Shown piece after piece: positions 1-64,000 of a stretch of DNA of 64,000 nt. Under the pieces are notes generated by a model. That model had not been told where the DNA came from. It saw nothing but the letters and a program-made list of their open reading frames with translations, and searched no databases. A program made the position numbers and the translations under genes. Source of the DNA: Clostridiales bacterium (GTDB taxonomy: Bacteria > Bacillota > Clostridia > Christensenellales > Aristaeellaceae); NCBI GenBank assembly GCA_017569285.1, contig CP069419.1:310001-374000 (forward strand), read 5' to 3'. The stretch's first letter is position 1. Each line of letters begins with the position of its first letter.

Positions 1-1017
1 GTATCCGCATCCATCAAGGACGTCCGTGATACCCGGGTGGGTGATACCATCACGGATGCCGCCCGGCCCGCCGAATCGCCCCTGCCCGGATACCGGCATG
101 TAACCCCAATGGTATACTGTGGAATCTACCCTGCCGACGGGGCTGACTATCCTGCGCTGAAGGATGCGCTGGAAAAGCTTCGCATGAATGATGCTTCCCT
201 TTCCTTCGAACCGGAGACTTCCGTCGCGCTCGGCTACGGATTCCGCTGCGGTTTCCTCGGCCTGCTTCACATGGATATTATTACTACCCGGCTGGAGCGT
301 GAGTTTGACCTGGATCTGGTCACCACAGCTCCCAGCGTTATTTACCGTGTGATTAAAACCAACGGCGCGGAGCTCATGATCGATAATCCGACGAACCTGC
401 CGCCTGTCGGAGAAATTGCCTGCATGGAAGAGCCTTTTGTACATGCCACGATCTATACCCCCCAGGATTCCGTCGGAACACTGATGGAACTCTGCCAGGA
501 CAAGCGCGGCATCTTCCTGGATATGCAGTATGAAGGAAGCCGGGTCAAACTCAACTATGACATGCCCCTGAACGAGATCATTTTCGACTTCTTTGATCAG
601 GTCAAAAGCCGCAGCCGCGGTTATGCTTCCTTTGATTATGAACTGAAGGATTATCGGGAAAGCGATCTGGTCAAGCTGGATATCCTGCTGAACGGCGAGA
701 TCTGCGACGCGTTCTCCATCATTGTCCACCGCGATAAGGCCTATGCCCGCGGCCGCGGAATCGCGGAAAAGCTGAAGGATGTGATCCCGCGGCAGATGTT
801 TGAAATTCCGATCCAGGCCGCCATCGGCGGAAAAGTCATCGCACGTGAAACCGTCAAGGCCGTTCGGAAGGACGTTCTGGCCAAGTGCTACGGCGGTGAT
901 ATTACCCGGAAAAAGAAGCTGTTGGAAAAGCAGAAGGAAGGCAAAAAGCGGATGCGGCAGTTCGGTACCGTCCAGGTCCCCAGCGAAGCTTTCCTTGCCG
1001 TGCTGAAAATGGACTGA
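1..1017 (+). CDS. lepA: Elongation factor 4 (LepA), C-terminal part
   Basis: The frame is open from base 1, so the 5' end lies outside the window; 338 residues of a roughly 600-residue protein remain. LepA is a ribosome-associated translational GTPase that acts on stalled or back-translocated ribosomes. The GTPase domain is missing; what remains covers the end of domain II, the EF-G-like domains III and V, and the LepA-specific C-terminal domain. Seen in sequence: VGDTIT near the start, [15 protein letters not shown] (EF-G domain III/V junction), and the typical terminus ending [10 protein letters not shown]. The SLOG gene begins two bases after the stop, so co-transcription is likely. In many Firmicutes lepA is followed by hemW, as here with one gene between. 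Confidence 0.96.
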
Positions 1018-1018
1018 T

Positions 1019-1696
1019 ATGAGAATTCCACGATGCGAAACCGCGCGGGTTGAACAGAATACGGTATGTTTTACCGGCCACCGCCAGATTGACCGGGAAT
1101 CTGTGCCGGAAATCCGGCAGCGCCTGAAATCCGCCATTCACCGGTGCTATGAGCAGGGAGCCCGCTGGTTTATCTGCGGCGGAGCTCTGGGTTTTGACAC
1201 GCTGGCTGCGGAAGAAGTGCTTGCCTTCCGCACGGATCATCCGGATATCGGTCTGTTTCTGGCCATTCCATGTGCAGACCAGTCCTCGCACTGGTCCGTT
1301 TCCGACCGGCGCAGGTATGAGCGGATCCGGAATTCCGCCGACGATGAACTGGTCCTGGCTCCTTCCTATTTCAAGGGATGCATGCATGTCCGGAACCGGT
1401 TCATGGTCCGGCATTCTTCAATCTGTATCTGTTATCTCAGAGAGTTTGAAGGCGGTACCGGTTATACGGTCCGGTATGCGCTTTCCGCTTCGCGGGATGT
1501 CATCAACCTGTATCCGGATCTTTCTTCCCCGGCCCTGATGAAGGAGCAGTTATGGAACTGTACATTCACATCCCCTTCTGTGTCCGGAAGTGCACATACT
1601 GTTCGTTCGCTTCGTTTTCCGGCTGCAGCCGGCCGGAAATGGAGCGTTACCTCCTTGCGCTTCTCACGGAAGCACAGCTCCGGCAGCACGAAATAA
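1019..1696 (+). CDS. SLOG/YpsA-like (DUF1273-type) protein with C-terminus overlapping hemW
   Basis: Resembles the YpsA/DUF1273 group of the SLOG superfamily (Rossmann-like nucleotide-binding fold). The key signatures are CFTGHR at residues 18-23 and CGGALGFDTLAAE at about 53-65. YpsA in Bacillus is linked to cell division, but most members have no defined role. The recognisable domain ends near residue 177. The last 48 codons overlap hemW in another frame (145 bases) and look low in structure, rich in Ser and Arg. The overlap may be genuine, or an earlier stop may have been lost by mutation. Translation probably couples with hemW. Family call fairly firm, exact function unknown. Confidence 0.8.
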   Translation: MRIPRCETARVEQNTVCFTGHRQIDRESVPEIRQRLKSAIHRCYEQGARWFICGGALGFDTLAAEEVLAFRTDHPDIGLFLAIPCADQSSHWSVSDRRRYERIRNSADDELVLAPSYFKGCMHVRNRFMVRHSSICICYLREFEGGTGYTVRYALSASRDVINLYPDLSSPALMKEQLWNCTFTSPSVSGSAHTVRSLRFPAAAGRKWSVTSLRFSRKHSSGSTK

Positions 1697-2712
1697 GTGA
1701 ACCGATCGAAACCGTTTATATCGGCGGAGGGACCCCCTCCCTGGTTCCGGCCGGTATGCTTTGTTCATTTCTTTCAGAACTGAAGACAATACTGGATCTT
1801 TCCCGGGTTGATGAATTCAGTGTGGAAGCCAATCCGGGCACCGTAACCCCTGCCTGGCTGGACGCAGCCGTCTCCCATGGCATCAACCGCATTTCCTTTG
1901 GAATGCAGGCATTCCAGGATTCCATTCTGCAGACGCTTGGGCGGATTCACCGCTCCGGGGATGTGGCTGCATCGGTAAAAGCAGCCCGGGATGCCGGTCT
2001 GGAAAACATCAGTCTTGACCTGATGTTCGGAATTCCAGGCCAGACCATTGCAGACTGGGAGGAGACCGTTCGCTTTGCTTTATCCCTTCATCCGGATCAC
2101 ATCAGCGCATACGGCCTGATTCCGGAGGAAGGAACGCCCCTGTCTGCACAGCTGGATTCCGGCATCCTGGAACTGCCGGATCCGGATCTGGAGCGGGATA
2201 TGTATGACCTTTGTATCCGTCTTCTGGCCGAAAACGGTTTTGAGCAGTATGAGATCTCCAATTTTTCCCGGCCCGGATTTGCATGCCGGCATAATATCGG
2301 TTACTGGGACCAGGTTCCGTACCTGGGGCTCGGGCTGGCCGCCGCTTCGATGCTGCGCCCGGCCGTTCTGCCAAAGGATGTGTTCAGTATCCGAACGACG
2401 AATCCGGATACCTTTCCTGAGTATTACCGGCTGATCCATTCTCCGGCTTCTCCCGCTCCCGAAGAGTCAATCTCCCTTGCGGAAGCCCGTTTTGAAACCG
2501 TAATGCTGTCCCTGCGCATGACGGCCGGTATGAACCGGAAGCGTTTCCGGGAACTGCATGGTGCACCACCGGAAGCCTTCTACGGAGATATACTCGGGCG
2601 CCTTGCATCCCAAAACCTCCTGGTCCTGAAAGATGACAGCTGGCGCCTGACGCGGCGCGGGATGGATATTCAGAACAGCATCCTGCTGGAATTTATGGAA
2701 GACAGGGCGTGA
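1552..2712 (+). CDS. hemW: Radical SAM protein HemW
   Basis: HemW is a radical-SAM protein related to oxygen-independent coproporphyrinogen III oxidase; characterised members act as heme chaperones. The N-terminus is canonical: HIPFC then the C-x3-C-x2-C cluster motif at C10, C14 and C17, followed by GGGTPS near residue 60. Length 386 aa is normal for HemW. The start at 1552 is supported because the Fe-S motif begins only ten residues in. Its 5' end lies inside the upstream SLOG gene, and its 3' end overlaps the convergent ppk1 gene by 20 bases. Confidence 0.93.
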   Translation: MELYIHIPFCVRKCTYCSFASFSGCSRPEMERYLLALLTEAQLRQHEISEPIETVYIGGGTPSLVPAGMLCSFLSELKTILDLSRVDEFSVEANPGTVTPAWLDAAVSHGINRISFGMQAFQDSILQTLGRIHRSGDVAASVKAARDAGLENISLDLMFGIPGQTIADWEETVRFALSLHPDHISAYGLIPEEGTPLSAQLDSGILELPDPDLERDMYDLCIRLLAENGFEQYEISNFSRPGFACRHNIGYWDQVPYLGLGLAAASMLRPAVLPKDVFSIRTTNPDTFPEYYRLIHSPASPAPEESISLAEARFETVMLSLRMTAGMNRKRFRELHGAPPEAFYGDILGRLASQNLLVLKDDSWRLTRRGMDIQNSILLEFMEDRA

Positions 2713-4738
2713 AGGACGGATCATGAAAAGCATCCTGTGCGTCACAGTACGGCTTTCCCGGATCGTTCCTCTTCCGGTAAGCTCCTGTACTTTCCAGCTC
2801 CCATGACTGTTCTGTATCACTCAGGCAGGTTTCCATAATCCGGCTCAGCATTTCAATATGCGGCCTGTGCAGCACAGGGCAGGCGATTTCCACCCGCCGG
2901 CTCATATTCCGCGTCATCCAGTCCGCACTGGATATAAACGCTTTTGTCTCTTCCCCTTCTCCGAACAGGTAAATCCGGGAATGCTCCAGATAACGGCCTA
3001 CAATGCTGATGATCTGTATATTTTCTGTCATTCCGGGTATACCCGGCAGCAGGCAGCTGATTCCGCGGATCACCATCCGAATGCTGACGCCGGCCTGGCT
3101 GGCTTCAATCAGCTTGTCCATCAGTTCCTTATCGGTCAGGCTGTTCAGTTTCAGCCGGATCCTGCCGTTCCGGCCTTTCCGGATCTGTTCGTCAATCAGT
3201 TTCATCAGGGGAACCTGCATATCGTTCGGGGATACCAGCAGCGTTTCTGCATGGCGGATGGTCTCTCCCTGGGTCAGGGCGTCAAAAACCATCCGTCCGT
3301 CCCAGCCGATCTGCTGGTTGTATGTCATCAGGCACAGATCCGTATAGATCCGGCTGGTGTTTTCATTGTAATTACCCGTTCCGATCTGGGTTATATATTC
3401 TTCCCCGCCGTCATCGTTCCGGAGGCTGATCAGGCAGAGCTTGCTGTGAACCTTGATATGCTCAATCCCGTATATCACCCGGCAGCCGGCGCTTTCCAGG
3501 CGGCGGCTCCATTCAATATTGTTTTCCTCATCAAACCGGGCTTTCAGTTCAACAAAAACTTCAACCTGCTTCCCGTTTTCCGCCGCTTCCTCCAGCACCT
3601 CGGCAACCTTGCTGTTCCGGGCTACGCGGTACAGCGTCATCCGAATGGCGGTGACGCACGGATTCACGGCCGCTTCGCGCAGCAGCCGCAGAAAGGTGTT
3701 GAAGCTGTCATAGGGATAGTGAATCAGCACATCGCCCCGTTTGATCATTCCGATCATGGAAGGATCCGTTTCATCCGGTACCGCCAGCTTCCGGGATGAC
3801 CGCGGCGGGTAAAACAGATCAGCTCTTCCCCTCAGCATATCACTGAACTGATACAGGAACGAGAGTTCCAGCGGTGTGTCATATTCAAACACCTGGCTTG
3901 CGCTCAGTCCCATGTATTCCCGCAAGCGGTCCACAATGGCCGTATCAATCTGGCGGCTGAGTTCCATCCGTACAGGACAGAGCCGTTTCCGCATACGGAT
4001 GATTTCCGCCATATGATCCCGGTAATTCAGGTCTTCATCATATACCGCATCCGCATCAATATCCGCGTTCCGGGTAATCCGGGCCAGGCTTTTCCCGATC
4101 ACCTTTTCTTCCGGAAAAAGCGTAGGCACATAGTGCAGGATAAATTCCTCCAGCAGGATAAACCGACCTTCTTCACCGGGTACCCGGATCAGCCTGGGCA
4201 GAACCGTCCCCGCGCATGGAATGACGGCAACACGGACGGCTCCATCCCGTGATTTCAGGACAGCAATTGCGTAGATTTCCCGATTCTTCAGAAACGGAAA
4301 ATCTTCTTTCCGGGTAATCATAAACCGTGAAAGATAAGGCAGAACATCTGAATGGAACAGCTTTCCCAGCTGCTCTTCCGCTTCATTGGAAATATCAGAA
4401 AACCGGACTGTCCGGATTCCCTGGGATGCCAGGTCGTCCATCAGTACATTGTAGACTTCATCCCGTTCCCGGCAGATACTTCGGATTTTGGCCAGGGCCG
4501 CCTCAATCTGGCTGGATGGGCGCATTCCGGTCTTATTCTCCCGGCTGCCGTCATCCAGCAGTTTCTGGTCGTGCAGGCTGCCGATCCGTACCATGAAGAA
4601 CTCATCCAGGTTCGACTGGAAAATTGAAAAGAAATTCAGCCGTTCACACAGCGGAACCAGCGGATTGCTTGCGTTCATCAGCACCCGATGGTTGAATTCG
4701 AGCCAGCTGAGTTCACGGTTGGTAAAGCAGTTCAGCAT
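2693..4738 (-). CDS. ppk1: Polyphosphate kinase 1
   Basis: PPK1 reversibly polymerises the gamma phosphate of ATP into polyphosphate, through a phosphohistidine intermediate. Full length at 681 aa. The N-terminal NRELSWLEFN motif is classical. The histidine in KVHSKL (about H431) matches the autophosphorylated residue, and YLEHSRIY (about H586) the second catalytic histidine; the GTGNYNENTSRIYTDL stretch is also diagnostic. A GGGAGGG ribosome site precedes the ATG. It is the last gene of the apparent asp23-fakA-recG-ppk1 transcript, 16 bases after recG. Confidence 0.96.
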   Translation of the reverse strand: MLNCFTNRELSWLEFNHRVLMNASNPLVPLCERLNFFSIFQSNLDEFFMVRIGSLHDQKLLDDGSRENKTGMRPSSQIEAALAKIRSICRERDEVYNVLMDDLASQGIRTVRFSDISNEAEEQLGKLFHSDVLPYLSRFMITRKEDFPFLKNREIYAIAVLKSRDGAVRVAVIPCAGTVLPRLIRVPGEEGRFILLEEFILHYVPTLFPEEKVIGKSLARITRNADIDADAVYDEDLNYRDHMAEIIRMRKRLCPVRMELSRQIDTAIVDRLREYMGLSASQVFEYDTPLELSFLYQFSDMLRGRADLFYPPRSSRKLAVPDETDPSMIGMIKRGDVLIHYPYDSFNTFLRLLREAAVNPCVTAIRMTLYRVARNSKVAEVLEEAAENGKQVEVFVELKARFDEENNIEWSRRLESAGCRVIYGIEHIKVHSKLCLISLRNDDGGEEYITQIGTGNYNENTSRIYTDLCLMTYNQQIGWDGRMVFDALTQGETIRHAETLLVSPNDMQVPLMKLIDEQIRKGRNGRIRLKLNSLTDKELMDKLIEASQAGVSIRMVIRGISCLLPGIPGMTENIQIISIVGRYLEHSRIYLFGEGEETKAFISSADWMTRNMSRRVEIACPVLHRPHIEMLSRIMETCLSDTEQSWELESTGAYRKRNDPGKPYCDAQDAFHDPSFTPCLP

Positions 4739-4754
4739 ATCCGTCCCTCCCGGT

Positions 4755-6761
4755 TCAGTTCACTGCAATCTGATGACCGTCTTTTTCAAAATAAGCCTGC
4801 GCGTACGCTTCCAGCCGTTCAAGGATTCCGGCCATGGACGGATCACGGTGAAGCTCCCGCACGGTCTGCGCCACTTCGTCCAGCAACCGTGCATCGCCGC
4901 CGGCAAACGGTCCGGCTGCGTCCCCGGACTGCCGGGTCCCGATCAGGTCGCCGGGCCCACGCAGTTCAAGGTCCTTCCTGGAAATTTCAAACCCGTCATT
5001 GGTGCTGCACAGGATCTGCAGCTTATCCGTCGCATCTGAAAGCAGGAAACACCAGCTTTCCTCCGTTCCGCGGCCAACCCGCCCCCGCAGCTGATGCAGC
5101 TGGCTGAGGCCGAATCTTTCCGCGTTTTCAATCACCATGACCGTTGCGTTCGGATTATTGACCCCCACCTCAATCACGGTGGTGGAAACCAGGACCTGGC
5201 TGCTTCCGTCCATAAACCCGCGTATGGCTTTTTCCTTATCCTCAGTTCTTTGTTCTCCCCACGTCAGGGCAATATTCAGGTTCTGCAGTTCGTTGCTTTT
5301 CAGCTGTTCATAGACCGCCTTGGCGCTCCGTACACCGTCGGTTTTCTCACTGTCCTCCACCATCGGGCAGACGACATATGCCTGCCGTCCCTTGAGAACT
5401 TCGCGCCGAAGAAACGCATACATCGCTGCCCGCTTTTCTTCCGGTACCATCCGTGTCCGAACAGCCGTTCTTCCGGCCGGCAGCTCATCAATAATCGAAA
5501 GGTCCAGATCCCCGTAAAGGATCAGCGACAATGTCCGGGGGATCGGGGTTGCGGACATCACCAGCACATGCGGTGCCGTACCGGTTTCCCCGGTTCCTTT
5601 TTCTTCCAGTCCGGACCGCTGGTTCACCCCGAACCGATGCTGCTCATCCGTAATCACCAGCCCCAGCTGATGATATTTTACATCCCTGCTGATCAGTGCA
5701 TGGGTGCCAAAGACCGCCTGGCAGCTTCCGCTTTCCAGTTCGCCCAGGATTGCTTTGCGTTCCTTTGCTTTTGTGCTTCCGGTCAGCAGCCGGCATGTGA
5801 TACCGGCAGGCTCCAGGATTGTTTTTGCATTCCGGTAATGCTGCTCCGCCAGGATTTCAGTCGGGGCCATCATACAGGCCTGAACTCCAGCCCTGCATGC
5901 CATGTATATGGCGCCAAAGGCAACTGCGGTCTTTCCGCAGCCCACATCCCCCTGAACCAGCCGTGCCATGGCCGTATCCTTCCGCAGGTCGGATGCAATC
6001 TCACAGAGCACCCGGTTCTGGGCCGAAGTGGGCGGAAACGGAAGAAGCTTCCAGTATGATTCGGGGGCATCGTCTGGAGTCTGCAGCGGAACCGCCGGCT
6101 TCCGGTGGCTTCCGTTCATGGACACATACAGCAGATATACCAGTATTCCCTCAAAGGCAAGCCTCCGGCGGGCTATTTTCAGGTTCGCTTCATTCGATGG
6201 AAAATGCGCCTGACGGATTGCAAAATTCAGTTCACACAGCCGGTACCGCAGACGGAATTCATCCGGCAGTGTTTCCGGACAGCAGTCATCCACACTGTCC
6301 AGTGCCATCCGGATCAGTTTCCGGAAGGATGCTGCCGGTATCTGCCTTACCGCACGGTATATGGGTGCCCATCCCGTTTCCGTCACGATCACGGGATTCT
6401 GCAGCATTCTCCGGTTGTTTTTGATATTCACACGCCCGTAAAGCGTAATTTCATCCCCCGGACGGATATTTTTCGCCATCCAGGGTTCATTGAACCAGCA
6501 CACCGGCATTTTCCCGGATGTGTCGGCAATCGTACCGGTAACGTGGGAAAGGCCGTGGAAATAACTGAGTTTCAGGGATTCCGGGAATGATCCGCGGACC
6601 ATAACCGGTCCTTCCTGCCGGGTTGCACACGGATAAACGGTACTGTGATCTTCATACCGGACCGGAAGCGTATACAATAAATCGCGCAATGAGAGAATCC
6701 CCACTGCGCGTAATGCTTCAGCACGTACCGGGCCGATGCCTTCCAGGTCTGTCAGTTCCAT
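4755..6761 (-). CDS. recG: ATP-dependent DNA helicase RecG
   Basis: RecG remodels branched DNA and stalled replication forks. The 668-aa protein has an N-terminal OB-fold wedge region (about residues 50-130), then superfamily 2 helicase motifs: Walker A GDVGCGKT at 271-278 and DEQH at 372-375, then SATPIPRTL, and a C-terminal QLRGRVGRG motif. Starts with ATG three bases after the fakA stop, with GTGGAG upstream. The fakA-recG order is conserved in Firmicutes. Slightly shorter than E. coli RecG (693 aa) but complete. Confidence 0.97.
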   Translation of the reverse strand: MELTDLEGIGPVRAEALRAVGILSLRDLLYTLPVRYEDHSTVYPCATRQEGPVMVRGSFPESLKLSYFHGLSHVTGTIADTSGKMPVCWFNEPWMAKNIRPGDEITLYGRVNIKNNRRMLQNPVIVTETGWAPIYRAVRQIPAASFRKLIRMALDSVDDCCPETLPDEFRLRYRLCELNFAIRQAHFPSNEANLKIARRRLAFEGILVYLLYVSMNGSHRKPAVPLQTPDDAPESYWKLLPFPPTSAQNRVLCEIASDLRKDTAMARLVQGDVGCGKTAVAFGAIYMACRAGVQACMMAPTEILAEQHYRNAKTILEPAGITCRLLTGSTKAKERKAILGELESGSCQAVFGTHALISRDVKYHQLGLVITDEQHRFGVNQRSGLEEKGTGETGTAPHVLVMSATPIPRTLSLILYGDLDLSIIDELPAGRTAVRTRMVPEEKRAAMYAFLRREVLKGRQAYVVCPMVEDSEKTDGVRSAKAVYEQLKSNELQNLNIALTWGEQRTEDKEKAIRGFMDGSSQVLVSTTVIEVGVNNPNATVMVIENAERFGLSQLHQLRGRVGRGTEESWCFLLSDATDKLQILCSTNDGFEISRKDLELRGPGDLIGTRQSGDAAGPFAGGDARLLDEVAQTVRELHRDPSMAGILERLEAYAQAYFEKDGHQIAVN

Positions 6762-6764
6762 GCT

Positions 6765-8438
6765 TTACTCCACGGAGATCAGATAGTAGTACAGCGGCTG
6801 GCCTCCGTTATGGCATTCCACATCGCAGAAATCATATTCCTGCTCAATGGCGTCTGCAAGATCCTTTGCGTCCTCTTCCTTCACATCTGCCCCATAGTAG
6901 ACAGTGATCAGTTCATCCTCGTCGGTCACAATGTTTTTCATCATTTCAGTCACGACTTCCTGGATGGACGAACCGGAAAATTCAATCTTGCCGTTGTGCA
7001 GACCGATAATGTCGCCCTGCTTGATTTCAATCCCATTATACTCACTGTCCCGGATCGCGTAAGTCACCATGCCGGTTTTGACATGCTGGGAGGCTTCATC
7101 CATCCGGGCCACATTCTCGTCCGGTTCCAGGTCATTCTGGAACGCAATCGCTGCCGCAATGCCCATCGCGACATTCTTTGTCGGAATCACGCGGACATCC
7201 TTCTTGCTCAGTTCGGCTGCCTGGTTGGCTGCGAAAATCACGTTTCCGTTGTTCGGCAGGATAAACACACACTGGGCTGGCACCTGATTGACCGCATTCA
7301 GCAGGTCATCCACCGACGGATTCATCGTCTGTCCGCCTTCCACAATCTGGTCCACACTCAGGTCATGGAAGAACTGGGAAAAACCGGCGCCCAGGGAAAC
7401 CGCCACAAATCCGTATTTCTTTTCAGGTTCAGCAGGCGCTGCCGGTTCTGCTTCCTCAGCCGGCTGTGCTGTTCCGTTTTCCGCATCATATGCCCGTTTC
7501 ATTTCCGCCAGGTTGTCAATCCGGATTTCGGAGATCTCCGCCAGTTCAATACCGTATTCCAGCGCAGAACCGGGATTGTCCGTATGGACGTGCACCTCGG
7601 CTTTTGTCAGGTCACCGCTGACCGATACATTGTCGCCGATCCGGTTCAGGCGGCGGCGGAAGGAGTCCAGGTCATGCTCGTCACAGTCCTCCCGGAATCT
7701 GGAAAGCGTGAAATTGACACAGTAGGAATACGTAAGTTCCTTACTCAGGTCATGGCAGTCATCGGAATCCGCAATGCTGTCATTTTCCATCCCGGTTTCC
7801 GCCATGCTGATATCTTCGCCGCGGAGTACAGCAGCATACCCCTGATAAATCAGCAGCAATCCGCGTCCGCCGGAGTCCACAACACCGGCCTGTTTCAGGG
7901 CCGGAAGCATATCAGGTGTTTTCTTCAGAATGGCCTCGCCGCTCTTCAGGATCACATTGAACAGTTTGTCGTAATCTTCCGGATCGTTGGCCGCCTGTTT
8001 CATGGCATCCTCAGCAACCACGCGGGCAACCGTCAGGATTGTGCCTTCCTTGGGCTTCATCACGGCCTTATAGGCCATCTCGGCACCTTTCCCCAGCGCC
8101 TCGGCAAACTGAACCGGAGTAATCTTTTCAATTCCGCTCACCGCTTTTGCAAAACCGCGCAGCAGCTGGCTTGTGATTACACCCGAGTTGCCGCGTGCGC
8201 CTTTCAGCGCTCCCTTGGCCAGGGCGTTTGCCGCCTCATCCGCCCGGAGGAATTCCTTGCTGTTCACTTCCCGGGTGGCAGACTGCATGGTCAGGGACAT
8301 ATTTGTACCGGTATCACCGTCCGGCACAGGGAAAACGTTCAGGGCATCCACCGCTTCACGGTTCTTTTCCAGCAGTGCTGTGCCGGCCATCACCATATCG
8401 CGCAGCAGGAGGCCGTCAATTGTCTTAAACTGAATCAA
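6765..8438 (-). CDS. fakA: DAK2-domain fatty acid kinase-like protein (YloV/FakA)
   Basis: FakA with a FakB partner phosphorylates fatty acids for phospholipid synthesis. The N-terminal DhaL-type kinase domain (about residues 1-200) carries FPVPDGDTGTNM, the Mg-ATP binding signature; a middle domain and a C-terminal DegV-like/FakA domain follow, for 557 aa in total. A stretch near residues 322-340 is rich in Ala, Glu and Pro and looks like a flexible linker. The start codon is TTG, eight bases after a GGAGG site. The gene follows the Asp23-family gene, the usual yloU-yloV arrangement. No fakB is visible in the window, so the substrate is inferred from the family. Confidence 0.92.
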   Translation of the reverse strand: MIQFKTIDGLLLRDMVMAGTALLEKNREAVDALNVFPVPDGDTGTNMSLTMQSATREVNSKEFLRADEAANALAKGALKGARGNSGVITSQLLRGFAKAVSGIEKITPVQFAEALGKGAEMAYKAVMKPKEGTILTVARVVAEDAMKQAANDPEDYDKLFNVILKSGEAILKKTPDMLPALKQAGVVDSGGRGLLLIYQGYAAVLRGEDISMAETGMENDSIADSDDCHDLSKELTYSYCVNFTLSRFREDCDEHDLDSFRRRLNRIGDNVSVSGDLTKAEVHVHTDNPGSALEYGIELAEISEIRIDNLAEMKRAYDAENGTAQPAEEAEPAAPAEPEKKYGFVAVSLGAGFSQFFHDLSVDQIVEGGQTMNPSVDDLLNAVNQVPAQCVFILPNNGNVIFAANQAAELSKKDVRVIPTKNVAMGIAAAIAFQNDLEPDENVARMDEASQHVKTGMVTYAIRDSEYNGIEIKQGDIIGLHNGKIEFSGSSIQEVVTEMMKNIVTDEDELITVYYGADVKEEDAKDLADAIEQEYDFCDVECHNGGQPLYYYLISVE

Positions 8439-8481
8439 GAAATTTTCCTCCGTATTACAATACTTGTGAGTTCAAACAGGA

Positions 8482-8832
8482 TCAGATCCGGATGCCTTCC
8501 ACCGAAATACTGATCTTCCGGACTTTGACACCGGTCATGCTTTCCAGTTTATACCGAACCGTTTCGACAATGGTCTTGCAAACTTCGGAAATGGAAATTC
8601 CGTATTCGACAATGATAAAAAGATCCACATCAAGCATATCGCCGACATTCCGGATCTGGACGCCCTTGGACAGGTTTTCCCGTCCCAGCCATTCAGAAAT
8701 CCCGTCTGTTGCCCGCTTACCGGACATTGCCACAATCCCGTAGCATTCCAGGGCAGCATAGCCGACAACCTTCAGCATGACGTCTTCCGCAATATAGATT
8801 GTGCCGTAATCATTCTTGATTTTGCATTCCAT
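8482..8832 (-). CDS. Asp23/Gls24 family envelope stress response protein (YloU-like)
   Basis: A 116-aa Asp23/Gls24-family protein; family members are membrane-associated and linked to alkaline or cell-wall stress. IYIAEDVMLKVVGYAALE near the N-terminus is typical of the family. I placed the start at the ATG at 8832 because an AGGAGG site lies eight bases upstream; a longer frame reaching 8985 runs through the promoter and has no family similarity. It is first in the operon with fakA, recG and ppk1. Confidence 0.92.
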   Translation of the reverse strand: MECKIKNDYGTIYIAEDVMLKVVGYAALECYGIVAMSGKRATDGISEWLGRENLSKGVQIRNVGDMLDVDLFIIVEYGISISEVCKTIVETVRYKLESMTGVKVRKISISVEGIRI

Positions 8833-8899
8833 TGAATACGCCTCCTTGCACATCCCGAGGAAATAGCCGGGCTGCAGTATCCTGAAAAAGACCCAGTAA

Positions 8900-8928
8900 A
8901 TTATACAGGATTTCGGGGGCTTAATCAA
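8900..8928 (-). promoter_or_regulatory. Sigma-A type promoter of asp23-fakA-recG-ppk1
   Basis: Read on the minus strand, TTGATT (8923-8928) is separated by 17 bases from a perfect TATAAT (8900-8905). Transcription would start about 60 bases before the Asp23-family start codon. Confidence 0.75.
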
Positions 8929-8959
8929 GCTTTTTCCAAAATGCCCATGCCGCGGGCAC

Positions 8960-8988
8960 TTGACATTTTGCCTTCCGTCGGTCATAAT
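8960..8988 (+). promoter_or_regulatory. Sigma-A type promoter of the T-box operon
   Basis: TTGACA at 8960-8965, a 17-base spacer and CATAAT at 8983-8988. This places the transcript start near 8995, at the base of the T-box leader. It is divergent from the asp23 promoter. Confidence 0.78.
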
Positions 8989-8994
8989 ATGGCC

Positions 8995-9236
8995 AATACG
9001 ATGATGGGAAGATGTTCCCCGGAAACGGTCTTCAGAGAGCTTCCGGCAGGTGGAAGGAAGCGTCCGGCGGGGAAATGTACATCCCGGAGTTATCGTCTGA
9101 AAGCTGCGGCAAGTAGGATGGATCCGGTGCGCCGGTTACAGCGTTCAGATGAGGACATTGCATGGTTGTCCGCAATGTCAAATGGAAGTGGTACCGCGGT
9201 TCTTCGCCTTCCGGAGAACTGCGGATTTTTTGTTTT
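8995..9236 (+). promoter_or_regulatory. Tyrosine-specific T-box leader
   Basis: A tRNA-sensing transcription-attenuation leader. Visible parts in order: AGAGAG motif (9034-9039); distal stem I closed by GCTTCC/GGAAGC (9039-9044/9056-9061); a specifier loop between GGGA/TCCC and CCCC/GGGG helices containing TAC followed by A (9078-9080, Tyr codon); the T-box core AAGTGGTACCGCG (9186-9198), whose TGGT bulge would pair with the ACCA end of tRNA-Tyr; and a terminator with CCGCGGTTCT (9194-9203) pairing AGAACTGCGG (9215-9224), followed by a T-rich run. The T-box overlaps the 5' arm of the terminator, as the mechanism requires. tyrS in the same operon supports tyrosine as the ligand. Confidence 0.92.
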
Positions 9237-9252
9237 TGAAGGAGGCTTTTCC

Positions 9253-10437
9253 ATGGACCAGTCCGCTGTTCATTTTGCCCACCGGTTTGACAATGTATCC
9301 GGAAGCGCTATCCGGGAAATCTTCAAGATCATTGCGCAGCCCGGCATGATCTCGTTTGCCGGCGGCAATCCTTCCCTCAATGCCCTTCCCGACAGGCTGG
9401 TTTCCGAGCTGGCCGTCGATGTCCTGGCACAGAACGGGAAAGCGATCCTGCAGTACGGGGCAACGGAGGGATACGCGCCTTTCCTGGAGAGCCTTCATGC
9501 TTATGCTGCGGATATGCTGAAGTGTGAAATCCCGGCCGTCCTGCCGGTTACCGGTTCCACCCAGGCGATGGACCTGCTCTGCAAGGCCATGATTGATCCC
9601 GGTGACACGATTCTGGTGGAAAATCCTTCCTTCCTGGGCAATCTCCAGTGCATGAAGCTTTATCAGGCCAACCTGGTGCCGGTGGAAAGCGATGGAGACG
9701 GGCTGCTTCCGGATGATCTCGAAGCGAAAATCCGGCAGCACCATCCCAAGATGCTCTACACGATTCCGACATTCCAGAACCCGACCGGGAAGACGCTTCC
9801 GGCAGACCGCCGCAGGCGTATTGCGGAGCTTGCCAATGAGTACCATGTCGTGGTGGCGGAGGATGATCCGTACCGTGATCTTCGCTATACAGGCTCTCCG
9901 CTTCCTTCCATCAAGAGTTCCGATACAGATGGATGGGTGATGTTCCTCGGCAGTTTCAGCAAGATCATTTCTCCCGGCCTGCGCGTCGGTTTCATGGCCG
10001 GCGATGCGTCCATCATCCGGAAATGCACGGTCGGCAAGCAGTCCACTGACGTCCATACAGCCAACCTGAACCAGGCGGTTGTGGACCAGTTCATTCGCCG
10101 CGGTCTGCTGCCGGGCCATATCGCTTCCATCTGCGCCGAGTACGGAAAGAAGATGAAGCTGATGCTGGACCAGCTTTCCGCATTCCCCGGCGGCGTCTCC
10201 TATACAAAGCCGGAAGGCGGCCTGTTCATCTGGGCGGAACTTCCGGAGAACATCAGCGCGCTTGACATGCTGACCAAAGCCATCGATAAAAAGGTTGCCT
10301 TTGTCCCCGGCACGCATTTCTGTGTCGGCGGCGGCCACGAAAACACCATTCGGCTGAACTTCTCCAACAGTACCGAAGAACAGATCATAACCGGCATGGG
10401 CATCCTGAAGGACCTGATTGCCGAAGCAATACGATAA
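9253..10437 (+). CDS. PLP-dependent aminotransferase, class I/II (2-aminoadipate/aromatic type)
   Basis: A fold-type I aminotransferase of 394 aa, related to the LysN/ARO8-like group. The Schiff-base lysine is K237 in GSFSKIISPG; NPTGKTLP and ITPVTGST-like cofactor motifs are present. The ATG at 9253 has GAAGGAGG just upstream. A longer open frame from 8941 only reads through the promoter and T-box leader. Control by a tyrosine T-box and the location directly before tyrS suggest it acts on aromatic amino acids, most likely tyrosine formation or salvage from the 2-oxo acid; that substrate is inference. The family also includes 2-aminoadipate and broad-range enzymes. Confidence 0.9.
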   Translation: MDQSAVHFAHRFDNVSGSAIREIFKIIAQPGMISFAGGNPSLNALPDRLVSELAVDVLAQNGKAILQYGATEGYAPFLESLHAYAADMLKCEIPAVLPVTGSTQAMDLLCKAMIDPGDTILVENPSFLGNLQCMKLYQANLVPVESDGDGLLPDDLEAKIRQHHPKMLYTIPTFQNPTGKTLPADRRRRIAELANEYHVVVAEDDPYRDLRYTGSPLPSIKSSDTDGWVMFLGSFSKIISPGLRVGFMAGDASIIRKCTVGKQSTDVHTANLNQAVVDQFIRRGLLPGHIASICAEYGKKMKLMLDQLSAFPGGVSYTKPEGGLFIWAELPENISALDMLTKAIDKKVAFVPGTHFCVGGGHENTIRLNFSNSTEEQIITGMGILKDLIAEAIR

Positions 10438-10449
10438 GGAGGAATCCCC

Positions 10450-11679
10450 ATGGAACACATTCTCGACATTCTGAAAGAGCGCGGCTTTATCGCGCAGGTT
10501 ACATTTGAGGATGAACTGTACGAGCAGCTGAAGAATCCGACCGTTTTCTATGTCGGCTTTGACCCGACTGCCGACAGCCTCCATATCGGCCATTATATCC
10601 CGATTATGGCGATGGCGCATATGCAGCGGGCCGGCCATAAGCCCATCGCCCTGATGGGCGGCGGAACCGCCATGATCGGCGATCCGTCCGGCAAAACCGA
10701 TATGCGGAAAATGCTGACCACCGAAGCAATCGACCACAACGTTGAATGCATCAAGAAGCAGATGTCCCGCTTCCTTGATTTCAGTGACGGGAAAGCCGTC
10801 ATCGTAAATAACGGGGACTGGCTGCGCCACCTGAACTTTATTGAGTTTATGCGGGATATCGGCTCCCAGTTCTCCGTCAACAAAATGCTCACCGCAGACT
10901 GCTACAAAGCCCGTATGGCAACTGAGAACGGCCTCAGCTTCCTGGAATTCACCTACATGCTGATGCAGAGCTATGACTTCCTCGAACTGTTCCACCGCTT
11001 TGGCTGCCGGCTGGAAATGGGCGGCAACGACCAGTGGAGCAACATGCTCGGCGGTGCGGACCTGGTCCGGAAAAAGGAGGGCGAAAAGGCTTTTGCCTGC
11101 ACCTTCCAGCTGCTCCTGACCCATGACGGCCGGAAAATGGGCAAAACGGAAGCCGGCGCACTCTGGCTGGATCCGGTCAAAACCTCTCCCTATCAGTTCT
11201 ACCAGTACTGGAGGAACGTGGATGACAAGGACGTGGAAAAGTGCCTTGCCCTGCTGACCTTCCTGCCCATGGATGAAGTGCGCCGCCTGGGTGCTCTCCG
11301 GGATTCTGAAATCAACGAGGCCAAGAAGGTCCTGGCCTATGAAGTCACCAAGCTGGTTCATGGTGAAGAAGAAGCCCGGAAAGCCGCGGATGCATCCGCT
11401 TCTCTCTTCGGCGGCGGCGCTTCCATGGAGAATGTCCCGACCCTGGAGGTTTCAGAAGCGGAGCTGAACGAGGATGCCCGTGTTTCCACAATGCTGGTCC
11501 GTTCCGGCCTCTGCAAGAGCCAGAGCGATGCCCGGAAACAGATCGAGCAGAACGCGGTCTCCCTGGATGACAGCAAGGTGACCGATCCGGCTGCGCAGAT
11601 TTCCGTCTCGCAGCTGAAAGAGGACGGAATCCTCCTGAAAAAAGGCAAGAAGGGATTCTGCCGCATCAAGCTGGCATGA
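10450..11679 (+). CDS. tyrS: Tyrosyl-tRNA synthetase
   Basis: Charges tRNA-Tyr with tyrosine. Class I signature HIGH at residues 45-48, KMGKT (KMSKS equivalent) at about 229-233, and a C-terminal S4-type RNA-binding domain beginning near [10 protein letters not shown]. Length 409 aa is normal. An AAGGAGG site spans the 12-base gap after the aminotransferase, so both are made from the T-box-regulated transcript. Overlaps the next gene by four bases (ATGA). Confidence 0.97.
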
Positions 11680-12332
11680 AAGACTCGTATATTACCGTAA
11701 AATCATCGGCCTCCGATGAATTCACAATCGAAAAAAGCCGGTTCATCGGCTATGCATGTCCCTGTGCGACAGAAAGCGAAGCCCTGTCCTTCCTGCAGTC
11801 CGTCCGCGATCAGCACCACGGGGCAACACACCACTGCTATGCGTATATCATCGGTGAAAACGCCGGGATTATGCGGTACAGTGACGACGGAGAGCCCGGC
11901 GGTACCGCCGGGCTCCCGATTGTCGAAGTGATGAAATCTTCGCATGTGGTAAATTGCTGTGTGGTTGTCGTCCGGTATTTCGGCGGTGTCCTGCTGGGGA
12001 CCGGCGGCCTTGTCCGTGCCTATACGCAGGGCTGTAAAACAGCCCTGAACGCAGCCGGAATCGCCAGGATGGAGCTGACTTCCCGGATGCTCTGCGACAT
12101 TCCGTATTCCTGCTGGGACTCACTCTGCCACGCTGCCGGGAACCTGCCCGTCCGGATTGAAAATCCCGAGTTTGCCTCCTCCATCACATTTACCCTCGCC
12201 GTCCGCACACGGGACCTGGCTTCCGTAACAGATGCCCTGAACCGTGTTACCGGCCGGAAAATCGAAATGATTCCGGGGGAAGAGCTGTACGTTCCATGGG
12301 AAGTGGAGAAATCCGGCCCGTCAGGCGATTGA
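11676..12332 (+). CDS. YigZ/IMPACT family protein
   Basis: A 218-aa protein of the YigZ family (UPF0029), related to the IMPACT translation-regulator domain. [12 protein letters not shown] and [17 protein letters not shown] are typical family motifs in the N-terminal half; the C-terminal domain of about 70 residues resembles the EF-G domain IV/V-like fold described for this family. Biochemical role is unsettled. Translationally coupled to tyrS by an ATGA overlap and convergent with deoD (12-base 3' overlap). Confidence 0.92.
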
Positions 12333-13037
12333 AAGGGCCAGTTCCATCATTTTGGTGAAACCTTCCTGCCGTTCTTCCGCACTGGTAATCTCTCCGGTAA
12401 CCAGGCTGTCGGAAATCGTACAGATACAGAGCGCGTTTTTGCCTGCCCGCGCGGCGTTCAGATAGAGCGCCGCGCTTTCCATTTCAATTGCAAGCACGCC
12501 CTGCCTTGCCAGTACTTCATTTTCCTCTTTGCTGATGTCCGAATAGAACATATCACTGCTGAAAACAGGTCCGGCAAATGCCCGGATTCCCATTTCTTCC
12601 GCCTTGTCCATCGCTTTGCGGAGCAGATCATAGCTGCAGCACGGCGCGGCACTGCCTGTAAAACCGAATGCTTTGATATATCCGGAATTGGTGTAGGCGC
12701 TCATGCCGATTACAATATCCCTTACCTTGATTTCAGGGCGAAGCGCACCTGCACTGCCGATCCGGATGATATTGTCCACATTGTAAAAATTGAACAGCTC
12801 ATAGGAATAGATTCCGATGGACGGGCATCCCATGCCGCTGGCCATCACGGATACCCTTTTCCCATGCCAGGTTCCGGTATATCCCTGGACTCCGCGGACA
12901 TTGTTGACAAGTACCGCATTCTCCAGGTAATGTTCCGCAAGGAATTTTGCCCGCATCGGGTCTCCGGGCATCAGGACAGTTTTTGCAAAATCGTTCTCTC
13001 CTGCAGTGATGTGGGGGGTCGGGATATTGGGATTCAT
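12321..13037 (-). CDS. deoD: Purine-nucleoside phosphorylase, DeoD type
   Basis: Phosphorolyses purine (deoxy)ribonucleosides to free base and (deoxy)ribose-1-phosphate. The hexameric low-molecular-weight PNP family is clear from PTPHI near the start, MPGDPMRAK (phosphate binding), GMGCPSIGIYSYEL and EMESAALY. Length 238 aa is standard. It lies 19 bases downstream of a TetR-type regulator on the same strand, probably the last gene of a four-gene transcript. Confidence 0.96.
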   Translation of the reverse strand: MNPNIPTPHITAGENDFAKTVLMPGDPMRAKFLAEHYLENAVLVNNVRGVQGYTGTWHGKRVSVMASGMGCPSIGIYSYELFNFYNVDNIIRIGSAGALRPEIKVRDIVIGMSAYTNSGYIKAFGFTGSAAPCCSYDLLRKAMDKAEEMGIRAFAGPVFSSDMFYSDISKEENEVLARQGVLAIEMESAALYLNAARAGKNALCICTISDSLVTGEITSAEERQEGFTKMMELALSIA

Positions 13038-13056
13038 GTTTCAGTCCTCCTTATGA

Positions 13057-13767
13057 TTAATGTTGACGATTCCAGGAATAATGAATCTGTTCGGTCAGGC
13101 GGATCAGTTCATCCAGATTCATCAGGCGGATGGATCCGAATGGAGCAGACAGCAGTCTTTCCACAGAATGGCGGTAATGCTCGGTCAGGCTGAGCAGTTC
13201 GGCAGGATCCGTCTCCGATCCGGCCTGTTCATTCCGGATAATGAGCATACAGATCCGGATCCAGCAGTCATGAATCACCAGCCAGCACATTTCTGCGGAG
13301 TGCTGCGGATCTGTACAGTAAAACTCACCGGTTTCATTCCCGCGTTCGATCTCCTTCACTGTGGACGGCAGCATCATTTCCGTCAGTGCATCCGCATAGC
13401 CGGCTCGGACCTGTCTTCCCTCCGGAAGGGTGAAAACCGGAAGAAGCATCCTCAGGAAAGACAGGTTTTCCCCGTTCAGGGGCATTGCGCCGGAAAAAAG
13501 CCGGTTGATGTTCTCAGCTGCCGGCATGCTGTCCGTAAGGCCCGAAAGGATCTGTTCCATTCCGTTTTTTGCACGGGTCCGGCATATTTCCTCCAGCAGC
13601 AGTTCCTTGCTGGCATAATGATGGTAGAAACTGCCCTTGCTGGTATGCAGTGCATCCAGGATATCCTGGACGCTGGTTGTTTCGTATCCATTCCGGCAGA
13701 ACATCGTCTCTGCTGTCTGCAGGATAACCTGCTTTTTGATATCCCCTTTTTTCAACTTGTTATTCAC
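13057..13767 (-). CDS. TetR/AcrR family transcriptional regulator
   Basis: A 236-aa one-component repressor-type protein. The N-terminal helix-turn-helix (about residues 10-60) has the TetR signature TTSVQDILDALHTSKGSFYH. The remaining helical domain should bind an unknown ligand. It is encoded between a flavoprotein and deoD in a tightly spaced minus-strand series (12 and 19 base gaps), so it may control that transcript, but no operator palindrome was identified. Start is an ATG preceded by GGAGGTG. Confidence 0.9.
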   Translation of the reverse strand: MNNKLKKGDIKKQVILQTAETMFCRNGYETTSVQDILDALHTSKGSFYHHYASKELLLEEICRTRAKNGMEQILSGLTDSMPAAENINRLFSGAMPLNGENLSFLRMLLPVFTLPEGRQVRAGYADALTEMMLPSTVKEIERGNETGEFYCTDPQHSAEMCWLVIHDCWIRICMLIIRNEQAGSETDPAELLSLTEHYRHSVERLLSAPFGSIRLMNLDELIRLTEQIHYSWNRQH

Positions 13768-13779
13768 CTCCTCCGGATT

Positions 13780-15012
13780 TCAGAAATCCGGTTTACGCCC
13801 GTTCAGTCCGGCCAGGATGCCGGAACCGAACGCAAACATCAGATTAAACCCGCCGCAGTCTCCGTCCACATCCAGAATTTCCCCGGCTGCATGCAGGCCG
13901 GGTACCAGAACGGATTCCAGGGTATCCGGCCGGAATTCTTCACAGGCAGCTCCGCCTGCCGTCACCTGGGCATTTTCCATTCCCCGGGTGCCGGTTACTG
14001 TGATCCGGTAATGATGCATCGTGTAAATCAGTGCGGGGATGATTTCCCCGGGGATTTCTCCCAGTTTTTCACCGTGCAGGGGAACTCCCGCCTGTTTCAT
14101 CACCGCATAGGATATCCTGGAAGGGACCAGCCCGACCAGCATCGTCTGTGCTTCCATATCCGCATAGCATTTCATCCGCCGGATCAGCTCTTCCGACAGG
14201 GCGGTATCATCCGGGAACAACCGGTCTGCGATGTCCAGTTCCAGGCAGCATCCTTCTCCGGAAATAAACCTTGCGCACTGCATCACACAGATTCCGCTGA
14301 CACCGGTGTCAGAAAAAAGGACTTCTCCGGATTCCCGGTGCAATTCTTTTCCGGACGGATCAGTCAGGGTTACAGTGCACCGGATCCGGATTCCGGACAG
14401 CCCGGATATACTCCGGCGGTCTGTTTCAACGGGAACAAGGGCCGGAAATAAAGGATGAATTGCGTGACCGAATCCCTTCAGGATCCCGTAACCGCTTTCC
14501 GCACTGCCGGGTTTCAGCGCCGCCGCTCCTCCCGCCGCCACGATGACCCTGCGGGCACGGATTCTGTTCCCGTTCTCCGCTTCCAGAAGAAAAAAACCGT
14601 CGTTTCCTTTCCGGCACAGGCGGATTCGCGTATTCAGGCATATCTCTGCTTTCCGGCTTCCGATCTCCCGCCTGAGCACATCCAGGACAGACGCGGCCTG
14701 GTATGTGCACGGATAAACACGGCCGTCACTCTCCCGGGCAAGCGCCAGTCCGATACAACTCCAGAAACGGGTCTGCTCCGCAGCTCCGCAGCGGGAGATC
14801 ACGTTTTCCGCAAAGGAAGCGCCCCCATAATACCGGGGAATGCCCGCATTCATCAGATTGCACCGTCCGTTCCCGGAAGCCAGAATTTTCCGGCCGATGG
14901 AGGAGGCGCCTTCCAGAACAATCACACGGTCACCCAGCCGGGACGCCGCTGCGCAAGCCGCCAGTCCCGCCGCGCCGCCGCCGATGATGGCCAGATCGTA
15001 GATATTCTCCAT
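13780..15012 (-). CDS. NAD(P)/FAD-dependent oxidoreductase (HI0933/BaiN-like)
   Basis: A 410-aa flavoprotein of the HI0933/BaiN family. The dinucleotide-binding motif IIGGGAAGLAACAAASRLGD begins at residue 9; GNGRCNLMNAG near residue 48 is typical of the family, as is the C-terminal GEILDVDGDCGGFNLMFAFG. Members include BaiN-type bile-acid reductase candidates and proteins of unknown substrate, so the reaction cannot be assigned here. Sits between a trmN6-like gene and a TetR regulator. Confidence 0.9.
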   Translation of the reverse strand: MENIYDLAIIGGGAAGLAACAAASRLGDRVIVLEGASSIGRKILASGNGRCNLMNAGIPRYYGGASFAENVISRCGAAEQTRFWSCIGLALARESDGRVYPCTYQAASVLDVLRREIGSRKAEICLNTRIRLCRKGNDGFFLLEAENGNRIRARRVIVAAGGAAALKPGSAESGYGILKGFGHAIHPLFPALVPVETDRRSISGLSGIRIRCTVTLTDPSGKELHRESGEVLFSDTGVSGICVMQCARFISGEGCCLELDIADRLFPDDTALSEELIRRMKCYADMEAQTMLVGLVPSRISYAVMKQAGVPLHGEKLGEIPGEIIPALIYTMHHYRITVTGTRGMENAQVTAGGAACEEFRPDTLESVLVPGLHAAGEILDVDGDCGGFNLMFAFGSGILAGLNGRKPDF

Positions 15013-15036
15013 TCCGTCATACTTCCTTGTGTCAAT

Positions 15037-15792
15037 TCAGACCGGATTCTGTTCCTGTATATGATAAATAGACTTGAGTTTGTTTGTCAAGTGCATGCTG
15101 TTGTCGTAAATTATCAGCGGAGCCATGGGCTTCAGGGTTGGCCGTGCATCCTTTACTCCTTCAATCAGCACCAGGTTCGCGGGCTTGTTTTCCCGGGGAT
15201 ACACCAGCTGGAAGCGTTTGGGCTCCAGATGGCACCGGCGCATCATTTCCATCGCCTGCAGCATCTGCGGAGCCGGATACACCATGCTGAATTTTCCCTT
15301 TCCCCGCAGGATCCGGAATGCGGCAGTAAAAAACCGGCAGAGGGTATCTTCCTCCTGGTTCCTTGCTGTCGCCCGATCGGGAAACGGGCTCGTCAGCGAA
15401 GCCCCGTGTATCCCGTAGGGCGGATTGCAGATTACCGCATCGACACTGCAGGGAGGAAGCAGCCGGTCTGCGTTTCCGGCATCCCCGCAGATGATGGACA
15501 CTCTGTCTTCCAGGTGATTGAGCACCATCGTCCGGGATGCCATTTCGCAATACTCTTCCTGAATCTCAATCGCCCGGAAAAGCTGCCCTTTATCTCTTCC
15601 AATGAGCAGAAGCGGAAGAATTCCTGTTCCCGTTCCGAAATCCGCCACTGTATCCTCTTTCCGGACTGCTGCAAAATCAGCAAGCAGTACGGAATCCATT
15701 CCAAACCTGAATCCCGTTTTTTTCTGCAGCAGCTGAAGTCCGCCCAGCTGCAGATCCTCCACCGTCTCATCTTCACGAATCAATTGATCCAA
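15037..15792 (-). CDS. trmN6: tRNA1(Val) (adenine-37-N6)-methyltransferase family protein
   Basis: A class I SAM-dependent N6-adenine methyltransferase of the TrmN6/YfiC type, expected to modify A37 of a tRNA. Motif I is ADFGTGTGILPL and the catalytic NPPYG motif is present. I placed the start at the TTG at 15792 (251 aa), which has GGAGG nine bases upstream; an earlier TTG at 15819 would lie in the terminator hairpin and lacks a ribosome site. It begins just after the terminator that ends the glg operon. Confidence 0.88.
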   Translation of the reverse strand: MDQLIREDETVEDLQLGGLQLLQKKTGFRFGMDSVLLADFAAVRKEDTVADFGTGTGILPLLLIGRDKGQLFRAIEIQEEYCEMASRTMVLNHLEDRVSIICGDAGNADRLLPPCSVDAVICNPPYGIHGASLTSPFPDRATARNQEEDTLCRFFTAAFRILRGKGKFSMVYPAPQMLQAMEMMRRCHLEPKRFQLVYPRENKPANLVLIEGVKDARPTLKPMAPLIIYDNSMHLTNKLKSIYHIQEQNPV

Positions 15793-15818
15793 AGTCGCTT
15801 GCCTCCATGCATTTTTCA

Positions 15819-15851
15819 AAAAGAGATGCGCACGTTCGGCGCATCTCTTTT
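15819..15851 (-). terminator. Intrinsic terminator after glgA
   Basis: A 13-bp perfect stem, AAAAGAGATGCGC pairing GCGCATCTCTTTT, with a seven-base loop. Its T-rich ends serve either direction. It separates glgCDA from the trmN6 transcript. Confidence 0.85.
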
Positions 15852-15868
15852 ATAGCATCTGCAACCTG

Positions 15869-17368
15869 TTACAGGTCTTCCATCACCACCGGATTCTTTT
15901 CAGGAACCCGGGGCGGTTCTTCCGGCTTTTTCTCTGCAAACAGATCCTGGTAAATCTTCATATATTCACCGGCGGAATGAGTCCAGCTGTAGTCCCCTTC
16001 CATTCCGCGCCTCTGGATAATCTTCCAGATATCCTGATGATGCAGGTAATAATCCACTGCGCGCTCAATCGTATGCAGCATATCATGCGCGTTATAGTTG
16101 AAGAATGTGAATCCGTTTCCTTCACCGGAGAACTCATTGTAGCTCAGCACGGTGTCCCGCAGTCCGCCGGTTTCCCGAACGATCGGAACCGTACCGTACC
16201 GCATCGCAATCATCTGGCTCAGACCGCATGGTTCAAACTGGCTGGGCATCAGGAACATGTCCGCGCCGGCATAAATCTTATGGGCCAGCGCGTGATCCAT
16301 CGTAAACCGGGCGGCTACCCTGCCCTTGTATTCTCCTTCTGCCCAGCTGAACAGGTTGAAATACCGGCCTTCACCCATTCCCAGGACCACCAGCTGGATA
16401 TCCTGCCGCATAATATCGGCAATCACATAGTCCACCAGGTCCAGGCCCTTCTGGTTGCTCAATCGCCCGACCATTCCGATAATCGGGACATCCGGACGCA
16501 CATCGAGGCCCAGTTCCTCCTGGAGGGCTTTCTTGCATGCTGCTTTTCCGGTCAGGTCATCCATGGAATAGACAGACGCGATTCTCTGATCTTTCGCCGG
16601 GTCATAATCCGCCATGTCAATTCCGTTCAGGACACCGTGCAGGTCGCCTTTCCGTGCCCGGAGGAGGCCGTCCAGCCGCTCCCCGTAATACGCAGTCTGG
16701 ATTTCTTCGGAATAGGACGGACTGACGGTCGTAATCGCATCGCTGTAGACCAGCGCCGCCTTCAGGAAGTTGGCACATCCGAAGCATTCCAGTTTGTCAT
16801 CCGTCCAGAGGCTGTCACCGAGCCCCAGGATATCCTGGACTTCACGGATTCCGAAGATGCCCTGATACTGGAGGTTATGGATGGTAAAGACCGTTTTGAT
16901 TTTCCCGTAGAACGGCAGGTGGGCATACTGGATCTTCAGGAGCGCGGGCACCATGCCGCTCTGCCAGTCATGGGCATGGATCACATCCGGCTGGAAATCA
17001 ATCAGCGGCAGCATATTCAGGACGCCGCGGCAGAAGAAGCCGAACCGTTCATATTCATCGCCGCCCATTCCGTAGATGTACGGTCTTCCGAAATAGAACT
17101 TGTTATCCATGAAGTACCAGGTAACTCCGTCCATTTCGATCTTTTCGATTCCGCAGTACTGACGGCGCCAGCCCAGCTGAACCTCGAAGTCGCATACGTG
17201 AACCATTTTTTCCGTGTACTCCTGCGGAATTGCACTGAAATCCGGAATGATTACACGGACATCATGCCCCTGCGCAGCGAGCACGGGAGCCAGTGCACCG
17301 ACCACGTCAGCCAGACCGCCGGTTTTGACAAACGGTACAGACTCACTGGCAGTAAACAGGATTTTCAC
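15869..17368 (-). CDS. glgA: Glycogen synthase (ADP-glucose dependent)
   Basis: A GT5-family glycosyltransferase that transfers glucose from ADP-glucose to alpha-1,4-glucan. The N-terminal KTGGLADVVGAL loop binds ADP-glucose; the C-terminal GT-B half carries PSQFEPCGLSQMIAMRYGT and RETGGLRDTV. Length 499 aa, with a short Glu/Pro-rich tail of about 20 residues beyond the usual end. Follows glgD by 12 bases in a dedicated glycogen operon and is followed by a terminator. Confidence 0.97.
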   Translation of the reverse strand: MKILFTASESVPFVKTGGLADVVGALAPVLAAQGHDVRVIIPDFSAIPQEYTEKMVHVCDFEVQLGWRRQYCGIEKIEMDGVTWYFMDNKFYFGRPYIYGMGGDEYERFGFFCRGVLNMLPLIDFQPDVIHAHDWQSGMVPALLKIQYAHLPFYGKIKTVFTIHNLQYQGIFGIREVQDILGLGDSLWTDDKLECFGCANFLKAALVYSDAITTVSPSYSEEIQTAYYGERLDGLLRARKGDLHGVLNGIDMADYDPAKDQRIASVYSMDDLTGKAACKKALQEELGLDVRPDVPIIGMVGRLSNQKGLDLVDYVIADIMRQDIQLVVLGMGEGRYFNLFSWAEGEYKGRVAARFTMDHALAHKIYAGADMFLMPSQFEPCGLSQMIAMRYGTVPIVRETGGLRDTVLSYNEFSGEGNGFTFFNYNAHDMLHTIERAVDYYLHHQDIWKIIQRRGMEGDYSWTHSAGEYMKIYQDLFAEKKPEEPPRVPEKNPVVMEDL

Positions 17369-17380
17369 GATGATTCCTCC

Positions 17381-18502
17381 TTAAATCACAACATTCTTGC
17401 CGATTACAATCGGATATGCTTCCGGTCCGATCAGGCGGGCATTCTGCCGGATAATCGCTTCCTTGTCCAGGATGCAGTTTTCAATATAGGCTCCCTCCTG
17501 CACCTGGCCATCCTGCATGATGATACAGTTTTTGACGTGGGCATTTGGAGCGATCTTGACGCCGCGGAAAAGCACGCTGTTTTCCACTTTTCCTTCAATC
17601 TGGCAGCCGTCTGCCACCAGGGAATTCAGCTCGGTCGAATTGTCACCGTAGTAAGCCGGCATTTCATCGCGGACTTTTGTATAAACCGGAAGCTCGTCCC
17701 GGAACAGTCCCTTCCGCATTTTCGGATCCAGGATCTCCATGTTGAACCGGAAATAGCTCTGGACAGAATCGATATGCCAGCATTTCCCCTTGTATTCATA
17801 AGCATTGATCTTCGCGCTGCGGCTCTGGATCAGGCGGAGGAAAATATCCTTATCCATGGAATGCAGGCCGTGTGCGACTGCTTTGTCCACCAGGTCCAGC
17901 AGCAGTTCGCGTTTCATCACAAACACCTGCATATAGCAGTTCCCGTATGCAGGATGGGTCGGCTGAACCTCCATATCGGTTACGTCGCCGTTCTCCTCAA
18001 CCTTGATATACGTGCCGTACTCATCCCGGATCATGGTGGGATCCTTGGTGTACATCAGGGTGATATCCGCACCTGTTTCCCGGTAAAAACTGATCAGTTC
18101 ATCCAGGCGGGCATTGTACAGGATGTTGCTGTTGCTCAGCACCAGGGTTTCCTGCTTGCTGCGGGTCAGATAGCTGTTGTTGGATCGGAGAGCATCCAGG
18201 ATGCCCGGATACAGTCCGACATTCTCACGCGTCAGGAACGGCGGCAGAATATGAAGGCCCTCATGTTTGCCGTGCAGATCCCATTCCTTGCCGGATCCGA
18301 GATGGTCCATCAGGCTGTGATAATTTTTCTGCATGATCACGCCGATGTTTTTCATTCCGCCGTTCACCATGCTGGAAACCAGGAAGTCAATCACGCGGAA
18401 TCTGCCCGCGACCGGCATGGCGGCGATTGCCCGGGTAATCGTCAGTTCCCGGAGTCTGGCGTCATTTTCACCGGTATAGATAATTCCCATTATATCTTTC
18501 AT
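17381..18502 (-). CDS. glgD: ADP-glucose pyrophosphorylase subunit GlgD
   Basis: The non-catalytic or regulatory partner of GlgC found in Firmicutes heteromeric ADP-glucose pyrophosphorylase. A nucleotidyltransferase fold with a left-handed beta-helix C-terminus, 373 aa. It lacks the GGxGxRL nucleotide loop of GlgC; the equivalent N-terminus reads IIYTGENDARLRELT, as expected for GlgD. 23 bases separate it from glgC. Confidence 0.94.
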   Translation of the reverse strand: MKDIMGIIYTGENDARLRELTITRAIAAMPVAGRFRVIDFLVSSMVNGGMKNIGVIMQKNYHSLMDHLGSGKEWDLHGKHEGLHILPPFLTRENVGLYPGILDALRSNNSYLTRSKQETLVLSNSNILYNARLDELISFYRETGADITLMYTKDPTMIRDEYGTYIKVEENGDVTDMEVQPTHPAYGNCYMQVFVMKRELLLDLVDKAVAHGLHSMDKDIFLRLIQSRSAKINAYEYKGKCWHIDSVQSYFRFNMEILDPKMRKGLFRDELPVYTKVRDEMPAYYGDNSTELNSLVADGCQIEGKVENSVLFRGVKIAPNAHVKNCIIMQDGQVQEGAYIENCILDKEAIIRQNARLIGPEAYPIVIGKNVVI

Positions 18503-18525
18503 TCTATTTCATTCCTTTCCATTTC

Positions 18526-19710
18526 TCAGAAAGAATACGACTCGTCCACCTGTTGTCCGGCCGGAACGGTTGCTCCCGCGGGAATCGAAATACCCTGTCC
18601 GATCACCGCAATATTCCCTTCTTCTTCCCCGACGATTGCACCGGCGCCGATTACGGCATTTTCAGCAACAATGGTCCTGCGGATGACAGCGCCCCGCTTG
18701 ATGACACTGCCGGGCATAATCACGCTGGATTCAACATACGCGCCTTCTTCCACCACAACACCGGCAAACAGAATGGAATGATGGACATTCCCGTACACCT
18801 CGCCGCCTTCGGTGATCAGCGTATCGGTGACAGTCGCGCCCTTGGCGATATAGTGGGGCGGCATTCCCGGGTTCTTGGCATATATCCGCCATTTCTTGTC
18901 ATGCATATCCATCGGCATCGGATTCTCAAGCAGGTCCATATTGGCCTCCCAGAGGCTTTCAATGGTTCCCACGTCTTTCCAGTACCCGGTAAAGTTATAG
19001 GCCATCATCACCTGGTTGTCATTAAGCATGTTCGGGATGATGTTTTTACCGAAGTCATTGGAGCTTCCCTTGTCCGCTTCATCATCTGTCAAGTATTTGT
19101 ACAGTTTCTCCCATGTGAAGATATAGACACCCATGGAAGCTTTGTTGCTCTTCGGTTTTTTCGGTTTTTCCTCAAATTCGATGATCCGGTCATTTTCATC
19201 GGTATTCATGATGCCGAAACGGGGAGCTTCCTCCCAGGCGACCGGACGGACCGCGATCGTCGCGTCCGCACCATGGCTGATGTGGTAATTCAGCATGGCA
19301 TTGTAATCCATCTTGTAGATATGGTCGCCGCTCAGGATCAGCACATAATCCGGATTGTACTGTTGGATAAATGCAATATTCTGGTAAATTGCATTTGCTG
19401 TGCCGCGGTACCACTCCCCGCTTTTCCCCTTCTGGTACGGGGGAAGCACGAAAACGCCGCCGTTGGAAATATCCAGGTCCCACGGGGCGCCGCTTCCGAT
19501 ATAGGCATTCAGTTCCAGGGGCTGGTACTGAGTCAGCACGCCAACCGTATCAATGCCGCTGTTGGTACAGTTACTCAGCGGAAAGTCGATTATTCTGTAC
19601 TTCCCGCCATACGGAATTGCCGGTTTTGCCACATTCTTGGTCAGAATACCAAGCCGGCTTCCCTGGCCGCCAGCGAGAAGCATTGCAACACAAGTCTTTT
19701 TTCTTAACAC
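18526..19710 (-). CDS. glgC: Glucose-1-phosphate adenylyltransferase, catalytic subunit GlgC
   Basis: Makes ADP-glucose from glucose-1-phosphate and ATP, the committed step of glycogen synthesis. The loop [13 protein letters not shown] follows the start; IIDFPLSNC and the hexapeptide-repeat beta-helix C-terminus are present. I chose the GTG at 19710 (394 aa): it is preceded by AAAGGAG and puts the nucleotide loop close to the N-terminus. The frame extends to 19839 but that part is unrelated to the family and covers the promoter. Confidence 0.95.
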
Positions 19711-19796
19711 AGGATAACACGCTCCTTTATTATTTTGATGTGCACGCATAATACACGAACTGACATGCAAAATCGTTTTATGCTTTCTCTGGTAGT

Positions 19797-19826
19797 ATAT
19801 TAACCCGTTTACGACACTTTCGTCAA
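19797..19826 (-). promoter_or_regulatory. Promoter of glgCDA
   Basis: On the minus strand TTGACG (19821-19826) is followed by TAATAT at 19797-19802 (18-base spacer; TTAATA gives 17). The transcript would begin about 80 bases before glgC. Confidence 0.65.
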
Positions 19827-19870
19827 GTGCAATTTGCACATTCGGCAGGTAACAAATCCTTGCGGACTGG

Positions 19871-19899
19871 TTTCAATTATTGACGGATTGTGTTATACT
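19871..19899 (+). promoter_or_regulatory. Likely promoter and structured leader of the ECF sigma gene
   Basis: TATACT at 19894-19899 with a weak TTTCAA 17 bases upstream (19871-19876). The leader to the sigma gene is about 150 bases and holds two inverted repeats: GATAACTG/CAGTTATC (19908-19915/19937-19944) and TACCGGC/GCCGGTA (19965-19971/19991-19997). No recognised riboswitch. Confidence 0.45.
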
Positions 19900-20053
19900 A
19901 TTTTATTGATAACTGTATTGAAACGTTTTCTGTCATCAGTTATCCGGACCTGCACCGCGCTCTGTACCGGCAATGGCATTCCGGTTTTCGGCCGGTATTC
20001 TTGCCGCGGTGAAATTTTATCGGATTTTTTCCGTTAACGGGGGAATAAACCGC

Positions 20054-20623
20054 TTGTTTGTTTCGTTACTATCAATGGAAGAGGGTTCCGGCCTCCGGCC
20101 GGCAGACGGAAACGGTTCTCCCGCTTCCGGGCTCTCTTTTGAACAGCTATACGATCTGTACGCTACCGACGTTCTCCGTGTATCGTATTATTATCTCGGA
20201 GACCGTCAGCGCGCGGAGGATGTTACGCAGGATGTATTCGTCCGGTTCCTCACTTCCCGTCCTCCCCTGGTGGAGGGACGGGAAAAGGCGTGGCTCCTGA
20301 AAGTTGCGCTCAACCGGTGCCGGGATCTCTGGCGCGGTGCATGGATGAAACGAGTCGTCCTGGGGCATCCGGCTTTCGAGCTGTTTCCGGCAGATGATGA
20401 AATTGGCCGCCTGGCGGAGAATACTGCCCTGGCGGAAGCGGTCAACCGGCTGCCTGCGATTTTCAAGGAGGTTGTCCTGCTGCACTATTATCAGGGATAC
20501 GGAGTATCCGAAATTTCCATGATGCTCGATATTTCAGAAGGCACGGTATCCTCCCGGCTCAGCCGGGCCCGGACGCGCCTGGCAAATGATTTGAAAGGAG
20601 ATGGAGCAGATGAGCAGAATTGA
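20054..20623 (+). CDS. RNA polymerase sigma factor, ECF subfamily
   Basis: A two-domain (sigma-2, sigma-4) ECF sigma factor. Region 2 reads YYYLGDRQRAEDVTQDVFVR; region 4 contains LPAIFKEVVLLHYYQGYGVS and the HTH ISEGTVSSRLSRARTRL. Start is uncertain: TTG at 20054 has GGGGGAA ten bases upstream, ATG at 20075 has a poorer site, and the frame extends to an ATG at 19973. All keep both sigma domains. It overlaps the next gene by 14 bases, the usual sigma/anti-sigma arrangement, so activity is likely controlled by that membrane protein. Confidence 0.9.
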   Translation: MFVSLLSMEEGSGLRPADGNGSPASGLSFEQLYDLYATDVLRVSYYYLGDRQRAEDVTQDVFVRFLTSRPPLVEGREKAWLLKVALNRCRDLWRGAWMKRVVLGHPAFELFPADDEIGRLAENTALAEAVNRLPAIFKEVVLLHYYQGYGVSEISMMLDISEGTVSSRLSRARTRLANDLKGDGADEQN

Positions 20624-21068
20624 ACAATTGCCCGAAGTAACGGAACAGGTCCTCTCCGGTCTCCAGGCCGGTGATGAACTGAAAAACCGTATTTACCGGA
20701 AAGCCCTTGAACCGGATTCTGTTCCGGCCCGCCGTTCCGTACGGATCCCGATGATCGCACTCTGCTCTCTTTCCGTAGTGATGATTGCACTGGTGGCAGT
20801 TCTCGGCCAGGTGCGCTCCCTGAACGATTCCGATACCGCAGATATCCGGACAATCACCGCCGGTGCGCGCCGGATTGAATCACCGGTTATCCTGCAGACG
20901 ATTATCGACGAAACTGTCAGCCAGTATACCACCGGGATTCCGGTTCCGGATGAAACGGAAGAAGCAGCCCCTGAAACAGGCGAAACCGATGAGGCTGAAG
21001 AAGATGATGAAGCGGCGGATTCTGCCGAACCCGCCGCTTCCATTCCTGAAAACCAAAGCACAAACTGA
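20610..21068 (+). CDS. Putative membrane anti-sigma factor
   Basis: No strong family match. The 152-aa protein has a cytoplasmic N-terminus of about 45 residues, one membrane helix (around residues 46-64, MIALCSLSVVMIALVAVLG) and an outside part ending in a very acidic Glu/Asp/Ala-rich tail. There is no HxxxCxxC zinc motif of the ZAS class. The role is inferred from its 14-base overlap with the ECF sigma gene. Start chosen at 20610, nine bases after AAAGGAG; an ATG at 20601 directly abuts that site. Confidence 0.65.
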   Translation: MSRIEQLPEVTEQVLSGLQAGDELKNRIYRKALEPDSVPARRSVRIPMIALCSLSVVMIALVAVLGQVRSLNDSDTADIRTITAGARRIESPVILQTIIDETVSQYTTGIPVPDETEEAAPETGETDEAEEDDEAADSAEPAASIPENQSTN

Positions 21069-21079
21069 TAACCGGTCGG

Positions 21080-21793
21080 TTATACCCACTTTTCTTCCAG
21101 ATACTTTTCAAGCTTTCTCTTTACGCGCTGTAACGCATTGTCAATGGATTTGACATGGCGTCCCAGCGCGTCTGCTATTTCCTGGTAACTTTTTCCGTCC
21201 AGATAGGCCTGCAGGACTTCCTGTTCCAGCCCGGAGAGCACCTCGCTGATCTTGTTGTGGATATTTCCCAGGTTTTCCCGGTTGATAATCAGCTCTTCCG
21301 GATCGGATATCCGTCCTTCCATAATCACATCCAGCAAAGTACGGTCGCTTTCCTCATCATACAGGGGCTTATTCAGCGATACATAACTGTTCAGCGGAAT
21401 ATGCTTCTGCCGGGTTGCCGTCTTGATGGCGGTAATAATCTGGCGGGTAATGCAAAGCTCCGCAAATGCCCGGAATGAGCTGAGCTTTTCCGGTTTGAAA
21501 TCTCGGATCGCCTTATAGAGCCCAATCATTCCTTCCTGCACAATATCCTCATGGTCCGCGCCGATCAGAAAATAACTCCTCGCTTTGGCCCGGACAAAAT
21601 TCTTGTACTTGTTCAGCAGGTATTCCTCGGCTTCAGAATCACCCTGGTGGCACATTTCAACCACCTGTTCATCATTCATCTGCTGATAGCGGGCGCTCAG
21701 GAATCCCATTTCGTTTTCTTCGCTGACAGCAGTATCGGGTGCGCTATTCATTTCTTCCGGCTGTTCGTCCGGCACTCTGTTCTCATCCAGCAT
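21080..21793 (-). CDS. sigH: RNA polymerase sigma-H (sporulation/stationary phase)
   Basis: Sigma-70 family factor, SigH/Spo0H type, 237 aa. Region 2 contains LLNKYKNFVRAKARSYFLIG and DHEDIVQEGMIGLYKAIRDF; region 4 ends with SYQEIADALGRHVKSIDNAL. An acidic N-terminal extension of about 30 residues precedes the conserved part. The gene closes the mrnC-thyX-rlmB-sigH series, a known Firmicutes order. Its presence hints at a sporulating ancestry, though SigH also controls competence and other stationary-phase genes. Confidence 0.93.
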   Translation of the reverse strand: MLDENRVPDEQPEEMNSAPDTAVSEENEMGFLSARYQQMNDEQVVEMCHQGDSEAEEYLLNKYKNFVRAKARSYFLIGADHEDIVQEGMIGLYKAIRDFKPEKLSSFRAFAELCITRQIITAIKTATRQKHIPLNSYVSLNKPLYDEESDRTLLDVIMEGRISDPEELIINRENLGNIHNKISEVLSGLEQEVLQAYLDGKSYQEIADALGRHVKSIDNALQRVKRKLEKYLEEKWV

Positions 21794-21815
21794 GCAGTTC
21801 TCCCGCCCTCAGTTG

Positions 21816-22865
21816 TCATTCATTCCGCGCTGTGAACACCCGATACATCATGATGCCTGCGGCAACAGATGCATTCAGGCTGTCCAGATGTCCTTTCATC
21901 GGAAGGGATACGGATTCATCGCACTTTTCTTCTGTCAGCCGGCTGATTCCCTCGCCTTCGGCGCCGATCACGAGCGCAGTTCCGCCTTCAAAGGAGACTT
22001 CACGAAAATCCTTTCCGTTCATCGTCAGCGCATAAACCCAGATGTTTTCCTTCTGGAGTTCCTCAATGGTACGGTTCAGGTTCATCACGCGCGCCACTTT
22101 CACATACTCAACCGCACCGGCGGATGATTTGACAGCAGCCGGCGTCAGTCCGACACTGCGGTGCTGCGGCACAATCACGCCATGTGCACCCACACATTCT
22201 GCCGTTCGGATAATCGCACCGAGATTGTGGGGGTCTGTCACCCCGTCCAGAATAATGATAAAGGGCGCTTCGCCCTTTTCACGGGCAGCTTCCAGGATAT
22301 CCTCCACCGTGCAGTACTGATAGGCAGAAGCAAATGCGATCAGGCCCTGATGCCGCGGTGCAATCTCGTCCAGGCGGCTCTTGTCCACGGTCTGGATCAT
22401 GATTTTCTGTTCCTTGGCTTTCTGGATAATCTCCAGGGCAGATCCGGACAAGTCACCCTTCTGGACCATCAGTTTCTCCAGGTCCCGATGATTCTTCAGC
22501 GCTTCGCGGATCGGATTCCGGCCGGTCAGGATATACTTTTCCGTATCGGTATCCTGCTCCGGACGGGATTCAAAAGAAGGAATCCGTTCGCGGCGTGGGC
22601 GCGCCTCCTCCCGGTATTCATAATCACGGTATCCGCCGTTCTTCCGGCTGCTGTCCCGTTCCGTTTTTCCATCCGGGAAAGGCCGTCCGGTCCGGCGCAG
22701 GCCATCTTCTGCTTTGCGGGCTGCCGCCGGGCGGAAACTGCTCCGTTCCCGTGGATTGTCCCCGTTTTTCCGCCCCCCCGCAGGCGCAAATCCTTTCCGT
22801 TCCCGCTGGCCGTATGAGGCCGCCGGGGTTTTCTTCCGATCCTTGCTGCTGTAATTATTCGGCAT
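21816..22865 (-). CDS. rlmB: 23S rRNA (guanosine-2'-O)-methyltransferase, RlmB/TrmH family, with basic N-terminal tail
   Basis: SPOUT-class RNA 2'-O-methyltransferase. The RlmB substrate-binding domain starts near residue 110 (YILTGRNPIREALKNHRD); the SPOUT domain has DGVTDPHNLGAIIRTAECVG and the C-terminal knot LPMKGHLDSLNASVAAG. The first 105 or so residues form an Arg/Lys/Gly/Pro-rich, probably disordered tail not seen in short RlmB proteins. Start at 22865 (349 aa) follows GAGGAG by seven bases and overlaps the thyX end by 11 bases. Confidence 0.92.
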   Translation of the reverse strand: MPNNYSSKDRKKTPAASYGQRERKGFAPAGGRKNGDNPRERSSFRPAAARKAEDGLRRTGRPFPDGKTERDSSRKNGGYRDYEYREEARPRRERIPSFESRPEQDTDTEKYILTGRNPIREALKNHRDLEKLMVQKGDLSGSALEIIQKAKEQKIMIQTVDKSRLDEIAPRHQGLIAFASAYQYCTVEDILEAAREKGEAPFIIILDGVTDPHNLGAIIRTAECVGAHGVIVPQHRSVGLTPAAVKSSAGAVEYVKVARVMNLNRTIEELQKENIWVYALTMNGKDFREVSFEGGTALVIGAEGEGISRLTEEKCDESVSLPMKGHLDSLNASVAAGIMMYRVFTARNE

Positions 22866-23619
22866 GATGATTCTCCTCATTCAGGCGGGCAAGAAGCTTT
22901 TCCCGCTCTTCCCGCTTAATTGTCTGCATTCCGCAGCTTTTTTCCCCTTCCGGGCATTTCCCGCGAAGGCAGGCCGGTCCGGCATCCCGGAAAAGCTCCG
23001 GGGAAACCTGAAGGCAGAGCTCGTGCATCTTTTCCGCCAGGGTGCGAATCTCCCACTGGGCACGTGAGCACATCCGCAGGCTGAAGAAATGGCGGAGCTC
23101 CCGTACGTTCATGGTTACAAGCATCCGTGTTTCACAGGCGTTCGGAAGGACAAACCGGGCATCTTCATTCGACTTTTCCCCCTGCTTTCCGAGTCTTTCC
23201 TGCCAGTTTTTGTACCATTCCTCAATCTGGTTCATCTGGGCATGGTATTCCTGAACAGCCGCCTCTCCGAGCGCCTCAATGCTCGGCGGAATAATATATC
23301 CGAATCCGTTCTCATAGGAAACGTACCGCTGGCTCTGAACCGAGAAGGCCACACCCACACGGTGCCGGGTAATCTGTGCCAGGAGCGCCCGGCTTACACC
23401 TTCAATCCCGAAGGTAAATGTGGCATGTTCCAGCACCGATTCATGTCCCATGTTCATCAGCCTCTGGATAAATGCAGACTGATCCTTCTCGGATATTTTG
23501 GCTTTCAGATCCTCAATATTGGCCTTGGAATAGCACAGTTTTGCTCCAAGGGATACCGTTTCCTCCGGAAATCCGGTATGCCGGATCAGAATCACATTCA
23601 TCTGTTTTCTTTCAGCCAT
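22855..23619 (-). CDS. thyX: Flavin-dependent thymidylate synthase ThyX
   Basis: Makes dTMP from dUMP using FAD and methylenetetrahydrofolate, independent of ThyA. The FAD/dUMP motif reads RHRVGVAFSVQSQRY, eight residues between RHR and the serine where the textbook spacing is seven. Length 254 aa. Start chosen at the ATG at 23619, eight bases after GGAGG; an ATG at 23625 lies too close to that site. Also carries a cysteine-bearing C-terminal extension (CLRGKCPEGEKSCG). Overlaps mrnC by eight bases. Confidence 0.94.
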   Translation of the reverse strand: MAERKQMNVILIRHTGFPEETVSLGAKLCYSKANIEDLKAKISEKDQSAFIQRLMNMGHESVLEHATFTFGIEGVSRALLAQITRHRVGVAFSVQSQRYVSYENGFGYIIPPSIEALGEAAVQEYHAQMNQIEEWYKNWQERLGKQGEKSNEDARFVLPNACETRMLVTMNVRELRHFFSLRMCSRAQWEIRTLAEKMHELCLQVSPELFRDAGPACLRGKCPEGEKSCGMQTIKREEREKLLARLNEENHHAE

Positions 23620-24025
23620 CGCCATTCCCTCCGATAATCATTCCGGCAAACTGCAGAATCCGGTCCTCCCTGCCGGTTATATAAAGAAACCCGATCAGGG
23701 CTTCAAATCCGGTCGCCGCCGAATAGTCCCCAAGCTCCTGGTTCTTCGGTGCAGGATGCCGCGCATGGGCGTTGCGTCCCCGCCGGATAATTTCCTGCTC
23801 CCGTTCATCAGTTTCCGGCAGGATCATTTCCAGAAAAGAAGCCTGTGCGGCTGCGTTTACATATTCCACACATGACCGGTGCATATGGTGGACATTCAGC
23901 CCCCGGTGTACGAGTGTATCCCGGACTACGGTTTCCCATACAGAATCACCCAGGTACGCCAGCTGAAGCGCATTCAGCATCCCGGCGTCCCGTTCTGCCA
24001 ACGGTTCTGTCAGTCTCAGACTCAA
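23612..24025 (-). CDS. mrnC: Mini-ribonuclease III
   Basis: A stand-alone RNase III catalytic domain without a dsRNA-binding domain, about 137 aa; in Bacillus it matures 23S rRNA. LNALQLAYLGDSVWE contains the catalytic acidic residue; ELGDYSAATGFEALIGFLYI is the second conserved helix. The start is TTG at 24025 (GGAGG seven bases upstream) or ATG at 24031, which nearly abuts the site. First gene of the mrnC-thyX-rlmB-sigH series; a TATAAT at 24052-24057 on the minus strand with no good -35 may drive it. Confidence 0.93.
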   Translation of the reverse strand: MSLRLTEPLAERDAGMLNALQLAYLGDSVWETVVRDTLVHRGLNVHHMHRSCVEYVNAAAQASFLEMILPETDEREQEIIRRGRNAHARHPAPKNQELGDYSAATGFEALIGFLYITGREDRILQFAGMIIGGNGDG

Positions 24026-24105
24026 GTTCATCCCTCCGCTGTTACGGAAAGATTATACCATAAATCAGTGAAAAAAATAGTCCTGCGATTTTTGAATATT
24101 TCTGC

Positions 24106-24133
24106 TTGACAAACCCTCTGTTTTCTGTATAAT
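24106..24133 (+). promoter_or_regulatory. Promoter of tRNA-Lys
   Basis: Consensus TTGACA (24106-24111), 16-base spacer and TATAAT (24128-24133), ending 18 bases before the tRNA. Confidence 0.85.
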
Positions 24134-24151
24134 AACATCTGTTCGCTGTGA

Positions 24152-24224
24152 GCACCATTAGCTCAGTTGGTAGAGCACCTGACTCTTAATCAGGGTGTCT
24201 AGGGTTCGAGTCCCTAATGGTGTA
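24152..24224 (+). tRNA. tRNA-Lys (anticodon CTT)
   Basis: A full 73-base cloverleaf: acceptor GCACCAT/ATGGTGT (with a G-U first pair), D arm GCTC/GAGC, anticodon stem CCTGA/TCAGG around CTCTTAA giving CTT, and a T arm TAGGG-TTCGAGT-CCCTA. CCA is not encoded. Own promoter and terminator, so a single-tRNA unit. Confidence 0.97.
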
Positions 24225-24228
24225 CAGG

Positions 24229-24256
24229 GCCTGCGGTTCAGACCGCAGGCTTTTTT
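24229..24256 (+). terminator. Terminator after tRNA-Lys
   Basis: GCCTGCGGT pairs ACCGCAGGC across a four-base loop (24229-24250) and is followed by six T. Confidence 0.92.
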
Positions 24257-24280
24257 CATGTTCCCGGTGGTTTCTGTAAT

Positions 24281-24310
24281 AAAAAAACCGGCCATCATGA
24301 TATGGCCGGC
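24281..24310 (-). terminator. Terminator after the ferredoxin gene
   Basis: On the minus strand CCGGCCAT pairs ATGGCCGG with a six-base loop, followed by seven T. It faces the tRNA terminator. Confidence 0.88.
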
Positions 24311-24327
24311 AAAACCGCGAAATCAGA

Positions 24328-24498
24328 TTATGCCTGGGCAGGAGCTCCTACAGGGCAGGTCTCCGCGCAGGCACCGCATTCGATGCACACATCGGGATTG
24401 ATTTCGTACTTGCCATCTCCTTCAGAGATCGCGTTCACGGGGCATTCCGCAGCGCAGGCGCCGCAGCTGATGCAGTCTTCAGAAATTTTGTAAGCCAT
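24328..24498 (-). CDS. 2[4Fe-4S] ferredoxin
   Basis: A 56-aa clostridial-type ferredoxin, a low-potential electron carrier for anaerobic metabolism. Two complete C-x2-C-x2-C-x3-C clusters: C9, C12, C15, C19 and C38, C41, C44, C48. The ATG at 24498 is preceded by GGAGG at nine bases. Monocistronic, with its own promoter and terminator. Confidence 0.97.
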   Translation of the reverse strand: MAYKISEDCISCGACAAECPVNAISEGDGKYEINPDVCIECGACAETCPVGAPAQA

Positions 24499-24541
24499 AA
24501 ATCCTACCTCCAAAAATTATTTGGGGAACGTTGTCACCCAT

Positions 24542-24570
24542 AATATATCATCGAATACGTGTTTTTGCAA
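24542..24570 (-). promoter_or_regulatory. Promoter of the ferredoxin gene
   Basis: On the minus strand TTGCAA (24565-24570), 17-base spacer, TATATT (24542-24547), about 40 bases before the start codon. Confidence 0.6.
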
Positions 24571-24585
24571 TACCATCCGCGGGCA

Positions 24586-25755
24586 TCAGTTGATCGCATC
24601 CATTGCTTTCTGCAGTGCATCCGCCCAGCTTCCCCGGGTGGTTGTCTCCGCTTTTTTCTCCGGAACCGAAACCGGTTTCTCCGCGGATCCGCTTTCTTCC
24701 TTTGGCCGGTTTGGATTTTCCCGCCGTACGGGTTTTCCCAACTGCTGTCCGTCCCGTCCGGAATTCCGGCTGCCTTTTTTTCCTTCCGGGTTTCCCGGCC
24801 GGCCGGAATCCGGTCTGGTATCACGCGGATCCGGTTCGCTGGCGCGCTCTGCTTCATTTCCGGATGTCTTATCCCCATTCCGGTTTTCAGCGTCCGCCGG
24901 GACACGGTTCTTTTTTCCCGCCGGCTGCGTGTTTTCATGCGTCTTTTCGGCATCAATCCGGACGATCTCCTCCAGCGGGAATTCCTTAATCTCACTGGAG
25001 TCACCGGTTGTAATCCGGACACTGACCGTTTCCTTCAGAATATTCAGATCAGAAACAATTCCCGTTCCTGCAGGCGTGGAAACTTCCCTGCCGGTTTTCG
25101 GCATCTTTTTTCGGGTCTGCTCATAATGATCCTGCTCATATTTCAGGCAGCACATCAGTCTTCCGCATACGCCGCTGATCTTGGTGGGATTCAGCGAAAG
25201 ATTCTGTTCCTTGGCCATCTTAATGGATACCGGCTGGAATTCATCCAGAAACGCCCCGCAGCAGATGGGGCGGCCGCACGGACCGAGCCCTCCGAGCATT
25301 TTGGCTTCATCCCGGACCCCGATCTGCCGAAGTTCAATCCGCATTTTGAACACGGATGCCAGGTCCTTCACCAGGCTTCGGAAATCCACACGGCCGTTGG
25401 CAGTAAAATAGAACAGGATCTTGCTGTTGTCAAACGCATATTCCACAGATACCAGTTTCATATCCAGCTGATGCTCTGCAATTTTCTTCTGGCAGGTCTG
25501 ATAGGCTTCCCGCTCTTTTTCCCGGTTCTCAGTACTGTGCTGGATGTCCTGCGGAGTGGCAATCCGGACAATTTTACGCATCGGCGCATTTGCGGATTCC
25601 TCCACTTCCCGGATCCCGATCACAACCTCCCCAAGGTCCAGTCCCTTGGCCGTATCCGCCACCACATAATCGCCGGGCTTCATCATCATGTCGCACGCGT
25701 CAAAATAATGAATTTTCCCGTTATTCTGAAATTGGATTCCAACAATTTTTACCAT
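24586..25755 (-). CDS. ricT: PSP1-domain protein RicT (YaaT)
   Basis: RicT belongs to the Fe-S-containing RicAFT (Y) complex, which in Bacillus affects RNase Y-dependent mRNA processing, competence and sporulation. The PSP1 domain is marked by MLGGLGPCGRPICCGAFL and KISGVCGRLMCCLKYE, which hold the conserved cysteines. The last 120 or so residues are a Lys/Glu/Pro/Arg/Asn-rich tail ending in an apparent short helix (WADALQKAMDAIN). Overlaps holB by seven bases. RicA and RicF are not in this window. Confidence 0.92.
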   Translation of the reverse strand: MVKIVGIQFQNNGKIHYFDACDMMMKPGDYVVADTAKGLDLGEVVIGIREVEESANAPMRKIVRIATPQDIQHSTENREKEREAYQTCQKKIAEHQLDMKLVSVEYAFDNSKILFYFTANGRVDFRSLVKDLASVFKMRIELRQIGVRDEAKMLGGLGPCGRPICCGAFLDEFQPVSIKMAKEQNLSLNPTKISGVCGRLMCCLKYEQDHYEQTRKKMPKTGREVSTPAGTGIVSDLNILKETVSVRITTGDSSEIKEFPLEEIVRIDAEKTHENTQPAGKKNRVPADAENRNGDKTSGNEAERASEPDPRDTRPDSGRPGNPEGKKGSRNSGRDGQQLGKPVRRENPNRPKEESGSAEKPVSVPEKKAETTTRGSWADALQKAMDAIN

Positions 25756-26771
25756 TTGTTTCCTTCCCCCATAAAGACAAAAAGAAGCTGTTCCAGAACC
25801 GCCTGGAAATTGACATTTGACTCCAGCTGCTTCCGGGCGTCACTGACTGCATTGATCAGGCCCGTAAAGGCTTCAGGCCCGGCTTTCCCGGAAAAGCGTC
25901 TCCAGTTATCCGGCAGGCCGGAAGCTTCACCGCCGGTCCCGTTCTGAAACCGGAAACGAGCCATCCGTTCCAGGGACGACTCCAGTATATTCAGCATGAT
26001 TCCGGCTTCTGCTTTCCTGTCCTTCCAGCTGTTTGAGAGCCGGAGGATATCACTTCTGCCGGTCCCGGCCGGACGGAAGAACATGCTGTTTATTTCATCC
26101 CGTGTCTTCCAGTATTCCTCGTCACCGGCCAGTTCAAGCGCCCTGCCGATGGAGCCGTGCGCTTCTGCCATGCATTCCTCGGCGTGGCTTCCCCGGATTC
26201 CTTCCTGTGAGAGCACTTTCAGGATATACTCATCACTCCATGCTTTCAGCCGGATCGGACGGCATCTGCTGATTACCGTTGTGAGAAGCGTCTCCGGATG
26301 TTCTGTCACCAGAATGATATACGTGTTTTCCGGCGGCTCTTCCAGGGTTTTCAGCAGGCTGTTCTGTGCCTGGGCGGTCATCCGGTCCGCATCAAACAGA
26401 AGCACCACGCGGGCTTTTCCCTCCAGCGTATGGCTTCCGCAGATCCGGATCATTTCCCGGATATCATCCACCGGGATGGTCGTCCTGTCTTTCTTGCCGT
26501 CCGGTGCCAGCGGCACTCCCTGCCGGATGATCGTCATATCCGGATGCTCTCCCTGCTCGGCCAGCAGGCAGTCCCTGCAGGTGCCGCAGGGGCGTTTTTC
26601 GCCTGAACTGCACAGAAGAGCGGACGCCATCAGCTTTGCCAGCGTCCGTTTTCCGGTTCCTTTTTCTCCTGTGATCAGGCTTGCATGAACCAGCCTGCCT
26701 TCTGCCATCTGGGACAGCAGCCCGCTGACCTCTTTGCCCTGTTCATGAAAAGACGCTAATTCCGGTTTCAT
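25749..26771 (-). CDS. holB: DNA polymerase III delta' subunit
   Basis: Clamp-loader subunit of the replicative polymerase. N-terminal AAA+ domain with ITGEKGTGKRTLAKL, and a zinc-binding CGTCRDC region at about 60; LLKTLEEPPENTYIILVTEHP is the family-typical sensor region. 340 aa, normal length. Follows the c-di-AMP receptor gene by 13 bases; the order receptor-holB-ricT is common in Firmicutes. Confidence 0.93.
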   Translation of the reverse strand: MKPELASFHEQGKEVSGLLSQMAEGRLVHASLITGEKGTGKRTLAKLMASALLCSSGEKRPCGTCRDCLLAEQGEHPDMTIIRQGVPLAPDGKKDRTTIPVDDIREMIRICGSHTLEGKARVVLLFDADRMTAQAQNSLLKTLEEPPENTYIILVTEHPETLLTTVISRCRPIRLKAWSDEYILKVLSQEGIRGSHAEECMAEAHGSIGRALELAGDEEYWKTRDEINSMFFRPAGTGRSDILRLSNSWKDRKAEAGIMLNILESSLERMARFRFQNGTGGEASGLPDNWRRFSGKAGPEAFTGLINAVSDARKQLESNVNFQAVLEQLLFVFMGEGNKW

Positions 26772-26784
26772 ACCATCCGACCCG

Positions 26785-27117
26785 TTATACTTTCAGGAAC
26801 TGTTCCACGTTCAGCACAAAGAGGGTCGCTCCTCCGACAGTAACTTCCATCGGAAATGCGGCATATTCCCCGTGGGTGATATTGTTGATGCCGGTGGTTG
26901 CAGCCGTCATCTGCTTCCTGCTCTTGCAGACAGTTTCGATAATATGGATTGCTTCGGATATCCGATCCTCATCGACACCGAGCAGCAGGGTGGTATTCCC
27001 GGCCCGCAGGAAACCGCCGGTGGTTGCCAGCTTGGTAACCCCGAACCCTTTTTGCATCAGCTTGGACAGCAGCTTAGAAGAATCTTCATCCTGAACGATC
27101 GCGATAATCAGTTTCAT
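26785..27117 (-). CDS. darA: Cyclic-di-AMP receptor, PII-like (DarA/PstA/YaaQ)
   Basis: A 110-aa PII-like trimeric protein that binds c-di-AMP. The T-loop and ligand region GGFLRAGNTTLLLGVDED and the C-terminal GGATLFVLNVEQF are hallmark stretches. The ATG at 27117 follows AGGAGGGAGG; an upstream frame to 27207 covers the promoter. First in the darA-holB-ricT operon. Confidence 0.94.
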   Translation of the reverse strand: MKLIIAIVQDEDSSKLLSKLMQKGFGVTKLATTGGFLRAGNTTLLLGVDEDRISEAIHIIETVCKSRKQMTAATTGINNITHGEYAAFPMEVTVGGATLFVLNVEQFLKV

Positions 27118-27147
27118 AATGAATCCTCCCTCCTGACAAATCAATTT

Positions 27148-27176
27148 AGTATATCCTACATCTGCCAGAAAATCAA
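27148..27176 (-). promoter_or_regulatory. Promoter of darA-holB-ricT
   Basis: On the minus strand TTGATT (27171-27176), 17 bases, TATACT (27148-27153); start codon about 30 bases downstream. Confidence 0.7.
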
Positions 27177-27228
27177 TATTCCCCGCTGTTCCGGGCTGTC
27201 CGGCCATTCTGTTTCAGGAATCATCCCT

Positions 27229-27256
27229 TTGTTTCATGTGCCTTTTCTGGTATAAT
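27229..27256 (+). promoter_or_regulatory. Likely promoter of tmcAL
   Basis: Perfect TATAAT at 27251-27256 with a poor TTGTTT at 27229-27234 (16-base spacer). Leader of about 80 bases to the start codon. Confidence 0.5.
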
Positions 27257-27344
27257 CCTTATAACGCATATGATCCTGTCCGACCGGATCTGTATCCCGG
27301 TACCATCAGCTGAGCATGCTGGACCGGAACGTATGGAGGAAGAA

Positions 27345-28517
27345 ATGTCAGATCGGAAAACCATTCTGGGGATTGTCGCCGAGTATGATCCTTTTCATAA
27401 CGGACACGCCTGGCATCTTTCGGAGTCCCGGAAGGCCGTCTGTCCGGATTCCGTATATATCGCGCTTTCCCCCTGCCTGAAACAGCGGGGCGAATTATCC
27501 ATGCTGTCCCCGTTTGACCGGGCTGCCTGTGCCGTCCACGAAGGCGCCGACGCCGTCTTTTTGCTGCCGGTTCTCTGGACTGTCCGGGACGCGGAGCATT
27601 ATGCTTTCGGAGCTGTCCACATGCTTGCCGGCCTGGGGATTTCCCATCTGGCGTTCGGTGCGGAAACACCGGATCTTCATTTGCTGGATGGCATTGCCGG
27701 TCTTCTGGAGGATGTCCCGCCCCGTTTCACCGAAATGCTGAACCGGCAATTGTCCGGCGGAAAAGGATATCCCGCTGCGCTGTCAGCCGCTGTCGATGAC
27801 TGTATGCCGGGAGCCGGTTCTGTGCTGTCCCGTCCGAACAACATCCTTGCCGTCTGTTACCTGCGTGTACTGCGCCGAATGCATTCGCATATTGTCCCGG
27901 TTGTCATTCCGCGCCGCGGCAGTTACCACAATCCGGATATCCGGCCGGAAGCACCGTCCGCTTCCGCACTTCGGGACAGCCTGTTCCGGGGTGTTTACCT
28001 GCCCGCATTTTCATCCATGCCGCCATTCTCCGCTGATCGGGTAAAGGCGGCTTTCCTGGACCGGCGGATTCCCGATCCGCGGAAACTGGACATTCTCCTG
28101 ATCAGCAAACTCCGGACCGCTGATCTCTCCGGTCTTCCGGATTTGTCAGAAGGGCTGGAGAATGCCCTGAAAAAAGCAGCGTCGGTATGTTCTTCCCGTG
28201 ATCAGCTGCTCCGGCAGCTGTCCACCCGCCGTTATCCGGGAGCACGGATCAGCCGGCTGATGGCTGCTGCACTGCTGGATATTACCCGTACACGGCTGGA
28301 GTCGCTTCCTCCTCCGGATCGTACGCTGCTGCTGTCGATTCGGAAAAGCTCCGCCCTCAGTGACCGCTGGAAAGATCTTCCGGTGAAAATCCACACGGCT
28401 GCTTCGGAATGGAAAAAAGCCGCGGATCCGGAAGATCTCGCGGCCTGGAAACTGTGGGCCGGCTGCTGCGGTCTGCCCGATTCAGTCCCTTATTCTGAAA
28501 AAATTTATACCGAATAG
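27345..28517 (+). CDS. tmcAL: tRNA(Met) cytidine acetate ligase TmcAL
   Basis: TmcAL uses acetate and ATP to make ac4C34 in the elongator tRNA-Met anticodon. The nucleotidyltransferase N-terminus reads GIVAEYDPFHNGHAWHL (EYNPFHNGH in most members). 390 aa, usual length. Start at 27345, following GGAGG by five bases; an in-frame ATG at 27333 overlaps that site. Its 3' end overlaps the convergent flavoprotein gene by 13 bases. Confidence 0.93.
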   Translation: MSDRKTILGIVAEYDPFHNGHAWHLSESRKAVCPDSVYIALSPCLKQRGELSMLSPFDRAACAVHEGADAVFLLPVLWTVRDAEHYAFGAVHMLAGLGISHLAFGAETPDLHLLDGIAGLLEDVPPRFTEMLNRQLSGGKGYPAALSAAVDDCMPGAGSVLSRPNNILAVCYLRVLRRMHSHIVPVVIPRRGSYHNPDIRPEAPSASALRDSLFRGVYLPAFSSMPPFSADRVKAAFLDRRIPDPRKLDILLISKLRTADLSGLPDLSEGLENALKKAASVCSSRDQLLRQLSTRRYPGARISRLMAAALLDITRTRLESLPPPDRTLLLSIRKSSALSDRWKDLPVKIHTAASEWKKAADPEDLAAWKLWAGCCGLPDSVPYSEKIYTE

Positions 28518-29893
28518 CCCATATCTGCCAGGATTTTCCGGGCCACGTGAACCCCGCTGGCACTGGCATGGGAGAGGCTGTGGGTCACACCGCTTCCGTC
28601 GCCGATCACATAGAGTCCGCGATACTGCGTCTCCAGGTTTTCATCAAGTTCCACTTCCATATTATAGAATTTTACTTCCACACCATACAGAAGCGTGTCG
28701 TCATTTGCCGTTCCCGGTGCGATTTTGTCGAGCGCGTAAATCATCTCAATGATCCCGTCCAGGATCCGCTTCGGAATCACAAGGCTCAGGTCTCCGGGAG
28801 TCGCGGTCAGCGTCGGGGTGACGAATGACCCGGCAATTCTTCCCGGCGTGCTTCTTCTGCCGCGGACCAAATCCCCGAAGCGCTGGACGATTACGCCTCC
28901 GCCCAGCATATTGCTGAGCCTTGCAATGGATTCACCGTACCCGTTTGAATCCTTGAAGGGTTCTGAAAAATGCTTGCTGACCAGCAGGGCAAAATTGGTA
29001 TTGTCCGTATGCCGGGCCGGATCCTCATAGCTGTGGCCGTTCACAGTCACAATCCCGTTTGTGTTTTCGCTGACAACTGCTCCGTGGGGATTCATGCAGA
29101 ATGTACGCACCAGGTCCTCAAATTTGGCGGTGCGGTAAACAATCTTGCTTTCATACAGTTCATCCGTCAGGTGGCTGAAAACAGCCGCCGGGATTTCCAC
29201 CCGCACGCCGATGTCCACCCGGTTGCTGTGTGTCGGAATATTCATTTCCCGGCATACGCCTTCCATCCACTTGCTCCCACTTCGGCCGACAGATACAACG
29301 CACTGTGCCGCTGTCACAGTCGATCCGTCATCCAGCGTCACTTCAAATCCGCCTTCCGCTTTCCGGATTGCGGAAACTGCGGTTCCGAAAAAAAAGCTCA
29401 CCTTGTCCTTCAGCTCGTGATACAGGTTTTCCAGCACCACATAGTTGATATCGGTTCCAAGATGCCGGACCTGTGCATCCAGCAGGTGCAGTCCGTGCTG
29501 GAGGCACATTTGCTTGATTGCGCTGTTGGCGGTGGAGTAAAGCTTCGTTCCCTCCCCGCCATACTGAAGATTGATGGAATCCACATATTTCATCAGTTCC
29601 ATCGCCCGGCTCTTGCCGACATGCTCGTGAAGGCTGCCGCCGAAATCATTGGTCAGGTTGTATTTTCCATCCGAAAAAGCACCGGCACCGCCGAACCCAC
29701 TCATGATTGAGCAGGTTTTGCACCGGATACAGCTTTTGACTTTCTCCCCGTCAATCGGGCATTTCCTGCGGTCCAGCGGATTTCCCAGCTCATATACCGC
29801 GATTTTCATCGCGCGGCCGGAATCCCGGGTCAGTTCATAGGCAGTAAAGATTCCCCCGGGGCCGGCGCCGACAATCAGGACATCATAATCCAT
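28505..29893 (-). CDS. FAD-dependent dehydrogenase (COG2509-like)
   Basis: A 462-aa flavoprotein with the FAD loop VLIVGAGPGGIFTAYELTRD at residue 5 and a C-terminal VIGDGSGVTHSLSHASASG motif. The family resembles the uncharacterised FAD-dependent dehydrogenases of COG2509, here without the N-terminal domain those proteins usually carry. A cysteine-rich stretch, KCPIDGEKVKSCIRCKTCS (about residues 43-62), may be redox-active or bind metal. The substrate is unknown. Monocistronic, with TATAAT at 29931-29936 on the minus strand. Confidence 0.85.
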   Translation of the reverse strand: MDYDVLIVGAGPGGIFTAYELTRDSGRAMKIAVYELGNPLDRRKCPIDGEKVKSCIRCKTCSIMSGFGGAGAFSDGKYNLTNDFGGSLHEHVGKSRAMELMKYVDSINLQYGGEGTKLYSTANSAIKQMCLQHGLHLLDAQVRHLGTDINYVVLENLYHELKDKVSFFFGTAVSAIRKAEGGFEVTLDDGSTVTAAQCVVSVGRSGSKWMEGVCREMNIPTHSNRVDIGVRVEIPAAVFSHLTDELYESKIVYRTAKFEDLVRTFCMNPHGAVVSENTNGIVTVNGHSYEDPARHTDNTNFALLVSKHFSEPFKDSNGYGESIARLSNMLGGGVIVQRFGDLVRGRRSTPGRIAGSFVTPTLTATPGDLSLVIPKRILDGIIEMIYALDKIAPGTANDDTLLYGVEVKFYNMEVELDENLETQYRGLYVIGDGSGVTHSLSHASASGVHVARKILADMGYSV

Positions 29894-29959
29894 TTCTGAT
29901 AAACCCCTTGCTGTATTGAACTATGTACGGATTATATCATTCTTTTCGGGAAAAGCAAA

Positions 29960-29988
29960 TTTACATTCCCATCGTTTCATTGTATAAT
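29960..29988 (+). promoter_or_regulatory. Promoter of the LCP-like gene cluster
   Basis: TTTACA (29960-29965), 17 bases, TATAAT (29983-29988). The 29893 start of the divergent flavoprotein lies about 65 bases upstream. Confidence 0.78.
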
Positions 29989-30030
29989 AAAATGTGTATT
30001 TGTTCCCTTTGGGAAAAGGAGTGTTGTGCC

Positions 30031-31107
30031 TTGGCGCGTAGGCTGATTTGTGTTTTCCTGTTCATCATTCTGCTGGTTCCGGCTGCAGCATCGGCATCTG
30101 ATACCGGCTGGGCAGATGAATTCAAAAACCAATATGAACGGAATCCTGTTCCGTTTGAGATTGTACCATGGGATGAGCTTCCTCCGGATAATCCGGACCA
30201 GCACCATTATCTCCTGCTGGTTCTGGATCAGAAAAACCGGAACGCCCGTCCGGATGATGCAAAAAACCCTTCTGAAGCCGCAGGAAAACACAAGGATGAC
30301 TGGGGCAATACAGACGGTATTGTGATTCTGACCCTGGACACCCGTGCCAAGCGTATTATGCTGACCTCCATCATCCGGGACGCGATCATCCAGCGGCCGG
30401 ACACTACGGAAACCAAAAACCACTATGGCCGGATTAATTACGTGTACAACGATTACGGACCTGAAGCACTGTGCCGGGTAATCGGCGAGCATCTTGGCTT
30501 CCGGATCGAAAAGTATATGATGTTCACCTTTTTCCAGGTCCGGGACGTAATTGCCCTCCCGATCCTGGGGAGCAGTGTGGATGTCCAGCTCAGTTCAGCC
30601 GACATCAGTTACCTCCGGAACAATTATGAAGTGGATCCCGGCTGGGTGGTTTCGGTGGACGGGCAGTATGATATTGCCCGGAACCGGAGGGCCCCGGAAG
30701 GCCTGTACCGGCTGAAGCCCTGGGCTGCGGTCCTGTATATGCGGATCCGGAAGGATAACAGCCAGGGTGACCTGATGAGAACCCAGCGTGCCCGGAATGT
30801 CCTCAGCGCTCTGGCAGACAAGTGCCGCGGTTTTTCACTGGATGAGGCAAACGCCCTGGCCAATGAGCTCGCAAACCTGAGCAACAAAACCAATATGTCT
30901 GCCCAGGATCTGCTTGAAGCCGCCGGATATGCCTGGCAACTGCGGAACTGCACCATTGAAGAACTTCGCATTCCGGCCGAGGGCGACAGCCGTCCAATCT
31001 GGTTTGCCGGAATGGCCGCAAGGGAAATCAACTGGCCGGTTGCCCGTGCCAAGATGCAGGATTACCTGCAGAACAGTTTCCTGGTCATTGATGATGACGA
31101 TGAATAA
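30031..31107 (+). CDS. LytR-CpsA-Psr (LCP)-like secreted protein
   Basis: LCP proteins attach teichoic acids or glycopolymers to peptidoglycan. After a signal sequence (ICVFLFIILLVPAAASA, about residues 5-21) the LCP core shows DGIVILTLDTRAKRIMLTSI with R in IIRDAII, and the later DLMRTQRARNVLSAL matching the conserved Arg region. TTG start at 30031, nine bases after AAAAGGAG; 358 aa. The active-site arginines appear kept. First of three envelope genes with 17- and 30-base gaps. The exact polymer is unknown. Confidence 0.82.
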   Translation: MARRLICVFLFIILLVPAAASASDTGWADEFKNQYERNPVPFEIVPWDELPPDNPDQHHYLLLVLDQKNRNARPDDAKNPSEAAGKHKDDWGNTDGIVILTLDTRAKRIMLTSIIRDAIIQRPDTTETKNHYGRINYVYNDYGPEALCRVIGEHLGFRIEKYMMFTFFQVRDVIALPILGSSVDVQLSSADISYLRNNYEVDPGWVVSVDGQYDIARNRRAPEGLYRLKPWAAVLYMRIRKDNSQGDLMRTQRARNVLSALADKCRGFSLDEANALANELANLSNKTNMSAQDLLEAAGYAWQLRNCTIEELRIPAEGDSRPIWFAGMAAREINWPVARAKMQDYLQNSFLVIDDDDE

Positions 31108-31124
31108 CGAAAGGTAAGTTACGA

Positions 31125-32900
31125 ATGAAATGTCCTGAATGCGGGCAGTGGAACCGGGCCTCCATGCCCCACTGCACCCGCTGCGGAACGCCCCTGAATA
31201 TTGACGCGTCCTCCCGCATCGCGTGGAAGGATACTCTCCGGGACGGCGGCGCTTCCACATCTTACCTGCGTGCAGACGAGTTCGGTATGGTGGATAATAC
31301 ACCGGACTCCCGCGACACCCTGGCAGGGGAAATGCAGGATCTGAAAAGCCGGAAAAAGCGGGGCGCTGAACTGAAAAAACAGCTGCAGGATGAAACATCC
31401 CGTCTTCAGCCGCAGGTCCGTAAACCGTCCGGTGAAAAAAGCACCCCGGATGCGGAAACGCCCGATCAGCCGGCACGAACCGCGGTCTCCCCTTCCGATG
31501 CAGAGATGCGCCGGGAATCAGAAGTCCGCCACCGCGTCCGCTTTATGGATGATGCCGGCACCTTCATTGAACCCCGGTCCTACGATCCGATTCTCCCGGA
31601 ATACCCCGGCGCCGGCCGAAGCCGCTCTGTTACTTACACGTCCGCCTTCTCCCCATATGGTGCCCGGGACGGACGGGTCATTTTCCGCCGGATTGCAGTC
31701 ACCGTCCTGGTTTTGCTGCTTCTGGGCGGAGGCGGTTTCTTTGCCTGGAAACGGCTGTTTTCCAGCCGGCAGCCGTATTTCAGCACGGATGCGATCATCA
31801 CTTCCACAGTAGCCGGCGAACTGGCTGCGCATACTGTCCTGATCCCCGGTGAAGAGGGAACTTCCATCTATATCCGGGAGCTCCACGCCAGCTATGTGGT
31901 GGTGGACGGATATGCAACCATTGAAATTCCGGATCATACCTGGTATGACAATCTGGAAGGCACACTGGGCGAAACCATGGATGTTACCCTGACTCCCTTC
32001 CTGAAGAACTCCTCCGGCCGCCAGACACCCCTGGACCTGATTTCCTATACCATTGCCATTCCGCTCAGTCCCCTGTCCCTGGAAACCCCGTCGACCCTTC
32101 GGAGCACCGTATCCACCACCATGGCCAATATTGTTCTCAACGTCCGTCCCGGTTCCCACGTCACTGTCAATGGAAAGGATTACAGCGACACGGTAAGCGA
32201 GGACGGTGAGCTGAGCATTAATGAACAGGTCCAGCCGCAAGGTGACAATGTTTTTACTATTGTTGCCCGCGCCCAGTACTGCCGCGAAAACTCCCTCACG
32301 CTGGTCATTTACCGTGCAAAGCAGGATATAACGCTGGACCTCGCACCCGAAACATTCTCTTCCACATTTAACGATACCATGACGGTCAGCGGCAATACGG
32401 TCCCCGGCGCATACATCACCGTCCTGAGCAAGCATTCGGACCTGGATATCTCAGAAGTGGACTCCACCGGCCATTTCTCCTTCATCGCGCATTTTGACCA
32501 TATCGGAGACAACACAATTTCCATTCTGGCGGAGATGCCGAACAGGCGGCCTACCCGGGTAGACCATGTCGTGTATTATGTCCCGACCGCTGATATCTAT
32601 ACAACCAAGGCATTTTCGCTGAATGATTCCGATTACAGTGAACTGCTGGCCAATATCGACGCCCGCAGCAAAAAAGGAACAATCTATGAGGTAAAAGGAT
32701 ATATCGTGTCCATCGAATCCCAAAAACCGCAGATCGCCATCATCAATACCAGCGAGGATGGCAAATCACGCCCTGTTTATATTGTAAACTATTCCAAAAC
32801 CAAATGGGAAATGGGAAACTACTACCGGCTTTTTGCCGATGTTTACGGCACTTTCATCAACTACCCGGCCATGAACGTCCGTTATACCTATACGAAATAA
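31125..32900 (+). CDS. Zinc-ribbon single-pass membrane protein, unknown function
   Basis: 591 aa. An N-terminal zinc ribbon (C3, C6, C17, C20) is followed by a charged cytoplasmic linker of about 165 residues, one membrane helix at about 188-207 and a 380-residue outer part that looks beta-rich, with Ig-like repeats (for example VNLNVRPGSHVTVNGK-like and TMTVSGNTVPGAYITVLSK stretches). Inside-to-outside organisation suggests a sensor or envelope-assembly component. It is flanked by an LCP-like gene and a DUF3298-like gene, so an envelope role is likely. No family is assigned. Confidence 0.7.
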   Translation: MKCPECGQWNRASMPHCTRCGTPLNIDASSRIAWKDTLRDGGASTSYLRADEFGMVDNTPDSRDTLAGEMQDLKSRKKRGAELKKQLQDETSRLQPQVRKPSGEKSTPDAETPDQPARTAVSPSDAEMRRESEVRHRVRFMDDAGTFIEPRSYDPILPEYPGAGRSRSVTYTSAFSPYGARDGRVIFRRIAVTVLVLLLLGGGGFFAWKRLFSSRQPYFSTDAIITSTVAGELAAHTVLIPGEEGTSIYIRELHASYVVVDGYATIEIPDHTWYDNLEGTLGETMDVTLTPFLKNSSGRQTPLDLISYTIAIPLSPLSLETPSTLRSTVSTTMANIVLNVRPGSHVTVNGKDYSDTVSEDGELSINEQVQPQGDNVFTIVARAQYCRENSLTLVIYRAKQDITLDLAPETFSSTFNDTMTVSGNTVPGAYITVLSKHSDLDISEVDSTGHFSFIAHFDHIGDNTISILAEMPNRRPTRVDHVVYYVPTADIYTTKAFSLNDSDYSELLANIDARSKKGTIYEVKGYIVSIESQKPQIAIINTSEDGKSRPVYIVNYSKTKWEMGNYYRLFADVYGTFINYPAMNVRYTYTK

Positions 32901-32930
32901 TTTCCGTTCCGGAGAAGAGGAGATCCACAG

Positions 32931-33689
32931 ATGAAACGGTTCCTGTCTGTCCTGTCGGCATTTCTCATACTGCTCATCGCTGCCGGAACCGTCCTGGCAG
33001 ATCCGCTTGAACTGGACACAGACCTGGCCGATACACTGGTTATTCCATATGATCCGGACAATCCTTCCGCAGGATCATATACGTATACCTATTGCTATCC
33101 GCATGTTTCCGAAGATGAACCGGATGCAGGCAGGATCAACCCGTTCTATGCGGATCAGGTTTACACGCTGGAAACCAATATTCATTTCATGGCAGACGGA
33201 TATATCGATTCCGGCAAAAGCGTTTCAGTAAATGTGTCCTATCAATGCACCTGCAACAATGACCATTTTTTCTCCGTCCTGGTCCGGAAAGAGTCCGTGA
33301 TCGGCGATGTTGTCCGTACCGTCTGGACAGGGCATACCTTCTCCCGGCAGGACGGTCTGTCTGATGCCACATTTGATCTTCCACGGCTTCTCGGAATCCT
33401 GAATGCAGGGGAACAGGACGAGTACCAGCTGGCCCGCCAGACTGAAAAAGCCAGCCGGATCGTCCGGGAAATGATCATGGACCAGATCACCGAAAATCCC
33501 GGAAACCTGCCGTATTACGACGATTTTGCGGAGGATGACCTGCTGGATGTCTTTTATCCGGAAGAGGATTTTTACCTGGATGCAGAGGGGAATCCGGTGT
33601 TTTATCTGGAACCGGGGATCGCTGCGGACGAATCCGCAGGATACCTGGTTTTCCCGATAAAGCTGGAAGACATTGCCGATGAACTGTAA
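32931..33689 (+). CDS. Secreted DUF3298-like protein
   Basis: 252 aa with a cleavable signal peptide (residues 1-22, RFLSVLSAFLILLIAAGTVLA). The C-terminal part PVFYLEPGIAADESAGYLVF resembles the DUF3298/RsiV extracytoplasmic domain, where a related domain binds lysozyme. The N-terminal half has two adjacent cysteines (CTCNN). Being in series with the LCP-like and zinc-ribbon proteins supports an envelope role. Function unknown. Confidence 0.7.
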   Translation: MKRFLSVLSAFLILLIAAGTVLADPLELDTDLADTLVIPYDPDNPSAGSYTYTYCYPHVSEDEPDAGRINPFYADQVYTLETNIHFMADGYIDSGKSVSVNVSYQCTCNNDHFFSVLVRKESVIGDVVRTVWTGHTFSRQDGLSDATFDLPRLLGILNAGEQDEYQLARQTEKASRIVREMIMDQITENPGNLPYYDDFAEDDLLDVFYPEEDFYLDAEGNPVFYLEPGIAADESAGYLVFPIKLEDIADEL

Positions 33690-33764
33690 TACAGGAAAAA
33701 GACAGTGTTTTCCCCCGGTCCGCAGTATAATGGCTTTATTATCAGAGGAAAGAAGGGTTATCTC

Positions 33765-34832
33765 ATGCTGGATATCAAAGTGACGCTCACCCAAACCCCG
33801 AAGCAGAAACCTGTGGATGAATCCGCCCTCGGATTCGGGCGGATTTTCACCGATCATATGTTCCTGATGGATTATGAACTCGGAGTTGGCTGGCATAATG
33901 CCCGGATCGTTCCGTACGGTGATTTCCCGATTGATCCTGCCGCCATGGTGCTCCATTACGGTCAGGCCATTTTCGAGGGATGCAAGTGCTACCGCACCGC
34001 GGATAATACCCTGCAGCTGTTCCGGCCCAAGGATAACCTGGCCCGTATGAGCCGCAGTGCGGAGCGGATGTGCATGCCCGTACTGGATGAAGAAACCGCG
34101 CTCGAAGGGCTGAAGCAGCTGATCCGGATTGATGCAGACTGGGTTCCCCACCGGGAAGGCACCTCCCTGTATATTCGTCCGACCATGATTTCCACTGATG
34201 TCGGTCTGGGTGTCCACGCTTCAAAGAAGTACTGCTTTTTCATCATCCTGTCCCCCGTCGGTGCCTACTATAAAGAAGGCCTGAAGCCTGTCAGCATCTA
34301 CGTGGAAGATGAATATGTCCGTGCTGTCCGCGGCGGCGTTGGTTTCACCAAGTGCGCCGGCAACTATGCCGCATCCATCCTGGCCGGTGATATTGCGGAG
34401 AAGAAAGGTTTCTCCCAGGTCCTGTGGCTGGATGGTGTTGAGCAGAAGTATGTGGAAGAAGTCGGTTCCATGAACATGATGTTCGCCTACGGCAACAAAA
34501 TCGTCACCCCGAAACTCAACGGTTCCATCCTGCCCGGCATCACGCGGGACAGCGTTCTGAAGCTGGCTGTCCAGCTCGGATATGAAGCCGAAGAAAAGCG
34601 GCTGGATGTCAATGAAATCTTTGCCGATGCCAAATCCGGAAAACTGACGGAGGCTTTCGGAACCGGTACCGCCGCGGTGATCAGCCCGGTCGGTGTGCTC
34701 GCGCTCCGCGATGAGAAAGTCACCCTGGGCGATGGCGGAATCGGCACCATCTCCCAAAAGTTGTATGATACGCTGACCGGTATCCAGTATGGAAAACTGG
34801 AAGACCGGAATGGCTGGATCCTCAAGCTCTGA
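33765..34832 (+). CDS. ilvE: Branched-chain amino acid aminotransferase
   Basis: PLP fold-type IV enzyme that interconverts Leu, Ile and Val with their 2-oxo acids. 355 aa, usual size for the long IlvE form. The Schiff-base lysine lies in GFTKCAGNYAAS; AIFEGCKCY and GSMNMMFAYG are further markers. The ATG at 33765 has AAGGG upstream. An unrelated frame reaching 33705 covers the gap. A TATAAT at 33726-33731 lacks a clear -35. Confidence 0.95.
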   Translation: MLDIKVTLTQTPKQKPVDESALGFGRIFTDHMFLMDYELGVGWHNARIVPYGDFPIDPAAMVLHYGQAIFEGCKCYRTADNTLQLFRPKDNLARMSRSAERMCMPVLDEETALEGLKQLIRIDADWVPHREGTSLYIRPTMISTDVGLGVHASKKYCFFIILSPVGAYYKEGLKPVSIYVEDEYVRAVRGGVGFTKCAGNYAASILAGDIAEKKGFSQVLWLDGVEQKYVEEVGSMNMMFAYGNKIVTPKLNGSILPGITRDSVLKLAVQLGYEAEEKRLDVNEIFADAKSGKLTEAFGTGTAAVISPVGVLALRDEKVTLGDGGIGTISQKLYDTLTGIQYGKLEDRNGWILKL

Positions 34833-34846
34833 TTGAAAGGAACCTT

Positions 34847-35908
34847 ATGCTCAGACGAGGAAATACCCGTCCATATCACTGGGCCGATAAAACCATGAGT
34901 GTTTTACGTGCCGATCAGCTGGAGGCCTGTGAGAAAGATCTCACAGGCTTTCCGGCTGTCTGCCTTTTTGACGCTTCCTGCCAGGACCGGGATGCGGAAA
35001 AACTGTATGATCTTTCCTGGTATGCCGAGGAGGACAAGGCTTCCGGGAATCAGCCGCTGCTTCATAGAGTGAGCGATCTTCGAAGCCGCGTGCTTTCCGG
35101 CTTTGCGGCCGAAATGGCGCTTCTGCCCGGTGAAGAACATGATCTCCTGGTCCGGACCGTCCTGTTCGGCGGGCATCTGGCGCTGCAGGACTGGAATGAC
35201 CTGATCCCTGCCCGCAGCCTGATCCGCCGGCTGTGGTGCCGCGGTGAATGGAAGGACAATGTACTGATCCTGCATATGCCGCATCAGCTGTGTGCAACCG
35301 CGCTTATTCTGCTGGCCGGGGATGAGCATCGGAAACTCCGGGATATTGTGGAACATGTGATTGACGGAATCGACAACACGCTCTACCTGATGGGAATGAT
35401 GCAGGCTGCTCCGGCACTCCGCCACCTTCAGACGCTGCTCGCCGGCACCTGTGCGGAAGGGCATCCGGATCTGGCAGAGCGGATGCTGCGTGCCGCCTTT
35501 GATTATACATATGACCGCGAGGGCCAGCTGGTTCTGCTGCATCCGGGACTGGCCGAACCCGATGGAATGATCACGAAATTTTCTTCTTTCTCCCGTACGT
35601 CATCGTACCAAAGCATGACCAGCGATGCCATGAACACTGCTTCTGCCAGCGTAATGGACCTTGAATCCCCGCTTTATGACCGGATGCTGTCCGTTCTGGA
35701 CGGTGCAGTCCGGCCGGAGATTTCTCCTGAAGATGCTGTGGAAGATCTGATTATTCTGGCAAAGCAGGGAGTTCCGTATAAAGACATGAAGGAAGTCCTT
35801 TCCTCCATGCTGGTTTCCTATCCTACCCGTGAAATGCTGGCGTCCCTTGAGAACCTCAGCGGACAGATTCCCCGCTGGCTGTATTTTTCTTCATCTCAGG
35901 TGCAGTAA
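34847..35908 (+). CDS. Hypothetical protein of unknown function
   Basis: I do not recognise a family. 353 aa, no signal or membrane helix, mostly helical and rich in Leu and Ala, with Arg-rich segments (SLIRRLWCRGEWKDN). It starts 14 bases after ilvE, after a GAAAGGAA site, and ends one base before the RluA gene starts, so it is translated with them. A short Ser/Thr-rich stretch is near residues 246-264 (SSFSRTSSYQSMTSDAM). Confidence 0.75.
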   Translation: MLRRGNTRPYHWADKTMSVLRADQLEACEKDLTGFPAVCLFDASCQDRDAEKLYDLSWYAEEDKASGNQPLLHRVSDLRSRVLSGFAAEMALLPGEEHDLLVRTVLFGGHLALQDWNDLIPARSLIRRLWCRGEWKDNVLILHMPHQLCATALILLAGDEHRKLRDIVEHVIDGIDNTLYLMGMMQAAPALRHLQTLLAGTCAEGHPDLAERMLRAAFDYTYDREGQLVLLHPGLAEPDGMITKFSSFSRTSSYQSMTSDAMNTASASVMDLESPLYDRMLSVLDGAVRPEISPEDAVEDLIILAKQGVPYKDMKEVLSSMLVSYPTREMLASLENLSGQIPRWLYFSSSQVQ

Positions 35909-35909
35909 T

Positions 35910-36791
35910 ATGGCGCTGAAAACCGTCCTGATTTCACCGGATGTATCCGGAATGCGGCTGGACCGTTATCTCCGGAAACTCCTTCCGGACCTTCCGGAGA
36001 GTACCATCCGTAAATTGTTTGCTTCCCGGGATATCAAGCTGGACAAAACCCCGGCTCACCGGGATGATATCCTGCAGTCCGGCCAGGAACTGAGGATTTA
36101 CCTTCCGGATCGGTCATCCCTGTCCGGCAGCCAGCAATCCCTTCGGATTATCTATGAGGATGAAGATATCCTGCTTGTCAATAAGCCTGGCGGAATCAGC
36201 GTAGAGCCGGATACTGCCGGGTCTCTTTCACTGACGGAATTATGCTTTCAGCATGCTTGCGCTTCCGGTCCGGTTTCCTTTCCGCCCGCTGCCTGCCACC
36301 GCCTGGATAATAAAACCAGCGGGCTTTGCCTGTTTGCCAGGAATGCGCATGCACTGGCTGTCATGGAAGAGGCCTTCCGAAACCGGACGATCGAGAAATA
36401 CTACATCTGCCTGGTTCGCGGGGTAATGAAACCGCCTGCTTCTGTCTGCAGTGCTTTCCTGGTCAAGGACAGCCAGCGCGCCGTTGTCCGCATTACAGAT
36501 CATCCCGTGCCGAACGCCAGGCCTATCACGACCGGATATGAGACGCTTGAAAGCGGCCCCGTTTCCCGCCTGCGGGTTCACCTGATTACCGGACGAACCC
36601 ATCAGATCCGGGCGCATCTTGCCGCACTTGGCCATCCGGTCCTTGGGGATGACCTGTACGGTGACCGTGCTTTTAACCGCCAGTATAAAGCCCGCAGCCT
36701 GAAGCTGTGTGCTGTCTCCCTGCGGCTGGATACCGGCGGAGCGCTCCCTGCCCTGGATGGCCGGGAATTCACAATTGATCCCCCATTCTGA
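35910..36791 (+). CDS. RluA family pseudouridine synthase
   Basis: Converts uridine to pseudouridine in rRNA or tRNA. N-terminal S4 domain (GMRLDRYLRKLLPDLPEST) and a catalytic domain with HRLDNKTSGLCLFARN, where Asp is the nucleophile, and the later TGRTHQIRAHLAALGHP motif. 293 aa from the ATG at 35910. It is one of the RluC/RluD-like branch; target site cannot be read from sequence. Confidence 0.93.
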   Translation: MALKTVLISPDVSGMRLDRYLRKLLPDLPESTIRKLFASRDIKLDKTPAHRDDILQSGQELRIYLPDRSSLSGSQQSLRIIYEDEDILLVNKPGGISVEPDTAGSLSLTELCFQHACASGPVSFPPAACHRLDNKTSGLCLFARNAHALAVMEEAFRNRTIEKYYICLVRGVMKPPASVCSAFLVKDSQRAVVRITDHPVPNARPITTGYETLESGPVSRLRVHLITGRTHQIRAHLAALGHPVLGDDLYGDRAFNRQYKARSLKLCAVSLRLDTGGALPALDGREFTIDPPF

Positions 36792-36831
36792 TTCTTATAT
36801 CCCATCAAAATGAACTATACGGAGGTGCCCT

Positions 36832-38022
36832 ATGCTTGCTGTCCGCCCGCCGCTTGGCTGGAATTCCTGGAACACATTCGGTGACAAAATCAATGATTCC
36901 CTGATCCGCGAAATGGCGGATTACATGGTGGATCAGGGCTACCTGGACGCCGGATATGAATATCTGGTCATCGATGACTGCTGGTCACTCCGTGAACGGG
37001 ATGCCGCTGGGCGTCTGGTTCCTGATCCGGAAAAATTCCCCCATGGAATGAAGGACCTTGCGGATTATGTTCATGGAAAAGGCCTGAAATTCGGAATGTA
37101 TTCCTGTGCCGGCGTTATGACCTGCGCCGGATATCCTTCCAGCTATGATCATGAGTTTACAGATGCCGAAACCTTTGCCTCCTGGGGTGTGGATTATCTG
37201 AAATATGATTTCTGCAATTTCCCGGAAACCGGCGACTGCCGTACCCGCTACCAGACGATGTCGATGGCGCTGAAGGCCACAGGGCGGGATATCGTTTTCT
37301 CTGCCTGCAACTGGGGCCAGAAGGAACCATGGAAATGGATGCGGAGTATCGGCGCGCATCTGTACCGTTCCACCGGCGACATTATGGATAACTATACATC
37401 CTTTACAGATATCTTCAAATCCCAGCTGGATAACCTCTGCATGAGCGGTGTCGGCTGTTTCAACGACATGGATATGCTGACCGTTGGGATGGATGGACGC
37501 GGAAACGTCGGTTTCGGTAAAGTATGTACCTATGAGGAATACCGGATGCAGTTCTCCCTTTGGTGCCTGTGCGGCGTTCCGCTGATGATGGGAGCAGACC
37601 TGCGCAGCCTGAAGCCGGAATACGTTTCCCTGATGCAGCACAAGGATCTCCTGCGGATTGACCAGGATGAGGAGGCACGGCCTCCGATGCTGATCCGGAA
37701 AGGTTCCATCTTTACCGGTAATCCGGATCCGAAGGAAGGGGAAATGCCCTGGCGTCACATTCCGGATTCATCCTATACCCTTTTCCGCCACCTGTCCGGC
37801 GGCGAGTTTGCATTGGCCTATATCAATCTGTCCGATGCCGAGTCCGTCATTCATGTGGAGATGGTAGACCTCGGCCTTCCGGTTGCTTCCGGTTACTCCC
37901 TGCAGATCCGGGATGTGTTTACCGGTGAGGACCTTGGGCGGAAGGCGGATTTCTTCAACCCCGTTGTTCCCGGCCATGATATGAAGCTCTACCTCTGCCG
38001 GCTGGTAAAAAACCGTGAATAA
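36832..38022 (+). CDS. GH27 alpha-galactosidase-like glycoside hydrolase
   Basis: Cleaves terminal alpha-galactosyl (or alpha-N-acetylgalactosaminyl) residues. The GH27 barrel begins PPLGWNSWNTFG; the nucleophile is D126 in YLKYDFCNF, and the acid/base aspartate is in FNDMDML (D212/D214), where most members read WNDPDML. 396 aa with a short beta-sandwich C-terminus; no signal peptide, so probably cytoplasmic and dependent on imported oligosaccharides. ATG at 36832 follows ACGGAGG. Substrate class is from family. Confidence 0.92.
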   Translation: MLAVRPPLGWNSWNTFGDKINDSLIREMADYMVDQGYLDAGYEYLVIDDCWSLRERDAAGRLVPDPEKFPHGMKDLADYVHGKGLKFGMYSCAGVMTCAGYPSSYDHEFTDAETFASWGVDYLKYDFCNFPETGDCRTRYQTMSMALKATGRDIVFSACNWGQKEPWKWMRSIGAHLYRSTGDIMDNYTSFTDIFKSQLDNLCMSGVGCFNDMDMLTVGMDGRGNVGFGKVCTYEEYRMQFSLWCLCGVPLMMGADLRSLKPEYVSLMQHKDLLRIDQDEEARPPMLIRKGSIFTGNPDPKEGEMPWRHIPDSSYTLFRHLSGGEFALAYINLSDAESVIHVEMVDLGLPVASGYSLQIRDVFTGEDLGRKADFFNPVVPGHDMKLYLCRLVKNRE

Positions 38023-38245
38023 TTCGTCCGAAAAAGCACAGACCGTCGGTATTCCGACGGTCTGTCGTATATGCGGCCGGACGCTTGTTCCGGATGAATG
38101 CGCGCTGACCAAAAAACTGATCAACCGCGGCGCGGTTGAATATATGTGCCTTTCATGCCTGTCAGAGCACTTCGGGGTGCCTGAGGATGCGCTTCGGGAT
38201 AAAATCCGGCAGTTCCGTGAAATGGGATGTACCCTGTTCAGGTGA
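38015..38245 (+). CDS. Small zinc-ribbon-like protein
   Basis: 76 aa with two CxxC pairs (CRICG and CLSC) and an aspartate/leucine-rich C-terminus; possible zinc binding. It starts with GTG inside the GH27 end (8-base overlap) with no clear ribosome site, so translational coupling is assumed. A perfect 12-bp hairpin at 38038-38065 lies within its first codons. 3' end overlaps the convergent amidohydrolase by eight bases. Function unknown. Confidence 0.7.
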   Translation: MNNSSEKAQTVGIPTVCRICGRTLVPDECALTKKLINRGAVEYMCLSCLSEHFGVPEDALRDKIRQFREMGCTLFR

Positions 38246-39038
38246 GCTGCAGAAGTTCTGCTGCATTCCGGTACAGGATTTTTTCCGTTTCATCATCTGT
38301 CAGTTCCAGCTTCCGGAAATGATCCAGCTCCTCTCCGGGAGTCCACATCGGGTAATCCGTTCCGAACAGGACCCGTTCCCTGCTGTAGTGCCGGATCATA
38401 TCCCGTCCTTTCTCCGGTGTAAACGCATACAGGGAACTGGATGTATCCACATAGACATTCTCATACCCCGCAAGCGTTTTCCAGGCATCCTCCCATTCGC
38501 TCCATCCGCCGAGATGGGCGCAGATGCATATCAGGTGCGGAAATGTATCCAGAACCCGTTTCATCCGTTTCGGGTTGGAATATTCAAACCGCCTGTCCCC
38601 TGTATGGATCATGACCGGCATCTGCCCTTCAATCCGGCTGAACATATTCATGGCTTCCGGACTGTCCAGCGCAAACTGCTGCATGTCGGGATGGATTTTG
38701 AATCCTTTCAGTCCCATGGATCTCACTTCATCAATGAGTCCCGGAATATCTTCCGCCCCGGGATGAATCGCGGCATATCCCGTAAACTTCCCGGGATCAT
38801 TTCTCACGGTCTCTGCGATAAACCGGTTAATGGCCGGGATATATTGCGGTGTGACCGCCACTGAATGAATGCATCCGCTGCATATCCCGGCTTTGCCATA
38901 TTCATCGGCCAGCTGCCTGACTGTTCCGCAGTGCTTTGCGGTCATACCGTAAAATTTCCCGATGCTTCCTGCCGCCTTCTGAGCGATTGCATCGGGAAAC
39001 ACATGGGCATGTATATCGATAATCGGTCCGGTTGTCAT
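38238..39038 (-). CDS. Amidohydrolase family metal-dependent hydrolase
   Basis: A 266-aa TIM-barrel hydrolase of the amidohydrolase-2 type (decarboxylases and lactonases related to ACMSD are in the family). Metal ligands: DIHAHVFPD at the N-terminus, H in FKIHPDMQQF and in CICAHLGG, and D in VLFGTDYPMW near the end. The substrate is not predictable. ATG follows a GCAGGAG site. It is the last gene of the 38-46 kb minus-strand block. Confidence 0.88.
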   Translation of the reverse strand: MTTGPIIDIHAHVFPDAIAQKAAGSIGKFYGMTAKHCGTVRQLADEYGKAGICSGCIHSVAVTPQYIPAINRFIAETVRNDPGKFTGYAAIHPGAEDIPGLIDEVRSMGLKGFKIHPDMQQFALDSPEAMNMFSRIEGQMPVMIHTGDRRFEYSNPKRMKRVLDTFPHLICICAHLGGWSEWEDAWKTLAGYENVYVDTSSSLYAFTPEKGRDMIRHYSRERVLFGTDYPMWTPGEELDHFRKLELTDDETEKILYRNAAELLQLT

Positions 39039-39071
39039 GGTTGTCTCCTGCGGTTGTACTTCCGATTCTGC

Positions 39072-41042
39072 CTATGTACGGTTTGGCGTTCTGACACTGT
39101 GCCTCAGGTCAATTCCTGTCACCGTTCCGTCCGTTCCGACATAGTATTCCAGTACCAGATACTTGCTCTCCGAAGAATAGAACGTGTACTGGATCAGCTT
39201 GGAACCGTCCTCATATGGTGTAATGGTTCCTTTTCCGTTGGTAATCTCATAGAGACCGCGGTACCCTTCTTCGTTCTCCAGCTGAAGCATATCCCGGAAT
39301 TGGTTGGTTACGTCCTTTTCAGCCCTTCCGATTGCAGTTCCCCGAGGCGCTTTGAATGTCCCCGGTGTTGAATAATATACTTCCACAACCACCCAGGTTT
39401 TCCGGGACTTGTTCATATTCATGATCGCATAGCCCCAGGGATATACATACCGGCGGCACTCTGTATCAAAACCGTCATTCTCCACCTTGCCGGCCGGTGT
39501 CCCTTCACCGTATTTCTCCTGAAACTCCTGCTGGGAAGTACTTCCGAGCTTCAGTGAATCCAATGTGTCGCTGGCATTGAATGCTTCCTTGGGCTTGGGA
39601 TTCGCATCGATTTTGTATTTGACCTCCAGCGTATTCGAAGGTTTTCCATACTGGTTGACCGCAATCGCTTTCAGGGTCACCCATCCGTTCGCCAGCTGGA
39701 TCGGCTCCCCGGTATATATGGGACTGTTCAGGCCCGGATTGGAACCGTCGATCGTATAGTAGATCCGGATATGATCATCGCCGATATCATCCTTGCCCGG
39801 TTTCAGCTTAACGCGCTGGCTGGTTTTATATGTATTCGGTGCCAGGTTGGCCTGGGGAGTCATCGGTGATGGCAGGGCAATCCGGTATGTACCCTTGATT
39901 TCATCGGAGACAAGCTGGCCGTTCACCGCGACTGCCCGAAGCGTCCGGACCCCCTCCGGAAGCGGAACCGGATACTGATACAGGATTCCCTGGTACGGAA
40001 GGAGCGCGTTTTCATCGAATGTATAATAAACATCATACCCCTGGGGGGAAGACAGTACAAGGGACTTCAGCGCATTGTAGAAGCCGGCCTTCGGTTCCGC
40101 TTCCGGCGGAACCGGCAGCAGGTCGCTCCGCTGGGTCTGGAAGGATGCATCCCCCGTCTTCTCGTAAGCCTGTTTCATCAGTTCCCCGGCTTCCCGTTCC
40201 TGCCCGTTGTTCTGCAGAATCCGGATATGGGCAATGTAAGCCTCCGGCCGGGATGGTGTGTTTTCATATATATACTTGTAAAGCTCCGCGGCTTCATCCA
40301 CCATTCCTGCCGCTTCATAGGCGCTGCCAAGATTCAGCAGACCGTCCGGATCCGAATAATGGTTCGGAGAATCTTCGTCCTGCGCTTTTGCCTTCTCATA
40401 GCACGCAATCGCGTCATCAATCCGTCCGGAATCCAGCATTTCATCCCCGACTTCCCATAACGCGGCAGTGGAAACCTGCATGGTCAGCTTCGGAAAATGC
40501 ATTCCGAGACGAACCAGGATTTTCTGCCCGGGATTGGTGTATTTCAGGAAGCCAAAGCTTCCGGCTGCCAGCACAATCATGGCGATCGCCGCAATCACGG
40601 CAATCTTCATCCAGTTGACCATCTGCCGATGCGGACGCCGGTTCGCTTCCACCGATGCCAGATACTTCGCAGCCTGATCCGGATCAGCCTCATCATCATA
40701 TATGGTCCGCCGCCTGCGCTCGATGATCTCCCTGCCCGGATTCTGCTCCGGATCTTCGGAGACGGTAAAACGGTCAAAATAATCCTGTCCCGGCTGGCGG
40801 GTATCTGCCACAGCGGGTATTTCCATGGTGGCATGGCTTGCCCCGCTGCGCCTTCTCCGGGTCTCCGCCGCATCCGGTTTCTGTTCTGTTTTGTTTTTCA
40901 GCGCTTCCCGTGCTTTTTTCCCCTGCCGGATTGCCTGGGCTCCCTGCTGACGGAAGCCGGACTCATGCTTCAGGATCTGCCCGCATGCCGGGCATACGCT
41001 CTCATCACTCTCACTGTAATATCCGCATTTCTGACACAGCAT
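39072..41042 (-). CDS. Zinc-ribbon/TPR single-pass membrane protein with chitobiase-type beta domains
   Basis: 656 aa. Zinc ribbon at C3, C6, C17, C20, a charged linker, a membrane helix at about 146-167, then TPR-like repeats (about 195-300; SGRIDDAIACYEKAKAQ and AGMVDEAAELYKYIYEN), and C-terminal beta modules like the chitobiase/beta-hexosaminidase C-terminal domain (YYTIDGSNPGLNSPIYTGEP). Start at the ATG at 41042, which has GGAGG eight bases upstream. The cysteine spacing matches the protein at 31125-32900, suggesting a shared design. No enzyme is visible. Role unknown, likely envelope-associated. Confidence 0.75.
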   Translation of the reverse strand: MLCQKCGYYSESDESVCPACGQILKHESGFRQQGAQAIRQGKKAREALKNKTEQKPDAAETRRRRSGASHATMEIPAVADTRQPGQDYFDRFTVSEDPEQNPGREIIERRRRTIYDDEADPDQAAKYLASVEANRRPHRQMVNWMKIAVIAAIAMIVLAAGSFGFLKYTNPGQKILVRLGMHFPKLTMQVSTAALWEVGDEMLDSGRIDDAIACYEKAKAQDEDSPNHYSDPDGLLNLGSAYEAAGMVDEAAELYKYIYENTPSRPEAYIAHIRILQNNGQEREAGELMKQAYEKTGDASFQTQRSDLLPVPPEAEPKAGFYNALKSLVLSSPQGYDVYYTFDENALLPYQGILYQYPVPLPEGVRTLRAVAVNGQLVSDEIKGTYRIALPSPMTPQANLAPNTYKTSQRVKLKPGKDDIGDDHIRIYYTIDGSNPGLNSPIYTGEPIQLANGWVTLKAIAVNQYGKPSNTLEVKYKIDANPKPKEAFNASDTLDSLKLGSTSQQEFQEKYGEGTPAGKVENDGFDTECRRYVYPWGYAIMNMNKSRKTWVVVEVYYSTPGTFKAPRGTAIGRAEKDVTNQFRDMLQLENEEGYRGLYEITNGKGTITPYEDGSKLIQYTFYSSESKYLVLEYYVGTDGTVTGIDLRHSVRTPNRT

Positions 41043-41100
41043 TCCATCACCTCCCTGCTTTCCGCAGATCATTGCCCGGGCCTGTCAGCCCGGCTTTCCT

Positions 41101-41937
41101 TCACGTCAGATCCATCTGCCGAAGTGCCTCATACTCCGGATCGTCATCATATTCCCGCTCCGGGCATACGCCGCCGAGAGCTTCGATGGCATTCCGGACC
41201 TCAATAAACGTCAGGTATGGAAGTCCGGGCTCCTGCGCTGCACTGATCAGCGCCGGCAGCGCACGGTCATCCCCCAGTTTTGCAAGATATCCGGCAAACA
41301 GTGCCCGGCGTTCTTTTTTCTCTTCAAACAGCCGGATCGCCAGCTTGAATATCCGGTCATCTCCGGGAAAATTGGACAGCACCTCCATCAGGGCTTCCTG
41401 TCCGGCCGGGCACGCCTGATTCAGGTTCTGCAGAATTGGCTGGACAACGGTTTCCCCCATGGCAGTCAGGCTTTCCAGGGCCTTGTCCTTCATATCATCC
41501 TTTTCTTCCCGGTCCAGCTGCCAGTTGATATACAGCATTTTAGGCATCGTGCTGTCCATCTCACGCAGCAGTTCAATGGCAGTCATCCGTGCCTCTTCTT
41601 CCGATTCCTCATCCTTCAGCAGCGCGGTCAGTCGTTTTTCACAGGGCTTCCCGACAAAGGAAATCTGTTCCAGCAGCGGTTCCGGCAGCGGTACCCGTTC
41701 CGCGCAGTATTGGTTCATCCAGTCCACCAGTACCTTGGGATCCTCGAACTGGGTAAAATACGCGCCGGGCGTTACATTGCCGAGCCATTTCGCGCGGGTG
41801 TTCAGGAAGTTCATATATACCCGCGGCATATCCTCTTCCATCTCGTCAAAGTTGCTGTATTCACTCTGATGGGCTTTCATCCATTCAGATACATATTCCG
41901 CAAAATGCTCATCAAAGTTCACAATCGGCATTTTCAT
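41101..41937 (-). CDS. HEAT-repeat-like protein of unknown function
   Basis: A 278-aa helical protein with several repeats such as KDKALESLTAMGETVVQPIL and RALFAGYLAKLGDDRALPAL, which look like HEAT-type repeats. Acidic overall, no secretion signal. Start at the ATG at 41937, with GGAGGAG upstream, overlapping the hslO end by 26 bases. The link to Hsp33 is unexplained; a scaffold or modification-related role would be guesswork. Confidence 0.68.
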   Translation of the reverse strand: MKMPIVNFDEHFAEYVSEWMKAHQSEYSNFDEMEEDMPRVYMNFLNTRAKWLGNVTPGAYFTQFEDPKVLVDWMNQYCAERVPLPEPLLEQISFVGKPCEKRLTALLKDEESEEEARMTAIELLREMDSTMPKMLYINWQLDREEKDDMKDKALESLTAMGETVVQPILQNLNQACPAGQEALMEVLSNFPGDDRIFKLAIRLFEEKKERRALFAGYLAKLGDDRALPALISAAQEPGLPYLTFIEVRNAIEALGGVCPEREYDDDPEYEALRQMDLT

Positions 41938-42835
41938 CTGGTTTCTCTCCTCCGTTTTCTGAAGCATTCCGGATCAGTTCTCTCAGGTCATCCTCGGAAA
42001 AAGCATAACGGCTGCGGCAGAAATGGCAAACCAGTTCGGCACCGTGGTCTTCATCGATGAGGCTGGTCAGGTCCTTCCGTCCGAGGGAAATCAGTGCCTT
42101 CTCCATCCGTTCCCGTGAGCATGTGCACTGATAGGATATCGGCGTCCGTTCCAGAATAACCGGATCCATTCCGCGGAACCAGTCGCTGCACAGCTGTTCA
42201 ATCGGAGCGAATGTCATTTCCCGGCTGATATCGGCAAACATCGGGCTCCTCAGCTCCAGCTGATCAATGATTTCATCCGGGCATCCGGGCAGCGGCTGAA
42301 TCAGCAGTCCGCCGGCTTTCAGGATCCTGCTTCCGCTGACCAGCACCCCCAGTGCCACAAGGCTTGGCTGTTGTTCCGATACGGTAAAATACTGGGCGAA
42401 ATCCATTGCAATCTCGCCGTTCACAAGCTCGCTCTGGCCGATGTAATTTTTCTTCAGTCCCAGATCCTTGATCACGCTCATCCGGCCGGAATGGCCGACA
42501 GCGCCGCCGACATCCAGTTTCCCGTCCTCCCGGAGCGGAAGCTCAACCTGCGTATCATCCGCGCAGGCACGGACTTTTCCGTGATCCGCAACCGCGACCA
42601 GAGAGCCCATGGGGCCGTCTCCCTTGATCGTCACAGTTACCGATTCATCTTCGCCCTTCATCATGATTCCCAGCATCACCGTGCCGGTCATCAGCCTTCC
42701 CAGGGCAGCAGAACAAACCGGTGTACACTCATGAATATCGGTACAGCGCTGAACCGTCTGTGTCGTTTCGCAGAGCATCACCCGCACCTGTCCGCCGCAC
42801 AGATCGATCTGAAGCATTTCATCCCTGTTTGCCAT
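41912..42835 (-). CDS. hslO: Redox-regulated chaperone Hsp33
   Basis: Hsp33 is a holdase activated by disulfide formation under oxidative stress. The C-terminal zinc site CTC...CHFC provides the CxC/CxxC cysteines. 307 aa. Start at the ATG at 42835 (MANRDEML), with AAAGGGAAG upstream. It follows a methyltransferase gene by about 20 bases. Confidence 0.95.
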   Translation of the reverse strand: MANRDEMLQIDLCGGQVRVMLCETTQTVQRCTDIHECTPVCSAALGRLMTGTVMLGIMMKGEDESVTVTIKGDGPMGSLVAVADHGKVRACADDTQVELPLREDGKLDVGGAVGHSGRMSVIKDLGLKKNYIGQSELVNGEIAMDFAQYFTVSEQQPSLVALGVLVSGSRILKAGGLLIQPLPGCPDEIIDQLELRSPMFADISREMTFAPIEQLCSDWFRGMDPVILERTPISYQCTCSRERMEKALISLGRKDLTSLIDEDHGAELVCHFCRSRYAFSEDDLRELIRNASENGGEKPDENADCEL

Positions 42836-42854
42836 GGTCTTCCCTTTCTCCGGT

Positions 42855-43607
42855 TTATTCCTCATCCTCCGCCCGGGTAGCAGCAACATGCCACCGCTGA
42901 TTTCCGTCCGTGCTGCTGTTCAGGGTAAAATCCCCGTATATGCTGACCGCCCGGAATCCGGCATGCCAGAGGTTTTCCTTCAGTGTTTTCTCATCCCAGG
43001 CCCGCTGTTTCTGGTGTTCCTCAATCCGGCGGTACTGGTTTTCCTTTTCACGAACAAAAAAAACAAGATCCAGGCTGACGGTCTTCTGGCGCTCATTCCA
43101 GGAATTCTGCCACATATAGGTAATATTCTCCCGATCTTCCGCCATCAGTCCGCTGCACAGCACATTCTTCAGTTTATATGGAGTGGATACGTCAAATACC
43201 AGGGCACCGCCCGGTTTGATTGCCCGATGTGCTGCCCGGAAGAAACTGAGAAGATCCTCCTCCGTCAGCAGGTAATTCACACCGTCACATGTTGCCAGTA
43301 CAGCGTCCATCGGCCGGTGGAGATTCAGTGCTTTCATATCCTGCTGGACAAACGGCATCGCAATCCCGAGTTTCCGGGATTTCTGGGCTGCTTCCCACAG
43401 CATCTCGCGGCTGATATCCACACCGGTCATCTGAAAACCGCGCCGGTGCAGCGGAATGGTCAGCCCGCCTGTACCACAGGCGCATTCGCAGATTTTACCG
43501 TTCCGGATGCCGTAAATGGAAAGCAGGCGGGTATAATAATCCGCCCAGCTTTCATAGTCTACGTCATCCATCAGTTCATCGTACAGTTCGGCAAATGCCT
43601 GATACAT
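42855..43607 (-). CDS. Class I SAM-dependent methyltransferase
   Basis: 250 aa Rossmann methyltransferase with motif I CECACGTGGLTIPLHRRG and motif II VDISREML. Substrate unknown; the C-terminal part resembles small-molecule and protein methyltransferases of the Methyltransf_25 type. Located between a membrane protein gene and hslO with 23- and 19-base gaps. Confidence 0.88.
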   Translation of the reverse strand: MYQAFAELYDELMDDVDYESWADYYTRLLSIYGIRNGKICECACGTGGLTIPLHRRGFQMTGVDISREMLWEAAQKSRKLGIAMPFVQQDMKALNLHRPMDAVLATCDGVNYLLTEEDLLSFFRAAHRAIKPGGALVFDVSTPYKLKNVLCSGLMAEDRENITYMWQNSWNERQKTVSLDLVFFVREKENQYRRIEEHQKQRAWDEKTLKENLWHAGFRAVSIYGDFTLNSSTDGNQRWHVAATRAEDEE

Positions 43608-43630
43608 GTCGTTACCTTCCCCGCTGCCTG

Positions 43631-44683
43631 TTATTCCGGATCCGTCCCGTTTTCAGTTTCGTCTTCATCTTCATCGTCTTCCGGAGCCTTCAGCCCCTGG
43701 TTGACCTTGGCGCCTTCAATCCGGCTGTTGATATACCGGTCAAACACGGCATTTGTATAGCTGGCAGTGATAAAACGGCTCAGTGAGAAACCGATCAGCA
43801 TATAATAGCCGCCCAGGATCATAAGTCCGATCATCAGGTCCAGTCCGAAGAACCAGACAGCAGCAAAGAAAATGAGCGCCGGCACGCAATGAAGCAGCCG
43901 GATGCCGACACTGAACGGAAGGCGCGCCACCCCAAGCAGCAGGCCGTTGCGAAGAGCGTCCTTCATCTTCAGTTCATAGGTCACAATAATCGGATACATA
44001 TAGGTCACGGAAATCGCCCAGATGAGGCCGACCAGAATCACCAGCACCTGCGGAATAATCAGGATCATATTCTGTGATGCCATCTCCCCGTAGAAGCTCC
44101 ATCCTTCATATACCGCCAGCGGAAGGAACCCGGTAACAGCGCTGATCACGAGGGCCTGCTTCCAGTTCTCCCTGACCGCGTCCTTGAAGTCAGTCCATAC
44201 AAACGCATGTTCATCCCGTGCCCAGTTCCGGGTCACATAGCTCAGGCCGGCTGTAAACGGACCGGTAATTGCGATACAGGGAATCAGCCACAGCAGAAGC
44301 CTGGTCAGGGAAGCCCTCAGGGTGGAGTTCATATAGGTGCCCAATTCATCCTTCTGGGAAACCAGTGAGCCGAATTCTTCCTCAGAGATGACATTCTCCA
44401 CCCCGGAATTCTGCATCATCTCCACATATGCCGGATAATTATTATCCTGGATCAGGGCAAAATTGGTCAGTGTGGAATACATATTCATTGCAGACACCAT
44501 GATCACAATCATCGTGGGCAGCCAGACCAGCATGTACAGCAGATTCAGCCGGCAAAGCGCGGAAAGCCGTGTGCGCAGCGTATCCCGGAAAAGCTGGGAA
44601 CGCGTTTCGGGCAGGTCCTCCTTCCGGAAATCTCCCTTTCCGCTCTTTCCGTAATAGTAGTTATTCATCATTCTGCCAAACAT
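43631..44683 (-). CDS. DUF624-like multi-pass membrane protein
   Basis: 350 aa with about six hydrophobic helices (for example LLYMLVWLPTMIVIMVSAM, VLVILVGLIWAISVTYMYPI, IGLMILGGYYMLIGFSL). The GPFTAGLSYVTRNWARDE segment resembles YesL-like DUF624 proteins; the long soluble loop between helices 1 and 2 and the acidic tail (EDDEDEDETENG) are additions. Function not known. Confidence 0.72.
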   Translation of the reverse strand: MFGRMMNNYYYGKSGKGDFRKEDLPETRSQLFRDTLRTRLSALCRLNLLYMLVWLPTMIVIMVSAMNMYSTLTNFALIQDNNYPAYVEMMQNSGVENVISEEEFGSLVSQKDELGTYMNSTLRASLTRLLLWLIPCIAITGPFTAGLSYVTRNWARDEHAFVWTDFKDAVRENWKQALVISAVTGFLPLAVYEGWSFYGEMASQNMILIIPQVLVILVGLIWAISVTYMYPIIVTYELKMKDALRNGLLLGVARLPFSVGIRLLHCVPALIFFAAVWFFGLDLMIGLMILGGYYMLIGFSLSRFITASYTNAVFDRYINSRIEGAKVNQGLKAPEDDEDEDETENGTDPE

Positions 44684-44728
44684 GTCCGGTAGTCCTCCGT
44701 CTGCCCCGTTCCGGGACCTTGATATTGA

Positions 44729-46447
44729 TTATGCCATCAGCGCCTTGCTGGCTTCACACAGCCGCCGGTTCAGTTCTTCCGCCTTTGCCTGCTCCGAATC
44801 ATTGCTGTTCACATACAGTTTGATCTTTGGCTCCGTTCCGGAAGGACGTACGCATACCCAGCATCCTTTTTCCAGTTCAAAGTACAGTACATCCGAAATG
44901 GGAAGCCCGGTCGGCTCTTCCGTTCCGCCTGACATCCTTGTTCCCTTCAGGTAATCGCGGACCGCTGTCACCTTCAGGCCGGCAATTTCCTTCGGCGGAT
45001 TGTTCCGCAGGCCGGTCATGATCTCTTTCATACGTGTCAGTCCGTCCTTTCCGGGCAGCGTTGTGGAGACCACATTCTCCACATAATAGCCGTATTCCCG
45101 GAAAATCTGCTGGACACGGTCATACAGGGTAATACCTTCCGCCATGCAGGCACAGGCAACCTCACTGATCAGCAGGCTCGCATTTACACCATCCTTGTCC
45201 CGGACAAATGTGCTGCTCAGGAAGCCATAGCTTTCCTCAAATCCGAACAGAAAGGTATAATCCCCGCTGTCCATAAACTGCTGGATCTTCTCGCCGATAA
45301 ACTTGAATCCGGTCAGCGTTTCGAAGAGTTTTACATGGAAGCTTTCGCAGATCCGGTTGGCCAGGCTGGTGGAAACAATGCTCTTGACAGCAGCCCCGTT
45401 GGCCGGCAGCGTTCCGCTTTTCTGCTTGCTGGAAAGGATGTAATGAAGCAGTACGCAGCCGATCTGGTTACCGCTCAGGAGATGCCACTCACCGGAACCG
45501 TCCTTAACGGCAACGCCCAGCCGGTCACAGTCGGGATCTGTCGCAAAGATCACGCTGGCGCCGACTTCTGCGGCTTTTTTGAATGCAAGCTCGTAAGCAC
45601 CCGGATCTTCCGGATTCGGGACCTTGATCGTGCTGAAATTCGGATCCGGCATTTCCTGTTCCTTCACCACCGCAACGTTGGTCAGCCCGATTTCCTTCAG
45701 CACACGGCGGACCGGTACGTTTCCGCTGCCATGAAGGGGCGTGTACACGATATTCAGCCTGGGACCTTCCTTCTTCAGCAGTTCCGGATTGATACTCAGC
45801 GTCTTGATTCTGGCAATATAGTCATCGTCCACTTCTTTGTTTCCGATGATTTTCAGCAGCCCTTTGTCCAGCGCTTCCTGCTCATCCATCAGGCGGCATT
45901 CGGTATACTTTGTGGCACGGATAACCCGGGTAATGCTTTCTGCGATTTCAGGAGCCACCTGGGCACCGTCTTCCCCGTATACCTTGTATCCGTTGTACTG
46001 GGGCGGATTATGGCTGGCCGTTATCACCACGCCGGCTGCCGCATGCAGATGCCGGACCGCAAAGCTCAGGACCGGAACCGGCCGCAGTGCGTCAAACAGG
46101 AAAGCCGGTACGCCTTCCGCGCACAGTACCAGGGCAGTATCCCTGGCGAATTCAGCGCTGAACCGCCGGCTGTCATAAGCAATGACGACACCGCGCGCCG
46201 CGTCTGCCGGGTTCTTCAGCAAATGCCCGGCCAGGCCTTTTGTCGCACGGCGGACATTATACTTATTCATCCGGTTCATACCGGCGCCAAGTACGCCGCG
46301 CATTCCGGCGGTACCGAAACTCAGTTCGGTATAAAAACGGTCTTCAATTTCCTTCTCATCATCCCGGATTTCCAGAAGTTCCCGAACCGTTTCCGCATCA
46401 TCCGCGAAGTCTTTCAGCCACTGTTCATAATTTTCACGAATCGTCAT
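44729..46447 (-). CDS. pgcA: Alpha-phosphoglucomutase/phospho-sugar mutase
   Basis: Interconverts glucose-1- and glucose-6-phosphate through a phosphoserine enzyme. The phosphoserine loop is TASHNPPQYNGYKVYG; the Mg site DPDCDRLGV and a C-terminal RPSGTEPKIKLYV phosphate-binding motif are all present. 572 aa. It could supply glucose-1-phosphate for the nearby glgCD pathway or UDP-glucose. Own promoter. Confidence 0.94.
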   Translation of the reverse strand: MTIRENYEQWLKDFADDAETVRELLEIRDDEKEIEDRFYTELSFGTAGMRGVLGAGMNRMNKYNVRRATKGLAGHLLKNPADAARGVVIAYDSRRFSAEFARDTALVLCAEGVPAFLFDALRPVPVLSFAVRHLHAAAGVVITASHNPPQYNGYKVYGEDGAQVAPEIAESITRVIRATKYTECRLMDEQEALDKGLLKIIGNKEVDDDYIARIKTLSINPELLKKEGPRLNIVYTPLHGSGNVPVRRVLKEIGLTNVAVVKEQEMPDPNFSTIKVPNPEDPGAYELAFKKAAEVGASVIFATDPDCDRLGVAVKDGSGEWHLLSGNQIGCVLLHYILSSKQKSGTLPANGAAVKSIVSTSLANRICESFHVKLFETLTGFKFIGEKIQQFMDSGDYTFLFGFEESYGFLSSTFVRDKDGVNASLLISEVACACMAEGITLYDRVQQIFREYGYYVENVVSTTLPGKDGLTRMKEIMTGLRNNPPKEIAGLKVTAVRDYLKGTRMSGGTEEPTGLPISDVLYFELEKGCWVCVRPSGTEPKIKLYVNSNDSEQAKAEELNRRLCEASKALMA

Positions 46448-46487
46448 ACTTCAGCATCCTTTCTGTCCGAGACATATACTTTATTTC

Positions 46488-46516
46488 ATTATAATGGGAT
46501 TCTTCCGGTTTGACAA
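46488..46516 (-). promoter_or_regulatory. Promoter of pgcA
   Basis: On the minus strand TTGTCA (46511-46516), 17 bases, TATAAT (46488-46493). The start codon is about 40 bases downstream. Confidence 0.75.
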
Positions 46517-46530
46517 GAACCATCCCCGGC

Positions 46531-48783
46531 TTACCGGCTCCAGCTGCGCCGCGCGGCGGGAAGAAACACGCGCCGCATCCAGTACCGCACATGTCCAGGC
46601 CGGCTGAGTTCTGACTTCAGGAGTACAGCCGTATCCCGGATAAATCCGGTATCCTCCTGTCCGGGCTGCATTGCGGAATACCGCAGCACCGATACAATCC
46701 TTCCGACCGGCTCAACCGATGTGGAGAACGGCCCCATCCGGTCAATCCGCCGGGTGAATGCAATCGGCGATTCCCCGTTCTTCCGGGTCAGGTTTTCAGC
46801 TGCAAACAGATCAGATACTTCCTGAATCCAGATCTCCGTCTTTTTTTCCTCCGATCCGGCCCGCTTTTCACGAAGCACCGGGGATGTCACCGTGATCCGG
46901 GCTGCCAGTGCGGTCAGCAGCAGGATTGCAAGCAAAATCAACCAGGGAAATCCGCCTGACCCGCCGTTGTCCGTACGCCCGGAATCGGAGTCCTGCGGCG
47001 GGACTGTCCCGGAATCCGGCGGACTCGTCGGTTCCGGTTCCGGCGTCGGATTCGGATGATCCGCTTCCGGGGTCGGCGTGGCATTCTCTGTGTTGGTTAT
47101 GGGATCCGGGGACGGAGCTGCGTCCGGTGCAGATGGGTTTTCCGGCGGCTGGGCGTTCTGTGATGCATTTCGTGTTTTGGGAGTCGCATCAAATGTCAGC
47201 CATCCGAAGCCCTTAAAACAGACTTCGGTCCACGCATGTGCGTTTTCTCCTGTTACCAGTGCCTCTCCGCCGGCACCCGGCTCCGCCAGGTATCCTTCCA
47301 CATACCGTGCCGGCAGTCCGGCCATCCGGCACAGCACTGTCATTGCCGACGCGAAATATGTACAGTATCCTTTCCGGGTCTGGAACAGAAACATGGTCAC
47401 AAAATCGATGTTCTCCGGATGTTCACTGACATCCAGGGTATAACGGCAGTTGTTCCTCAGCCAGTTCTGAATTGCGGCTGCCTTTTCATACGGGTTGCTG
47501 ACCCCTGCAGTGATCTTCCGGGCCAGGTCGTATACGGACTCTTCCAGATGATCCGGAAGTGCCGTATAGATCTCCGGAACATCTTCCCACCCCGTATCGC
47601 TCTTCGCAGCGCAGAAATCCAGCAGGGCTCCGATTCCTGCATCGTCGGAGGTAAACAATGGTGCCCGGACTGTATACGTATCCCCGTCCTGAAGATTCCG
47701 CGTAATGAAAATTTCGGATGCATCGGAAAAATAAGGAACCAGATCCGCTCCGGGAATCAGTTCCCGGACCCGCTGCGGTACAAAAAGCGTGGAGGGGCTT
47801 TCATTCAGCAGACGAATACGGATCGTTTCCGTTCCGCTCAGTGAATTCTGGATGGAATCCGGCGGCAGGCCCTGGTCAAACAGACGGCGCCTGTTGCTCT
47901 CCATCCGGCCGGACTGCCACAGATACCTGCGTCCGCCTGCTGTGTTGCCCCAGGAGCGCCCCGTATAGGCATCGTAAATTGTGCCGCGCAGATATGTGGT
48001 ACGCGGAGTGTTCACCTGCATAACCGGTGTTTTTTCCGGATTGGGTTTGCCGCCCAGCTGATCCTGTCCCTGCGGCGAATATCCGACTGCATAAAGCGAG
48101 AAAACATCCCGGGCTTCCGTAAAAAACAGGCGGTCCATAATCGCCTGGCGTATATCATCCGCCTTATTCTTCAACGCAGGCACTTCCGTACATCCCCCGC
48201 CCAGCAGGAAAGCAAGTACAGTGATCAGTGCAGCCCATGGGAGAACACGGAGTGCCGGGGTTTCTTCATTCCGGGTGATCAGGATCAGTGTCAGCACAGC
48301 TGCCAGGGCCGGGAGCATCCACGGAAGCAGATCCTGGCGCTCTGAAAACCATGTCATCAGTGCAACACCGATACAGAGCAGCAGGGACGGAAGGCATGTC
48401 GCCCTTCGGATTGTCACCGTGAAGCAGATCATGGTCATGGCGATCGTGGTAATCCGCATCGCCTGCCTGGCAATCAGCGGAAGCGCCGACTGGATTCCAT
48501 GCATCCGCAGGGCCATCGCCATCACATAATCCGACATCATCCGGGATCCGCTTCCTGTCAGCCAGACCAGTAATCCGGCCAGTCCGGCCCCAGTCACCGC
48601 GATCACTGATATCCGATGCAGGCAGGCAGCTTCCAGCACGATGATAATGGCTGCGGAAAGGAGCAGCATCCCCGAATCAAAGAGAGAGGGATCCATCACG
48701 CCAAGCAGCGGCATGATCAGTCCGGCAGACAAAAGAAAAGCAATCAGCGCATGGACTGCCCTTGCGCGGATTTTCATGCCCAT
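46531..48783 (-). CDS. Membrane transglutaminase-like protein (TgpA type)
   Basis: 750 aa. Several N-terminal membrane helices (about residues 10-200), then an extracytoplasmic transglutaminase-like core with Cys in KGYCTYFASAMT, His in ENAHAWTEV and Asp in FDATP (a complete Cys-His-Asp triad), followed by a Pro-rich linker, a final helix and a cytoplasmic tail. Third gene of the moxR-DUF58 operon, 33 bases after DUF58. Substrates of TgpA-type proteins are generally unknown. Confidence 0.88.
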   Translation of the reverse strand: MGMKIRARAVHALIAFLLSAGLIMPLLGVMDPSLFDSGMLLLSAAIIIVLEAACLHRISVIAVTGAGLAGLLVWLTGSGSRMMSDYVMAMALRMHGIQSALPLIARQAMRITTIAMTMICFTVTIRRATCLPSLLLCIGVALMTWFSERQDLLPWMLPALAAVLTLILITRNEETPALRVLPWAALITVLAFLLGGGCTEVPALKNKADDIRQAIMDRLFFTEARDVFSLYAVGYSPQGQDQLGGKPNPEKTPVMQVNTPRTTYLRGTIYDAYTGRSWGNTAGGRRYLWQSGRMESNRRRLFDQGLPPDSIQNSLSGTETIRIRLLNESPSTLFVPQRVRELIPGADLVPYFSDASEIFITRNLQDGDTYTVRAPLFTSDDAGIGALLDFCAAKSDTGWEDVPEIYTALPDHLEESVYDLARKITAGVSNPYEKAAAIQNWLRNNCRYTLDVSEHPENIDFVTMFLFQTRKGYCTYFASAMTVLCRMAGLPARYVEGYLAEPGAGGEALVTGENAHAWTEVCFKGFGWLTFDATPKTRNASQNAQPPENPSAPDAAPSPDPITNTENATPTPEADHPNPTPEPEPTSPPDSGTVPPQDSDSGRTDNGGSGGFPWLILLAILLLTALAARITVTSPVLREKRAGSEEKKTEIWIQEVSDLFAAENLTRKNGESPIAFTRRIDRMGPFSTSVEPVGRIVSVLRYSAMQPGQEDTGFIRDTAVLLKSELSRPGHVRYWMRRVFLPAARRSWSR

Positions 48784-48816
48784 CCGGTCTCCCTCCTTCC
48801 CGAATCCAAATCCCGT

Positions 48817-49971
48817 TTACCCGGCATTCGGCGTCACATAGGCTACTTCGATCTCACTGTGCTGCAGCCTTGATATCAGAGGCAGCACGTTCGCGTCTTC
48901 CGGGGTGGATGTCACCAGGTACAGGCGCAGGTTGGGGCCGGTCCTGTGAATCCGGGTCATGATATCCACCATCGCATAGTTCAGACGTGCTGTTACCACT
49001 GCCACGCAGCCGACTTTGCTCATCCGGCTGCTTTCCATCTGAAGCACCCGTTCAAACCGGTCTGTTTCAGAAAAATCGACTCCGGCAAGATACTTCAGTG
49101 CAATAGTCGTACCAATGCTGCGGTCCGCCTCTGCCGGCCTGCTGCCGGTGAGCGGCATCCGGATTTCGTGGTCTGTCCGCATCTGGGCAGAAAACAGGGA
49201 TGCTGCTGTCTCAAGCAGCGTGTCCCGGATATCGGCTTCCGCCTGGGAATCTCCATGGAACGGCGGCCTCGAGCAATCCATCAGGATCAGGACCTCCTGC
49301 AGCAGGGGCTCTTCAAACTTCCGCACAATCAGTTCCTGTTTTCTGGCTGAAAGCTTCCAGTGGATTTTCTTCATCGCGTCACCGGGCTGGTAGGCCCGGA
49401 TATCAGAAGGAGCATTCAGATCCTCATTGGCCCGCGCCATCAGTTCACTGCCGGGATCGCCGGGCGCCATCACCAGCGGGTCCACATCAAAAACGCGCGG
49501 AAGCACCGTCAGTGAATAAACCGTCTCATCCGGACGGATCACCCGCTGGAACATTCCCAGCATATCTTCTATCATGCAGGTTTGTATTCCTGATGTGTAA
49601 ATGCCCACATGTGCAGCATCAATCGGCATCCGAAGGCTCTGAACGCGGCCGGGAATATCCTTCAGCCGGATCTTCCGGCTATCCCCGCCGCTCATGGACG
49701 GGATTTCCAGGATCACAGGTGCGACCGGAATCCACCCGCCGTGGCTCACTCCCAGCACAAGCGTGGTATGTTCTCCCCGGTAAACCGTCTGGTCCTCTAT
49801 CTCAGCGGTAATACGAACAGTCGCGGAAGCCCATATTACGCTGATCAGGCAAACAAATACCGTCAGCGCAACCATGATTGCGAGAACAAACAGCAGTGTG
49901 CTGCCGGTCGACATCGCCGCGGTCAGCAGCATCGCAAACAGCCCGGCCGGCATCATCAGATGGCTCTTCAT
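48817..49971 (-). CDS. DUF58 domain protein
   Basis: 384 aa. N-terminal hydrophobic helices, then an Ig-like region and the DUF58 signature AYQPGDAMKKIHWKLSARK; the vWA-like core begins VLILMDCSRPP. In other species DUF58 proteins work with MoxR ATPases, as the gene order here suggests. Overlaps moxR by four bases. Confidence 0.9.
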   Translation of the reverse strand: MKSHLMMPAGLFAMLLTAAMSTGSTLLFVLAIMVALTVFVCLISVIWASATVRITAEIEDQTVYRGEHTTLVLGVSHGGWIPVAPVILEIPSMSGGDSRKIRLKDIPGRVQSLRMPIDAAHVGIYTSGIQTCMIEDMLGMFQRVIRPDETVYSLTVLPRVFDVDPLVMAPGDPGSELMARANEDLNAPSDIRAYQPGDAMKKIHWKLSARKQELIVRKFEEPLLQEVLILMDCSRPPFHGDSQAEADIRDTLLETAASLFSAQMRTDHEIRMPLTGSRPAEADRSIGTTIALKYLAGVDFSETDRFERVLQMESSRMSKVGCVAVVTARLNYAMVDIMTRIHRTGPNLRLYLVTSTPEDANVLPLISRLQHSEIEVAYVTPNAG

Positions 49972-50912
49972 AATTTAACGGGGACCGCGGTGTTCTGCAG
50001 AATGTTCAGCAGAATCTGCTCCGTCTGGATCCCTTTCATTTTTGTTTCCGGTGAAAGGACCATCCTGTGGGCAAGAACCGGAAGGAACATGTGCTGGATA
50101 TCCTCCGGAAGCACAAAATCCCGGTCGTCCAGCAGCGCGCAGGCCTGGCCCCCGCGCAGCAGTGCAATGGCCGCCCGCGTGGATGCCCCCAGTGTGAAGG
50201 AAGGATCCTCACGGGTCGCGGCTGCCAGTGTCGCCACATAGGATCTTACCTCCGGTGAACAGTAAACCCGCGTCACCTGGTCCTGCATGGCAATCACATC
50301 CTGGGCGCTGCAGACAGGTTCAATCGTTGCCATTGGCGGAATGCTTCCGGAATAGCGCTCCAGGACATCCATTTCCTGCTGGACAGTCGGGTATCCGATG
50401 GATATACGCAGGAAGAACCGGTCAACCTGGGCTTCCGGCAGCGGATAAGTTCCGACAAATTCTCCGGGGTTCTGGGTGGCAAGCACAATAAACGGCCGCG
50501 GCAGCGGGTGGGTTTCCCCGTCCACTGTTACCTGATGCTCTTCCATAACCTCCAGCAGGGCGGACTGGGTTTTGGGGCTGGTACGGTTGATCTCATCCGC
50601 CAGAACGATCTGGCTCATTACTGCCCCTTCCCGATATTCCATTTCACCTGTCTTGATGTTGATCAGGGTGTAGCCGGTTACATCCGACGGCATCAGATCC
50701 GGCGTAAACTGAATTCTCCGGAATGTACAGTCCAGTGACCGGGCCAGCGCGCTGGCCAGTGTCGTCTTCCCGACGCCCGGCACATCTTCAATCAGCACAT
50801 GGCCTTTGCACAGCAATGCAATCAGCGCATATTCAACGGCTTCCTCCTTGCCGACAATCGCCTTGCCGATATTCTGCTGCAGCGACATAATCATACGTCC
50901 TGGATTCAGCAT
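49968..50912 (-). CDS. MoxR family AAA+ ATPase
   Basis: 314 aa AAA+ protein thought to assist maturation of partner complexes. Walker A GVGKTT follows LIEDVP; Walker B is VLADEINRT and sensor IVLATQNPGEFVGTYPLPE. Start ATG at 50912, with a GGAGG site about 12 bases upstream. First gene of the moxR-DUF58-transglutaminase operon. Confidence 0.94.
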   Translation of the reverse strand: MLNPGRMIMSLQQNIGKAIVGKEEAVEYALIALLCKGHVLIEDVPGVGKTTLASALARSLDCTFRRIQFTPDLMPSDVTGYTLINIKTGEMEYREGAVMSQIVLADEINRTSPKTQSALLEVMEEHQVTVDGETHPLPRPFIVLATQNPGEFVGTYPLPEAQVDRFFLRISIGYPTVQQEMDVLERYSGSIPPMATIEPVCSAQDVIAMQDQVTRVYCSPEVRSYVATLAAATREDPSFTLGASTRAAIALLRGGQACALLDDRDFVLPEDIQHMFLPVLAHRMVLSPETKMKGIQTEQILLNILQNTAVPVKL

Positions 50913-50961
50913 GAACCTGCGCCCCCTCCGGAAAGAAAATTACAATGGAATCAACTTGAGT

Positions 50962-50990
50962 ATTATACCTGTAATTGATGAAAACATCAA
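50962..50990 (-). promoter_or_regulatory. Promoter of moxR-DUF58-tgpA-like operon
   Basis: Minus strand TTGATG (50985-50990), 17 bases, TATAAT (50962-50967). Its -35 shares an inverted repeat with the opposite promoter. Confidence 0.78.
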
Positions 50991-51003
50991 GATGTTGTAT
51001 AAT
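50975..51003 (+). promoter_or_regulatory. Promoter of the small ORF-acpS unit
   Basis: TTGATG (50975-50980), 17 bases, TATAAT (50998-51003). The two divergent -35 boxes form TTGATG-AAAA-CATCAA (50975-50990). Confidence 0.78.
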
Positions 51004-51047
51004 GCTGCCAGCCGATGCAACATCTGATAGTAAGGAGGCCGAACTCC

Positions 51048-51158
51048 GTGTGGGATATCCGGGTCGTGGATGAAACCCCGGCCGGGAATGATGCAGCCGC
51101 CCTGGCCCGCAGCGGTGCGGCTTGCCTAAGGCCGGCGGTTCTTCGCTACCTGCGGTAA
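51048..51158 (+). CDS. Possible 36-residue peptide before acpS
   Basis: A GTG-started frame of 36 codons, nine bases after AAGGAGG. It starts MWDIRVVDETPAGN and ends LRPAVLRYLR; it has one cysteine and no membrane segment. It lies at the 5' end of the transcript that carries acpS, 26 bases upstream of it. Could be a real small protein, a leader peptide, or a decayed gene; no family recognised. Confidence 0.5.
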   Translation: MWDIRVVDETPAGNDAAALARSGAACLRPAVLRYLR

Positions 51159-51184
51159 TGTATCCGTCAGAGGGGTGAATGGAT

Positions 51185-51547
51185 ATGTGTAACGGTATTG
51201 GAATTGATCTTTGTGAAATCTCCCGAATGGAAAAGCTGATGGCGGATGAACGGTTCATGAACCGCTGGTTTACGCCGGATGAAATCCGTTATGTTCACAC
51301 CAAGGGGAAAGGTGCCGCACAGACGCTGGCCGGCCTTTTTGCGGCCCGCGAAGCCCTGGCTAAGGCGCTGGGATCCGGAATTGATTTTAACCTGAAGGAG
51401 GCAGAAATCCTCCATACGCAGACCGGAACCCCGTATTTCCGCCTGAACGGCCGTCTGGCAGAAAGGACCGCCGGGAGCCGGATCCTTTTAAGCATTACGC
51501 ATGATGCCGGAGTCGCAGCCGCTGTCTGCATCCTGGAACAGGAATAA
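51185..51547 (+). CDS. acpS: Holo-[acyl-carrier-protein] synthase
   Basis: Transfers phosphopantetheine from CoA to acyl carrier protein. GIGIDLCEISR near the start and LAGLFAAREALAKALG (the metal/CoA-binding region, where most read AKEA) are diagnostic. 120 aa from the ATG at 51185, which has GAGGGG nine bases upstream; an ATG at 51179 is the alternative. Confidence 0.93.
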   Translation: MCNGIGIDLCEISRMEKLMADERFMNRWFTPDEIRYVHTKGKGAAQTLAGLFAAREALAKALGSGIDFNLKEAEILHTQTGTPYFRLNGRLAERTAGSRILLSITHDAGVAAAVCILEQE

Positions 51548-51585
51548 AAAAGGAACCGGCTATGCTATGCCGGTTCCCTGATTTT
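51546..51585. terminator. Bidirectional terminator between acpS and the MBL-fold gene
   Basis: GGAACCGGC (51552-51560) pairs GCCGGTTCC (51569-51577) with an eight-base loop. T runs follow in both directions (51582-51585 on plus, 51546-51551 on minus). Confidence 0.88.
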
Positions 51586-51596
51586 GTATACCCCTG

Positions 51597-52241
51597 TCAC
51601 TGCCGGAACAGCACTGCCTGCGGCTGGCATTCCATATCGCCGGATGTAACCCTGAGCGCTTCCGCATCCTGTAATACTGCCTTTCCGGAATAAGCTTTCA
51701 GGAAATCCTCCGGTCCGGAAATGGGCCATCCGGAAATATACTGTGTTTTATAGTGCATCGGCAGGACCGTGCGGGCCTCCAGGATTTTAGCTGTTTCAGC
51801 CGCCTGTTTCCCGTCAATCGTAAAGAAGCCACCGACCGGAACCATCAGGATATCAGGCCGGAACAATTTCCGGATTTGTTCTTCATTCAGCGCACAGCCC
51901 AGGTCACCCAGATGAACCACCCGCAGTCCTTCTGCTTCGATCAGGAACAGCAATGTTGTTCCTCTTTTTTTGCCTTCTTCGTCATCATGGTACCCGGCGA
52001 TGGCAGTAATCCGGATCATCGGGTCCGGGGAGAATGTCCCTTCCCCGCTGATCACAGCCGGATGGCCGGTGATGTTCTCCACCGCATTGTGATCCCGATG
52101 TCCGTGGGAAACAAGGACCGCGTCCGCTTTTACCGCTTCAACCGGGTAGCCGCAGGAACTGTCATAAGGATCCGTTGCAATCCGGAATCCGCTTTCCGTT
52201 TCAATCAGGAATTCTGCGTGATGAATCTGCCGGATAACCAT
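51597..52241 (-). CDS. MBL-fold metallo-hydrolase (UlaG-like)
   Basis: 214 aa metallo-beta-lactamase fold with the metal motif VSHGHRDHNAVENI (HxHxDH), H in GYHDDEEG, D in VVHLGDLGCAL and H in VLPMHYKTQ. Such small UlaG-like enzymes have many substrates, so none is assigned. Follows the 163-aa unknown gene by one base. Confidence 0.88.
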   Translation of the reverse strand: MVIRQIHHAEFLIETESGFRIATDPYDSSCGYPVEAVKADAVLVSHGHRDHNAVENITGHPAVISGEGTFSPDPMIRITAIAGYHDDEEGKKRGTTLLFLIEAEGLRVVHLGDLGCALNEEQIRKLFRPDILMVPVGGFFTIDGKQAAETAKILEARTVLPMHYKTQYISGWPISGPEDFLKAYSGKAVLQDAEALRVTSGDMECQPQAVLFRQ

Positions 52242-52242
52242 A

Positions 52243-52734
52243 TCATTTCCCTCCGCCGAAAAAAGTCATATGCACAGCCGGAATTCCCTGATGGCCGCGG
52301 AGCCGTTCTGCCCACCGGGCATGCAGTTTCCGGCATGCTTCCTCATAGGATTCCCGGCTTTCCTCTCCTGCTTTCAGCAGCATCCTCTCGGTGTTCCCGT
52401 CTGAAGGGGCCAGATGGTTCCGATGTCGTTCCAGCAGGCTTCTGCAGCATGCAGCTGCCGGGCCGGTTGTACACTCCTCCGGAATGAATCCGGGCAGAAA
52501 TACGCCGTCTTTGCGGTCCAGCAGAATCCATCCGCCTTCCCTTACCAGCTTCCATCCAGCCTTACCCGCCCGGTTGATGAAATCATTCAGCGTGTTCTCT
52601 GAAGCTGCTGCAGGAAGGTCGGTAGCATACAGCCATTCTTCGGACCGGCTTCGCCGGAGCACTGCGGGACGTTCCGTTTCCAGGGCGTCCAGAATACTCC
52701 TCAGTTCTTCACGAAAAGGATTCACAGAGATCAT
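52243..52734 (-). CDS. Hypothetical protein of unknown function
   Basis: 163 aa, no signal or membrane helix, no family recognised. Contains an aromatic stretch (WKLVREGGWILLDRKDG) and a cysteine pair (AACCRSLLERH), and ends HMTFFGGGK. It lies between a CapA-like gene and an MBL-fold gene with gaps of 9 and 1 bases, so probably co-transcribed with both. Confidence 0.72.
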   Translation of the reverse strand: MISVNPFREELRSILDALETERPAVLRRSRSEEWLYATDLPAAASENTLNDFINRAGKAGWKLVREGGWILLDRKDGVFLPGFIPEECTTGPAAACCRSLLERHRNHLAPSDGNTERMLLKAGEESRESYEEACRKLHARWAERLRGHQGIPAVHMTFFGGGK

Positions 52735-52743
52735 TTTCCCTTC

Positions 52744-54102
52744 CTATCGTTCTGACAGCGGAGAACCGGCCAGGGCACTCCGCACAGCCTCTGCTGCCTT
52801 GTCCATGTTTTTGATCTGTTCGTTGTCCATTCCGTCCGGCGGGGTCCGGTTGGCGGCAAGGCACCGGTAATAGTACTGGCCGTCCTGCCGGTACCGCCAT
52901 GTATAAAGCGGCGTATACTCCGGCTGTTCCACTGCAGCTTTACCGTCCCGGGTCATATGAATGCGGACGTGCAGCAGGTACCCGGAAATCCTCCTGATAT
53001 TGGAGCGGTCTCCGCTCAGTACGGTTCCCAGGCTCCAGATACACAGGATCTCTTTTTCATTTCCGTCCGGCTGCTGTACAGTAAGATACTCTGCCGCCTG
53101 CGGAACCCGGCTTCCGGCTCCGATAATCAGGTCTGCCCCCGCATCCGCAATGCTCTGGGCCAGCGCTTTCTGGGCTTTATCCGGCGTTTTTCCGACCTTG
53201 CCCCAGTTCATCAGGACAATCACCGCTTCCGCGCCGCGGTTCCGGGCTTCGGTAATATCTGCTGCAATCCGTTCGCTTTCTGCCGCCGGCACAGTATCGG
53301 ATTCTTCCTTTTTATCCATTTTCTTCCGGGTGGAAGCAGAAACGGTGTCCGTATATGACAGAATCGAAATCCGGATTCCCTGAACCACAGTGATGCTGAC
53401 CCGTTCCCGGTCTCCGGATTCGAATATTCCGGCCGGTGAAATACCGTTTTCCCTCAGGTTTGTCCGGGTGGAGGAAACTCCGCCGCTTTCCTTGGCCCAT
53501 GCGTTGGCAAATCCGCATGCTGCAACCTGGAAACCGGCATTTTTCAGGACCCTGGCCACGGAAGACGGTGTAACCGTATCGGAGACCTTTTCCTCGTCGC
53601 TGATGATATTTTCCAGGAAAACCGCATTCAGATCAGACCGGATTTCATTTTTCAGAAGGCTCAAAACATCCGAGAAATCATATGTCCTGGAATCTGAAAG
53701 GTAGCTGTTTTTCCGGACTTCGCCGTCCATTGCCACCGTACCGGCCACCGTCATGGTAAAGCTCCGTTCGGCAGCTGCAGTCACCGGAGTGGCTTCCGGC
53801 GGTGCGGAAACACCGGATGCAGTTTCATGCAGAAGATCAGCTGTTTCGTTGTCCCGGTCCGGTTCCGGAGTATTTCCCGGCTTGCCGGTAACTTCATCCG
53901 GGCCGGTATAGCTTTCTTCCAGATTCAGGGGATTCATTCCGGCACCGGTCAGGTCAATGGACCTGCCGGAGGAAAACCGGATCAGGATCATAACCGATCC
54001 GATCAGAACCAGAAGGGTCACTACTAGCATCACCCGCGTACCGAGTGATACCTTCCTGTTCCCCGGATCCTTCACCGGTTTCACCTCCATTTTCTCTGCC
54101 AC
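52744..54102 (-). CDS. Degenerate CapA-like (PGA_cap) membrane-anchored protein
   Basis: 452 aa with one N-terminal membrane helix (about residues 24-42) and an outside region resembling the CapA/PgsA capsule-synthesis fold of the metallophosphoesterase superfamily. In ordinary CapA the metal motifs are GD near the start, NNH, HWG and GxHPH. Here they read AGTVAM (120-125), FANAW (198-202), MNWGKV and GAGSRVPQ, so the catalytic His and Asp residues appear lost. Likely a binding or scaffold role. Start is GTG at 54102 or a GTG nine codons in, which has GGAGG upstream. Confidence 0.78.
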   Translation of the reverse strand: MAEKMEVKPVKDPGNRKVSLGTRVMLVVTLLVLIGSVMILIRFSSGRSIDLTGAGMNPLNLEESYTGPDEVTGKPGNTPEPDRDNETADLLHETASGVSAPPEATPVTAAAERSFTMTVAGTVAMDGEVRKNSYLSDSRTYDFSDVLSLLKNEIRSDLNAVFLENIISDEEKVSDTVTPSSVARVLKNAGFQVAACGFANAWAKESGGVSSTRTNLRENGISPAGIFESGDRERVSITVVQGIRISILSYTDTVSASTRKKMDKKEESDTVPAAESERIAADITEARNRGAEAVIVLMNWGKVGKTPDKAQKALAQSIADAGADLIIGAGSRVPQAAEYLTVQQPDGNEKEILCIWSLGTVLSGDRSNIRRISGYLLHVRIHMTRDGKAAVEQPEYTPLYTWRYRQDGQYYYRCLAANRTPPDGMDNEQIKNMDKAAEAVRSALAGSPLSER

Positions 54103-54112
54103 AGCCGGAAAA

Positions 54113-54232
54113 TCAGACTACGCCCTGCAGTATAGCTGCCAGTACTACACTCCCAAGCATAATGCCTGCAAGGACAAGCGCTCCAATCCTGAGCATGCTC
54201 TTTTTGCGTTCAGCGGTACTTTTTCTGGTCAT
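54113..54232 (-). CDS. 39-residue single-membrane-helix peptide
   Basis: Too short for routine calling, but it has an ATG at 54232 with GGAG about eight bases upstream. The N-terminal 15 residues are basic (MTRKSTAERKKSMLR) and the rest is one hydrophobic helix (GALVLAGIMLGSVVLAA). It sits between the SH3 surface protein and the CapA-like gene on the same strand, a spacing that suggests one transcript. Unknown function; similar short proteins in Firmicutes can act on membrane complexes. Confidence 0.65.
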   Translation of the reverse strand: MTRKSTAERKKSMLRIGALVLAGIMLGSVVLAAILQGVV

Positions 54233-54258
54233 TTCTGTCTCTCCGTCCGAAAGCCGGT

Positions 54259-57200
54259 TCAGCTTTCCGTTTTTGTCTGATCCGGATTCCTTCTGCGCCG
54301 GGATACCGTGCTGGTTTCCCGGTTTCCTTCCGGTTTGAATGAAGCGGTGTAATCCGCATCGTCTTCGGTCCCGGATGTGTATCGTCCGTATGGATTGTCC
54401 ACATTCCTGGAGTATGGCTTCACGGTTGCCTGTCCTCCGGCATTTGTTCCGTTAGGCCTGGGAACAGCCGTTCCGTTGTTTCCCGTATAGATTCCGGTCC
54501 TGATCCGGGCTGCCTGCTGGGCAGCGCCGGGTTCTGCCACGGCACCCGGCCGTGCTGTTCCGGGCTGCTGCGGCCGGCCTGCTGCAGATGCCTGAGGCCT
54601 CACTGCCGGGGTGTTCTGGGGCTTGGCTGTTCCGGCGTTCTGCGCACGCTGCTGTGCGACACGCTTCTGGGCCATCCGCTGGGCGGCTTCGCGTTTCCTG
54701 TTCCGGTTGGCGTATACCGCATATCCGGCTCCGGCAGCGCCGAGCACGAAGATTCCCCCGATCAGCCATCCGAACCCTCCGCCCTGCCCGGCGTCCTGTT
54801 CATATGTAATATTTTCCTTTGTTTCCGGGCTTTCGGTCGGTACCGGGCTTTCAGCCGGCTGGGCCGTTCCGGTGCCGGTCTTTTCCCGGATATACCCGAT
54901 AGCCGCCGCAATCGTTTCTTCCTTGTTGCTGTTATCCTGGTAGGCGATCTCCAGCGTATTCTGCAGGTCTTCCTCCTTCAGGCTTCCGTTCCGGATTCTC
55001 TCTGCCAGGGAGTCCAGGTATTCGGTATTTCCGGGGGTGCTGCTGCTGTTCTCAGGGAGCGGTGCCGGCGTCGCAAACGGATCAAACGGCTTATAGCTTA
55101 CCTTGATTTCGCTGTTGGGATTGGTCCAGGTATTAACACGCTGGTCTTCCGCGGAAACAACGCCGGTCGGCGTTCCGGTGGTTGCAGGCTGGGATGAACC
55201 CGGGTTCGTCTTGCCGGAAGAAGGCTCCGTATTGTTTGCGATTCCTTCCAGGTATTGGGGAGAACCAAAGAACGCATCTGCCTCACTGACGGTCATCTGT
55301 TTGAAATAGCCGCCGTTCACATAGCCTGTCTGGCCATTGTAGCTGACCCGCAGCCACTGGTCTCCTCCCTGACTGATCGTATCATAAACGATGCACAGAG
55401 CGTATTTCTTCAGCCGTCCGATTTTGTTTCCGTTCATACTGGGTTCGCTGCGGAAATTGACGGAATCAGCCGAGACGTAACCATAGCAGCTGAGGCTGTC
55501 CGGGTTATACGGCGGAAGCGTAATCACCGGTTCCGGTTCCTCTGTCTGGGTGGCTTCCTCCAGGAAAGCCGCTTCCTCCATCGAGCTCATCATGCGCAGC
55601 ATATCCGCCCGGATATATCCGGATGTGCCGTCATACTGGGCAACATGCCAGGCAACTCCGTCCACATATTCCTGTCCGGTCACATAAACCACCTTGTTTG
55701 CGGGCAGTTCATCGATGATGACGCTCATGCTTCCAGGCCAGTTCCGGACATAGATGCCGTCACCGATTGTTACAGCATGTCCAACCCGCTGATAGGGTTC
55801 CTGTGTCGGTGCGGGAGTCGGCGGCGCTGTGGGCGTCGGCTCAGTGGTCGGTTCCGGGCTGGCGGTCGGCTCCGGAGTTGCAGTTGGTTCCGGCGTGGCA
55901 GTCGGCTCAGCTGTCGGTTCCGGGGTCGGTTCCGGAGTCGGTTCGGGTGTTGCAGTCGGTTCCACGGTCGGTTCAGCGGTCGGTGCCAGGGTCGGCTTTG
56001 CCGGTTCTTCTTCACGGAATCTGTCCGGAGAATATACCGGTGCCGGAGTCGCCTGGGCGGCGTCATAGTCCCGGCTTTCCTGCAGCGTCAGGCCATTTTC
56101 AACAAACTCCCATTTGATATAGCCTTCCTGCCCGTCCACCATGATATGAGCCCATTCTTCATCCTTATCATTCAGCACCATTCGGATCAGATAGGCCATT
56201 GTATTCGGTTTCAGCTTTTTGAGCAGGGTGGAATTCGTACTGGCTTCCTTCCGGAAGTTGACGTTTTTGCTGGTTTTTACATAACGGTTCTGGATTTCAT
56301 CCACTTCCACCGGTTCCGGAGTGGGTTTCTCCGTTGGAACTGCCGTGGGTTCCGGGGTAATCACCGGAGTCGGCTCTGCCGTCGGTTCCGATGTGGGCTC
56401 TGCAGTCGGAGCCGGAGTGGATGTGTAAACCGGTGCAGGGCTCGGCTGGGCCTGGTTGTAGCGGTTGCTGTCATCCAGACTCAGCACATTGATGAATTCA
56501 CTCTTCAGGTATCCTTCCTGGCCGTCTGCATTGACGCTGGACCAGATCGAGCCGTCGCTTCCAACTTCATTCCGGATGATATAGACATGTTTTCCGCTGC
56601 TCAGGCTCCCCTTCCGCGCAGAGTCAGAAGCCGGTGCTGCGCGGAAGTTTACCTTTGCGTTGGTAACTCCGTAAACATTGATCATCTGTCCGACAGGAAG
56701 CGATTCGGCGGTCATGATAACAGCCGGCTCGGAAGTCGGTTCTGCCGTCGGTTCAGTTGTCGGTATTGCAGTCGGTTCAGCTGCCGGCACTGAAGTCGGT
56801 TCAGCTGTCGGCGCTTCCGTGGGAGCCGGTGTCGCGGTATATACAGGTGCGGGGCTTGACTGGCTCTGGTTGTAGCGGTTGCTGTTGTCCAGGCTCATTG
56901 CATCCAGGAACTCACTCTTCAGGTATCCCTCATCACCGTTGACGCTGACCCGGGACCATATGGATCCGTCGCCCCCGACTTCATTCATAATGATATAGAC
57001 GTTCTCACCCGCACTCAGGGTTCCCTTGCGTGCAGCGTCGGTGGAAGGAGCCGCCCGGAAGTTTACCTTCGCATTGGTGGTCCCGTAAACATTCAGGTAT
57101 TGTCCGATTGGAAGAGACTCCGCTTTCAGCTGCGCTGCAGGCTCTTCATCCGGCGTCTGGGGCAGTACTTCAGCAGGTGCCGCTGTCGGTTCGGCTGTCG

Positions 57201-58644
57201 GTTCCGCAGTCGGCTCAGCCGTCGGTTCGGCTGTCGGTTCGGCTGTCGGTTCGGCTGTCGGTTCGGCTGTCGGTTCCGCTGTCGGCTCAACCGTCGGTTC
57301 GGCTGTCGGTTCCGCTGTCGGTTCAGCCGTCGGTTCGGCTGTCGGTTCCGTAGTCGGCTCAGCCGTCGGTTCGGCTGTCGGTTCCGCAGTCGGCTCAGCT
57401 GTAGGTTCTTCTGTGGGTGCTGGTGTCGCGGTATACACAGGAGCAGGACTGAACTGGGCCAGGTTGTACCGGTCACTGTCTTCCGGACTCATGACATCGA
57501 CAAATTCGCTCTTCAGGTATCCTTCGTCTCCGTCCACGTTGACTCTGGACCAGACCGCATTGTCTCTGCCGGTTTCGTTGATAATAATATAGACTGTTTT
57601 TCCGGAGCTCAGGCTTCCTTTTTTATTGGTGTCCTTGGATGGGCCGGAGCGGAAATTGACATTCGCGTTGGTCCTTCCGTAAATATTCAGGTATTGTCCG
57701 ACGGGAAGAGCTTCTGCTGAAATAAAGGCTGCCGGTTCTGCGGCAGGTTCATCCGTCGGTGCCTGCGTCGGCTCTTCTGTCGGTTCCGGTGTCGGCTCTT
57801 CTGTCGGTTCCGGTGTGGGTTCTTCTGTCGGTTCCGGTGTGGGTTCTTCTGTCGGTTCCGGTGTGGGTTCTTCCGTCGGTTCCGGTGTGGGTTCTTCTGT
57901 CGGTTCCGGTGTGGGTTCTTCTGTCGGTTCCGGTGTCGGCTCTTCCGTCGGTTCCGGTGTCGGCTCTTCCGTCGGTTCCGGTGTCGGTTCTTCCGTCGGT
58001 TCCGGTGTCGGTTCTTCCGTCGGTTCCGGTGTGGGCTCTTCCGTCGGTTCCGGTGTCGGTTCTTCCGTCGGTTCCGGCGTCGGTTCTTCCGTCGGTTCCG
58101 GTGTCGGTTCTTCCGTCGGTTCCGGTGTGGGCTCTTCCGTCGGTTCCGGTGTCGGTTCTTCCGTCGGTTCCGGTGTCGGTTCTTCCGTCGGTTCCGGTGT
58201 ATACAGCTCGATTACCGGCATTGCCGTCGTAAAAGAAATATACAGACGGAAAGAATAATAAATATCATATTCAGAAGCCGTAATCACAAAATAGGGAGTA
58301 TCGGGATTCAGTCTGTCCCCGGCATCGGCGGGAACCGGCAGTGCTGTACCCGGCATGGGATCAAATGTATATTCGTGCCATGGATGGGAGGCGTCAAAAA
58401 ACAGACCGGCCGCATTCACGTCGCCCGGAATGCAGATCCAGAAGCTTCCCGGCTGTTCGTATACCGGAACAGCCTGGGCGGTCTGCTGTTCACCGTTCCC
58501 GTCAAACCAGGTCAGGGAAAACACCATCCCGTCCCAGTCTGCGGGAGCTTCGGCCTGTGCAAAGGCCGTGGCTGTTGTCAGCATCAGCAATGCCGCCAGC
58601 AAAGCAGCCACTTTCAATAGCAAACCCGTTCTCTTCATATACAT
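54259..58644 (-). CDS. Giant secreted multi-SH3 protein with Glu-Pro-Thr repeat linkers
   Basis: About 1461 aa. Signal peptide near residues 1-30 ([21 protein letters not shown]); an unknown N-terminal beta domain (to about 145); then a low-complexity region with about 18 TPEPTEEP units (about 147-290); six bacterial SH3-type modules, at about 308-385, 508-585, 648-726, 781-853, 950-1021 and 1048-1125, joined by AEPT-type linkers; a final membrane helix at about 1290-1312 and a basic Gln/Ala/Arg-rich cytoplasmic tail. Bacterial SH3 modules often bind peptidoglycan, so a wall-contacting or adhesion role is likely. ATG at 58644 follows AAAGGAAGG; a second ATG is two codons in. Strong promoter upstream. 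Confidence 0.88.
57165..57420 (-). repeat. 12-base-type in-frame repeat encoding AEPT linker
   Basis: Tandem near-repeats of GGTTCGGCTGTC/GGTTCCGCTGTC on the plus strand (antisense), coding (AEPT)n in the SH3 protein, with scattered single-base changes. Confidence 0.85.
57774..58202 (-). repeat. 24-base tandem repeat encoding TEEPTPEP
   Basis: About 18 in-frame copies of a 24-base unit (plus-strand reading GGTTCCGGTGTCGGTTCTTC and close variants), covering about 430 bases. Copies differ at third positions, so drift after expansion is visible. Length is a multiple of three, so copy change would not shift frame. Confidence 0.95.
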
Positions 58645-58683
58645 TTCCTTCCTTTCGGAATCGTTCACGGAACTAATGCAAAC

Positions 58684-58712
58684 ATTGTACTTCCTTTCCG
58701 GAGGGGTGTCAA
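58684..58712 (-). promoter_or_regulatory. Promoter of the SH3 surface protein gene
   Basis: Minus strand TTGACA (58707-58712), 17 bases, TACAAT (58684-58689); start codon about 40 bases downstream. Confidence 0.8.
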
Positions 58713-58821
58713 TCAAAGCGCCGCCGCCGGAAGGAATTACGGTTCGTCCCGTCGAAAAAACCGTCATTCGGTAATGATAACGGACCGGCAGTCCGTTTCC
58801 TTCCCGGGAGGGGTGAAAACC

Positions 58822-59439
58822 ATGTTCAAATCCTGTTTTTCTGCACTGTTCAGGCTTCCGGAATCAGCAGACAGCAACCCGGCTGTCTATTTTTCGAATC
58901 TGCCGGTGCTGGAGACTGCCGACCTGATCCTGCGCCCGGTCCGTATGGGAGATGCAAAGGATATATTCCGGTATGCTTCCGATCCGGAAGTTGCAAGATA
59001 TGTGATGTGGGAACCGCACCGGAGCATTTCGGATACCCGGGCCTATATCCGCTATGTCCGTTCCATGTACCGCCGGGGTCTTCCCTCTTCATGGGCTGTT
59101 GTTCACAGACCGACCGGCCATGTGATCGGTTCCATCGGGTTTGTCGGATATTCACCGGTTCACCATGCAGCTGAAGTCGGATACAGTTTTTCCCGGGAAT
59201 ACTGGAACCACGGGTATGCCACCCAGGCGCTCTCTGCCGTTATCCGTTCCGCATTCGACCGGATTGGCGCGCTGAATCGTCTTGAAGCCCAGCATGATGT
59301 CCGCAATCCCGCAAGCGGACGGGTCATGGAAAAGTGCGGAATGCGCCGTGAAGGAATACTCCGCGGGCGGCTTCTGAACAAATCGGAATTCATTGATGTC
59401 GTGATCTATGCAGTTCTCCGCTCAGACCGAATGGGTTGA
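58822..59439 (+). CDS. GNAT-family N-acetyltransferase (RimJ/RimL-like)
   Basis: 205 aa. The acyl-CoA-binding core reads [20 protein letters not shown] and the [20 protein letters not shown] stretch is typical of RimJ/RimL-type acetyltransferases, which modify protein N-termini or small amines. The ATG at 58822 follows GGAGGGGTG; the frame upstream of that has no support. Substrate unknown. Confidence 0.88.
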
Positions 59440-59464
59440 AGAAACCGGCTGTTCGGCGTATAAT
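59436..59464 (+). promoter_or_regulatory. Promoter of the metallophosphoesterase gene
   Basis: TTGAAG (59436-59441), 17 bases, TATAAT (59459-59464). The -35 overlaps the GNAT stop codon. Confidence 0.72.
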
Positions 59465-59506
59465 AAGATGTTAGTGTAAATCTGGCTGGAAGGAGGAGGT
59501 TTTTCC

Positions 59507-60457
59507 ATGAATGAATACCGGGGGAAGCACGCTCCTTCTCAGCCATGGCCTGTTGCCTCCACTGCCTCAGTTCCGGGCGGAAAAGGTCGGCACAGGAAGA
59601 AAAGCCGTCGGAAACGCCTCCGGGGTTTTTTGCTCGTTTTGCTGCTGCTGGCGGTCATTTCATATCCGTTCCTTGAAGCACGGATCCTCCTGACGGATAA
59701 AGCTTCAATGGCAATGGATGATCTGCCGCCTGATGCCAATCATCTGCGTGTGGTATTCCTGTCAGATATCCATTGGGGATTCTGGTATTCCGATTCCGAT
59801 CTGGAGGGGCTCATTTCACGGATCAATAATCTCCGGCCGGACCTGGTGCTTTTCGGCGGTGATTACGCCACGGACAATGCCTCCGCCATCCGTTTTTTCC
59901 AGCAGATGAAAAAGATGAACAAAATCCACGCCCGGTACGGTATTTACGGCGTCCTGGGCGAGTCGGACCGCGGGGAAACCGGCTATGAACAGGCTCAGCT
60001 GCTGGATGCCATGAACGCCGCAGATGTAGTTCCGCTCGTTAACAAAACAGCATCCATCAACATCGGTACAGGCCGGATTTATATTGCCGGAGCAGACAAG
60101 CCCGCAAAAGGGGCTCCGGATATCAGATCACTTGTACGCAGCCTGTCCGTCTCGGATTTTGTCATTTTCCTTGCACACGACCCGTCCCTGATTCCCATTG
60201 CGCAACAGGCTCCCAACGCATCCGGATCCCTGGGCTGGATGGATCTCGGGCTCTTCGGTCATACGCACGGCGGGCAGATGTCTTTCTTCGCTGATCTGCT
60301 GGATATTGCCCCGGATGTACCGGACCGGTACCGTTCAGGCTGGCTGAAGGAAAACCGCGGAACACTCCTGATTTCACGCGGAATCGGAACATCGGTCGTT
60401 CCCTGCCGGCTTTTCTGTTATCCACAGATCCACTGTATAGAGCTGACAGCCAACTGA
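59507..60457 (+). CDS. Membrane-anchored metallophosphoesterase with altered GNH motif
   Basis: 316 aa. A basic N-terminus, one membrane helix (about residues 42-58, FLLVLLLLAVISYPFL) and an outer calcineurin-like domain. Metal motifs: D87-I-H89 (FLSDIH), GGDYATDN, HD (LAHDPSL) and GHTHGGQ near residue 252. The usual GNH(D/E) motif is GESD (residues 151-154), losing the Asn and His that normally hold metal and phosphate. Activity may be altered. Relatives include YaeI-type UDP-diacylglucosamine and lipid phosphatases. Own promoter; ATG follows AGGAGGAGG. Confidence 0.87.
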   Translation: MNEYRGKHAPSQPWPVASTASVPGGKGRHRKKSRRKRLRGFLLVLLLLAVISYPFLEARILLTDKASMAMDDLPPDANHLRVVFLSDIHWGFWYSDSDLEGLISRINNLRPDLVLFGGDYATDNASAIRFFQQMKKMNKIHARYGIYGVLGESDRGETGYEQAQLLDAMNAADVVPLVNKTASINIGTGRIYIAGADKPAKGAPDIRSLVRSLSVSDFVIFLAHDPSLIPIAQQAPNASGSLGWMDLGLFGHTHGGQMSFFADLLDIAPDVPDRYRSGWLKENRGTLLISRGIGTSVVPCRLFCYPQIHCIELTAN

Positions 60458-60493
60458 CATTCCCGATTGCTTACTTGGAGGTATCTGATACTG

Positions 60494-61351
60494 ATGCAGA
60501 CCGATACGCAGATTGACGTAAAGGATGTATCCTTTATGTATGATGGTTCATCTTCACCCGCTCTCTCCCATATTAAGGCAGAAATCAGGCCGGGCGAGTT
60601 TGTGGCAGTTCTCGGGCACAACGGTTCCGGGAAGTCCACACTCGCCAAGCTTTTGAATGCCCTGTATACTCCTACGGAGGGAAATGTTGTGGTCTGCGGG
60701 TACGATACACGCGATGAAAAGCTGGTATGGGAAATCCGGCAGCGTGCCGGTATGATCTTCCAGAATCCGGATAACCAGATCGTTGCAACCGTTGTGAAGG
60801 AAGACGTTGCCTTTGGCCTGGAAAACCTCGGCATTCCTTCAGAAGAGATGATTCCGCGGATTGAGAGTGCGCTCTCTGCCGTCCGGATGAACCGGTATGC
60901 CGATTCTGCCCCGCACCAGCTGTCGGGCGGCCAGAAGCAGCGTGTTGCGATTGCAGGCATTCTGGCGATGGAGCCCTCTGTGATTATTGCCGATGAAGCG
61001 ACTGCTATGCTGGATCCTTCCGGCCGGAAGGAAGTACTTGATACCATCCGTATGCTGAACCGGAGCAAAGGGATTACTGTCATCTGGATCACCCATTTCA
61101 TGGAGGAAGCCGCCCTGGCGGACCGGGTCCTGGTAGTGACAGACGGCTCCGTGCGCCTTGACGGTACCCCTGCTGAGGTTTTCGGTCATGTGGACGCGAT
61201 GCGGGAGATGCATCTGGATGTCCCTCATATGACCGCGCTTGCGGATGAGCTGCGCCGGGAAGGGCTGCCCATCCGGGATGGCGTCCTGACTGTTGATGAT
61301 CTTGTACAGGAGGTGGAAAAAGCAATATGTCCATTGAAGTCCGCCACCTGA
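60494..61351 (+). CDS. ecfA1: Energy-coupling factor transporter ATPase EcfA1
   Basis: One of two ATPases of the shared ECF transporter module that powers vitamin and metal uptake. 285 aa. Walker A GHNGSGKST, ABC signature QLSGGQKQR, Walker B VIIADEATAMLDP. The ATG at 60494 is 12 bases after GGAGG; a longer frame to 60467 has no family support. Overlaps ecfA2 by 25 bases. Confidence 0.95.
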   Translation: MQTDTQIDVKDVSFMYDGSSSPALSHIKAEIRPGEFVAVLGHNGSGKSTLAKLLNALYTPTEGNVVVCGYDTRDEKLVWEIRQRAGMIFQNPDNQIVATVVKEDVAFGLENLGIPSEEMIPRIESALSAVRMNRYADSAPHQLSGGQKQRVAIAGILAMEPSVIIADEATAMLDPSGRKEVLDTIRMLNRSKGITVIWITHFMEEAALADRVLVVTDGSVRLDGTPAEVFGHVDAMREMHLDVPHMTALADELRREGLPIRDGVLTVDDLVQEVEKAICPLKSAT

Positions 61352-62199
61352 CACACCTTTATTCTGCGGGGACACCGCTGAGCACAGTCGCGCTCGACAA
61401 TATCAGCTTCCGGATCGATGACGGGGAATTCATCGGAATTATCGGCCACACCGGTTCCGGCAAGTCCACCCTGGTCCAGCACCTGAACGGCCTGCTGAAG
61501 CCAACTTCCGGAGAAGTCCTGATTGACGGAGAGGATCTCAACGGCGAGCATACAAACCGCCGGCTTCTGCGCCAGAAAATCGGTCTTGTCTTCCAGTATC
61601 CGGAATATCAGCTCTTTGAAGAGACCGTCGCAAAGGATATTGCTTTCGGCCCAAAGAACATGGGGTTGTCTTCTGCAGAAATCGATGAACGGGTCCGCTA
61701 TGCCATGGCCAGTGTCCATCTGGATTATGACAAGTATGCAGAGCGCAGCCCGTTTGAGCTCTCCGGCGGACAGATGCGCCGTGTGGCAATTGCCGGTGTG
61801 CTTGCCATGCGTCCCTCTGTGCTGATTCTGGATGAGCCGACAGCCGGGCTGGACCCGCGTGGCCGGGATCGGATTCTGTCCATGCTGGAGGAGCTTCATT
61901 CCGAAGGAAATGTGACCATTCTGATGGTATCACACAGTATGGATGATATGGCCCGCCTGGCCACCCGCCTGCTGGTGATTGCGGACGGCAAGCTGGTCGC
62001 CACCGGTACGCCGAGGGAAATCTTTGCCCAGTCCGAAATGATGACCTCCATCGGTCTGGATGTTCCTGAAGCCGTTCACCTCTGCCGTGAACTGCGAAAC
62101 AGGGGGCTGGATATTCCTCCGGACCTGTATCGCACAGAGGAACTGAAGGATGCCATTCTTCAGCTCTGGTCCCGGAGGAAGGAGGGACCAGCATGCTGA
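61327..62199 (+). CDS. ecfA2: Energy-coupling factor transporter ATPase EcfA2
   Basis: Second ECF ATPase, 290 aa: Walker A GHTGSGKST, signature ELSGGQMRR, Walker B LILDEPTAGLDP. Pairs with EcfA1 and EcfT. Translational coupling by overlaps of 25 bases upstream and seven bases downstream. Confidence 0.95.
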   Translation: MSIEVRHLTHLYSAGTPLSTVALDNISFRIDDGEFIGIIGHTGSGKSTLVQHLNGLLKPTSGEVLIDGEDLNGEHTNRRLLRQKIGLVFQYPEYQLFEETVAKDIAFGPKNMGLSSAEIDERVRYAMASVHLDYDKYAERSPFELSGGQMRRVAIAGVLAMRPSVLILDEPTAGLDPRGRDRILSMLEELHSEGNVTILMVSHSMDDMARLATRLLVIADGKLVATGTPREIFAQSEMMTSIGLDVPEAVHLCRELRNRGLDIPPDLYRTEELKDAILQLWSRRKEGPAC

Positions 62200-63002
62200 A
62201 CAACATTACAATCGGCCAGTATTATCCGGTGGACAGTCCGGTGCACCGCCTGGATCCGCGGATCAAGCTGATCCTGACAATTGGCTTTATCGTTTCGGTA
62301 TTCCTGGCACAGTCTTTCTCCGGCTACGTCCTGCTTTTTGCGTTCATTTTCTTTGTTGCCCGGCTTTCCCGGGTGCCGTTCCGTATGCTGCTGAAAGGGC
62401 TGAAGCCCCTCCGGATTATTCTCATCCTGACTTTTTTCCTTAATCTTTTCTTTACTCAGGGTGATATTGTATGGGTGAAATTCTGGATTGTCCGGATTAC
62501 GCAGGAGGCATTTCTGCAGGCGCTGTTCTATTCCCTGCGTCTGGTTTTCCTGGTAGCCGGCACCTCCCTGCTGACACTGACAACATCCCCCGTTGCCCTG
62601 GCTGACGGACTGGAAATCCTGCTGACACCGCTGAAGAAGATTCATTTTCCTGCACACGAACTGGCCATGATGATGACCATTGCGCTCCGGTTCATTCCGA
62701 CATTGCTGGAGGAAACGGACAAGATCATGAAAGCCCAGATGGCCCGCGGCGCTGACTTTGAGAGCGGAAACCTGATTTCCAGGGCCAAAGCGATGGTTCC
62801 CCTTCTGGTCCCCCTGTTTGTCAGTGCATTCCGCCGTGCCGGTGACCTGGCCATGGCCATGGAAAGCCGCTGTTACCACGGGGGGGACGGCAGGACCCGC
62901 CTCCGTTCCCTCAGACTGACCCGTGCAGACCTGATTGCCTGCATTGTGGTTGCCAGCTTTATCGCCTTGGTTGTGTGTTCCGGTATGTTCCTTCCCTTCT
63001 GA
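62193..63002 (+). CDS. ecfT: Energy-coupling factor transporter transmembrane protein EcfT
   Basis: The membrane scaffold that links the ATPases to substrate-specific S components. 269 aa with several helices and the Ala-Arg-Gly coupling helix MARGADFE, plus a second SRCYHGG motif. No S component (RibU, ThiT and the like) is in the window, so they must lie elsewhere. Confidence 0.94.
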   Translation: MLNNITIGQYYPVDSPVHRLDPRIKLILTIGFIVSVFLAQSFSGYVLLFAFIFFVARLSRVPFRMLLKGLKPLRIILILTFFLNLFFTQGDIVWVKFWIVRITQEAFLQALFYSLRLVFLVAGTSLLTLTTSPVALADGLEILLTPLKKIHFPAHELAMMMTIALRFIPTLLEETDKIMKAQMARGADFESGNLISRAKAMVPLLVPLFVSAFRRAGDLAMAMESRCYHGGDGRTRLRSLRLTRADLIACIVVASFIALVVCSGMFLPF

Positions 63003-63034
63003 ATCCTGCATTTTCCTGATCCGGAGGCTTTGTT

Positions 63035-63820
63035 TTGAAGAGAATCCTTCTGACAGTTGAATATGACGGAACTGCCTATGCCGGCTGGCAGCGCCAGATC
63101 AACGGCCTTGCCGTTCAGCAGGTGCTTGAGGAAGCTCTTGCTTCCGCCTGCGGCCATCCGGTTGTCGTAACCGGATCCTCGCGGACAGACGCGGGAGTCC
63201 ATGCACTGATGCAGATGGTTCATTTTGATACCGACAGTACGATTCCGGCGGATAAATATCCGTTTGTGCTCAACAACATTCTGCCTCCGGATATCCGGGT
63301 TCAGGCCGGTAAGGAAGTACCGGCCGGTTTTCATGCCCGTTTTCTCGCTTCGGGAAAGACCTATACCTATCGGATTCTGAACCGCCGGCATGCCGGTGCG
63401 CTGTATCGCAACCTTTGCTGGCATGTGCCGGTCCCCCTGGATATCCGTTCCATGAAACTGGCAATTGCCGACCTGATCGGAACCCATGATTTCCGGGCTT
63501 TTGAAGCTTCCGGCGGTACCGCGAAATCCACCATCCGAACCCTGGACCGTGCAGCGCTTGATGAGAATGACGGAAATATCACCATCACCGTGAGCGGCAA
63601 TGCATTTCTCTATAATATGGTACGGATTATCGCGGGCACGCTGGTGGAAATCGGCCTGGGAAAGCTGAAGCCTGATGCTTTCCGCCGGGCTTTTGAATCC
63701 GGAAGCCGTCTGGATCTCGGAATGACAGCCCCGCCATCCGGCCTCGAGCTCACAGAGGTTCGCTATCCGGCACTCGCCTTTACAGATCCCGATACGCTTC
63801 GCTGGCACGAGGAGGAATAA
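63035..63820 (+). CDS. truA: tRNA pseudouridine(38-40) synthase TruA
   Basis: Makes pseudouridine at positions 38-40 of the tRNA anticodon arm. 261 aa; the catalytic Asp is in SSRTDAGVHAL near residue 51, and DGTAYAGWQRQ and GNAFLYNMVRIIAGTLVEIG are typical. TTG start seven bases after GGAGG. In many Firmicutes truA follows the ecfA1-ecfA2-ecfT genes, as here. Confidence 0.96.
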   Translation: MKRILLTVEYDGTAYAGWQRQINGLAVQQVLEEALASACGHPVVVTGSSRTDAGVHALMQMVHFDTDSTIPADKYPFVLNNILPPDIRVQAGKEVPAGFHARFLASGKTYTYRILNRRHAGALYRNLCWHVPVPLDIRSMKLAIADLIGTHDFRAFEASGGTAKSTIRTLDRAALDENDGNITITVSGNAFLYNMVRIIAGTLVEIGLGKLKPDAFRRAFESGSRLDLGMTAPPSGLELTEVRYPALAFTDPDTLRWHEEE

Positions 63821-63823
63821 CTG

Positions 63824-64000
63824 ATGCTCCGCCTGACAAATCTCCGTGTTCCGCTGGACATGGCATCCGGTTCACTCCGTCCCCTGCTGGAGAAGAAGCT
63901 TTCCCTGCATTCGGAGGAGCTCCTTTCCTGGCGGCTTGTCCGCCGGTCTGTGGATGCGCGGGACAAGAGTGATGTCCATTTCGTCTGTACCATCGATATT
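63824..64000 (+). CDS. N-terminus of an FAD-dependent dehydrogenase (COG2509-like), truncated by window edge
   Basis: 59 residues to the end of the window, starting with ATG after GAGGAGGAA. The stretch LVRRSVDARDKSDVHFVC fits the N-terminal domain of COG2509-type uncharacterised FAD-dependent dehydrogenases, in which an FAD loop follows. The call rests only on this short part. Confidence 0.7.
   Translation, partial: MLRLTNLRVPLDMASGSLRPLLEKKLSLHSEELLSWRLVRRSVDARDKSDVHFVCTIDI

Follow-up and report, generated by a model that had tools for sequence, protein, structure and literature searches.

In a bacterium of the Clostridia, a tyrosine T-box probably governs an operon of three genes that encode an aminotransferase, tyrosyl-tRNA synthetase (tyrS) and a yigZ family protein. 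The explanation that we favor, and consider likely as a whole, is that the aminotransferase makes tyrosine from a keto acid supplied through TyrA or, in some relatives, through indolepyruvate:ferredoxin oxidoreductase (IOR), and that the T-box itself goes with tyrS. The switch is textbook. Its value lies in suggesting which substrate to test with an as yet unnamed aminotransferase, one that is kept beside tyrS in a large part of an order of gut bacteria, most of them uncultured. The operon lies in an analysed stretch of 64,000 nucleotides (the window) from a genome of 3.27 Mb in two contigs, and all features described below are on the forward strand.

The T-box leader and its operon

A consensus scan identifies a sigma-70-type promoter, TTGACA-17-CATAAT, at positions 8960 to 8988 (11 of 12 bases), from which transcription is expected to start near 8995. 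The initial annotation had proposed a T-box downstream of this point, and a covariance-model search agrees. Infernal aligns positions 8992 to 9214 end to end with the full T-box model RF00230 (model positions 1 to 219) at 90.3 bits, with E-values of 1.5e-20 in a scan of 401 bases and 2.9e-20 in a genome scan, though this match is 2.7 bits short of the curated gathering score of 93 bits. Because of that cut-off, a default gathering-score Rfam scan of the window does not list the leader, and its sole entry is a tRNA.

The main parts of a T-box are all present, as had been claimed. The lower Stem I helix (9006 to 9085) pairs GGG at 9006-9008 with CCC at 9083-9085. It encloses an AGAGAG bulge at 9034 and the upper Stem I hairpin (9039-9044 with 9056-9061; the two together span 9034 to 9061). 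The tyrosine codon UAC at 9078-9080, followed by A, aligns with the RF00230 columns that we take to be the specifier position. The antiterminator occupies 9184 to 9212, starting with GGAAG-UGGU-ACC at 9184, and carries the UGGU bulge for the tRNA end at 9189-9192. An intrinsic terminator stem-loop at 9194 to 9224, followed by a U tract, has a folding energy of -21.5 kcal/mol (z -5.8), and none of 200 shuffled sequences is equally stable. The overlap between terminator and T-box that was originally described is real. The terminator takes bases of the antiterminator (GGAAG 9184-9188 with CUUCC 9208-9212, and GCG with CGC), and the two structures are mutually exclusive. In isolation, the antiterminator stretch does not fold more stably than shuffled sequence (z 0.05), and Stem I does so only slightly (z -0.8).

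A tRNA-Tyr gene (locus L185), located by a pattern search, has the anticodon GUA and an encoded 3' end of CCCACCA, so the UGGU bulge would be able to pair with its ACCA end. This tRNA matches the leader at both contact points, the specifier and the bulge. Judged by its parts, the leader is a genuine, ordinary transcriptional T-box, and it is predicted to act by tRNA-dependent antitermination. The switching of T-boxes by uncharged tRNA is a known mechanism, from which we infer the following behavior. When tRNA-Tyr is charged, the antiterminator would not be stabilized and transcription would stop at 9224. An uncharged tRNA-Tyr would pair with the leader twice, at UAC and, by means of its free ACCA end, at UGGU; this would let the antiterminator form and all three genes be made.

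The first of these genes encodes an aminotransferase and not TyrS, as the initial annotation had recognized. It runs from 9253 to 10437 and specifies a fold-type I enzyme of 394 residues (PF00155, E = 1.3e-32) with the motifs SFSK (K237), NPTG (176-179) and a C-terminal RLNF (R367). It is followed after a gap of 12 bases by tyrS, at 10450 to 11679 (409 residues; TIGR00234, 411 bits against a cut-off of 113.8). A yigZ/IMPACT family gene overlaps the end of tyrS by four bases and extends from 11676 to 12332 (TIGR00257, 178.4 bits against a cut-off of 167.95). The unit had been drawn from 8995 to 11679, which takes in the aminotransferase and tyrS and omits yigZ. The spacing of the genes indicates that the aminotransferase and tyrS are expressed in this genome from one transcript.

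This arrangement resembles the tyrS T-box leaders of Bacillota, such as that of Bacillus subtilis (RF00230), in its architecture, UAC specifier, UGGU bulge, choice between terminator and antiterminator, and tyrS transcript. It differs in opening with an aminotransferase gene, with tyrS and yigZ behind it. A 2008 survey, in the portion available, names the Tyr-tRNA ligase and NhaC transporters as targets of tyrosine T-boxes, and mentions that the tyrosine operon of the B. cereus group and phenylalanine hydroxylase also carry T-boxes (PMC2494555). The word 'aminotransferase' does not occur in the available main text of this survey.

Conservation of the leader among relatives

Two sets of aminotransferase loci were sampled, 25 that are named and 99 that come from 98 of the order's genomes. 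In the order search, the aminotransferase was found at E ≤ 1e-60 in 107 of 248 genomes; this count includes the window's own genome as well as eight from which no locus was taken. The nearest named relatives of the window locus are ruminant and other gut Clostridia, with a few Christensenellaceae and Christensenella; the order is taken to be Christensenellales-like.

A motif search recovered 37 T-box leaders (at 15 of the 25 named loci and 22 of the 99 order loci), or 38 including that of the window. The specifier is UAC in all 38 aligned leaders, and this invariance rules out an accidental reading of the loop; the next base is A in 26 and C in 12. The AGAGA sequence is at least 90% conserved, and AGUGGUAC of the antiterminator is invariant.

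Four helices comprising 17 base pairs were evaluated over the same alignment. In total, 98.9% of cells hold standard pairs, and compensatory changes occur in 11 of the 17 pairs. The lower Stem I helix is paired in 100% of cells (compensatory change in three of three pairs) and the upper Stem I hairpin in 99.6% (five of six pairs), while antiterminator helices 3 and 4 reach 96.8% and 100%. None of 500 shuffles did as well, and versions of the structure slid along the alignment reached 46 to 61%, a comparison in which the proposed structure has an advantage from having been drawn on the window row. Since both kinds of control fall far below the observed pairing, selection on leader structure, and not chance, accounts for it.

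That the leader is a degenerate T-box whose switching has been lost in the window's genome is hardly credible. Its score below the gathering threshold might be taken as a sign of decay, as might the condition of four relatives (L031, L032, L035 and L040) that lack a T-box, one of which (L032) has a terminator-like remnant. However, the functional parts in the window are all intact, the helices of its row pair, and a relative that is 94% identical (L028) retains the leader.

Unseen T-boxes at the remaining loci were also considered and rejected. A Stem I model (R1) run on the 87 motif-negative loci, four of which have fewer than 300 upstream bases, gave a single match (E = 0.89, 12.9 bits). Among the other T-box loci that were retrieved, R1 recovers 33 of 39, or 28 of 34 when five aminotransferase leaders that were used to build it are set aside. 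It is mostly a sequence profile, because it contains only six base pairs, and could have missed a few T-boxes.

The gene pair and the role of the aminotransferase

At 74 of the 94 order loci that have at least 1.5 kb downstream, no more than 700 bases separate the end of the aminotransferase from the start of tyrS. The pair occurs at none of 38 loci with the same downstream extent from other orders of the class (40 loci fetched from 122 matching genomes), where the aminotransferases may be paralogues. Within the order, the linked pair is present in 17 family codes, and a T-box accompanies it in three (f1, f23 and f26) and was not found with it in the other 14. The gene pair is thus wider than the switch, because many pairs lack a T-box.

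A FastTree phylogeny of 165 aminotransferases, in which long branches were flagged, contains 38 with T-box and tyrS, 59 with tyrS only, 64 with neither and 4 whose sequences end too soon. At least nine changes of T-box state and 11 of tyrS adjacency are needed on this tree, with gain indistinguishable from loss. The T-box rows are confined to a single group of 50, made up of 38 with T-box and tyrS, four with tyrS only and eight with neither. In this clade, a T-box is found at 38 of 42 tyrS-adjacent aminotransferases and at none of the seven testable non-adjacent ones; the eighth (L049) has 62 upstream bases and was left out as unjudgeable. Three relatives of the unlinked kind (L066, L078 and L079) carry a tyrosine-type T-box before a stand-alone tyrS that is 52% identical. 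This pattern is the strongest counter-evidence to a switch that belongs to the aminotransferase. Comparison of leader and gene pair across relatives, a check that the initial annotation had suggested, finds the UAC specifier constant and the pair prevalent in the order, and finds that within the clade the T-box tracks tyrS and not the aminotransferase.

It follows from its absence at the seven testable unlinked loci that the T-box may be the switch of tyrS, with the aminotransferase co-transcribed. We consider it unlikely that it is the switch of tyrS only and that the aminotransferase is carried along as a passenger in the promoter-proximal position and acts on an unrelated substrate, such as 2-aminoadipate, a branched-chain amino acid or alanine. 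The clade distribution and the stand-alone tyrS T-boxes are what would be seen in that case. However, a passenger would hardly be expected to keep its place beside tyrS across 17 family codes, including 14 in which no T-box was found, and the nearest group of aminotransferases includes aromatic ones. Far less probable still is a role for the enzyme in tyrosine breakdown, by a Stickland-type fermentation, with the operon shared by accident. Some anaerobes do oxidize tyrosine-derived 4-hydroxyphenylpyruvate by ferredoxin oxidoreductases, according to the available part of PMC13285125, but control by a T-box increases expression under tyrosine shortage, which is the wrong sign for breakdown, and the aminotransferase is co-transcribed with tyrS. 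In the reading that we prefer, the enzyme makes tyrosine and, as the T-box goes with tyrS, comes under tyrosine control through the common transcript.

The closest solved relatives of the aminotransferase are 1x0m, PH0207, the 'multiple substrate aminotransferase' 1wst and Thermus LysN. Matches in the PDB are nearly full length, with E-values from 1.5e-89 (1x0m) to 5.5e-80 (LysN), and the PLP and carboxylate motifs align. By sequence relationship to these solved members, the enzyme belongs with the Aro8/KAT-II/LysN-type aromatic aminotransferases, a neighborhood that also takes in kynurenine and 2-aminoadipate aminotransferases. Recorded activities differ among the archaeal G6 enzymes. In the available portion of PMC9986279, PH0207 itself is described with kynurenine, and members of its group from Pyrococcus furiosus (PF0121) and Thermococcus litoralis (OCC_04335) transaminate phenylalanine, tyrosine and tryptophan. 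Unlike these enzymes and LysN, the window's aminotransferase is linked to tyrS and stands under a T-box, and its substrate is deduced. It had been called poorly annotated, and no NCBIfam model exceeds its cut-off among the matches listed (25 of 66). The top NCBIfam matches listed are MocR-like. A MocR/GabR-type regulator was rejected as the first gene, since the protein of 394 residues has no winged-helix or other DNA-binding domain and its three Pfam matches are to PLP-enzyme families.

The most likely reaction is the conversion of 4-hydroxyphenylpyruvate and glutamate to tyrosine, and perhaps phenylalanine is made likewise. In the window's genome, the keto acid would be supplied by TyrA. One TyrA is present, in an operon whose other genes were read by eye as pheA-aroB-aroC-aroEK-aroA-tyrA-DAHP synthase. 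This operon contains no aminotransferase and is not among the sites of the ten T-boxes found in the genome scan. Aro genes adjoin the aminotransferase-tyrS pair in one of 164 fetched loci (L161). Other candidate aminotransferases in the genome are HisC (above its cut-off) and AspB-like and PatA-like proteins (matches below cut-off). Because HisC and these two further class I enzymes are present, the aminotransferase is a good candidate, and not the sole one, for the last step of tyrosine synthesis.

The initial annotation had suggested that uncharged tRNA-Tyr raises an enzyme that makes or salvages tyrosine. A tyrosine T-box, aromatic relatives and an aro operon without an aminotransferase speak for this suggestion; the absence of the T-box from seven unlinked loci, the weak co-occurrence with TyrA described below and the alternative aminotransferases speak against it. 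The functional clue is sound when read by way of tyrS, and the interpretation is partly supported.

TyrA, IorA and a possible salvage route

TyrA is present in 85 of 107 aminotransferase-positive genomes versus 88 of 141 negative ones (odds ratio 2.3, p = 0.005). TrpA, used as a control, is found in 32 of 107 versus 6 of 141, and because its odds ratio (9.6) is higher, the link to TyrA is not specific. It may reflect only fuller amino-acid synthesis. The weak association, together with genomes in which TyrA was not found, led us to reject the idea that the aminotransferase finishes the TyrA pathway everywhere.

In three T-box genomes (G028, G204 and G246), no TyrA match reaches the Pfam cut-off, G246 having a weaker one. 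IorA is present in each of them at E ≤ 1e-80, G028's match being far short of the other two (5.2e-147), and the earlier wording 'making or salvaging' was apt in this respect. Among TyrA-negative genomes, IorA occurs in 18 of the 25 that have the aminotransferase and in 11 of the 55 that do not (odds ratio 10.3, p = 1.3e-5), where the threshold of 1e-80 was picked after the list had been seen; a stricter threshold gives 16 of 25 versus 10 of 55. Five TyrA matches below the Pfam cut-off were identified from the tally and E-values. In TyrA-positive genomes, the difference is marginal (60 of 82 versus 50 of 86, p = 0.05). All these p-values ignore kinship, and one family contributes 8 of the 18 IorA-positive cases. 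Neither TyrA nor a strong IorA match was found in three genomes with tyrS-linked aminotransferases (G047, G101 and G118).

Tyrosine-type T-boxes also stand before AMP-forming acyl-CoA ligase genes, three of which form operons with IorAB. At one locus (L058, genome G021), a T-box of 111.8 bits with UAC at the tyrosine position stands before an AMP-forming acyl-CoA ligase; this reading rests on the spacing to the lower helix, because the Rfam column alignment is off by one base. The ligase occurs in 39 of the 248 genomes, and IorA (E ≤ 1e-80) in 38 of these 39 versus 101 of the 209 others. Genomes with the ligase show no significant excess of the aminotransferase (21 of 39 versus 86 of 209, p = 0.16). 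A scan of 30 of the 39 ligase loci and six IorA loci revealed a T-box with GAAUAC at five of the 30, all above the Rfam threshold (95.9 to 125.1 bits), and no T-box match at the other 25. The operons read T-box-ligase-SSS-IorA-IorB in G246, the same with a PaaK-like gene appended in G186 (where the SSS match is in two pieces), and T-box-ligase-IorA-IorB-PaaK-like in G234. G161 and G076 have T-box and ligase without IorAB in the fetched stretch, which is short in G076. G246 (L086) and G186 (L100) additionally carry a T-box on the aminotransferase-tyrS pair. The window's genome has the ligase-IorA-IorB set with no T-box found before it. The second-best match to the Stem I model in that genome (68.0 bits) lies upstream of an SSS symporter gene that is 72 to 78% identical to the one within two of the T-box ligase-IorAB operons.

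The ligase-IorA-IorB sets of the relatives and of the window's genome resemble the pairing of IOR with an AMP-forming arylacetate-CoA ligase in Bacteroides and methanogens, and differ in that some relatives have a tyrosine-type T-box in front, which points to synthesis. In its available portion, PMC13285125 gives phenyl-, hydroxyphenyl- and indolepyruvate as IOR substrates, identifies a Bacteroides AMP-forming ligase adjoining IOR as an arylacetate-CoA ligase, allows that Bacteroides IOR may have a biosynthetic role, and contains no mention of T-boxes that we found. A tyrosine T-box before ligase-IOR operons would support the biosynthetic direction in these relatives. The sign of control argues for building tyrosine and not for degrading it, and the same question is raised for Bacteroides IOR. 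Our literature search found no paper combining a T-box with indolepyruvate, which does not establish absence from print.

In some relatives without TyrA, 4-hydroxyphenylacetate would be activated with CoA and reductively carboxylated by an IOR-type enzyme to the keto acid. The aminotransferase may finish tyrosine both from prephenate and from 4-hydroxyphenylacetate. We tentatively propose, as quite possible, that T-boxes in this order control a program of carboxylic-acid salvage, in which uncharged tRNA-Tyr induces 4-hydroxyphenylacetate uptake by SSS, the ligase, IorAB, and the aminotransferase with tyrS. The program would replace or supplement TyrA, with the T-box sitting on different members of the set in different genomes. 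This broader salvage reading is the part most worth following. Under a spacing rule applied by eye, T-boxes in the window's genome with GUC (Val-like) and AUC (Ile-like) precede acyl-CoA synthetases, and UGG (Trp-like) precedes a TrpB-like enzyme; no TrpA was found in this genome. The pattern hints at parallel routes that start from branched-chain acids and from indole.

T-boxes elsewhere in the window's genome

A Tyr-type T-box (G000:C1:2666162-2666400, 106.6 bits) precedes an SSS-family symporter gene (L001/L236 4027-5610, minus strand). With 68.0 bits it ranks second in this genome for the Stem I model, a profile built from aminotransferase T-box leaders; the third match scores 37.7. Homologues of the symporter occur in two operons of relatives that carry genes for an AMP-forming acyl-CoA ligase and indolepyruvate:ferredoxin oxidoreductase. 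Divergent from the symporter T-box is a TPP riboswitch (L001 1870-1972, plus strand, 70.4 bits) with a transporter-like reading frame downstream.

Another T-box (86.4 bits), with UGG read by eye at the specifier position, lies upstream of a TrpB-like enzyme gene (L004 58-1449, minus strand; NF009057, 684.9 bits). No TrpA was found in the window's genome, which suggests indole salvage.

Two further T-boxes, scoring 84.5 and 70.6 bits, both below the Rfam RF00230 gathering score, precede genes for proteins of 783 aa (L234 654-3005, plus strand) and 801 aa (L235 5789-8194, minus strand). Both proteins contain domains of the helix-turn-helix, cupin and AMP-binding types. Read by eye from the spacing, the specifier is GUC (Val) in the first leader and AUC (Ile) in the second.

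Aminotransferase-tyrS loci in relatives

In L032, a remnant resembling a T-box core and terminator, but lacking Stem I, lies upstream of the aminotransferase; L040 perhaps has a shorter one there. No T-box remnant was seen in the sequence preceding the L031 and L035 aminotransferases. From sequence, we read these absences and remnants as leader loss.

In L161, homologues of aroEK, pheA, aroC and aroA lie upstream of aminotransferase-tyrS-yigZ on the opposite strand, the only such aro neighbours among 164 loci at E 1e-6.
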